The notes beneath the pieces were generated by a model. The model was not told the DNA's origin. It made no database searches and worked only from the letters and a program-made list of their open reading frames with translations. Shown here piece by piece: positions 1 to 42,776 of a stretch of 42,776 bases of DNA (position 1 is its first letter; each line of letters opens with the position of its first letter). Source of the stretch: Solimonas soli DSM 21787 (GTDB taxonomy: Bacteria; Pseudomonadota; Gammaproteobacteria; Nevskiales; Nevskiaceae); NCBI RefSeq assembly GCF_000474945.1, contig NZ_KI440839.1, forward strand, positions 191,911 to 234,686, given 5' to 3'. A program made the position numbers and the translations under genes.

Positions 1-53
1 GGCCATGGATGGCCTGTCGGCGACGACCCCGAGCACGTGAGCAGCGCAGGCTT

Positions 54-133
54 CCCTCGCGTAGCGAGGGATGCGGCCCTCAGGGTGTGCTTTCTCTTGC
101 TTACTTCTCTTTGCACAAGCAAAGAGAAGTAAG
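54..133. repeat. Intergenic hairpin repeat downstream of fleQ
   Basis: Two inverted repeats lie here. The first is CCCTCGC-GTA-GCGAGGG at 54-70. The second is a perfect 14-bp stem, CTTACTTCTCTTTG at 100-113 against CAAAGAGAAGTAAG at 120-133, around a 6-nt loop. The second arm runs into AAGTCGCCGCAAGGCG. I recall similar hairpins as dispersed intergenic repeats in Xanthomonadaceae-like genomes; copy number here cannot be seen. No T-run follows the large hairpin, so it is not a classical terminator. Confidence 0.6.
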
Positions 134-171
134 TCGCCGCAAGGCGAAATCAAAAAGCCCAATCAAGCGCC

Positions 172-207
172 CAACAAAAAAGCGCGCGATGAACGCATCG
201 CGCGCTT
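172..207 (-). terminator. Rho-independent terminator of the fleQ transcription unit
   Basis: On the minus strand a 10-bp GC-rich stem (GCGCGCGATG, 182-191, against CATCGCGCGC, 196-205) with a 4-nt loop is followed by a T-run (the A-run at 175-181 on the plus strand). It starts about 20 bp after the fleQ stop, which fits termination of that unit. Confidence 0.85.
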
Positions 208-225
208 CGGTCAGGCATGCAGCGC

Positions 226-1684
<1,459 letters not shown>

Positions 1685-1692
<8 letters not shown>

Positions 1693-2068
1693 CCGACCTC
1701 TCCCGCAGCAACCGCCGCACCATGTCGATCACGTCGCGGTCGTAACTGCGCTTGTTGATGAAACCTTCGGCGCCTACCTGGGCGACGAACTCGCGATGCG
1801 CGGCGTCGTCGTAGTGCGAGGCGATCATGATCACCGGCGGCGCGTCCTGGGCCTTGATCAGGCGCGTCGCCTGCAGGCCGCCCATGCGCGGCATCGCCAG
1901 ATCCATGATGATCAGTTCGGGACGCAGGCTCTCGGCGACGCGGATGGCTTCCTCACCGTCGTAGGCCTCGCCGACAATCTCGATTTCCGGGAAGCTGGTG
2001 AGCAGGTGCCGCGCCAGAATCAGGAACGGCCGATTGTCGTCGACCAGCAGCGTCCGTACCTTCGTCAC
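1685..2068 (-). CDS. Stand-alone CheY-like receiver protein
   Basis: This single-domain response regulator of about 127 aa has no output domain. The receiver signature is complete: acidic pair DD near residues 10-11, phospho-acceptor Asp near 56 in LIIMDLAMP, Ser in IMIASHYDD and Lys in FINKRS. GTG at 2068 is chosen because GGGGAGG stands just upstream; GTG at 2071 is the alternative but lies almost on the ribosome site. It overlaps fleQ by 8 bp, while the FleQ receiver has no phosphorylatable Asp. A functional partnership is therefore possible, but that is inference. No cognate kinase is in the window. It could instead act on the flagellar motor or on another kinase circuit. Confidence 0.85.
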
Positions 2069-2100
2069 CACACCTCCCCGGGCTTCTTGCCCTTTCCGAT

Positions 2101-3555
2101 TCAGCCTGTCATCGGCAGGCGCCGCGTCGCCGTCTTCGGCAGCCGATCCTTCACCGCCGGTATGCGCATCGCCTCGCGATATTTCGCCACCGTGCGACGC
2201 GCCACCTCGACGCCTTGCCGGGCCAGCAGCGCGGCGATGTCGCCATCGCTGAGCGGCGCCTGCCGGTTCTCGGCATTGATGATCTTGCGGATCATCGCCC
2301 GAACCGCCGTGCCGGAGCTTTCAATGCCGCGGCCGGCGATCTGTGAGGGGAAGAATGCCTTCAATTCGTACACGCCCCACGGTGTAGCCACCCATTTGTT
2401 GTTGCTGACCCGACAGACGGTCGACTCGTGCATGCCGATGCTGTCGGCGATCTCGCGCAAGGTCAAGGCGACCATGCCTTCCTCGCCCTTCTCCAGGAAG
2501 GCCTGCTGGCGTTCGAAGATCGCGCGGCCGGCGCGCAGCAGCGTGTCGTTGCGCATCTCCAGGCCGCGCACCAGCCAGCGCGCCTCCTGCAGCTGCTCGC
2601 GCATGGCGCGATGCGCGGTGGCGCCGAGCATGCGCTCGTAGGCGGCGTTGACGCGCACGCGCGGCAGGCGTTCGGCATTGAGTTCGACGCGCCAGGCGCC
2701 CGGCGCGCCGCTGACGATGAGGTCCGGCAGCGCCGCCTCGGCCGCCGCCGTCAGCGCCCGCGCCGGTTTCGGATCGAGGCTGAGGATCAGGTCCAGCGCG
2801 GCGTGCAGCGCCAGCGCGTCGACGCCGAGGGCTTCGCCGAGCCCGGCATGGTCGTGCGCGCCGAGCTGGTCGAGATGCGCGGCGACGATGCGCTGCGCGA
2901 GCTCGCGGCCGGCGGTGGCGGCCGGCTGCGCGGCGAGCTGCAGCAGCAGGCACTCGCGCAGGTCACGCGCCGCGAAGCCGCTCGGCTCGACGCCCTGCAC
3001 CAGGCGCAGCGCGGCCTCGACTTCGGCCGGCCCGGGCGGCGGCTGCAGGCCCGATTCGGCGGCGATGCCGTCGAGCGGCTGCGTCAGGTAGCCGTTGTCG
3101 TCGACGGCATCGACCAGCGCCGTGCACAGCGCCGCCTCGCGCTCGCTGCGCACGACCAGCTGCAGCTGGTCGAGTGCGGCGAGACGCGCATCGGTCTGCG
3201 CCGGCGCGGCGAGACGCGCCTGCCAGGGTTCGCCGTCCTCGTCGTCGCGCGGCTCGCCGCCGCTCCAGGATTCGCGGCTCGACCAGTCGAAGTCCGCTTC
3301 GACGCGGCCCGTCGCCGCGGCGTCGCAGCCGCTGACTTCGACGTCCTGGCGCTCGTCGCGCGCGGCGGCGTCGTCGCAGGCGACGCTTTCGTCGACGTCG
3401 TCCTCGCCCTCGAGCATGACGTTCTGGGCCAGCGCCTGGCGCAGCTCCTGTTCCAGTTCGAGCGTGGAAAGCTGCAGCAGCCGGATCGACTGCAGCAGTT
3501 GCGGCGTCATCGCGATCTGCTGGCTGACGCGTGCTTGCATGTTCATCTTGCTCAT
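2101..3555 (-). CDS. rpoN: RNA polymerase sigma-54 factor
   Basis: Sigma-54 directs RNA polymerase to -24/-12 promoters and needs enhancer-binding proteins such as FleQ. The 484-aa protein has the Gln/Leu-rich region I at its start (SQQIAMTPQLLQSIRLLQLS), an acidic region II (about 60-115), a core-binding domain, a helix-turn-helix (LREIADSIGMHESTVCRVSN) and the RpoN box (ARRTVAKYREAM) near the C terminus. ATG at 3555 is chosen because the conserved region I begins there and GGGGGGA lies upstream; the frame stays open further 5' without homology. It sits between two response regulators in an unbroken minus-strand run that includes fleQ. The usual rpoN neighbours (lptB, hpf, ptsN) are absent, so this is probably a motility-linked rpoN copy. 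Confidence 0.95.
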   Translation of the reverse strand: MSKMNMQARVSQQIAMTPQLLQSIRLLQLSTLELEQELRQALAQNVMLEGEDDVDESVACDDAAARDERQDVEVSGCDAAATGRVEADFDWSSRESWSGGEPRDDEDGEPWQARLAAPAQTDARLAALDQLQLVVRSEREAALCTALVDAVDDNGYLTQPLDGIAAESGLQPPPGPAEVEAALRLVQGVEPSGFAARDLRECLLLQLAAQPAATAGRELAQRIVAAHLDQLGAHDHAGLGEALGVDALALHAALDLILSLDPKPARALTAAAEAALPDLIVSGAPGAWRVELNAERLPRVRVNAAYERMLGATAHRAMREQLQEARWLVRGLEMRNDTLLRAGRAIFERQQAFLEKGEEGMVALTLREIADSIGMHESTVCRVSNNKWVATPWGVYELKAFFPSQIAGRGIESSGTAVRAMIRKIINAENRQAPLSDGDIAALLARQGVEVARRTVAKYREAMRIPAVKDRLPKTATRRLPMTG

Positions 3556-3703
3556 CGAGTCCCCCCCGGGCTCACGATCTGTGAGCGCTCTCGGCATGAG
3601 TACTGTGTGAGACTTCTGCCATGCCGATAAGAAAATTATTCCCGACCACCGATCGGGGTTTCCCCGACGCGCGACGGCATTCCGCCGCGCCCCGGGCACG
3701 GCG

Positions 3704-4339
3704 TCACGCGGTGCTGTAGTCGAGCCCCGCGCGGATCGCGTGACGCATCAGCGCATTGGTGCCGTACAGGCCGAGCGACTGCATGAGCCGCGCGCGATGC
3801 GTCTCCACCGTCTTCACGCTGATGCCCATCAGCGCGGCGATTTCCTTGGTCGACTTGCCGCGGCCGATCAGCTGCAGCACCTGGCGCTGGCGCGGCGTGA
3901 GCACCGCGGCGTCCTCGGCGCGCTCGTCGGCGCGGCGCTCGATGGCCTTGTGCGAAATGGCGGGGCTCAGATAGATCTGCCGGCGCTCGACGGCGCGCAG
4001 CGCGAGGCCGAGTTCCATCGGTTCGGCGTCCTTGGCGATGAAGCCGGCGGCGCCGTTCTTCAGCGCGCTGCGCACATGATGGCCGTCGCTCGGCGCGGCG
4101 AGGATGATGACGGCGATCTCCGGATAGTGGCGGCGGATCTGCGCCAGCGCTTCGAGGCCGGAGATCTGCGGCAGGTTCAGTTCCGTCATCACGACGTCGG
4201 GCCGCAGGCGTCCGGCGAGTTCGAGCAGCTCCTGGCCATCGCCCGCTTCGGCGACGACCTCGGTGCCGGTACCTTCCTCCAGCAATTTGCGCAGGCCGGC
4301 ACGGATCAGCGTGTGCGGCTCCGCCAGGACCATTCGCAT
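3704..4339 (-). CDS. NarL/FixJ-type regulator with degenerate receiver
   Basis: This protein of about 211 aa has an N-terminal receiver fold and a C-terminal LuxR-type helix-turn-helix (LTPRQRQVLQLIGRGKSTKE through ISVKTVETHRARL). The receiver has lost its phosphorylation chemistry. The acidic pair is E-P, the phospho-acceptor Asp is Glu (residue 53 in VVMTELNLP), and the Thr/Ser after strand 4 is Ala (IILAAPSD). Only the Lys in FIAKDAEP remains. It may act constitutively or respond to a ligand or partner. The ATG at 4339 follows GGGGG at 9 nt; a TTG at 4348 is possible. No histidine kinase is adjacent. It lies between rpoN and the pilZ-fliS genes, which suggests a link to motility or surface behaviour; targets are unknown. 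Confidence 0.85.
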   Translation of the reverse strand: MRMVLAEPHTLIRAGLRKLLEEGTGTEVVAEAGDGQELLELAGRLRPDVVMTELNLPQISGLEALAQIRRHYPEIAVIILAAPSDGHHVRSALKNGAAGFIAKDAEPMELGLALRAVERRQIYLSPAISHKAIERRADERAEDAAVLTPRQRQVLQLIGRGKSTKEIAALMGISVKTVETHRARLMQSLGLYGTNALMRHAIRAGLDYSTA

Positions 4340-4398
4340 TTGCAGCAACCCCCAGGTGAGGTGTGTGTATCGACCTGTCAGGGATTGTAGGAATCGAT

Positions 4399-4929
4399 TT
4401 ACGCCTCGCCGCGATGAACTGGCGAACGTGCGCCGGCGACAGACCGACGGTGCCGGATGAACACATACTGCTCGAGCGCCGACAGCAGCGCCTCGGGCAT
4501 CGGCCGCCAGCGCAGCTCGGCGGCGCCGGCCTCGCCGGCGACCATGTCGCCGAGCCAGCGCAGCGGCGCCGGCGCGGCGGGATGCAGATAAACACTGACG
4601 TCGACCAGCGTGCCCGGCGGCGGCACCGCGCCGTCCGGCGTCCAGCGCAGGCCGCCGCCGCTCAGCTGCAGCGGCACCGCGTCGGGCAGGCCCTGCATCG
4701 AACGCAGCAGCGCGCCGAGCAGCTCGATCATCAGGTCCACCTTGTGATGCAGGCGCTCGAACTCGGCGGCGCCCGGCGCGTCGGGCTCGACGCGCGTGCG
4801 TTCGGCGAGCGCGGCGATCGCCGCCAGCACCCGCAGGTCCTGCTCGACGACCGCGGCCGGCAGCGTGTCGGCGATCGCCGGACGCCAGGCCAGCGGCAGG
4901 GTTTCACGATAGGCCAGTGCCGCCGTCAT
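4399..4929 (-). CDS. Atypical PilZ-domain protein next to fliS
   Basis: The 176-aa protein resembles the PilZ-like proteins found after fliS in Xanthomonas-type flagellar clusters. The N-terminal half is helical (about 1-95, including FERLHHKVDLMIELLGALL). The C-terminal half has the beta-rich pattern LQLSGGGLRW, GTLVDVSVYLHP and RWLGDMVAG. The classical c-di-GMP motif pair (RxxxR and D/NxSxxG) is not clear: only LQLSGGGLRW resembles the second motif, and the tail IRHRRSVAGARS carries basic residues. I infer a c-di-GMP-linked or structural motility role; ligand binding is doubtful. The start lies one base after the fliS stop, so the two genes are almost certainly cotranscribed and perhaps translationally coupled. 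Confidence 0.65.
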   Translation of the reverse strand: MTAALAYRETLPLAWRPAIADTLPAAVVEQDLRVLAAIAALAERTRVEPDAPGAAEFERLHHKVDLMIELLGALLRSMQGLPDAVPLQLSGGGLRWTPDGAVPPPGTLVDVSVYLHPAAPAPLRWLGDMVAGEAGAAELRWRPMPEALLSALEQYVFIRHRRSVAGARSPVHRGEA

Positions 4930-4930
4930 C

Positions 4931-5314
4931 TCAGGCGCGGGCGCCGATCGCGTCCCAGGCCTCGCGCAGCGGGCGCAGCACGGCGATGACCTCGTCGAGC
5001 GCCGCCGCGTCGTTGCCGGCGTTGGCGTGCACGAGCCGGCGCAGGGCGTAGTCGTAGAGGGCGTCGAGCTGGCGCGCCAGCGCGCCGCCGGCCTGGTGGT
5101 CGAGGCAGGCGCGCAGGTGCTCGATGATGGCCAGCGCGCCGCTGACCGCCGGCAGCTTGGCGGCGAGATCGCCGCGCTCGATGGCGCCGCGCGCCGCGGC
5201 CAGGCGCGCCAGCGCGCCCTCGAACAGCATGCCGGTCAGGCGCGCCGGCGGCAGGTCGGCGACCACCGCGCTCATCGAGGCATCCTGGTACTGGCGGACG
5301 GCGGCGTGCGACAC
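4931..5314 (-). CDS. fliS: Flagellin export chaperone FliS
   Basis: FliS binds the disordered C terminus of flagellin in the cytoplasm and keeps it unpolymerised until export. The 127-aa length is typical. The sequence begins SHAAVRQYQDASM, the conserved Y-Q-x-x-x start of FliS, and continues as an all-helical bundle (LTGMLFEGALARLAAARGAI; ALAIIEHLRACLD; LDALYDYALRRLVHAN). GTG at 5314 is chosen because AGGAG lies 6 nt upstream and the family homology starts there, although the frame remains open to 5407. The usual neighbours fliC and fliD are not here. Upstream is a 77-codon unknown gene and then a repeat block, so the flagellar cluster may have been broken or rearranged at this point. Confidence 0.88.
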   Translation of the reverse strand: MSHAAVRQYQDASMSAVVADLPPARLTGMLFEGALARLAAARGAIERGDLAAKLPAVSGALAIIEHLRACLDHQAGGALARQLDALYDYALRRLVHANAGNDAAALDEVIAVLRPLREAWDAIGARA

Positions 5315-5357
5315 GGTGGGCTCCTGCGAATGGCGGTGGACGGCTCCGATGTCTCCC

Positions 5358-5591
5358 TTAGCGGCCCTGCCCGGTGCTTCTTGAACGCGCCGCGGCGCGC
5401 CGGCCATCGCGGCGCTTGCGGTGGATCGCCTGCACGTCGCTCTCGGCGAGCGCGAGCAGCTGCGAATGCGCGAAGCGCAGATAGCGCTCGAAAGCGCCCG
5501 GCCGCAACGGCGTGTCGCCGATCTTGGTCAGCGGCGCGCCGGCATAGGCGTCGCCGCCGCTGGCGGCATAGCGTCTCGGTCGTTCACTCAT
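5358..5591 (-). CDS. Small hypothetical protein upstream of fliS
   Basis: This is a 77-codon frame that I do not recognise. It has GAGGAG 10 nt before its ATG, the same strand as fliS, and ends 43 bp before the fliS GTG. The middle is plausibly helical (GAFERYLRFAHSQLLALAESD) and the C terminus is strongly basic (HRKRRDGRRAAARSRS). No signal peptide or membrane segment is seen. It could be a small helper of flagellin export or a truncated relic at the edge of the repeat block. Confidence 0.45.
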   Translation of the reverse strand: MSERPRRYAASGGDAYAGAPLTKIGDTPLRPGAFERYLRFAHSQLLALAESDVQAIHRKRRDGRRAAARSRSTGQGR

Positions 5592-5673
5592 CTGTCTTCA
5601 GCTCCTCGATATTGGCCGCGCCGGATCGAGCGACGGCATCGGCGCGCGGGCGATCGGCAGCGCCTGCCGCCGG

Positions 5674-6405
5674 CACCCACCTCCCCCAGCCCCTCCCCCC
5701 GCGAGCGGGCGGAGGGGAATTGAAGGCGAGCATTCGTTCGTTCCCCGATGCCCGTCCATCGCGAGAGCCTCTCTTCCCCGAGGAGCGGAGAGGGTTGGGT
5801 GAGGTGGGGCCGCGGCGCATGAAGCGAGCTGCGCTGCGAGACGCGCGCACCCACCTCCCCCAGCCCCTCCCCCCGCGAGCGGGCGGAGGGGAATTGAAGG
5901 CGAGCATTCGTTCGTTCCCCGATGCCCGTCCATCGCGAGAGCCTCTCTTCCCCGAGGAGCGGAGAGGGTTGGGTGAGGTGGGGCCGCGGCGCATGAAGCG
6001 AGCTGCGCTGCGAGACGCGCAGACCCACCTCCCCCAGCCCTCCCCCCGCGAGCGGGCGGAGGGGAATTGAAGGCGAGCATTCGTTCGTTCCCCGATGCCC
6101 ATCCATCGCGAGAGCCCTCTCCGCCCCGAGGGGCGGAGAGGGTTGGGTGAGGTGGGGCCGCGGCGCGTGGGGCAAGAGACACTGCGAGACGCGCAGACCC
6201 GCCTCCCTCAGCCCCTCCCCCCGCGAGCGGGCGGCGGGGAATTGAAAGCGAGCATTCATTCGTTCCCGATGCCCGTCCATCGCGAGAGCCCTCTCCGCCC
6301 CGAGGGGCGGAGAGGGTTGGGTGAGGTGGGGCCGCGGCGCGTGGGGCAAGAGACACTGCGAGACGCGCGCGCTCGACCCTGCCCGCGAGCGGGCGGCGGG
6401 GCGCC
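5674..6405. repeat. Tandem array of a 174-bp palindrome-rich element (about 4.2 copies)
   Basis: Four units begin near 5674, 5848, 6022 and 6196, exactly 174 bp apart; a truncated fifth ends near 6405. Each unit has terminal inverted repeats (CCACCTCCCCCAGCC against GGGTTGGGTGAGGTGG) and two internal hairpins. One is around CCGCGAGCGGG. The other, in units 3 and 4, is the perfect 28-bp palindrome CCCTCTCCGCCCC/GAGGGGCGGAGAGGG-type (for example 6115-6142). Units 1 and 2 are almost identical, as are 3 and 4, so the array grew by local duplication. All six frames are open over long stretches because of base composition, but they carry no protein signature. The block separates the fliS operon from the adk/acs relic. 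Confidence 0.9.
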
Positions 6406-6410
6406 ACGTG

Positions 6411-6923
<513 letters not shown>

Positions 6924-6942
6924 CTACGACGGGCCGCGCGCC

Positions 6943-6958
6943 TTGGCATATGGTTTGC
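6943..6958 (+). promoter_or_regulatory. Sigma-54-type -24/-12 promoter for the TonB receptor gene
   Basis: TTGGCATATGGTTTGC has GG (6945-6946) and GC (6957-6958) exactly 10 bp apart and matches the YTGGCA-N6-TTGC consensus well. It predicts a start of transcription near 6970, about 45 nt before the receptor ATG. The match by eye is good, but no transcript data are available. Confidence 0.5.
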
Positions 6959-7013
6959 GGTGCGCGCGGCCAACGGCGCGATGGCAGCGCCGATCGACAA
7001 TCGAGGAGATTCC

Positions 7014-9194
7014 ATGTTCCTGTCCCGCTGCGGCCCGCTGGCCCTCGCCGTGTGGGCGCTGGGCGCGGCCGCCGAGCCGATCGCCGAACCGGGCGAGGGC
7101 AGCACCGTCGTCGTCACCGCCACGCGCACGCCGCAGGCGGCGTTCGACGTGCCCGCGTCGATCGACGTCATCGGCGGCGAGCGCTTCCACGACGACACGC
7201 TCGCCGTGAATCTGTCGGAAGGCCTTGCCGACGTCGCCGGCCTGCTGGCGCGCGACCGCCAGAACTACGCGCAGGACACGCAGCTGTCGATCCGCGGCTT
7301 CGGCACGCGCTCGGCCTTCGGCATCCGCGGCCTGCGGCTCTACGTCGACGGCATTCCCGCCTCGCAGCCGGACGGCCAGGGCCAGATTTCGCATTTCAAT
7401 CTCGCCAGCGCCGGCCGCGTCGAGGTGCTGCGCGGCCCGTTCTCGGCGCTGTACGGCAATTCCTCGGGCGGCGTGATCCAGCTGTTCACCGCGACCGGCG
7501 GCGCGCCGACCGTCTACGGCGGCTTTGCCGGCGGCAGCTTCGACACCTATCGCGAGAACGTCGGCGCCCGCGGCACGCTCGGCATCGCCGGGCGCGACGC
7601 CGGCTACAACGTCGCCTTCTCGAATTTCCAGAGCGAGGGCTTCCGCGATCACAGCGCCGCCGAGCGCCGCTCCTTCAACGGCAGAAGCGATCTGCATCTC
7701 GGCGCCGCCGACACGCTGACGCTGGTGCTGAACGTCTTCGATTCGCCCGAGGCGCTCGATCCGCTCGGCCTCACGCGCGCGCAGTTCGAGGCCAAGCCGG
7801 ACGCCGCCGCGCCGCAGGCCACGCAGTACGACACGCGCAAGAGCGCCAGCCAGACGCAGGGCGGCGCGATCTGGGAGCACCGCTACAGCGAGCGCCAGCG
7901 CAGCGAGCTGCTCGCCTACTACGGGCATCGCAGCATCGAGCAGTTCCTGGCGATCCCGATCGCCACGCAGACCAACGGACCGGGCGCCTACCTGCATTCC
8001 GGCGGCGTCGTCGATCTCGGCACCGATTACGGCGGCGCCGAGGCGCGCTGGCACTACCGCGGCGGCAGCGACGAGCGGCCCTGGAAGCTCGTCGCCGGGC
8101 TCGCCTACGACGACCTGCGCCAGCACCGCCAGGGCTACGAGAATTTCGTCGGCAGCGAGGTGGGCGTGAAGGGCGCGCTGCGGCGCGACGAGATCGACAC
8201 GGTCTGGGCCTTCGATCAGTACCTGCAGGCCGACTGGCGCTTCGCCGAACGCTGGAACCTGACGGCGGGCGTGCGCAACAGCCGCATCGTCTTCGCCTCC
8301 GACGACCACTACGTCACCGCCAGGAATCCGGACGACGGCGGCGGCAAGGACTACTCGGCGGTCTCGCCGGTCGCCGGCCTGATGTTCCGCGCCAGCGAGG
8401 CAATGCGCCTGTACGGCTCCTACGGCCGCGGCTTCGAGACGCCGACCTTCGCCGAACTCGCCTACCGGCCGATCACGCAAGTGCCGGACCCGAACGATCC
8501 CTCGCAGACCATTGCGCAGGCCGGCCTGAACTTCGACCTCAAGGCCTCGCGCAGCGACAACGCCGAGCTCGGTGCCAAGTTCAGGTTTGGCGCCGGCATG
8601 CACGCGCAGCTCGCCGTGTTCGACGCCGAAACCCGGAACGAGCTCGTCGTGCTCAGCAACAGCGGCGGCCGCACCGTCTACGGCAACGCCGGCCGCACGC
8701 GCCGCCAGGGCGCCGAAGCGCAGTTCGGCGGCCGCTTCGCCGGCGACTGGCAGTTCGATCTCGCCTACACCCTGCTCGACGCGCGCGTGCGCGAGGACTA
8801 CCAGACCTGCACCGGCACGCCGTGCACCGCGCTCAACGCGACCGTGCCGGCCGGCGCGCGCATTCCCGGCATCGCCGAATCGAATCTCTACGGCCGCCTC
8901 GCCTGGGGCCGCGACGCGGGCTGGCACGCCGGCGTCGACGTGCGCTACCTGAGCCGCGTCGCCGTCAACGACGTCAACAGCGAGGCGGCGCCGTCCTATG
9001 CGATCGTCGGCCTCGACGGCGGCTACGTGTTCGACCTGCCGACCGTGCGTCTGCGCACCTTCGTCAATCTCGACAACCTGCTCGATCGCGACTACATCGG
9101 CTCGGTCATCGTCAACGACGGCAACGGCCGCTACTACGAGCCGGGCCCCGGCTTCGCGGTGCTGGCGGGCTTCGGGCTGGAGTGGAAATACTGA
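7014..9194 (+). CDS. TonB-dependent outer-membrane receptor
   Basis: The 726-aa protein has a signal peptide (about 1-20, ending AAA before EPIAEPGEG), a TonB box (STVVVTATR) near residue 30, a plug domain (RGFGTRSAFGIRGLRLYVDG, LRGPFSALYGNSSGGVI) and a 22-strand-type barrel ending in a C-terminal aromatic residue (LEWKY). It belongs to the FecA/ferric-siderophore-like group by plug motifs; the substrate cannot be told. ATG at 7014 has GAGGAG 6 nt upstream and precedes the signal peptide, so the longer open frame 5' is not used. A sigma-54-like promoter lies just upstream, which is unusual for an iron receptor and may mean another substrate or a nitrogen- or motility-linked signal. No FecR/FecI-type sigma pair or Fur box was seen. 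Confidence 0.88.
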   Translation: MFLSRCGPLALAVWALGAAAEPIAEPGEGSTVVVTATRTPQAAFDVPASIDVIGGERFHDDTLAVNLSEGLADVAGLLARDRQNYAQDTQLSIRGFGTRSAFGIRGLRLYVDGIPASQPDGQGQISHFNLASAGRVEVLRGPFSALYGNSSGGVIQLFTATGGAPTVYGGFAGGSFDTYRENVGARGTLGIAGRDAGYNVAFSNFQSEGFRDHSAAERRSFNGRSDLHLGAADTLTLVLNVFDSPEALDPLGLTRAQFEAKPDAAAPQATQYDTRKSASQTQGGAIWEHRYSERQRSELLAYYGHRSIEQFLAIPIATQTNGPGAYLHSGGVVDLGTDYGGAEARWHYRGGSDERPWKLVAGLAYDDLRQHRQGYENFVGSEVGVKGALRRDEIDTVWAFDQYLQADWRFAERWNLTAGVRNSRIVFASDDHYVTARNPDDGGGKDYSAVSPVAGLMFRASEAMRLYGSYGRGFETPTFAELAYRPITQVPDPNDPSQTIAQAGLNFDLKASRSDNAELGAKFRFGAGMHAQLAVFDAETRNELVVLSNSGGRTVYGNAGRTRRQGAEAQFGGRFAGDWQFDLAYTLLDARVREDYQTCTGTPCTALNATVPAGARIPGIAESNLYGRLAWGRDAGWHAGVDVRYLSRVAVNDVNSEAAPSYAIVGLDGGYVFDLPTVRLRTFVNLDNLLDRDYIGSVIVNDGNGRYYEPGPGFAVLAGFGLEWKY

Positions 9195-9259
9195 GCGGCC
9201 GGAGCATGCCGCGCTAGAATCGACGTCCGCCTGAGCGCTCGCCCGCTGGATACCCGACG

Positions 9260-9700
9260 ATGTCCGCCGCACCCGTCTTCACCTGGACCGACCGCTACAA
9301 GCTCGGCTACGAGCGCATGGACGACACGCATCGCGACTTCGTCGAGAAGGTCGATGCGCTGCTGACCGCCGGCGACGACGCGCTGCTGGCGCGGCTCGAC
9401 GACTTCATCGCCCACGCCGACGCGCACTTCGGCGAGGAGAAGGAGTGGATGCAGACGACCGGCTTTCCGGCCGCCGACTGCCACATCGACGAGCACGCCG
9501 CGGTGATGAAATCCGTGCACGAGGTGCGCGAGCTGCTCGCCGGCTCGCCCGGCCCGCGCGCCTTCGCGGCGGCACGCTCGCTCGGCCGCGCGCTGGTCGA
9601 CTGGTTCCCCGGCCACGCCACCTACCTCGACTCCGCGCTATCGGCCTGGATGTGCAAGCGCGTCTACGGCGGCAAGCCGGTGGTGTTCCAGCGCGACTGA
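9260..9700 (+). CDS. Bacteriohemerythrin
   Basis: This single-domain 146-aa hemerythrin binds O2 reversibly at a di-iron site in the cytoplasm. All seven expected ligands are visible: His24 (DDTHRDF), His56 and Glu60 (HFGEE), His75 and His79 (CHIDEHAAV), His119 and Asp124 (WFPGHATYLD). Length and motif spacing match the family. The start follows the TonB receptor stop by 65 bp on the same strand, but the two are probably separate transcripts. Proposed family roles are oxygen delivery to membrane oxidases or oxygen sensing; which applies here cannot be told. A second, different hemerythrin-domain protein lies at 14388-14957. Confidence 0.92.
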   Translation: MSAAPVFTWTDRYKLGYERMDDTHRDFVEKVDALLTAGDDALLARLDDFIAHADAHFGEEKEWMQTTGFPAADCHIDEHAAVMKSVHEVRELLAGSPGPRAFAAARSLGRALVDWFPGHATYLDSALSAWMCKRVYGGKPVVFQRD

Positions 9701-9726
9701 GGCGCCGGCGACGGCCGGCTCCGGCC

Positions 9727-9985
9727 TCACCGGCCGAACATCCGCGATTGATGCGCCGCCGCGCCGGCCTGCGCGCCGTCAGGGACGGACAGCGCGACCT
9801 TGCCCGCCGCACGCGCGGCGTCGCCGCAGGCCAGCACGCCCGGCACCGTCGTCTTCTGCAACGCATCGGTGCGGACGGAGCGGCCGAGCGGCCCCTCTTC
9901 GAACTCGCAGCCGAGCTGCTTCGGCGAGCGCATTCGCCACCGTCGTCCGCGTGGCCGTGAACAGGCCGTCGAGCGCGTCGGCCGG
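9727..9985 (-). pseudogene. C-terminal relic of a thioredoxin-reductase-like FAD oxidoreductase
   Basis: The minus strand encodes the last third of an NAD(P)/FAD oxidoreductase: GLFTATRTT, LGCEFEEGPLGRSVRTD, TTVPGVLACGDAARAAG (FAD-binding ATG/GD motif) and a normal-looking C terminus. An extra G near 9921 (CTCGCCGAA-G-CAGCTCGGC) breaks the frame between ALAE and QLGCEFEEG. Nothing of the N-terminal Rossmann fold or the CxxC centre precedes it; the tex stop lies only 24 bp upstream. It is a truncated, frameshifted remnant, not a gene. Confidence 0.75.
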
Positions 9986-10008
9986 GCTTTTTCCTGAGCG
10001 GACCGGGC

Positions 10009-12354
10009 TTACTTGCGCTTCATCGCCTCGAGCAGCGCCGCGCCGAGCGAGCCCTGCTGCGGCTTCGCTGGCTGCTGCGGCGGACGCTGGCCGCGCGCGT
10101 TGCGCCCATCGCCCTGCCCCTGCTTGAGGCCGCGCGGCGCGTCCCGGCGCGGGCCGGGCGCGCGCTGCGCGCTGCCGTCGTCCTTCTTCATCGACAGGGC
10201 GATGCGCTTGCGCGCCGCGTCGACGTCGACGACGCGCACCTTGACGACGTCGCCGGCCTTGACGACCTCGTGCGGATCCTTGACGAAGCGGTCGGCGAGC
10301 TGCGAGACGTGCACGAGGCCGTCCTGGTGGACGCCGATGTCGACGAAGGCGCCGAAGGCGGCGACGTTGGTCACCGTGCCCTCGAGCACCATGCCGGGCT
10401 TGAGATCCTTGATCTCGTGCACCTCGTCGCTGAAGGTCGCGGTCTTGAATTCCGGACGCGGATCGCGGCCCGGCTTGTCGAGCTCATTGATGATGTCGCG
10501 CACCGTCGGCAGGCCGAAGCGCTCGTCGGCGAACACGCGCGGATCGAGCGCCTTGAGCGCCTTGCTGTCGCCCATCAGCGATCGCACGTCGCGGCCGCAG
10601 GCGGCGACGATCCTCGAAGCGACCTCGTAAGCTTCCGGATGCACGGCCGACGCGTCGAGCGGCTCGGCGCCGTCGCGGATGCGCAGGAAGCCCGCGCACT
10701 GCTCGAAGGTCTTCGGGCCGAGGCGCGCCACTTCGAGCAATTCCTTGCGGGTCTTGAACGGGCCGATCTGGTTGCGATGCACGACGATCGCCTCGGCGAG
10801 CGAGCTGCCGAGGCCCGACACGCGCGCCAGCAGCGAGGCCGAGGCGGTGTTGAGATCGACGCCGACCGCATTCACCGCGTCCTCGACCACGGCATCGAGC
10901 GTCTTGGCGAGGCGGTGCTGGTCGACGTCGTGCTGGTACTGGCCGACGCCGATCGCCTTCGGCTCGATCTTCACCAGCTCGGCGAGCGGATCCTGCAGGC
11001 GGCGCGCGATCGACACCGCGCCGCGCAGCGAGACGTCGAGATCGGGAAATTCGGCCGCCGCCGCCGCCGAGGCGGAATACACCGACGCGCCGGCCTCGCT
11101 GACGACGAGCTTGGTCGGCTTCGGCGCCGACAGCGCGGCCAGCAGATCGGCGACCAGCTTGTCGGTCTCGCGCGAGGCGGTGCCGTTGCCGATCGCGATC
11201 AGCTCGACCTTGTGGCGGGCGATGAGCTTCGCCAGCTCGGCCTGCGCGCCGCGCACGTCGTTCTTCGGCTGGAAGGGATAGACGGTCGCGGTATCGACCA
11301 GCTTGCCGGTGCCATCGATGACGGCGACCTTGACGCCGGTGCGGATACCCGGATCGAGCCCCATCGTCGGCCGCGAACCGGCCGGCGCGGCGAGCAGCAG
11401 GTCCTTGAGATTGCGGCCGAACACGCGGATCGCCTCCTCTTCGGCGCGCTCGCGCATTTCCATCATCAGATCGAGCGACAGCGAGAACGCGAGCTTGACG
11501 CGCCAGGTCCAGCGCGCCACTTCGAGCAGCCAGGCGTCGGCGTCGCTGCCGTTGGCCGGAATCGCGCAGGCATCGGCGATCATCTGCTCGGCCGGCTTCA
11601 GCGCGCCGACATGATCGGCGTCGAGTTCGAGCTCGAGCATCAGCACTTCCTCGTTGCGTCCGCGCAGCATGGCCAGCGCGCGGTGGCTCGGCACGGTCGC
11701 CCAGCGTTCGCGGTGATCGAAGTAGTCGGAGAACTTGGCGCCGGCCTCCTGCTTGCCGTCGACGACCTGCGCGCGCAGCACCGCGTGCTCCTTCATGTAG
11801 GCGCGCAGGCGGCCGAGCAGCTCGGCGTTTTCCGCGAATCGCTCCATGAGGATGTCGCGCGCGCCTTCGAGCGCGGCTTTCACGTCGGGCACGCTCTCGC
11901 CGATGTAGGCGGACGCCGCGTCGTTCGGCACCAGCTTGCGATCGTCGAACAGCGCATCGGCGAGCGGGCCGAGGCCCTTCTCGCGCGCGATCTCGGCGCG
12001 CGTGCGGCGCTTCGGCTTGTACGGCAGATAGAGATCCTCGAGATCCGCCTTGGTGGTGACGGCGGCGATCTTGCTTTGCAGTTCCTCGCTCAGCTTGCCC
12101 TGCGCGCGGATCGAGTCGAGCACGGTCTGCCGGCGCGCCTCGAGTTCGCGCAGGTAGACCAGGCGCTCCTCGAGCAGGCGCAGCTGCGTGTCGTCGAGGC
12201 CGCCGGTCGCTTCCTTGCGGTAGCGCGCGATGAACGGCACGGTCGCGCCCTCGTCGAGCAGCTCGACGGCGGCGACGACCTGGCGCGGCTGCGCGGCGAT
12301 CTCGGCGGCGATCGTGCGGGCGATCTGGGTCTGAATCGATTCTTGAATGGACAT
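10009..12354 (-). CDS. tex: Tex-family RNA-binding transcription accessory protein
   Basis: Tex is a conserved nucleic-acid-binding protein that affects transcription and RNA stability. The 781-aa protein has the full family layout: helical N-terminal region ([20 protein letters not shown]), YqgF/RNase H-like domain ([16 protein letters not shown]), helix-hairpin-helix repeats ([38 protein letters not shown]) and one S1 domain ([19 protein letters not shown] to ISL-type end near 690-720). A basic, Gly/Pro/Gln-rich tail follows (about 730-781). ATG at 12354 is chosen because homology begins with MSIQESI; a longer open frame to 12432 has no support. It seems to be monocistronic. Confidence 0.95.
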
Positions 12355-12794
12355 GCAGCGGTGCCTGGAATGGGGAGCCGGCCGACGGCGCGCGTGCGCC
12401 CGACGGTGCGGATCTGCGAATGGAGACGCCACGCTGGCGCGGCGTGCGGGATGGCGATGCGATCGGGTGATGCGTTCGGAAGGGGCGCCGGGCCCGCGTT
12501 CCGCCGGATTTCCTCTACTTGTCGTCGTATGGCGGCCGGCGCACCACCGCGCGTCGGCCGCCGGATTCTACCCGCCGCCGTCGCGCGTGCTCAACGCCGG
12601 CCGCACGGCGGTCACACCGTCGCCACCGGCCGCATGCCGGCACACGCCGGGAACGTGCGGCACAGCCAGAATTCGCGGCCGGCGATCGGCAGCGGATTCA
12701 CGGCGTCCCTTCCATGGCATCTTGAAGCGCAAACCTGCCGCATCACGGAAACCCTGCCGCGCCGGCGACGCGCCGGAGTACCATCGCCGTCTGC
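12355..12794. other. Intergenic region between tex and the LON-domain gene
   Basis: About 440 bp lie between two divergent genes. Both upstream regions must be here, but I see no convincing -35/-10 pair, no RNA gene and no recognisable protein fragment in any frame. Base composition matches the neighbours. Confidence 0.5.
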
Positions 12795-13406
12795 ATGAGC
12801 GTGGGTGCCGCGATGGCCACGACCCTGGAAATCCCGATCTTCCCGCTTGGCACGGTGCTGTTTCCCGGCGGCCGGCTACCGCTGCGCATCTTCGAGCCGC
12901 GCTACGTCGACATGACCAAGGCCTGCCTGCGCGACGGGACGCCGTTCGGCGTCGCGCTGATCCGCGGCGGCTACGAGGTCGGCCGGCCGGCGATTCCGTA
13001 CGAGACCGGCTGCACCGCGCACATCGTCGAGTGGCAGGTACCGTCGCCCGGCCTGTTCTCGCTGGTCACGCAAGGGCAGACACGCTTTCGCCTGCGCGAG
13101 CGCCGCACGCAGGACGACGGCCTCATCATCGGTACCGTGGAACTCATCGAACCGCCTGATCCGACGCCGCTGCCGAGGGAACAGGCCTGGCTCGGCGAGC
13201 TGCTGCGCAAGCTGATCGCCGAACTCGGCGGCGAACATTTCCCGGCGCCGCAGCGCCTCGACGACGCGGCCTGGGTGGGCTACCGCTTCGCCGAGCTGCT
13301 GCCGATCACGCCGGAACGCCAGCAGCTGCTGCTCGAGCTCGACCAAGCGCAGGCCGTGCTCGCCGGCATCGAGCGCATGCTCGCGGACCTGCGCAGCGCG
13401 GACTGA
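12795..13406 (+). CDS. LON N-terminal (substrate-binding) domain protein
   Basis: The 203-aa protein is a stand-alone version of the substrate-binding domain of Lon protease, without the ATPase and peptidase parts. Conserved motifs are IPIFPLGTVLFPGGRLPLRI and FEPRYVDM near the start, followed by GVALIRGG and a helical C-terminal half (WVGYRFAELLPITPERQQ). Such proteins are common in Proteobacteria and their role is not settled. The start could be ATG 12795 or ATG 12813; neither has a good ribosome site, and homology begins after the second. It converges on the rhomboid gene with only 3 bp between the stops. Confidence 0.85.
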   Translation: MSVGAAMATTLEIPIFPLGTVLFPGGRLPLRIFEPRYVDMTKACLRDGTPFGVALIRGGYEVGRPAIPYETGCTAHIVEWQVPSPGLFSLVTQGQTRFRLRERRTQDDGLIIGTVELIEPPDPTPLPREQAWLGELLRKLIAELGGEHFPAPQRLDDAAWVGYRFAELLPITPERQQLLLELDQAQAVLAGIERMLADLRSAD

Positions 13407-13409
13407 AGC

Positions 13410-13991
13410 TCAGCGCCGCGACGGCCGCACTCTCCACAGCTTCATCAGCGCAAAGCCGCCGACCAGGCCGCCGAGGTGCGCGAAGTGCGCGACGCCGGAC
13501 ATCGAGCCGGTGACGCCGGAATACAGCTCGAAGGCCGCGTAGAGCACGACGAACAGCGGCGCCGGCAGCGGAATCGGCGGGAACAGCAGCACGATGACGC
13601 GACGCGGAAACAGCATGGCGAACGCCACCATCACGCCGAACAGGGCGCCGGACGCGCCCACCGTCGGCTGCGGCGCGCTGAACCAGGTGGCGACGAACAG
13701 CTGCGCCGCGGCCGCCGTGACGATGCTCAAGCCGTACAGCAGCGCGAAGCGCAGTGAACCGAGCGCGCGCTCGACGTCGCGTCCGAACACGAACAGACCG
13801 AGCATATTGGCGCCCAGGTGCATCAGGCTGCCGTGCAGGAAAGCGCTGCTGAGAATCTGCCAGGGCGCGAAGCCGGCGCCGAGCGGCCACAGCGCGTAGC
13901 GCTCGATGATGGGGTCGCCGATCGCGAGCTCGAGCGCGAAGATCGCCATGTTGGCGATCAGGAAGAGATAGGTCAGCGGCGAGCGGTTCAT
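13410..13991 (-). CDS. Rhomboid family intramembrane serine protease
   Basis: The 193-aa membrane protein has about six hydrophobic segments. Catalytic Ser114 lies in VGASGALFG and the catalytic His is probably His172 (AHFAHLGGLVGG). The oxyanion-type residues HGSLMHLGANM (53-63) are also present. Such rhomboids cleave membrane segments of substrate proteins within the bilayer. ATG at 13991 (MNRSPLTYLFLIANM) is chosen because the first membrane segment starts there; the frame is open to 14045 without homology. Substrate is unknown. The gene stands between a convergent LON-domain gene and an upstream SDR relic, which may have been fused to its promoter region. Confidence 0.92.
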   Translation of the reverse strand: MNRSPLTYLFLIANMAIFALELAIGDPIIERYALWPLGAGFAPWQILSSAFLHGSLMHLGANMLGLFVFGRDVERALGSLRFALLYGLSIVTAAAAQLFVATWFSAPQPTVGASGALFGVMVAFAMLFPRRVIVLLFPPIPLPAPLFVVLYAAFELYSGVTGSMSGVAHFAHLGGLVGGFALMKLWRVRPSRR

Positions 13992-14049
13992 CGGCGGCGG
14001 ATCGGGGCGAGGTCCGCCGATTGTACGGGCAGCGCCGGCGCCCATCGGC

Positions 14050-14290
14050 GCGACGCGGAGCCTTCGGTGTCCCGGAAACCCCGGGGCATGTCGGTGCGCA
14101 CTACGCCCGGCGCGACGAGATTGCGCGACTGCCGCGCGCGCCGTGGTCCGCCGCGATCGACTGCGCGGGACCGATGAGTCCGGCCTTCACCGCGCCGCAG
14201 CGGGCGCCGCCCATGCCGGCGCGCCGGCCCGGACCGAGCCGATGTTGATGATCGGCGAACCCGGCTGCATCACACGCAGCGCCGCCCCGG
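14050..14290 (-). pseudogene. Short-chain dehydrogenase relic 1
   Basis: Read across frames on the minus strand, this is the second half of an SDR: VMQPGSPIINIGSVRAG, then GGARCGAVKAGLIGPAQSIA with AADHGARG, then NLVAPGVVRTDMPRGF. At least two frameshifts separate these pieces. The catalytic YxxxK motif reads CGAVK, a Tyr-to-Cys change (TGC for TAC). The Rossmann N terminus is not found upstream. It is a decayed gene fragment lying just 5' of the rhomboid gene. Confidence 0.7.
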
Positions 14291-14387
14291 CAGAAACAGA
14301 AAACCAGCTCGATCGGCGGCCTCGCGTGCGAGGTGCGGCCGTTTCAGCGTCGTTCCGCGGCGCCGCGATGCGCGGCAGCCGCAAAGC

Positions 14388-14957
14388 TCAGGCAGCGCGC
14401 GCCGCGGCGAGCGTGCGCGGCTTCTTGGAAACGGCGCCGCTCGACAGGACCGGGAAGCTGACGGTGTCGCCGACGAGCATCGGCGGGTTGGCGTCGATCA
14501 GCTGATCCTTCATGGCCTGCAGCCGTTCGCACACCTTCTTCTGATCGAGCCCGGCACGGGCGACTTTCGGGAAGAACTCGTTCTCCTCTTCCTTGACGTG
14601 ATGCTGCACGTATTCCTTGAGCACGGTGACACGCGCCTCGAACAGGTCGTCGCCGGCCTTCATGCCGTCGAGATCCGCCATCAGCTGCTTGAGGCTGGCG
14701 TGCTCGACGACGGCCTCGTCGACCTGATCCTGATCGCCCTTGCCCAGCACGCGGCGCGACTCGGGATAGAAAATCTGCTCTTCGATTTCGGCATGAACGG
14801 TCAGCGCGTGGCAGATCGCGCTGGCCAGGGCGACCTTCTCTCGATCGTCCGTGGTGTTCTCGAACTGCTTGAACAGCGCTTCGACTTCGCGATGATCGGC
14901 CTTCAACAGCTCGATCGCTTGTGGCGCGTCGCCGAGGGACAGGCTTCCGATCTGCAT
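14388..14957 (-). CDS. Hemerythrin HHE cation-binding domain protein
   Basis: The 189-aa protein has an HHE-type four-helix bundle at about 15-135. Likely metal ligands are His22 (ADHREVEALF), His50/His55 with Glu59 (HALTVHAEIEEQIFYPE), His86 (VEHASLKQ) and His119/His120 with Glu124 (YVQHHVKEEENEFFP). The last 55 residues are a basic tail without clear homology (AVSKKPRTLAAARAA). ATG at 14957 has GAGGAA 6 nt upstream; the open frame continues 5' to 15281 only because it runs through an SDR relic. Members bind iron and are tied to oxygen, NO or oxidative stress handling; which one applies is unknown. It is unlike the bacteriohemerythrin at 9260 in sequence. Confidence 0.88.
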   Translation of the reverse strand: MQIGSLSLGDAPQAIELLKADHREVEALFKQFENTTDDREKVALASAICHALTVHAEIEEQIFYPESRRVLGKGDQDQVDEAVVEHASLKQLMADLDGMKAGDDLFEARVTVLKEYVQHHVKEEENEFFPKVARAGLDQKKVCERLQAMKDQLIDANPPMLVGDTVSFPVLSSGAVSKKPRTLAAARAA

Positions 14958-15049
14958 GGTGGCTTCCTCGTTCGATGGACTGAGACGCCACGATAGAAAG
15001 CCCTGAATGAACCACGCCAGAATGGCGTTTTGCGATTGCGCCCTGCAAA

Positions 15050-15233
15050 ACGCCGTGCTCGCCGAGATCGCAGCCCTGTCGGCGGCGAGCTTGTCGATGC
15101 CGGCCTTGTGCGCGCCGCAGGCCGGTCCGTAGACATCGTGGACGGCGCCGGAAGCCGAGGTGAAGACGATCAGCCCGCGAGCGATGCCGCGACCGGCGCC
15201 CGTCGTCACCGCAACCTCCCGGTGCTCCGCCAT
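15050..15233 (-). pseudogene. Short-chain dehydrogenase relic 2
   Basis: The frame starts like an SDR (MAEHREVAVTTGAGRGIARG, the nucleotide-binding TGxxxGxG region) and then jumps to the active-site segment (LIVFTSASGAVHDVYGPACG, AHKAGIDKLAADRAA). About 110 residues are missing between the two. The catalytic Tyr of YxxxK is Cys here (CGAHK, TGC for TAC), as in relic 1, but the sequence belongs to a different SDR. After the active site the homology stops. It ends about 90 bp before the HHE gene and is read in the same frame as that gene. Confidence 0.75.
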
Positions 15234-15339
15234 CCTCGCCTCCGCCGCGCCTGATCGCGCCGCTGAACATGTGTTCGGCATTTATAGCGTCGGCGATTTC
15301 ACGCGGTCAGTCGACGCGCGTGCAATCAACGTTGATGGA

Positions 15340-15647
15340 TGGTGCCCAGGGACGGACTCGAACCGTCATGCTCTTGCGAGCGGCAGATTTTCGTACCACT
15401 TCGGCTTTCGCCGCCGACGAACGTTCGTGGTCTGGAGCACGCCTTCACCGTGGCCCAACAGGGCTGTAGGTGCCCGCCGTCTGCTCTCTACACCTTCCCG
15501 ACGCGGTTCGCGCGGGCTTGGCTCGGCATTAGCACGGGTAATCCCAGAGCCTTCACCGAGTTTGACGGGCTTCACCTGCAGGGTTTCCCCCGCAGGGCTC
15601 ATTGGTTGGTTTGAGTCTGCTGTGTCTACCGATTCCACCACCCGGGC
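15340..15647 (-). tRNA. tRNA-Leu(CAA) interrupted by a group I intron
   Basis: The two exons are 15613-15647 (35 nt) and 15340-15391 (52 nt, encoded CCA included). They join to an 87-nt class II tRNA. The acceptor stem is GCCCGGG against CCTGGGC, the anticodon stem GCAGA against TCTGC with loop CTCAAAA, the long variable arm GCTC-GCAA-GAGC and the T arm GACGG-TTCGAGT-CCGTC. The anticodon CAA reads UUG. The intron follows C34. Without its removal the tRNA cannot fold, so splicing is needed for use. No T-run terminator follows it; a short palindrome at 15325-15336 lacks one. Confidence 0.92.
15392..15612 (-). ncRNA. Self-splicing group I intron (IC3-like) in tRNA-Leu(CAA)
   Basis: The 221-nt intron resembles the Azoarcus tRNA-Ile intron along most of its length. 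P1 is 5'-exon CUC with guide GAG (in AATGAGCCC), giving C34-G instead of U.G. P2 (CCTGC/GCAGG) ends in a GAAA loop. P4 pairs CTCGGT with GCCGAG in the conserved GCCGAGCCAAGCC. The core continues with GAAGGTGTAGAGAGCAGACGG. P7 is GAGCA/TGCTC. P9 (CGGC-GAAA-GCCG) carries a second GAAA loop, and the intron ends in G. There is no homing endonuclease. It sits at the same position as the cyanobacterial tRNA-Leu(UAA) intron. Activity is inferred from the intact core. Confidence 0.9.
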
Positions 15648-15914
15648 AGGGCGTCGTGCGATTTTCGCATTTACGTGCCGGCGCTGTATAGCGGCCCCGC
15701 ATCCGCGCCAGGCTTTCCCGGCGCGCAAATAGGCGAGCCCCGGCAGGGACCGGGGCTCGGGGGAACCGCCGCGTCTTCAGGGGTGACTTGGCGGAATCGA
15801 GCCGATTTCAGGGGGACCGGCTCGAAACTCATGGTACGCAGGGCCGCCCCCATGCGCCGTCACGCAGTCGGCAAACTTTGTTTCAAAACGTAAATGCGCG
15901 CCGGCCCGAAACGG
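15648..15914. other. Intergenic region upstream of the split tRNA-Leu
   Basis: It must hold the promoter of the tRNA on the minus strand. A TATACA-like -10 (near 15695-15700) is visible, but no good -35 at the right distance. No gene is seen. Confidence 0.35.
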
Positions 15915-15939
15915 AAAAGGCGGCCAGCGGCCGCCTTTT
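15915..15939 (-). terminator. Rho-independent terminator of the outer-membrane protein gene
   Basis: A perfect 11-bp stem (AAAAGGCGGCC against GGCCGCCTTTT) with a 3-nt loop lies 23 bp after the stop of the minus-strand gene at 15963. A/T runs on both sides could let it work in both directions. Confidence 0.9.
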
Positions 15940-15962
15940 CGTGCTGCTTCCACAGCGCCATT

Positions 15963-16799
15963 TCAGAGCTTGAAGTCCAGGCGCACGCCGGCGTGGTAGC
16001 TGTAGGTGCGCGCTTCGCGCTCGGCGTAATAGACCACGCCGCCGCCGCCGATGCGCACGTCGGGGAACCGGCTTTCCGGGTTGACGTACACCGGGAACTC
16101 GACATTGAGGCCGAAGCTGAGCGAGTCGAACTTCACGCTGCCATTATTGTTCTCGAGGCGCAGATGCGAGTAGCCGATCGGCGCCGACACTTCGAGGAAG
16201 CGGAACAGATTGCCCGTCGGCACCACATAGAGACCATACATCTGGTTGGTCTCGACCTTGTCCGAAGCATTGCCGTCCTCGTTCTTCACGCCGAACTGCG
16301 CTTCGATGCCGATCGACGGAAACAGGCGCGTGCCGACGCGCAGGCGGTAGAAGTCCGAGTCGAACTCGTCGCCGCCCAGTGCCTGCTTGAGGCTGTCCTT
16401 CGACAGCGAGGTGCTCAGGAAGGCGTAGTCGACGCCGCCGTAGACGTAGAAGGGCTCGCGCGACGCGGAACCGCTGCGGCTCTCGTCGCTCGCTGCGGTG
16501 TCGCTGCTGCCGGCATCGGCGCTGCCGTCGGCCGGCGCGGTCTCGCCGCCCGCTGCCTCGGTCCCGGTGCTGTCGGGGCCCGCGGCACTGCTGTCCGCGG
16601 CCTGGTCGGTACCGCTGTCGGCCGGCGTGGCGGCATCCGCGGTGTCGTTCTGGGTCGATTCGCCGCTCGCCGCATCGGGCGTCGTCGTGGACTCGGTGGC
16701 GGCCGGATCGGTGGCGGCATCCTGGGCCTGCGCCGGGACAGCGAAACCGGCGGCCAGCAGCAACAGACCGAGAGGCGCGTAGGCGCTATGCATTTTCAT
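15963..16799 (-). CDS. Outer-membrane beta-barrel protein with acidic Ser/Thr/Ala-rich linker
   Basis: The 278-aa protein has a signal peptide (about 1-25, ending AQAQ). A low-complexity segment of about 85 residues rich in D, E, S, T, A and G follows (about 26-112), with no Lys and a single Arg near its end. Then comes a small barrel of about eight strands (FYVYGGVDYAFL, FYRLRVGTRLFPSIGIEAQF, MYGLYVVPTGNLFRFLEV, YSYHAGVRLDFKL). The barrel resembles the OmpA-like porin fold (OMP_b-brl). The acidic linker may bind cations or be exposed at the surface. Function is unknown. ATG at 16799 is taken; ATG at 16793 is equally possible. It is a single-gene unit with its own terminator. Confidence 0.8.
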   Translation of the reverse strand: MKMHSAYAPLGLLLLAAGFAVPAQAQDAATDPAATESTTTPDAASGESTQNDTADAATPADSGTDQAADSSAAGPDSTGTEAAGGETAPADGSADAGSSDTAASDESRSGSASREPFYVYGGVDYAFLSTSLSKDSLKQALGGDEFDSDFYRLRVGTRLFPSIGIEAQFGVKNEDGNASDKVETNQMYGLYVVPTGNLFRFLEVSAPIGYSHLRLENNNGSVKFDSLSFGLNVEFPVYVNPESRFPDVRIGGGGVVYYAEREARTYSYHAGVRLDFKL

Positions 16800-17027
16800 G
16801 CTCCCCTTCTCCCTAGATTAATTGTCATGGGCCCATCATGGGCCGTTCATTCGATTGCGCCCGAAATGTTCCCCGATTTCCCCCCTCAAATCTAGTAAGC
16901 GGCGCCCACCGCCCCGGGCGCTGCGGTCACTGTCGCTACCGGCGATTTATGCTCGCCGCGAGCGCCGCACACCGCACGAAGCGGCGCTCAGGCTCTATAG
17001 TGCCGGCTCGCTCGTCGCCTACCACCC

Positions 17028-17627
17028 ATGTACGCCGATACCCGCTTCTGCAACGCCTGCGGCCACGCCGTCGAGTTCCGTGTGCCGGACGGCGATCACC
17101 TGCCGCGCCACGTGTGTCCCAGTTGCGGGCACGTCCAGTACCTGAATCCGAAGCTCATCGTCGGCGTCATTCCGGAAGCCGCCGACGGCCGCGTGCTGAT
17201 GTGCAAGCGCAACATCGAACCGCGCCTCGGCCTGTGGACCTTCCCCGCCGGCTTCATGGAACTTGGCGAGACCAGCGCGCAAGGCGCGGCGCGCGAGGCG
17301 CTCGAAGAGGCGCAGGCCGATGTCGAGGTCGACGCGCTGCTGATGGTGATCAACGTGCCTTACGTCAGCCAGGTCTACATGATCCATCGCGGTCGCCTGC
17401 GCAAGGAGCACTACGGTCCGACGTTCGAAAGCTCCGAGGTGCGGCTCATGCAGGAGAGCGAGGTCCCCTGGGACGACATCGCCTTCCCGACCATCCGCCA
17501 CAGCCTCAAGCAGTTCTTCGCCGACCGCCGCGCCGGCCACTACGCCACGCACAGCCTCGACCTCGCGCACCGCCCGCCACCGCCGGAACGCGCCGAGACC
17601 GGACGCGATCAAGCCGATCCCGCCTGA
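17028..17627 (+). CDS. NUDIX hydrolase with N-terminal zinc ribbon
   Basis: The 199-aa protein starts with a zinc ribbon (Cys8, Cys11, Cys30, Cys33 in FCNACG and VCPSCGH). A NUDIX domain follows with the box GFMELGETSAQGAAREALEE (about 80-100). Family members cleave nucleoside diphosphates linked to other groups, and the catalytic Glu residues of REALEE are in place. The usual Gly after the box is Gln (EEAQADV), a variation I recall from relatives in this zinc-ribbon group. The substrate cannot be told; ADP-ribose, NADH or FAD are the usual candidates. It is followed by fdxA after about 100 bp on the same strand. Confidence 0.88.
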   Translation: MYADTRFCNACGHAVEFRVPDGDHLPRHVCPSCGHVQYLNPKLIVGVIPEAADGRVLMCKRNIEPRLGLWTFPAGFMELGETSAQGAAREALEEAQADVEVDALLMVINVPYVSQVYMIHRGRLRKEHYGPTFESSEVRLMQESEVPWDDIAFPTIRHSLKQFFADRRAGHYATHSLDLAHRPPPPERAETGRDQADPA

Positions 17628-17724
17628 GGCACAGGCCTCCTCCGTTCTGCCGATCGTCACCGCGACGCAATGGTTTAAACTACGCGCCCCGTAGAACCAG
17701 ACCGCATCAAGCTGCGAGCGCCTC

Positions 17725-18048
17725 ATGACCTTTGTCGTTACCGAGAACTGCATCAAGTGCAAGTACACCGACTGCGTGGAAGTCTGCCCGGTCGATTGCT
17801 TCCATGAGGGCCCGAACTTTCTCGTGATCGATCCGGAAGAATGCATCGACTGCACGCTGTGCGAGCCGGAATGCCCGGCCAATGCGATCTTCGCCGAGGA
17901 CGATCTGCCGGCCGAACAGGCCGACTTCAAGGCGCTGAACGCCGAGCTGGCCAAGCAATGGCCGGTGATCACCGAAAAGAAGGACATGGCAGCCGACGCC
18001 AAGGAATGGGACGGCAAGCCGGGCAAGCGCGAGATGCTCGAACGCTGA
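17725..18048 (+). CDS. fdxA: 7Fe-8S ferredoxin FdxA
   Basis: The 107-aa ferredoxin carries one 3Fe-4S and one 4Fe-4S cluster and shuttles electrons in the cytoplasm. Cys9, Cys17, Cys21 and Cys50 with Cys12/25/40/43/46 give the two motifs ([17 protein letters not shown] and [12 protein letters not shown]). The C-terminal extension (about 55-107) is typical of FdxA. No partner gene is adjacent. The 5' region shows no strong ribosome site. A hairpin terminator follows the stop. Confidence 0.95.
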
Positions 18049-18071
18049 AGTCGCCGCCACGGAACAAGTGC

Positions 18072-18105
18072 AGGCGCGGAAAGAGCTCCTTCCCGCGCCT
18101 TTCTT
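18072..18105 (+). terminator. Rho-independent terminator of fdxA
   Basis: The 8-bp stem AGGCGCGG (18072-18079) pairs with CCGCGCCT (18093-18100). The sequence then runs TTCTT. It starts 23 bp after the fdxA stop. Confidence 0.75.
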
Positions 18106-18223
18106 ATTCCCGCCGAGGATTTCTTCCGCGCGCGCCCGCGCCGCCGCGGATGCCCTCGGCCCGCCATGGCATTGAGACGGAGCGCACTTCTTCGCGGATG
18201 CAGTGACGCGCCGCGCAGAAAAC

Positions 18224-18253
18224 AAAAAAGCCGCTGACGGATCAGCGGCTTTT
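18224..18253 (-). terminator. Rho-independent terminator of tRNA-Pro
   Basis: The arms AAAAAAGCCGCTGA and TCAGCGGCTTTT flank CGGA. On the minus strand the T-run follows the stem just 6 bp after the tRNA 3' end. It can also work on the plus strand. Confidence 0.9.
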
Positions 18254-18258
18254 CATGC

Positions 18259-18335
18259 TGGTCGGGGCGACAGGATTCGAACCTGCGACCTCTTGCTCCC
18301 GAAGCAAGCGCTCTACCAAGCTGAGCTACGCCCCG
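18259..18335 (-). tRNA. tRNA-Pro(CGG)
   Basis: The 77-nt cloverleaf has acceptor CGGGGCG/CGCCCCG, D arm GCTCAGCTTGGTAGAGC, anticodon stem CTTGC/GCAAG with loop TTCGGGA and T arm GCAGG-TTCGAAT-CCTGT, plus an encoded CCA. Anticodon CGG reads CCG. It lies 9 bp after the ispB stop on the same strand and may be cotranscribed with it. Confidence 0.95.
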
Positions 18336-18344
18336 TCTGGGAAA

Positions 18345-19313
18345 TCAGGCTGCGCGATTGGTGTTGAATCGGGCCAGCTCGATCATCGCTTCCTTGTATG
18401 GTGAGTCGGGAAGATCACCGAGCGATTCGATCGCCTTGAGGCTGTGCCTTTCAGCGAGGGCGCGAGTGTAAGGAATCGCCCCCGTGGATTCAACTGCTTT
18501 CAGCACGTCGGCGAGCTGGTCGACACGGCCGTGGGTGACCGCGTCGCGGATCAGTCCGCTCTGTTCGGCGCTGCCGTGCTTCATGGCATGGATCAGGGGC
18601 AAGGTCGGCTTGCCTTCGGCGAGATCGGTGCCGACGTTCTTGCCGCTGACCGCGGCATCGGCGACGTAGTCCAGCACATCGTCGACCAGCTGAAAGGCCA
18701 GGCCGAGATGATGTCCGTAATCGTGCAGGCGCTGCTGCACGGATTCATCCTGCTCGGCGGCGATGGCGCCGAGCCGGCAGCCAGCCTCGAACAGGCGCGC
18801 CGTCTTCAGCTCGATGACACGCATGTAGCGCGCCTCGTCGGTATCGGGATCGCCGCAATTGAGCAACTGCAGGACTTCGCCCTCGGCGATGGCATTGGTG
18901 GCATTGGCCATGACATCCATGACCTGCATGCGGCGCGACTCGACCATCATCTGGAAGGCACGCGAGTAGAGGAAATCGCCCGACAATACGGCGCCGGCAT
19001 TGCCCCAGACCGCGTTGGCGGTCTTGCGGCCGCGGCGCAGGCCGGACTCGTCGACGACATCGTCATGCAGCAGCGTCGAGGTGTGGATGAATTCGATCAT
19101 CGCCGCATGCAGCACCGGCTCTTCGGTGCGGCAGCCGAGCGCGCGCGCCGCCATCAGCACCAGCGCCGGGCGCAGGCGCTTGCCGCCCGCCGAAGTGATG
19201 TAGCGACCGATTTCGTTGATGAGGGCGACTTCCGAGCGAAGTCGTGCGTGTATCGTCTCGTCCACCTGCCGCATGTCGTCGGCAATGGGCGCTAGGATGG
19301 TCTTGAGGTCCAT
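18345..19313 (-). CDS. ispB: Octaprenyl diphosphate synthase (ubiquinone side chain)
   Basis: This 322-aa trans-prenyltransferase adds isopentenyl diphosphate units to farnesyl diphosphate to build the ubiquinone side chain. Both Asp-rich motifs are present: HDDVVDES (Asp84, 85, 88) and FQLVDDVLDYV near residue 210. GGKRLRPAL (43-51) is the substrate-binding start. Length and motifs match IspB. The chain length is inferred by family, not proven. It is divergent from rplU, with the strong rplU promoter in between, the usual arrangement in Gammaproteobacteria. Confidence 0.92.
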   Translation of the reverse strand: MDLKTILAPIADDMRQVDETIHARLRSEVALINEIGRYITSAGGKRLRPALVLMAARALGCRTEEPVLHAAMIEFIHTSTLLHDDVVDESGLRRGRKTANAVWGNAGAVLSGDFLYSRAFQMMVESRRMQVMDVMANATNAIAEGEVLQLLNCGDPDTDEARYMRVIELKTARLFEAGCRLGAIAAEQDESVQQRLHDYGHHLGLAFQLVDDVLDYVADAAVSGKNVGTDLAEGKPTLPLIHAMKHGSAEQSGLIRDAVTHGRVDQLADVLKAVESTGAIPYTRALAERHSLKAIESLGDLPDSPYKEAMIELARFNTNRAA

Positions 19314-19422
19314 AGGGGCGGCGCGATGCTAGGCGGAGTTGCGCTTGGCCGTCAACGACTTAGGGATTTCTCGCCGGGCATCTGGCGCGGCCGCGCCGGG
19401 TCGCGGCCGCGCTGAAAGTCTG

Positions 19423-19451
19423 TTGACGCGGCCAAGGGGGCTCCCTACAAT
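19423..19451 (+). promoter_or_regulatory. Sigma-70 promoter of rplU-rpmA
   Basis: TTGACG (19423-19428) and TACAAT (19446-19451) are 17 bp apart, close to consensus. The leader is about 75-80 nt before the rplU ATG. Confidence 0.85.
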
Positions 19452-19533
19452 TGCGCGCTTCATTCGGGCCGGCGGCTGATCGCGCGGCTTACAATCAGAA
19501 CTAGATCGTTTCACTACTTATCTGGAGTCAACG

Positions 19534-19860
19534 ATGTACGCCGTGATCAAGACGGGTGGCAAGCAGTACAAGGTCGCCCAGGGCGATACGCTGAAGATCG
19601 AGACACTGACCGCCGAAGTCGGCAGCGTCGTGTCGTTCGATGAAGTGCTGATGGTGGGCGTGGGCGAGCAGGTCAAGGTCGGCGCGCCGACCGTTGCCGG
19701 CAGCGCCGTGAAGGCCGAGGTGCTCGCGCACGGTCGCGGCGACAAGATCCGCATCGTCAAGCACCGCCGCCGCAAGCACTATCACAAGGAACAGGGCCAT
19801 CGCCAGAACTTCACGGAAGTGCGGATCGTGGAGATTGGCACCGAGATCGTCGGCGCCTAA
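19534..19860 (+). CDS. rplU: 50S ribosomal protein L21
   Basis: The 108-aa L21 is a 50S protein bound to 23S rRNA. The start [18 protein letters not shown] and the basic [19 protein letters not shown] segment are characteristic. GGAG lies before the ATG. It is the first gene of the rplU-rpmA unit, with a strong promoter and a terminator after rpmA. Confidence 0.97.
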
Positions 19861-19899
19861 GCCGGCCGCCCCAACCTTCAAGATTCAGGAGCAACAGAC

Positions 19900-20157
19900 A
19901 TGGCACACAAAAAGGCAGGCGGTTCTACCCGCAACGGCCGCGACTCCGAAGCCAAGCGCCTTGGCGTCAAGAAGTTCGGCGGCGAAGCGGTCATCGCCGG
20001 CAACATCATCATCCGCCAGCGCGGCACGCAGTATCACGCCGGCGTCGGCGCCGGGCTCGGCAAGGATCACACGATCTTCGCGCTGGTCGACGGCAAGGTG
20101 CAGTTCCGTCCGCGCGGTCCGGCGGGCAAGCTCCACGTCGACATCGTTCCGGCCTGA
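19900..20157 (+). CDS. rpmA: 50S ribosomal protein L27
   Basis: The 85-aa L27 reaches the peptidyl-transferase centre. [20 protein letters not shown] is the conserved N terminus without the cleaved extension of Firmicutes. [19 protein letters not shown] follows. AGGAG lies upstream. It is 39 bp after rplU and followed by a terminator. Confidence 0.97.
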
Positions 20158-20180
20158 ACGTCGCGAGACAAGCGCAGAAG

Positions 20181-20203
20181 AGCCCCGGAAACGGGGCTTT
20201 TTT
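20181..20203 (+). terminator. Terminator after rpmA
   Basis: AGCCCCG-GAAA-CGGGGCT followed by a run of T (to 20203) is a textbook rho-independent terminator 23 bp after the stop. Confidence 0.95.
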
Positions 20204-20215
20204 GTGTGTCGTTGA

Positions 20216-21472
<1,257 letters not shown>

Positions 21473-21489
21473 TACCGCTCCACGATCCG

Positions 21490-22668
21490 ATGACGGCCCC
21501 TCCGATGACGGCCCCCGCCTCCAGCGCCAGCGGCGCCGCACGCCACAAGCTTCCCGAGACACGCCGCTGGGTCGTCAAGGTCGGCAGCTCGCTGGTCACC
21601 GCCAAGGGCCAGGGCCTCGATCACGAGGCGATTCGCGACTGGTGCGCACAGATCGCCGCCCTGCGCGCGGCCGGCAAGCAGATCGTGCTGGTGTCGTCCG
21701 GCGCCGTCGCCGAAGGCATGGCGCGCCTCGGCATGAAGAAGCGGCCGAGCGATCTTCACGAATTGCAGGCGACCGCCGCCGTCGGCCAGATGGGCCTGGT
21801 GCGCGCCTACGAGGCCGAGTTCAACACGCACGGCATCAAGGCCGCGCAGATTCTGCTGACGCACGAGGACGTCGCCGATCGCGGCCGTTATCTCAATGCG
21901 CGCGGCACGCTCAACACCCTGCTCGAACTCGGCGTCGTGCCGGTCGTCAACGAGAACGACACGGTGGCGACCGACGAGATCCGCCTCGGCGACAACGACA
22001 CGCTCGGCGCCCTGACGGTGAATCTGGTCGAAGCCGACCTGCTGGTGCTGCTGACCGACCAGGAAGGCCTGTTCGAGGCCGATCCGCGCATCGACCCGGG
22101 CGCCAAGCTGGTCAGCGAAGCCTCGCTCACCGACGCCAAGCTCGCCGGCATGGCCGGCGACAGCAAGGGCGCGCTCGGCCGCGGCGGCATGCGCACCAAG
22201 CTCAATGCCGCGTACACGGCGGCGCGCTCGGGCGCGGCGACGGTGATCGCCCATGGCCGCAAGCCGGACGCCTTGCGGCAGATCGCGAGCGGCGCGGCGA
22301 TCGGCACGCTGCTGACGCCGGCGCAGGGCGTGATGACCGCGCGCAAGCGCTGGATTGCGGGCCAGCTGCAGGTGCGCGGCAAGCTGTGGCTCGACGACGG
22401 CGCCGTGCGCGTGCTGCGCGAGCAGGGCCGCAGCCTGCTGCCGGTCGGGGTCAGGAAGATCGAAGGCCGCTTCGCGCGCGGCGATCTGGTCGCGCTCGTC
22501 GATGCCGCCGGCGAGGAGATCGCGCGCGGGCTCAGCAATTACGACGCCGACGACGCGGCGAAGATTCTCGGCGCCAAGGGCGAGGAGATCGCGCAGCGCC
22601 TCGGCCAACTCGGCGAGCCCGAGCTCGTGCATCGCGACAACCTCGTCGTGCGCCAGCGCGTCGGCTGA
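21490..22668 (+). CDS. proB: Glutamate 5-kinase
   Basis: The enzyme phosphorylates glutamate in the first step of proline synthesis. The 392-aa protein has the amino-acid kinase fold ([51 protein letters not shown]) and a C-terminal PUA domain (about 290-380). The start is ATG 21490 or 21505; both precede the conserved KVGSS by about 25-30 residues. proA is not adjacent. Its stop is followed by a bidirectional terminator. Confidence 0.95.
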
Positions 22669-22683
22669 GCCTCCGCCGAAATG

Positions 22684-22712
22684 AAAAAGCCCCGCGACAT
22701 GCGGGGCTTTTT
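22684..22712. terminator. Bidirectional terminator between proB and the lipoprotein gene
   Basis: A 12-bp stem, AAAAAGCCCCGC against GCGGGGCTTTTT, separates convergent genes. It ends 21 bp before the stop of the minus-strand gene. Confidence 0.93.
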
Positions 22713-22733
22713 CGTGAACACCCGGCTATGGGC

Positions 22734-24242
22734 TCACTCGGCCGGCGCCACGGCCGTCGAGCAGGCCGAGTAGATCTGCGTCGTGGTCAGGGCCGACAGC
22801 ACGCCGGAGTTGTAGGTGAGGCGGATGGCGTCGAAGTTCTTCGTCGCATCGACCGACACCAGCGCCTGCTGGTTGTCTCCGAGCAGGCCGAGCAGCGTCA
22901 GCCGCAGGAAGTTCGACTGCGCCGTGCCGCTTTCCTGGACCACGCCGTCGAGCAGCGTGCTCACCTCGATTTGCGACAGCAATTCGGCCGACAGCAGCTG
23001 GTTTGCCTTGCGGCCGATCACGAAGCCGGCGGTATGCGGCGCGTCCGTCGAAGCGTCGAACACCGTGCCGCCCGCGGCACTGACGGTCAGCGACACATTG
23101 CCGCCCAGCAGGCCGACCGGCACGACCATGTTCGCGTAGTTGGTCGGATCGGCGTCGATCACTTTGTTTTCGTCATCGACGATGCAGCCGAGGCAGCCGA
23201 GCGCACCGAGAATGCTGTCCGCCGCGACGGCCGTCGTTGCGCCCTGCGAAGCGAGCAGCGCGGTGACGCAGGCTGCGTTCGTCACGCCCAGCGAGGCGCT
23301 CGCCGAACGCGTGCTGCCGCTCGACGGCACCGCGGCCTTGAGGGTCGCCTTGATCGTCACCGAGCCGACCGCGACGCCGGTGGCAACGCCGTTGGCATCG
23401 ACCGTTGCCCGCGTCGGATCGGAACTGGTCCAGTCGAAATTCGTGGCGGGAATCTCCGCCTCGCTGCCATCGGCGTAAGCGCCGTAGACGTGGAAGGTCT
23501 GCGTGTTGCCGATCGCCACCGACGCCGTGCTCGGCTCGATGCGCGCGACCGAAACCAGCGCCGCATTCGTCACGACGATGGTGCCGTTCGCGCTGAGCGC
23601 GGTGCCTTCGCTGTTCGTCGTGCTGGCAATGATCGTCGTCGTCCCCACGGCGACCGGCGTCGCGTTGGTCACCACGCCCGTCGTCGGCGACACGGTGGCG
23701 ATCGCGGCGTCACCGGATGCCCAGGTGATCGGCGTCGAGGCGACGTCGATTTCCTCGGGATCCGTCGAATTGCTGTAGCGGCCGAAGACCTTGTAGGCCT
23801 GCGTCGAACCGAGCGCGACCGTGGCCGAACTCGATGTCGTCGGCTGCCCGTTGACCAGCGTGAACACCGCCAGGGATTCCAGCACCGGCGCACCGACCGT
23901 GACCGTGGCCGTGTTGCTCGTGACGTCGTCCGCGGTCGCGGTGACCGTCACGGTGCCTTGCGCCAGGGTGGTCAGCACGCCACTCGCATCGATGGTAGCG
24001 ATGGCAGAGTTGCTGACGTGCCACTCCACCTTCGGCGAGCAAGCGGTCGGCGCCTGCTCGGCGATGGCACAGGTGCCGGTGACGGTGAATGCCTGCGTCC
24101 GTCCGAGCGCCACGCTTGCGGTCGAAGGCGAGATCGTCAGGGTCTGCACCACGGATGGCGCATCCGGACTCTTGATGCTGCCGTCACCGCAACCGACGAG
24201 CGCCAGCGCGAAAAGCGCCGCCAAAAAGCGAACTGCCTTCAT
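22734..24242 (-). CDS. Lipoprotein with Big2-type Ig-like domains
   Basis: The 502-aa protein has a lipoprotein signal (MKAVRFLAALFALALVG-Cys). Three Big2-like repeats follow at about 33-110, 117-210 and 215-305; each has the pattern ...SVALGRTQAFTVTG... and GVLTTLAQGTVTVTATA. The last third (about 310-502) has no recognised domain, contains CLGC and is Ala/Leu-rich. Ala, Thr and Val dominate the protein. It is likely an exposed lipoprotein on the outer membrane; adhesion is only inferred. ATG at 24242 is chosen for the lipobox and GAGGGAG upstream. It is convergent with proB and divergent from the OmpA/TSP3 gene. Confidence 0.82.
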   Translation of the reverse strand: MKAVRFLAALFALALVGCGDGSIKSPDAPSVVQTLTISPSTASVALGRTQAFTVTGTCAIAEQAPTACSPKVEWHVSNSAIATIDASGVLTTLAQGTVTVTATADDVTSNTATVTVGAPVLESLAVFTLVNGQPTTSSSATVALGSTQAYKVFGRYSNSTDPEEIDVASTPITWASGDAAIATVSPTTGVVTNATPVAVGTTTIIASTTNSEGTALSANGTIVVTNAALVSVARIEPSTASVAIGNTQTFHVYGAYADGSEAEIPATNFDWTSSDPTRATVDANGVATGVAVGSVTIKATLKAAVPSSGSTRSASASLGVTNAACVTALLASQGATTAVAADSILGALGCLGCIVDDENKVIDADPTNYANMVVPVGLLGGNVSLTVSAAGGTVFDASTDAPHTAGFVIGRKANQLLSAELLSQIEVSTLLDGVVQESGTAQSNFLRLTLLGLLGDNQQALVSVDATKNFDAIRLTYNSGVLSALTTTQIYSACSTAVAPAE

Positions 24243-24479
24243 TCCAAGCTCCCTCTTCCCTACAAGCTGCGGCCCGTTGTGAGACACCAGACCGAAATAT
24301 CAGTTGTTTACGGCTTCCCTTTGCGCAATCATAATCTAGAAAGCCTCACGAGAGAGAAGGGCCACGTTCGAGGGATGACGTGCGCTTGGTCGCGATGCGA
24401 TCTTCAGTACGGGATCCAATCCGGCCGAGTTCGCCGGCAGGGTCGGTTGAGGCGCGTTCTAGGGATGGGAGACAAGCTA

Positions 24480-25970
24480 ATGCGGAAGTTCGGGTGGCTC
24501 TTGCTGGCCGGGGCCTTGTGGGCTGGCAGCGCGGCGGCAGATGTGGATTACGACGGGCGCTGGTACGTGTCGCCCAGTGTTGGCCTTGTCTTCGCGGACA
24601 GTGATACCGGGCCGATGGGCTCGATCGCCGTCGGCCGTTCGATCGCGCCGTGGCTCGGCGTCGAAATCGAAGGCGGCTACAGCAGCCTGGACGTCGCCGA
24701 CCTGATCTCGAAGAACGACTACAAGCGCAGCGTGCTCGGCTTCAATCTGGTGCAGTACCTGGCCAGCGAGAAAGCGACGATCCGCCCGTACCTGCTCGGC
24801 AACGTCAACGGGCATTACATCAAGTTCCTGCAGGAGAACATCGGCGGCGCCGGCGTCGGCGTCGGTCTCGGCACGTTCTTCAATCTGTCGCAGAACCTCG
24901 ATCTGCGCCTCGAGGGCCGCTACAACCTCGATTTCATCAGCAGCAAGGGCGCCGTCCAGGACGACACCTTCTACCTGTGGACCGCCGGCCTGGGCCTGCG
25001 CTGGAAGTTCGGCGCCGACCCGAACGACGACGACGGCGACGGCGTGCCGAACTCGCGCGACAAGTGCCCCGGCACCCCGAAGGGCGTGACGGTCTATTCG
25101 GATGGCTGCCCGACCGACCTCGACGGTGACGGCGTGCCCGATTACCTCGACAAGTGCCCGAACACGCCGAAGGGCACCCAGGTCGGCCCCGACGGCTGCG
25201 AGCTGGACTCCGACGCCGACGGCGTGCCGGACGTGCGTGACCGCTGCCCGAACACGCCGAAGGGCGTGCAGGTCGACGCCAACGGTTGCCCGCTCGATTC
25301 CGACGGCGACGGCGTGCCCGATTACCTCGACAAGTGCCCGAACACGCCGCCCGGCACCAAGGTCAATGCCGACGGCTGCTCGTCGAACGATTCCGACGGC
25401 GACGGCATTCCGGACGATCTCGATCGCTGCGCGAACACGCCGAAGGGCGTCGCCGTGGGCCCGGATGGCTGCCCGCTCGACTCCGACGGCGACGGCATCC
25501 CCGACTACCTCGACGAGTGCCCGCACTCGCCGCCGGGCGCCAAGGTGCTGCCGAACGGCTGCGCGCTGGTCGGCGACTGCCGCAAGCCGCGTCCGGGCGA
25601 GCAGGTCGACGCCAACGGCTGCGCGATCGACAAGAACTTCATCCTCAAGGGTGTGAAGTTCGAGTTCGACTCCGACCGCCTGACGCCGGAAGCCCAGCAC
25701 ATCCTCAACCACGTCGCCACGACGCTGCAGGCCTACCCGAACGTCAACGTCGAAGTCGAAGGCCACACCGACAACATCGGTTCGGATTCGTACAACCTCG
25801 GCCTCTCGGAGCGGCGCGCCATCGCGGTCAAGAAGTACCTCACCGACCACGGCGTCGCCGCCAAGCGCATGACGCCGGTGGGCTACGGCGAGACGCGGCC
25901 GATCGACAGCAACGAGACCGAGGAAGGTCGCGAGAACAACCGCCGCGTCGAGCTGCACGTCGTCAACTGA
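24480..25970 (+). CDS. OmpA-family protein with thrombospondin type 3 repeats
   Basis: The 496-aa protein is OprF-like. It has a signal peptide (about 1-20, GSAAA), an eight-stranded barrel (to about 180), six calcium-binding TSP3-like repeats (about 181-360, DxDxDGxPD...LDxCPxTP) and an OmpA C-terminal peptidoglycan-binding domain (FEFDSDRLTPEAQHILNHVA; VEGHTDNIGSDSYNLGLSER; GETRPIDSNETEEGRENNRR). It anchors the outer membrane to the cell wall and may form a porin. The start is ATG 24480 (MRKFGWLL) with GGGAG upstream; ATG 24465 is possible. A hairpin terminator follows. The repeat spacing at DNA level is about 70-75 bp. Confidence 0.93.
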   Translation: MRKFGWLLLAGALWAGSAAADVDYDGRWYVSPSVGLVFADSDTGPMGSIAVGRSIAPWLGVEIEGGYSSLDVADLISKNDYKRSVLGFNLVQYLASEKATIRPYLLGNVNGHYIKFLQENIGGAGVGVGLGTFFNLSQNLDLRLEGRYNLDFISSKGAVQDDTFYLWTAGLGLRWKFGADPNDDDGDGVPNSRDKCPGTPKGVTVYSDGCPTDLDGDGVPDYLDKCPNTPKGTQVGPDGCELDSDADGVPDVRDRCPNTPKGVQVDANGCPLDSDGDGVPDYLDKCPNTPPGTKVNADGCSSNDSDGDGIPDDLDRCANTPKGVAVGPDGCPLDSDGDGIPDYLDECPHSPPGAKVLPNGCALVGDCRKPRPGEQVDANGCAIDKNFILKGVKFEFDSDRLTPEAQHILNHVATTLQAYPNVNVEVEGHTDNIGSDSYNLGLSERRAIAVKKYLTDHGVAAKRMTPVGYGETRPIDSNETEEGRENNRRVELHVVN

Positions 25971-25992
25971 CGACGGCCGGCGTGTCATTGCC

Positions 25993-26018
25993 AAAGCCCC
26001 GCTCCGGCGGGGCTTTTC
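25993..26018 (+). terminator. Terminator after the OmpA/TSP3 gene
   Basis: AAAGCCCCGC and GCGGGGCTTTT pair around a short loop, followed by T/C. It lies 23 bp after the stop. Confidence 0.9.
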
Positions 26019-26116
26019 TTTTGCGCCGCCGACGAACGTCCGCCGGCGCCCGCCATCAGGGCTTCAGGAAAGGCGGCACGCGGCCGCTACAAGCCACGAA
26101 CCGCCGACTTCCTGCC

Positions 26117-27388
26117 ATGCCTCAGTCCAATTTCGGGCGCTTCTGCCGCCAACTCGACGAATGGAACCCGTATCCGGGCGCCATGCTGGTCCACGTCGAC
26201 ATCCGGCACATGCGCAGCATCAATCAGTGGGCCTCGCCCGGCACGGGCGACCAGGTCATCGCCGGCACGCTGGCGGTGATGGCCGACTGGGCCGGCCCGC
26301 ACGGCCTCGCCACCCGGCTGTGGAGCAATGAATTCGTCGCCGCCAAGGCGATCGATCACGGCCAGATGGCGATGGACGAGTGCCATGCGCTGCGCGACCG
26401 TCTGTGCGCGATCCGCTTCCCGTCCCTGCTCGGCGAAGGCGAGCTGAGCGTGTCGATCGGCCTGATTTCGACCGGCGCGGCGCGCGGCGACTGGCGGCAG
26501 CGGCTCATGCAGGCGGCCGACGCCTGCCTCGAAGCCAAGCGCCGCGGCATCAACCAGATCGTGCGCGGCGGCGCGACCGCGCCTGAACAGAGCGGCACCC
26601 ACCGCGACCCCGCGGCGGTCCTCAACTTCCGGCGCTTGCGCAGCGAGATGCGCCTGACCCTGCACCCGCAGCCGGTGATGGACATCCGCGGCAGCAATCC
26701 GCGCCTCGCCAAGGCCGAGTTCCTGCTGCGCATGGAGGAGAACGGCCGCTTCAAGCCCTTGCCGGCCGGCACCATCGAGACCCTCGAATACTTCGGCCTG
26801 ACGCCGGAGCTCGACGCCTTCACCGCGCAGACCGTGCTGGCCTGGATCGACGAGCATCCGGATCTGGTCGCGCGACTCGACGGGCTGACGATCAACCTCT
26901 CGGCACGTTCGGTGGCCGACGCGCGTTTCATGCAGCGCTTGTTCAGCGACGTGCGCGCGGTGCATCCGCCCTCGGGCAAGCTCGGCTTCGAGATCACCGA
27001 GACGGCGGCCATCGAACAGCTCGACGTCGCCGCCGACATCATCCAGGACTTCCGCACGATCGGCTGCTCGTTCAGCCTCGACGATTTCGGCTCCGGCCTC
27101 TGCTCGTTCGGCTATCTGCACTCGCTGCCGGTCAGCGAGGTGAAGATCGACGGCCGCTTCATCCGCCAAGTCGCCGACGATCCGCTTTCGCAGGAGATCG
27201 TCCGCGCCATTCGCCAGGTGGCGCATGCCGCCGGCAAGAAAACCGTTGCCGAATTCGTCGACGATCCGCGCAAGCTGATGATGCTCAAGGCGCTCGGCGT
27301 CGACTACGCGCAGGGCTTCCTGTTCTATCCGGCGATCTCCACCGAACAGCTCGCCGCGCTGCTGCTGCCGGCCGCCGCGACGGCCTGA
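26117..27388 (+). CDS. GGDEF-EAL family protein with degenerate cyclase half
   Basis: The 423-aa protein has a GGDEF-like half (about 1-160) and an EAL half (about 175-415). The cyclase motif reads WSNEF instead of GGDEF, so cyclase activity is unlikely. The EAL motif is EFL (AKAEFLLRM). The other phosphodiesterase residues are present: Asn in TINLSA, EITET, LDDFGSG, KIDGRF and AEFVDD. Activity is uncertain. There is no signal peptide or membrane segment, so it is cytoplasmic. The start is ATG 26117. It may turn over c-di-GMP or act as a sensor for flagellar or surface regulation. It converges on eda with 10 bp between the stops. Confidence 0.85.
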   Translation: MPQSNFGRFCRQLDEWNPYPGAMLVHVDIRHMRSINQWASPGTGDQVIAGTLAVMADWAGPHGLATRLWSNEFVAAKAIDHGQMAMDECHALRDRLCAIRFPSLLGEGELSVSIGLISTGAARGDWRQRLMQAADACLEAKRRGINQIVRGGATAPEQSGTHRDPAAVLNFRRLRSEMRLTLHPQPVMDIRGSNPRLAKAEFLLRMEENGRFKPLPAGTIETLEYFGLTPELDAFTAQTVLAWIDEHPDLVARLDGLTINLSARSVADARFMQRLFSDVRAVHPPSGKLGFEITETAAIEQLDVAADIIQDFRTIGCSFSLDDFGSGLCSFGYLHSLPVSEVKIDGRFIRQVADDPLSQEIVRAIRQVAHAAGKKTVAEFVDDPRKLMMLKALGVDYAQGFLFYPAISTEQLAALLLPAAATA

Positions 27389-27398
27389 ACACCGCGCT

Positions 27399-28043
27399 TC
27401 AGCGCGCCGGCCGCAGTGAACCGACCTGGCGCGCCAGCGCGCTGATGGCGGCCCAGTCGCCGGCCTCGATCAGCTTCTTCGGCGCCAGCCAGGAGCCGCC
27501 GATGCAATCGACGTTCGGCAGCGCGAGGAAATCCGCCGCGGTCGCCGGACTGATGCCGCCGGTCGGGCAGAAGCGCAGCTGCGGGAACGGTCCGGCGAAA
27601 GCCTTGAGCATGTCGACGCCGCCGGCCGGCACCGCCGGGAAGAACTTCAGCGCCGTGAAGCCCGCATCGAGCGCGGCGACGATATCCGACGGCGTCATCA
27701 CGCCCGGCAGGAACGGCATGCCGGACGCGCGTGCCGCGGCGAGCAGCTTCGGCGTCGCGCCCGGGCTGACGCCGAACGCGGCGCCGGCCGCCTGCGCGCG
27801 CCGCAGATCGTCCTCGTTGAGGATGGTGCCGGCGCCGACGATCGCCTCCGGCACGGCCTCGACCATGGCGCGGATCGCGTCGGCGGCGGCCGGCGTGCGC
27901 AGGGTGACTTCCAGCACGCGCACGCCGCCGGCGACCAGCGCGCGCGCCAATGGCACCGCATCGTCGACGCGATCGATGACGATCACCGGCATCACCGGCG
28001 CGGCCGTCATCACTTCGCGGATCGTCGGGTAGCTGCGGCTCAT
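27399..28043 (-). CDS. eda: KDPG aldolase
   Basis: Eda splits 2-keto-3-deoxy-6-phosphogluconate into pyruvate and glyceraldehyde-3-phosphate, the last step of the ED pathway. The 214-aa protein has the class I aldolase residues: Glu in EVTLRTP and the Schiff-base Lys in ALKFFPA. TPSD and [11 protein letters not shown] match the phosphate site. ATG at 28043 is chosen because AGGAG lies upstream and homology starts there, while the frame continues open to 28235. It lies 22 bp after edd, in one operon. Confidence 0.95.
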
Positions 28044-28065
28044 CGCACTCTCCTGGCAAAAATCT

Positions 28066-29919
28066 TCAGACCGTGGCGCCGATCGCCGCGTTGAACGTAC
28101 CGCCGAATATCTGTGCGCCCTGCTCGGCGCCCGCGGCCAGCGCGCGCGCATTGGCGAACAGCTCGCGGCCGACGCCCCAGCCATTCGCGTCGAGATCGGG
28201 ATGCGCGATCGCGCGCCGCGCGAGCTCGGCGGCATCGACTTTCACCTCCAGCACACCGGCCTCGGCGTCGAGACGGATCGGATCGCCGCTGCGCACGCGC
28301 GCCAGCGGGCCGTCGCTCAGGCATTCCGGCGTGACGTGAATCGCCGCCGGCACCTTGCCCGACGCGCCCGACATGCGGCCGTCGGTGACGAGCGCGACGT
28401 GAAAGCCCTCGTCCTGCAGGCTGCCCAGCGCCGGCGTCAGCTTGTGCAGCTCCGGCATGCCGTTCGCGCGCGGCCCCTGGTAGCGGATCACGGCGACGAA
28501 GTCGCGATGCAGCTCGCCACGCTTGAAGGCCTCCATCATCGCGTCCTGGCTGTCGAACACGACGGCCGGCGCCTCGACGATGCGGTGCTCCGGCTTCACC
28601 GCCGAGACCTTGATCACGGCGCGGCCGAGATTGCCGGTCAGCAGCTTCAGGCCGCCGTCGGCGCTGAACGGCGCGGCGGCGCCGCGCAGCACGTTGGCGT
28701 CGAGGCTCGCGGCCGGCGCGGCGCGCCACGCGAGCGTTTCGCCATCGAGGAACGGCTCCTCGGTGTAGCGCCGCAGGCCCGGGCCGGCGACGGTCTTCAC
28801 ATCCTCGTGCAGCAGGCCGGCGTCGAGCAGCTCGCGCACCAGGAAGCCCATGCCGCCCGCGGCGTGGAAGTGATTCACGTCGGCGCCGCCGTTCGGATAG
28901 ATGCGCGCCAGCAGCGGCACGATGCCGGACAGCGCGTCGAAATCGCCCCAGTCGATGAGCATGCCCGCCGCCTGCGCGATGGCGATGAGATGGATCGTGT
29001 GGTTGGTCGAGCCGCCGGTCGCCAGAAGGCCGACCACGGCGTTGACGATCGCCCGCTCGTCGACGATCTCGGCGATCGGCGTGTACTGGCCGCCGTCGCC
29101 GAGCGACGTGATCTTCGCGGCGCGCTGCGCGGCGGCGCGCGTGAGCGCGTCGCGCAGCGGCGTGTTGGGGTTGACGAAGGCGGCGCCCGGCAGATGCAGG
29201 CCCATGATCTCCATCAGCATCTGGTTGCTGTTGGCGGTGCCGTAGAACGTGCAGGTGCCCGGACCGTGGTAGGACTTCATCTCCGATTCGAGCAGCGCCT
29301 CGCGGCCGACCTTGCCCTGCGCATACAGCTGGCGCGTCTTCGCCTTGTCGGCATTGGAGATGCCGCTGGTCATCGGCCCGCCCGGCACGAAGATCGCCGG
29401 CAGGTGCCCGAACTGCAGCGCGCCGATCAGCAGGCCCGGCACGATCTTGTCGCAGATGCCGAGGCACAGCACCGCGTCGAACACGTTGTGCGACAGCGCC
29501 ACCGCCGTCGCCATGGCGATCACGTCGCGCGAGAACAGCGACAGCTCCATGCCGGTCTGACCCTGCGTGACGCCGTCGCACATCGCCGGCACGCCGCCGG
29601 CGAACTGCGCGACCGCGCCGGCCCGGCGCGCCGCGTCCTTGATCAACGCCGGGAAACGCTCGTAAGGCTGGTGCGCCGACAGCATGTCGTTGTACGCGGA
29701 GACGATGGCGAGGTTCGGCCAGGCCGGGCCGCGCAGCGCATCCTTGTCGGCATCCGGCGCCGCCGCGAACGCGTGCGCAAGGTTGGTACACGACACCTGG
29801 GCGCGCACCGTGCCGCGCGTGCGCGCCGCCGCGACGTGCCGCAGATAGCGCTCGCGCGACGGCCTGCTGCGCGCGCGGATGCGTTCGGTGACTTCGTGAA
29901 CGAGCGGATGAAGGCGCAT
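28066..29919 (-). CDS. edd: Phosphogluconate dehydratase
   Basis: Edd dehydrates 6-phosphogluconate to KDPG with a 4Fe-4S cluster. The 617-aa protein matches the IlvD/Edd family with [26 protein letters not shown] and [12 protein letters not shown]. Cluster Cys residues are visible in these motifs. ATG at 29919 has GAGGAA 5 nt upstream. The gene is divergent from zwf with two HexR-like sites between the starts, and eda follows directly. Confidence 0.96.
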
Positions 29920-29948
29920 GTCGGTTCCTCGCGGCGATTCAGCGTCCA

Positions 29949-29963
29949 TGTATTAATACTACA
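29949..29963. promoter_or_regulatory. HexR-like operator upstream of edd
   Basis: TGTATTAATACTACA differs from TGTARTWWWAYTACA by one base. It lies 30 bp before the edd start, so bound HexR would block the edd promoter. The consensus is quoted from memory. Confidence 0.7.
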
Positions 29964-30113
29964 AGATATGCGGCAGCCCGGCCAGCCGTCCGTGCCCGGC
30001 TCCATCTGGACAATGGCTTGCCGCCATCGGTTCCTTGCCGCCACGAGCCTTCAGAACTCAGGCTCGCGGATGAGGTCCATGACGGAAGCCGCATAGGCAG
30101 GCGGCCGGAAATC

Positions 30114-30130
30114 TTGTAGTATTCATACAA
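30114..30130. promoter_or_regulatory. HexR-like operator upstream of zwf
   Basis: TTGTAGTATTCATACAA has perfect 5-bp arms (TTGTA/TACAA) and an AT-rich core, with two deviations from the half-site rule. It lies 67 bp before the zwf start. Together with the first site, both divergent operons have a HexR palindrome near their starts. Confidence 0.75.
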
Positions 30131-30196
30131 GATTTGGCAGGCCAACGAGTCCATAGCCCGAAAGGAGCCGCTTCGCGGCGCGAAGCGGAACGTGCA

Positions 30197-31657
<1,461 letters not shown>

Positions 31658-31660
31658 GCG

Positions 31661-32386
31661 ATGCCCGCACCGGCACCACTCGCGCTGCCGTCGCGGATCG
31701 TCCAGCATCTGGCCGCCGACGCGGCCGCATCGGCGCTCGCGCTCGCCGACTTCGTCGCCGAAACCCTGCGCGCCGCGCTGCGCGAACGCGCGCGCGCGAC
31801 GCTGCTGGTGTCCGGCGGACGCAGCCCGATTGCCTTCTTCGCGGCGCTGTCGCGCCGTGAGCTGGACTGGTCGCGCGTCATCATCAGTCTCGTCGACGAG
31901 CGCGCCGTGCCGCGGACCCATGCCGACAGCAACGCGCGCCTGCTCGCCGAACACCTGTTGCAGAACGCCGCGGCGGCGGCGCAGTTCGTGCCGCTGTACG
32001 TCGAGGCCGGCGACATCGAGGAGGCGGCCAGCGATGCCGCCGCGCGCATCGCCGCGCTGCCGACGCCGTTCGACGTCGTCGTGCTCGGCATGGGCGACGA
32101 TGGTCATACCGCCTCGCTGTTTCCCGGCGCGCCGGGCACCGACGCCGGACTCGATCGCGCCCAGACCCATCGCGTCGTCGTCACGCGACCGCCGGCCGCG
32201 CCGCACGCGCGGCTGACGCTGACGCGCCGCGCCCTGCTCGACTCGCGCACGCTGATCCTCGCCATCCACGGCGAGCGCAAGCGCGCGGTGCTGGAAGCCG
32301 CGGCGACCGCCTCGCCGGAGCAGCTGCCGATCGCCGCTTTCGTGCAGCAGGACGCCGTGCCCCTGCAGCTGTTCTACAGCCAATGA
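31661..32386 (+). CDS. pgl: 6-phosphogluconolactonase
   Basis: Pgl hydrolyses 6-phosphogluconolactone between Zwf and Edd. The 241-aa protein of the DevB type has LLVSGGRSPIAFF, ISLVDERAVPRTHADSN and the signature GMGDDGHTASLFPG. It starts 4 bp after zwf and its stop overlaps the hexR ATG (ATGA). Confidence 0.95.
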   Translation: MPAPAPLALPSRIVQHLAADAAASALALADFVAETLRAALRERARATLLVSGGRSPIAFFAALSRRELDWSRVIISLVDERAVPRTHADSNARLLAEHLLQNAAAAAQFVPLYVEAGDIEEAASDAAARIAALPTPFDVVVLGMGDDGHTASLFPGAPGTDAGLDRAQTHRVVVTRPPAAPHARLTLTRRALLDSRTLILAIHGERKRAVLEAAATASPEQLPIAAFVQQDAVPLQLFYSQ

Positions 32387-33261
32387 ACCGCGGCCGCGCC
32401 GCGCCGCCCAGCTCACTGCTGGCGCGCATCGCCACCGGGCTCGACGCGTTGCGCAAGTCCGAACGCGCGGTCGCCGACTTCGTGCTCGCACAGCCGAACG
32501 ACGTGCTGCAGCTGTCGATCGCCGAGCTCGCCGAGCGTGCCGGCGTCAGCCAGCCGACGGTCGCGCGCTTCGCGACCGCGCTCGGCTTTTCCGGCTACCG
32601 CGAATTCAAGCTGCGCCTCGCGCAGAGCCTCGCCTCGGGCGTACCGTTCGTGCACCAGGATGTCGGCCCCGACGACGCGCTCGAAATGGTCGGCCCCAAG
32701 GTCTTCGATCGCACCATCGGCGCGCTGCTCGACGTGCGCAACCACCTCGACGCGACGCGGCTCGCGCAGGCGGTGCATCTGCTCGCCAAGGCGCGGCGCA
32801 TCGATTTCCACGGCATCGGCAATTCCGGCATCGTCGCGCTCGACGGCCAGCACAAGTTCTTCCGCTACGGCGTGCCGGCGGCCGCCTATGTCGACGCGCA
32901 CGCGATGCTGATGGCGGCGACCGTGCTCGGCCGCGGCGATGTCGTCGTCGCCATCTCGGCGACCGGCCGCACCACCGACATGCTCGCCGCCGCCGAGATC
33001 GCCCGCGAAGCCGGCGCCGGCGTGATCGCCATCACCGCCAGCGCCTCGCCGCTGGCGCGCCTGGCCAGCGTCACGCTCGCCGTCGACGTGCCGGAAGACC
33101 CCGATGTCTACACGCCGATGATCTCGCGCATCGCGCACCTGGCGATCGTCGACGTGCTCGCGGTCGGCGTCGCGCTCGAACTCGGCCCGGCGCTGGTCAA
33201 GCGTCTCGAGCGCGCCAAGCAGACCCTGCGCGACAAGCGCGTTTCCGAACCGGAGGCCTGA
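32383..33261 (+). CDS. hexR: HexR, RpiR-family repressor of the ED cluster
   Basis: The 292-aa protein has an N-terminal RpiR helix-turn-helix (LSIAELAERAGVSQPTVARF, 45-65) and a C-terminal SIS sugar-phosphate domain (about 120-260; FHGIGNSGIVALDGQHKFFR, VVVAISATGRTTDML). HexR is released from DNA by KDPG in studied Proteobacteria, which derepresses zwf and edd. It overlaps pgl by 4 bp and is the last gene of the zwf operon. Two HexR-like palindromes lie in the divergent intergenic region. The symbol rests on context plus family. Confidence 0.9.
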   Translation: MNRGRAAPPSSLLARIATGLDALRKSERAVADFVLAQPNDVLQLSIAELAERAGVSQPTVARFATALGFSGYREFKLRLAQSLASGVPFVHQDVGPDDALEMVGPKVFDRTIGALLDVRNHLDATRLAQAVHLLAKARRIDFHGIGNSGIVALDGQHKFFRYGVPAAAYVDAHAMLMAATVLGRGDVVVAISATGRTTDMLAAAEIAREAGAGVIAITASASPLARLASVTLAVDVPEDPDVYTPMISRIAHLAIVDVLAVGVALELGPALVKRLERAKQTLRDKRVSEPEA

Positions 33262-33322
33262 CGCGCTGCGCGCGCCGCGCACTTCGCCGACAATCGCGGC
33301 TCCATCCACTTGGAGAAGCGCC

Positions 33323-33841
33323 ATGCTCTACCGCCTCGGCGACCGCGTCCCGCATTTCGAAGGCCAGCACTGGATCGCGCCGAACGCCACGGTGATCGGT
33401 TCGGTGCGCGCCGCGCCGGGCGTGAGCATCTGGTTCAACGTCGTCATCCGCGGCGACAACGACGACATCGTCATCGGCGAGAACACCAACATCCAGGAAG
33501 GCTCGGTGCTGCACACCGATCCGGGCCTGAAGCTGACGATCGGCCGCGACTGCACGATCGGCCACATGGTGATGCTGCACGGCTGCACGATCGGCGAGCG
33601 CACGCTGATCGGCATCGGCTCGACGGTGCTCAACCGCGCGAGGATCGGCAGCAACTGCATCGTCGGCGCCAATTCGCTGGTCACCGAAGGCAAGGAGTTC
33701 CCGGACAACGCGCTGATCGTCGGTGCGCCGGCCAAGGTCGTGCGCACGCTGAGCGATCAGGAAGTGCAGATCCTCAAGATCCAGGCGCAGGGCTATGTCG
33801 CCAACGGCAGGCGCTTCGCCGAGCAGCTGCAAGCGCTCTGA
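33323..33841 (+). CDS. Gamma-carbonic anhydrase-like hexapeptide protein
   Basis: The 172-aa left-handed beta-helix protein is of the YrdA/PaaY type. Hexapeptide repeats run through the middle (ISIWFNVVIRGDND, IGENTNIQEGSVLHTD, IGRDCTIGHMVMLHGCTIG). The three zinc His ligands correspond to VLHTD, IGHMV and LHGC. A C-terminal helix follows. CA activity is often weak or absent in this subfamily. GGAG before the ATG supports the start. It converges on kdpE with 5 bp between the stops. Confidence 0.9.
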   Translation: MLYRLGDRVPHFEGQHWIAPNATVIGSVRAAPGVSIWFNVVIRGDNDDIVIGENTNIQEGSVLHTDPGLKLTIGRDCTIGHMVMLHGCTIGERTLIGIGSTVLNRARIGSNCIVGANSLVTEGKEFPDNALIVGAPAKVVRTLSDQEVQILKIQAQGYVANGRRFAEQLQAL

Positions 33842-33846
33842 AACGC

Positions 33847-34542
33847 TCAATCCGGCGCGCGCAGCCGGTAGCCGACGCCGGCCTCGGTCTGGATCAGCTC
33901 CGGATGCTGGCCGTCGCGCTCGAGCTTCTGGCGCAGCTGGCGCACGTAGATGCGCAGGTACTGCACGTCGATCTCCGCCTCGCCGGGCCAGACCGCGGCC
34001 ATCAGCGCGCGATGCGTCAGCACTTTGCCGGCATGCAGCACCAGCTGTTCGAGCAGTGCGTACTCCTTGGGCGAGAGCTTGACCTCCTCGCCCGCCAGCG
34101 ACACGCGGCGATGCACGAGATCGATGGTCAGCGCGCCGCTGCGATAGAGCGGCCGCGCGCCCTGCTGCTGCAGGCGATGGCGCAGCGCGGCGCGGATGCG
34201 CGCCATCAGCTCCTCCGTGCCGAAGGGCTTGCTGACGTAGTCGTCGGCGCCTTCGTCGAGCGCCTGCACCTTCGCTGCCTCGAAATCGCGGCTCGACAGG
34301 ATCAGTACCGGCAGCGCCGAGCCGGCGCGGATCTCGCGCAGCACCTCGATGCCGTCGCGATCCGGCAGGCCGAGATCGAGCACGACGAGCGAAGGCTTGT
34401 CGCGATGCACGCTGGCGATCGCCTCGGCCGCGGTCGCCGCTTCGAACACGTCGTAGTCGTGCGCCTGCAGGGTCGTGCGCAGCAGGCGACGGATCGGTTT
34501 CTCGTCGTCGACGACGAGGATGCGCACGGCGTTCGACGTCAC
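33847..34542 (-). CDS. kdpE: KdpE, response regulator of the Kdp K+ system
   Basis: The 231-aa OmpR-type regulator activates kdpFABC when K+ is low. It has a receiver with the phospho-acceptor in LVVLDLGLPD (about 55) and a C-terminal winged helix (VKLSPKEYALLEQLVLHAGK, YLRIYVRQLRQKLE). GTG at 34542 overlaps the kdpD stop TGA (GTGA), so the two are translationally coupled. The frame also continues 5' through kdpD but in the wrong frame for that protein. It is the last gene of the operon. Confidence 0.95.
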   Translation of the reverse strand: MTSNAVRILVVDDEKPIRRLLRTTLQAHDYDVFEAATAAEAIASVHRDKPSLVVLDLGLPDRDGIEVLREIRAGSALPVLILSSRDFEAAKVQALDEGADDYVSKPFGTEELMARIRAALRHRLQQQGARPLYRSGALTIDLVHRRVSLAGEEVKLSPKEYALLEQLVLHAGKVLTHRALMAAVWPGEAEIDVQYLRIYVRQLRQKLERDGQHPELIQTEAGVGYRLRAPD

Positions 34543-37256
34543 GAGCTGCCCACCGCGACCGTGACGAGCTGGCTCGCCGGGAACTCGACCTCGAACTGCG
34601 CGCCCGGTCCGTCGTCCCGGTTGCGCACGCGAATGCGGCCGCCCATGGCCTGCACGAAGGCGCGGCAGATGGTCAGGCCGAGGCCGGTGCCGGCACGCTG
34701 CCGGTCGGCCTGCTTGATGCGGTAGAACACGTCGAAGATGCGCTCCTGCTCGTCCGGCGGCACGCCGGGCCCGCGGTCCGCTACCGTCAGCGTCAGCGCG
34801 TAGCGGTGCAGGCGGGCGCTGACGTCGATCTCGCTGCCCTCCGGCGCGTACTTCGCGGCGTTGTCGAGCAGATTGACGAACACCTGTTCGAGCAGCACCG
34901 GATCGGCGCGCAGGAACGGCAGGCCGGTCGGCAGGTTCAGTTTCACGACGTGCCGCGCCAGCGACTTCTCCATGCGCCGCAGGGCGCCGCCCAGTACGTC
35001 GCGCAGCTCGCAGCTTTCGCTGCGCACTTCCAGCGCACCGGCGTCGATGCGCGTCATGTCGAGCAGATTGCCGACGAAGCGGCTGAGGCGTTCGGTTTCG
35101 TCCTGCGCCGTCGCCAGCAGTTCGTCGCGCGCCGCCGGCGCGTAGCTCTCGCCGTAGGCGCGCAGGCTGGTGATGCTGCCGAGGATGCTGGCCAGCGGCG
35201 TGCGCAGATCGTGCGAAACCGAGGTCAGCAGCGCGGCGCGCATCTTCTCGGTCTCGACGCGCATCTTCGCCTGGTCGACATCCTTGGCGAGGCGGATGCG
35301 CTCGGTGCCGATGGCGACGAGATCGGCGAGCGCGTCGAGCAGGCGCCGCTCGCCGGCGCCGAGGCGGCGGCCGTCCTTGGTGCGAATGCCGATCACGCCG
35401 GCCGCCGACTGCTCGGACAGCGCCGGCACGAACAGCCACTGCGCGCCGGGCAATGTGTCGGAGCCGCGGCCGGCGACCTGGGCCTTGTCGCGGCACCAGT
35501 TGGCGGCCGCCAGATCGGCTTCCTCGAGCACGATGTTCGACGACGAGGCGCCGCGAATGTGCAGGCCGTCGGGATCCGCCGACAGCAGCACGACGTCGGC
35601 GGTGAGCATCTGGCCGATGCGCTTGGCGGCGACGCCCATCAGCTCGTCGAGCCGCCGCAGACCGGCGATCTGCCGGCTGAACTGCAGCAGCTCGCCGTTG
35701 AGCATGGCCTGGTCGCTGGCGAGACGCGCCTGATCGCGCGCGCGCGACGACAGGCGGCTGGTGAACGCCGCCGTCGCCAGGAAAGCGACCAGGGCGATGA
35801 CGTTGGCCGGATCGCCGATGGTGAAGGTGTACAGCGGCGGCAAGAACAGGAAGTTGTAGAGCGCCGCGCAGACCAGCGCGCAGACCAGGCCCGGCGCCAG
35901 GCCGGCGCGCGTCGCGGCGATGATCACCGCCGGCAGGAACACCATCGATACGTTCGGCACCGTGAGCCAGCGATCCACCGCCAGCGCGACGAGCGCCGCG
36001 AGCGCCGCGTAGAGCACCGCGTGGGCGTGGTCGATGCCGGCGCCCCAGGACCAGCGGCGCTGCTCCAGCGCGCTCGCCTCGCGGCGCCGCTTCGCCATGC
36101 GCTCCGGCGGCGCCTCGACGATGACCTGCACGGTGATGCCGTCGGCCTTGCGCACCAGCTCGCGCACCACCGAGCCGTGCCGCCATTCGAACCAGCGCGA
36201 GCGGTGCGACTTGCCGACGATCAGCTGCGTGACGTTGCGCTCGCGCGCCAGGCGCAGCACGGTCTCGGCGATGTCCATGCCGCCGGGCAGCGTCTGCGTG
36301 TCCGCGCCGAGCTGCTCGGCCAGCCGCAGGGTCGCGGCGATCTGTGAGCGCTGCGCATCGTCGAGCTCCAGGCTGCGCGCGGTTTCGAGATACAGCGCCG
36401 TCCACGACGCGTCGAAGCGATCGGCGACGCGCTTGGCATGGCGCACCAGCGACTCGCCGGCCGGCGACTCGTTGATGCACACCAGCACGCGCTCGCCGGC
36501 CGCCCAGACATCGCCGACGCCGCGTGCCCGACGCTGCTGCTGCAGCTGCTCGTCGACGCTCTCCGCCGTGCGGCGCAGCGCCAGCTCGCGCAGCGCGGTG
36601 AGGTTCGAGCCCGTGAAGTAATGCTGCAGCGCGCGCTCGCCGGCCTCGCCGCGATAGACCTTGCCCTCGCGCAGGCGCTGCATGAGATCGGCCGGCGTGA
36701 TGTCGACCACTTCGATGTCGTTCGCCGCCTCGAGCACCGAATCGGGCACCGTCTCGCGCACGCGCACGTGCGTGATGCTGGCAACGACGTCGTTGAGGCT
36801 CTCGACATGCTGGATGTTGAGCGTCGTGTAGACGTCGATGCCGGCATCGAGCAGCTCGATCACGTCCTGCCAGCGCTTCGGATGGCGCGAACCGGGCGCG
36901 TTGCTGTGCGCCAGCTCGTCGACCAGCGCGAGCTGCGGACGCCGCGCCAGGAGCGCGTCGAGATCCATCTCCTCGAGTTCGCGGTTGCGGTACGCCTCGC
37001 GACGCCGCGGCAGGACTTCGAGGCCGTCCAGCAGGGCCTCGGTCTCGCTGCGGCCGTGCGTCTCGACGACGGCGGCGACGACATCGACACCCGCCGCGCG
37101 CTGGCGCTGCGCCGACTGCAGCATCTCGTAGGTCTTGCCGACGCCCGGCGCGGCGCCGAGGAAGATCTTCAGCCGGCCGCGGCCTTCGTGCCGCAGCTGC
37201 TCGAGCAGCGCATCGGGGGATGGCCGCGATGAATTCGCGCCGGCGGCGTCGTTCAC
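34539..37256 (-). CDS. kdpD: KdpD, sensor kinase of the Kdp K+ system
   Basis: The 905-aa membrane kinase has an N-terminal KdpD domain with Walker A GAAPGVGKT (about 34-42) and DELAHSNAPGS, and a Usp-like domain (about 250-370). Four closely spaced membrane helices lie at about 405-500, followed by a GAF-like region. The kinase core has LTSVSHDLRTPLASILGS with the phospho-accepting His and the ATP-binding DRGPGVPPDE and GTGLGL motifs. The start is GTG 37256 with a weak GGGG. kdpC ends about 177 bp upstream, with no separate terminator seen, so readthrough from kdpC is possible. Confidence 0.96.
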   Translation of the reverse strand: MNDAAGANSSRPSPDALLEQLRHEGRGRLKIFLGAAPGVGKTYEMLQSAQRQRAAGVDVVAAVVETHGRSETEALLDGLEVLPRRREAYRNRELEEMDLDALLARRPQLALVDELAHSNAPGSRHPKRWQDVIELLDAGIDVYTTLNIQHVESLNDVVASITHVRVRETVPDSVLEAANDIEVVDITPADLMQRLREGKVYRGEAGERALQHYFTGSNLTALRELALRRTAESVDEQLQQQRRARGVGDVWAAGERVLVCINESPAGESLVRHAKRVADRFDASWTALYLETARSLELDDAQRSQIAATLRLAEQLGADTQTLPGGMDIAETVLRLARERNVTQLIVGKSHRSRWFEWRHGSVVRELVRKADGITVQVIVEAPPERMAKRRREASALEQRRWSWGAGIDHAHAVLYAALAALVALAVDRWLTVPNVSMVFLPAVIIAATRAGLAPGLVCALVCAALYNFLFLPPLYTFTIGDPANVIALVAFLATAAFTSRLSSRARDQARLASDQAMLNGELLQFSRQIAGLRRLDELMGVAAKRIGQMLTADVVLLSADPDGLHIRGASSSNIVLEEADLAAANWCRDKAQVAGRGSDTLPGAQWLFVPALSEQSAAGVIGIRTKDGRRLGAGERRLLDALADLVAIGTERIRLAKDVDQAKMRVETEKMRAALLTSVSHDLRTPLASILGSITSLRAYGESYAPAARDELLATAQDETERLSRFVGNLLDMTRIDAGALEVRSESCELRDVLGGALRRMEKSLARHVVKLNLPTGLPFLRADPVLLEQVFVNLLDNAAKYAPEGSEIDVSARLHRYALTLTVADRGPGVPPDEQERIFDVFYRIKQADRQRAGTGLGLTICRAFVQAMGGRIRVRNRDDGPGAQFEVEFPASQLVTVAVGSS

Positions 37257-37433
37257 GGCACGCCCCGCGGCAGGGAGAATCTGGCCTTGCTCATACCGGC
37301 GCAGTATGGCGCCGCACCCGATCGAACAACAGCATGCGCCGTTCCGACGGCGCCGCCTGGCGGCGCGCGGTCAGGCCGACGGGCAAAGCCCGCGCCGCGC
37401 CGTGGCGGGCGCTGCGGCAGGCGCGCGTGGCTG

Positions 37434-38003
37434 CTAGCGCGGCATCGCATCCAGCGCCAGGTTCAGCGCGAGCACGTTGACCGTCGGCTCCCCCAGGAAC
37501 CCGAGCTGGCGCGTCTTCAGCTGCGCTTCGACGAGCTGCCGCACCGCGCTCTCGTCGATGCCGCGCGCCTTGGCCACGCGCGGCACCTGGAACAGCGCGC
37601 CCGCCGGCGAGATGTCCGGGTCCAGGCCGCTGCCCGAGGCGGTGACCAGATCGGCGGGCACCGGCACGCCGGGGTTCTCGGCGCGCAGCCTGGCAAGGTC
37701 GCCGGCGATGCGATCCTGCAGCGCCTTGCTCGACGGCCCGAGATTCGAGCCGCTCGATGCGCTGGCGTCGTAGCCGGCGGTACCGGCCGCCGATGGCCGG
37801 CCGTGGAAGTAGCCCTCGCCGGCGAAGCCCTGCCCGAGCAGGGCCGAGCCGATGACCTTGCCGTCGCGCTCGAGCAGCGAGCCGTTCGCCTGCCGCGGCA
37901 ACAGCAGCTGGCCGATGCCGGTGACGGCAAGCGGATACGCGACGCCGGTCAGCAGCGTGAACAGCACGAGCATGACGAGCGCGGGTCGCAGGTGGGTGAG
38001 CAT
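37434..38003 (-). CDS. kdpC: KdpC subunit of the Kdp K+-ATPase
   Basis: The 189-aa subunit has one N-terminal membrane helix ([19 protein letters not shown]) and a periplasmic domain with [21 protein letters not shown] and the C-terminal [10 protein letters not shown]. KdpC stabilises the KdpA-KdpB pair and raises nucleotide affinity. ATG 38003 follows the kdpB stop by 10 bp. kdpD comes 177 bp later. Confidence 0.95.
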
Positions 38004-38013
38004 GGGGTTCTCC

Positions 38014-40062
38014 TCAGACGAGTCCGACCGCGTTGATCGCGAAGTCGATGAGCTTGATGCCGACGAACGGCGCGACCAGACCGCCGAGGCCGTAGATCGC
38101 CAGATTGCGCGCCAGCAGCGTCGCCGCTGGCGCCGGCCGGTACTTCACGCCGCGCAGCGCCAGCGGCACCAGCAGCAGGATGATGACGGCGTTGAAGATG
38201 GTCGCCGAGAGAATCGCCGACTGCGGCGAGCCGAGATGCATGACGTTGAGCGCGGCGAGCGGCGGATAGATCGTCGCGAACATCGCCGGCAGGATCGCGA
38301 AATACTTGGCGACGTCGTTCGACACCGAGAACGTGGTCAGCGCGCCGCGCGTGATGAGCAGCTGCTTGCCGATGGCGACGATCTCGATCAGCTTGGTCGG
38401 ATCGGAGTCGAGATCGACCATGTTGCCGGCCTCGCGCGCCGCCTGCGTGCCGGTCTGCATCGCCACGCCGACGTCGGCCTGGGCCAGCGCCGGCGCATCG
38501 TTGGTGCCGTCGCCGCACATCGCCACCAGCTTGCCCTGCGCCTGCTCCTTGCGGATCAGCGCCAGCTTGTCCTCCGGCTTGGCCTGCGCGAGAAAATCGT
38601 CGACGCCGGCTTCGGCGGCGATCGCCGCCGCGGTCAGCGGATTGTCGCCGGTGATCATCACCGTCTTGATGCCCATCGAACGCAATTCGGCGAAGCGCGT
38701 CTTGATGCCGTTCTTGACGATATCCTTGAGATGGACGACACCGAGCACGCGGCCGTCGCGCGCCACGATCAGCGGCGTGCCGCCGCCCTTGGCGACGCGC
38801 TCGACGTCCTCGAGCACCGCGCCCGGAACCGGCTGGCCGTGGCCGTGCGCCTTCGCGTAATCGACGATCGCGTCAACCGCGCCCTTGCGGATTTCGGAGC
38901 CGTCGAGATCGACGCCGGACATCCGTGTCTGTGCCGAGAACGGCACGAAGCGCGCGTGCAGCGAGGCGACGTCCCGCGGACGCAGGCCATAACGCTCCTT
39001 GGCGAGCACGACGATCGAGCGACCCTCGGGCGTTTCGTCGGCGAGGCTGGCGAGCTGCGCCGCCTCGGCGAGCTCGCGCGCATCGACGCCCGGCGCCGGC
39101 AGGAAATCCGCCGCCTGGCGGTTGCCGAGCGTGATCGTGCCGGTCTTGTCGAGCAGCAGCGTATCGACGTCGCCGGCCGCCTCGACCGCGCGGCCCGACA
39201 TCGCCAGCACATTGAAGCGCACCAGGCGGTTCATGCCGGCGATGCCGATCGCCGACAGCAGCGCGCCGATCGTGGTCGGAATCAGCGTCACGAACAGCGC
39301 GATCAGCACGATCGTGCTCACCTTGCCGCCGGCGTAGGCGGCGAAGCTGGGAATGCTGGCGCAGGCAAGAATAAAGATCAGCGTCATGCCGGCGAGCAAC
39401 ACGTTGAGCGCCAGTTCGTTCGGCGTCTTCTGCCGCGCCGCGCCTTCGACCAGCGCGATCATGCGATCGAGGAAACTCGATCCCGCGGCGGCGGTGATGC
39501 GGATCTTGATCGAGTCGGAGAGCACGCGCGTGCCGCCGGTGACGGCGGACCGATCACCACCCGACTCGCGCACGACAGGGGCCGACTCGCCGGTGATGGC
39601 CGATTCGTCGACCGTCGCGACGCCCTCGATCACCTCGCCGTCACCCGGAATGAATTCGCCGGCCTCGACGAGCACCACGTCGCCGGTGCGCAGTTCCGTC
39701 GCCGGGACCCAGGTGACGTCCGCCGCGCCTCCGGCTTTGCCGAGGCGGCGTGCACGCGTCTGCGTGCGCGTTTGGCGCAGGGCCTCGGCCTGTGCCTTGC
39801 CGCGGCCTTCGGCGAGCGCTTCGGCGAAGTTGGCGAACAGCACCGTGAACCACAGCCAGATGATGACCTGGCCGGAGAACAACAGATGGCCGGCGCCGGA
39901 CGTCAGGTCACGCACGAACAGCACGGTCGCGGCGGCGGCGACCAGCGCGGTCGTGAACATCACCGGATTGTGGATCAGGCTGCGCGGATCGAGCTTGACG
40001 AAAGCATCGCGCAGGGCGCCGAGCCAGAGCCGGCGGTCGAAGGAGGTTTGAGCAGGTTTCAT
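38014..40062 (-). CDS. kdpB: KdpB, ATPase subunit of the Kdp K+ pump
   Basis: The 682-aa P-type ATPase hydrolyses ATP to power K+ uptake through KdpA. The phosphorylation motif DKTGTIT (Asp near 307), the A-domain ITGESAPV and P-domain [10 protein letters not shown] and [17 protein letters not shown] motifs are all present. ATG at 40062 is chosen because [12 protein letters not shown] begins the conserved N terminus; the frame continues open to 40269 inside kdpA in another reading frame. The kdpA stop lies 19 bp upstream. Confidence 0.97.
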
Positions 40063-40081
40063 GGAACGTTCCCGGGGCGCG

Positions 40082-41791
<1,710 letters not shown>

Positions 41792-41813
41792 CGCTTCACT
41801 CCCGGGATGGCGC

Positions 41814-41900
41814 TCAGAACTTCTCGGGACGTGCGAGCACGTAAACGAGATACGCGAAAAGGAAAGCGGCAACGGCGCCGCCGAGAACGTAGTCGAGCAT
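41814..41900 (-). CDS. kdpF: KdpF, small subunit of the Kdp K+ pump
   Basis: The 28-aa single-pass peptide ([20 protein letters not shown], then VLARPEKF) matches KdpF in length, hydrophobic core and the C-terminal LxRPEKF. KdpF stabilises the Kdp complex. AGGAG lies 6 nt before the ATG. It starts 8 bp after the upstream microprotein and kdpA follows 22 bp later. Confidence 0.92.
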
Positions 41901-41908
41901 GTCGGCTC

Positions 41909-42025
41909 CTAAAGTTGCTGCAGCACGCCGAGCACGGCAACGGCGGCCACCGTGATGAGCGCAAGCACGGACGGGTTGCGGAAAACCGCCGGCATGCCGC
42001 GCGGTCGTGAAGGACGTTCAGTCAT
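41909..42025 (-). CDS. Membrane microprotein upstream of kdpF
   Basis: The 38-aa frame has a basic N terminus (MTERPSRPRGMPAVFRNP) and one hydrophobic segment (SVLALITVAAVAVLGVLQQL) to its end. AGGAG lies 7 nt before the ATG. It stops 8 bp before the kdpF start in the same operon. I do not know a named family. It is likely a single-pass inner-membrane protein; a role in K+ uptake is only inferred from position. Confidence 0.7.
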   Translation of the reverse strand: MTERPSRPRGMPAVFRNPSVLALITVAAVAVLGVLQQL

Positions 42026-42036
42026 GGCAGCCACTC

Positions 42037-42120
42037 CTAGAGCTTCTGGCAGGCGCGCACGTAAAGCAGCATCAGCGCGAAGCCGGCCACACCCAGACCC
42101 AGATAGAGAAGATCGCCCAT
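42037..42120 (-). CDS. First membrane microprotein of the kdp operon
   Basis: The 27-aa frame (MGDLLYLGLGVAGFALMLLY, then VRACQKL) has a hydrophobic segment from residue 4 and a short positive tail with one Cys. GGGAGG lies 8 nt before the ATG. It ends 11 bp before the next microprotein. I recall similar short peptides, ending in xxCxRL-like tails, at the head of kdp operons in other Proteobacteria, but without a name. A kdp promoter should lie just upstream. Confidence 0.72.
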   Translation of the reverse strand: MGDLLYLGLGVAGFALMLLYVRACQKL

Positions 42121-42209
42121 GTACCGTGCCTCCCGCGAAGCCGCTTGCTGCGGCGGGCATATTGGAACGCCGCCGGCCGTAGGAATTCGAGGCCCCGGGC
42201 TGACGCTGC

Positions 42210-42228
42210 GCATATACGCCGCATATAG
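42210..42228. promoter_or_regulatory. Candidate direct-repeat regulatory site upstream of kdp
   Basis: Two GCATATA elements start at 42210 and 42221, 11 bp apart, so they lie on the same helix face. This AT-rich pair stands out in a GC-rich stretch about 90 bp before the first kdp microprotein. It could be a KdpE box, but it does not match the E. coli site closely. Confidence 0.3.
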
Positions 42229-42407
42229 ATTCCGCCCGCCGCGCGCGTTTTCCAATGCAGTGGCTATACGCGAGCGGCGGCGCCCCTCTCGTTTCACTAT
42301 GGGAAGCTTTTTCTCGATGAACAACTGCGGATTGCCGCAATCGGGCGCCATGCCGCCCGCGAGAGCGCGGCATGGCGTCATGACTTCGTGTTTCTCGATG
42401 ACTTCGA

Positions 42408-42773
42408 GTTTCGATCCACGCGCCCGTGAAGGGCGCGACCAGCACGCGGTCACCGCGACTACCGGTAAGGCCCGTGTTTCGATCCACGCGCCCGTAAAGG
42501 GCGCGACGGGGATGAGACTGGTGAGAGTGTTTGCCATGTGATGTTTCGATCCACGCGCCAGTGAAGGGCGCGACGCGTTGTTGGCGTTCTTCATCACAGG
42601 TCCTTGAGGTTTCGATCCACGCGCCCGTGAAGGGCGCGACTTGCCGCGCGCTGTATGGCACAAGGGGACACTTTGTTTCGATCCACGCGCCCGTGAAGGG
42701 CGCGACTGTTACGCATTTTCGAATCTCCATCAGTAACTGGCGTTTCGATCCACGCGCCCGTGAAGGGCGCAAC
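42408..42773 (-). CRISPR. Type I-C-like CRISPR array (6 repeats, 5 spacers, continues off the window)
   Basis: The 32-bp repeats start at 42408, 42476, 42543, 42609, 42675 and 42742. Spacers are 36, 35, 34, 34 and 35 nt. Read on the minus strand the repeat begins GTCGCGCCCTTCACGG and ends GATCGAAAC, close to the type I-C consensus, so transcription should run leftward and the leader lies beyond the right edge. Repeats 2 (loop G to A), 3 (stem C to A) and 6 (GC to AC at the end) have one change each. No cas genes are in the window. The peptides VAPFTGAWIET read from repeats are not a protein. Confidence 0.95.
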
Positions 42774-42776
42774 GAG

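Follow-up and report, generated by a model that had tools for sequence, protein, structure and literature searches.

The window analyzed here, a stretch of 42,776 nucleotides from Solimonas soli DSM 21787 (genome G000), contains a tRNA-Leu(CAA) gene that is interrupted after C34 by a 221-nt insert, which its predicted structure confirms as a group I intron. No second Leu(CAA) gene was detected in this genome, and the pair at the 5' splice site is C-G in place of the conserved U.G. Some related intron-bearing tRNA-Leu genes in other bacteria lie on integrative elements that split the native tRNA gene of their host. It is probable (roughly 60%) that a working, intron-bearing Leu(CAA) gene of such an element-borne lineage displaced the native gene in S. 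soli and that the element has since been lost.

Anatomy of the interrupted gene and structure of the intron

The original prediction had placed the gene at positions 15340 to 15647, which is correct, with the gene on the minus strand (Table 1). From the joined exons, ARAGORN returned a tRNA-Leu(CAA) of 87 nt, as anticipated; on the uncut window, it missed the interrupted gene and called only a tRNA-Pro gene. The insertion point follows base 34, as had been claimed, and the 3' end of the intron reads TACG. Of the elements that had been named, P7 (GAGCA/TGCTC), the GAAA loops in L2 and L9 (here L9b), and the terminal G are present in the intron sequence. Between the tRNA gene and a hemerythrin-like region, positions 14388 to 15281 hold an open reading frame whose start looks, by eye, like a decayed dehydrogenase fragment.

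Table 1. Features of the interrupted tRNA-Leu(CAA) gene and its surroundings in the S. soli window
Feature	Position	Strand	Basis or remark
tRNA-Leu(CAA) gene, interrupted, CCA encoded	15340..15647	minus	Joined exons give tRNA-Leu(CAA), 87 nt
5' exon	15613..15647	minus	C34 at 15613 is the 5' splice-site base; homologues compared
Group I intron, 221 nt, final base G	15392..15612	minus	Rfam Intron_gpI match below gathering score, plus covariation
3' exon, including CCA	15340..15391	minus	
Internal guide GAG	15598..15600	minus	G at 15600 opposite C34
P2, GAAA loop	15575..15596	minus	16-intron alignment
P3 5' strand and J3/4	15561..15570, P3 partner 15472-15481	minus	16-intron alignment
P7 5' strand GAGCA	15482..15486, partner TGCTC 15435-15439	minus	Both-side changes in 3 of 5 pairs, 16 introns
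P9 domain, GAAA loop	15395..15431	minus	16-intron alignment
Upstream stretch, blastn homology to G006/G007 absent	15648..15717	minus	Homology present again from 15718
278-aa protein gene adjoining the tRNA gene	15963..16799	minus	Of nine genus relatives having a homologue, seven show it by an uninterrupted Leu(CAA)

The original prediction had counted the lack of a group I covariance match above threshold against itself. The Rfam model Intron_gpI (RF00028) matched the gene with 23.2 bits (E 0.001 when 601 bases were searched) against a gathering score of 50, so that the claim formally fails by its own threshold; this match was the only one listed in the G000 genome at E up to 10. The assignment to group I is upheld by structure and by covariation. 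Sixteen aligned Leu introns were scored with a hand-made structure of 57 pairs, giving 903 cells. Pairing was seen in 91.4% of the cells, against a shuffled mean of 85.9%, and 17 pairs were changed on both sides, against a shuffled mean of 9.8, such changes being found also within P7 (Table 1); the number of pair types was equalled in 8 of 500 shuffles. When the partners were slid by 1 to 3 columns, pairing fell to 30 to 40%, a comparison biased in favor of the unslid structure, which was drawn from the window's own sequence. Specifically, P1 between the 5' exon and the guide was paired in 100% of its cells over the 16 rows, and the pseudoknotted P3-P7 core, P4 to P6, and P8 were all found in the alignment. 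The first pair of P5 was broken in 11 of the 16 rows, and P9a pairs were weakly kept (18.8% and 76.9% of cells). The subgroup is presumably IC3 or IC3-like.

Base 34 at the splice site and its distribution

In P1, the 16 aligned introns have a U-G pair at the 5' splice site in 12 cases and a C-G pair in four, namely, in the window, G091, G1096, and G1112; C-G is also found in G742. The conserved U.G, taken here as non-defining for group I, is thus replaced by C-G in the window intron, in agreement with the original prediction. A change of the guide, which had been offered as a possible origin of the C-G pair, is ruled out by the invariant GAG: all 16 rows share it, whether the intron is in Leu(UAA) or in Leu(CAA), with C32-G, U33-A, and the G opposite base 34 all kept, and only exon base 34 is altered. 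The Tetrahymena ribozyme with a C-G pair at its splice site has a lower activity, which is not abolished. In the intron tree, C34 requires two changes, and a single change was sufficient in 0 of 200 bootstrap trees, which disfavors a single origin; on the starred branches alone only one C34 change is forced, the key forks being moderately supported (90/82 and 88/85). Judged from this tree, C34 most likely arose twice.

All counts from the genome surveys are lower bounds, since the patterns require a fixed P3 or core motif. Of 85 genomes in the order, 4 contain the core pattern, G000 among them; they have five such introns in all, and one of these interrupts a tRNA-Ile(CAU)-like gene. With the pattern left open at base 34, 12 of 293 genomes of the order of G091 and 22 of 369 genomes of the class were matched, and among these C34 occurred in G091 and G000 only. 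In a phylum sample of 398 genomes, the C34 pattern itself was present in four (G000, G091, G1096, and G1112), and G742 was added by the core pattern, which was found in 1 of 15 genome entries. The proposed genome search for Leu(CAA) genes with this insertion thus yielded four genomes besides G000, and the C34/C-G form is known here from five genomes of four families. The suggestion that the case is without described precedent stands in part: no group I intron in Leu(CAA) was found in the openly licensed literature searched, but the form is carried by these five genomes. In one further contig scan, with a pattern off by one, 33 of 33 matches read CTT followed by C, i.e., U34. A viral scan gave at least 120 stretches, and 78 of the 80 listed have U34. 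The remaining two were rejected by eye as viral C34 cases: in L294 the 3' exon begins with T, making it a Leu(UAA) gene with the insertion after U33, and L295 does not resemble a tRNA. A second group I-like intron of genome G029 (L085, 1330-1660; G029:C79) lies in a tRNA-Ile(CAU)-like gene, by eye after U33.

The G000 genome has 44 tRNA matches, and the Leu genes among them are UAA, UAG, CAG, and GAG. Another intact Leu(CAA) gene, which would have told against the original prediction, was found neither among these matches nor by pattern, which finds the UAA gene only. By pattern, G091 and G742 also lack an intact Leu(CAA) gene, Leu(UAA) being detected in both, as does G1096, where the CAA match is a half gene. 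In G1112 the pattern matches neither Leu(CAA) nor Leu(UAA) and is silent on copy number.

Kinship of the gene and integrative elements in relatives

The nearest relative of the window intron is the Leu(UAA) intron of G054 (identity 0.851), and the nearest relative of the window exons is the same intron-bearing Leu(UAA) gene (0.897); the trees of introns and of exons both pair G000 with G054, at 90/82 and 98/90, respectively. The native Leu(CAA) exons of seven genus relatives reach identities of 0.747 to 0.793 with the window exons, and the nearest uninterrupted Leu(CAA) gene, from G017 of the same family, reaches 0.841, which makes the exon contrast only moderate. The window exons being nearer to G054 than to the Leu(CAA) genes of the genus, the whole gene appears to have moved, not the intron alone, and the proposed switch of host tRNA is upheld. 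The other four C34 genes form one group, in which the exons of G091, G742, and G1112 are identical. At the locus itself, nine genus relatives have a homologue of the 278-aa protein, and an uninterrupted Leu(CAA) gene lies within the same 3 kb in G007, G006, G008, G001, G002, G004, and G005; it is absent from the locus in G003 and G010. G006 and G007 are alike over 5.2 kb, and homology of G000 to them is lost 71 bp upstream of the tRNA, with no blastn match to them close to the tRNA on the downstream side. The gene was thus probably replaced as a whole at this locus, not merely interrupted. In sum, the original interpretation holds for the intron class, its position, the C-G pair, and the change of host tRNA, and fails for the guide; it had overlooked two points, the apparent joint transfer of exons and intron and the location of related genes on integrative elements.

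A native tRNA-Leu 5' half was found 220 to 1645 bp upstream of the intron-bearing gene in G054, G031, G029, G1096, G291, and G311, and likewise, at 237 bp, in Methylocapsa acidiphila B2 (L111). Among 11 intron genes examined with uneven coverage, six have the 5' half, three have both halves, and five have neither. The space between the truncated native 5' half and the intron-bearing gene is occupied in G054 and G031 by a gene that matches PHROG integrases (5.8e-24 and 3.9e-35); Pfam integrase domains were detected in the G031 protein only, with Phage_int_SAM_3 above and Phage_integrase below the cut-off. Matching native 3' halves were found in G291, G029, and G1096, and ARAGORN recognizes the rejoined halves as complete tRNA-Leu genes (UAA, UAA, and CAA, respectively). 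From the coordinates, the elements measure about 51.5 kb, 82.7 kb, and 66.8 kb. These three combine native halves with a short common core, an integrase, and a replacement of the same anticodon as the destroyed gene, the native tRNA-Leu being split in the anticodon loop and not rebuilt. The core common to the two junctions is CTT^AAAATC or CTC^AAAA, and the intron falls inside it. The integrases, with Phage_integrase and Arm-DNA-bind_3 domains, lie inside the element next to the 3' half and are 61 to 69% identical to one another. The G1096 element carries the CAA/C-G form and has the Trb conjugation genes TrbI, CagX, and TrbL next to the interrupted tRNA gene.

No 3' half was found for G054, G031, G311, G737, G1112, G742, G091, and G000, a search whose coverage was short at the contig ends of G054, G031, G742, and G091 and about 18 kb for G311. 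Wider scans with short flanks gave a 5' half in only 1 of 34 alphaproteobacterial-set rows and in only 2 of 31 class rows (G291 and G311, already listed above); none of the 120 viral rows was a genuine case. Among 68 neighbor proteins from 27 of the 34 alphaproteobacterial-set loci, the 25 families listed of 59 include no integrase. An apparent lone 3' half in L251 is in fact a complete tRNA-Leu(CAA) gene, and the open reading frames that precede the intron gene in L248 and L250 encode carbon-nitrogen hydrolases. Downstream of the intron gene, an integrase is present in L248 and L281 and, by similarity, in L250 and L141; the integrase-like frame of L141 (2063-3046; G430) lies just 3' of an intron-bearing tRNA-Leu(UAA) gene and is 43.5% identical to that of L248. 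On the window contig, searched from end to end, neither a half-tRNA nor a remnant of eight integrases was found; the queries gave only matches of 14 to 24 nt (E 0.002 to 0.008), taken as chance.

Interrupted tRNA genes were also observed in phages and plasmids. The Gordonia phage Daredevil is described as inserting into tRNA-Lys-TTT without rebuilding it, lacking a tRNA of its own, and forming clear plaques (PMC10865867). Its genome (NC_048021.1, 41816-42131; L408, 2840-3155) contains an unannotated tRNA-Lys(UUU) gene that is interrupted after U34 by 238 nt, near a copy of CGGACTTTTAATCCG (an attP-like core) and an integrase gene. Of the window query, 35% matched at this gene (72.1%, E 1e-6); in Rfam the intron reaches just 15.4 bits (E 0.4), so that it is called on its likeness to the others. 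In a plasmid collection, 1272 of 72,556 records match the window gene. Interrupted tRNA-Leu(UAA) genes, not annotated as such, occur near aac(3)-IId in L061 (2995-3293; pCTX-M3), L062, and L063, and the nearest of the compared rows to the plasmid gene is a Xanthobacter gene. In viral contigs (L216 to L335), tRNA-Leu(UAA) genes with a group I intron are common, and the best HNH family at these genes accounts for 13 of 65 neighbor proteins. An intron-bearing viral tRNA-Leu query matched 58 phage records, with a coverage of 71 to 75% in unannotated huge-phage records; cyanophage S-TIM5 and its kin match 29% of the query at an annotated tRNA-Leu gene, apparently the exons only. According to a 2014 review, all phage introns observed until then were in protein-coding genes (PMC3984707).

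Origin of the S. soli gene and comparison with known systems

Starting from the gene anatomy, the copy number, the kinship of exons and intron, and the element structure in relatives, the following course would account for the S. soli gene. The window gene would descend from an intron-bearing tRNA-Leu lineage carried by integrative elements, an origin suggested by analogy with G054 and G1096. Such elements insert into a host tRNA-Leu gene at its anticodon loop, leave it unrebuilt, and supply a replacement tRNA with the same anticodon as the target. Since the intron splits the core common to both junctions, the element's own integrase should be unable to target the replacement, a shielding that may follow from this geometry, and in the RNA the group I intron would excise itself from the pre-tRNA after C34. 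A stand-in for Leu(CAA) needs C34, and because C34 is also the splice-site base, U.G would have turned into C-G. In G000 the element would be gone, the tRNA staying behind.

Alternatively, an intron-bearing Leu(UAA) gene could have reached the Leu(CAA) locus by transfer and homologous recombination, followed by a U34C change, with no element in its lineage. The window contig, on which no element is left, would agree with this, as would G742, whose homology to G755, where the locus is uninterrupted, runs to the 3' boundary of the 5' exon; the genes of G742 and G091 stand behind a promoter-like TTGACT...TATAAT (by eye) with no remnants, the G091 contig ending 550 bp downstream, and the title of Rudi 2002 refers to recombination of the entire tRNA-Leu(UAA) locus. 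However, in G054, the closest relative found, the copy is preceded by a split native tRNA and by an integrase gene, and we regard an element-free history as unlikely. An invasion of the native Leu(CAA) gene by the intron alone, through reverse splicing or endonuclease homing, is quite improbable: it is disfavored by the kinship of the exons, which are nearer to the intron-bearing G054 gene than to the Leu(CAA) genes of the genus, and a 221-nt intron is too small for an endonuclease gene of its own. Group I introns are in general capable of both movements, and HNH endonuclease families top the list among the 65 neighbor proteins of the viral Leu intron genes. Very improbable is that the gene is an unspliced pseudogene, with Leu(UAA) reading UUG by wobble. 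The replaced splice-site wobble and the intact Leu(UAA) gene of G000 would fit this, but the core helices and the joined exons are intact, and five genomes retain the C-G form, three of them sharing identical exons. Splicing of the window gene is what we infer.

A broader proposal, plausible and still tentative, is that group I introns in tRNA anticodon loops act as integration shields. The elements would destroy the host tRNA and bring a replacement whose target copy is split by a self-splicing intron, working as RNA and hidden as DNA from the integrase; C-G would arise on a switch from Leu(UAA) to Leu(CAA) targets, and the anticodon-loop position of bacterial tRNA group I introns would be explained. 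The elements in relatives suggest a route by which tRNA introns lacking an endonuclease gene spread and a reason for their position in anticodon loops, and the Daredevil case suggests that intron-bearing replacement tRNAs escape annotation, which would alter counts of tRNA-dependent integration. As the conserved U.G pair has natural C-G exceptions, most likely of two origins and with a constant guide, tolerance of C-G becomes testable in native RNAs, among them that of the only Leu(CAA) gene found in G000.

The Leu(UAA) introns aligned here resemble the window intron in their location in the anticodon loop, the insertion after base 34, and the guide GAG, and differ in the host tRNA, which is Leu(CAA) in the window, and in P1, which has C-G there and not U.G. 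Insertion after base 34 and the guide GAG are features that we take to be those of the cyanobacterial tRNA-Leu(UAA) intron as well. The Azoarcus tRNA-Ile(CAU) intron presumably has an IC3-like core in common with the window intron, in a different tRNA and at a different insertion position. Group I introns of tRNA-Leu(UAA) are described from cyanobacteria and plastids (PMC4033280), and putative ones in Gammaproteobacteria from Beggiatoa/Thiomargarita (PMC4853749). The logic of a replacement tRNA has a precedent in tRNA-dependent lysogeny (Guerrero-Bustamante and Hatfull 2024, PMC10865867). Here, by contrast, proteobacterial elements are the carriers, conjugation genes being present on one of them, a group I intron interrupts the replacement tRNA within the core, and the window copy stands without a remaining element; no replacement tRNA whose group I intron falls within the integration core was found in the CC-licensed literature searched. 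IStrons likewise couple a group I intron to DNA mobility, with the intron joined to an insertion sequence there and housed in a tRNA gene on an integrase element here (PMC4227781).
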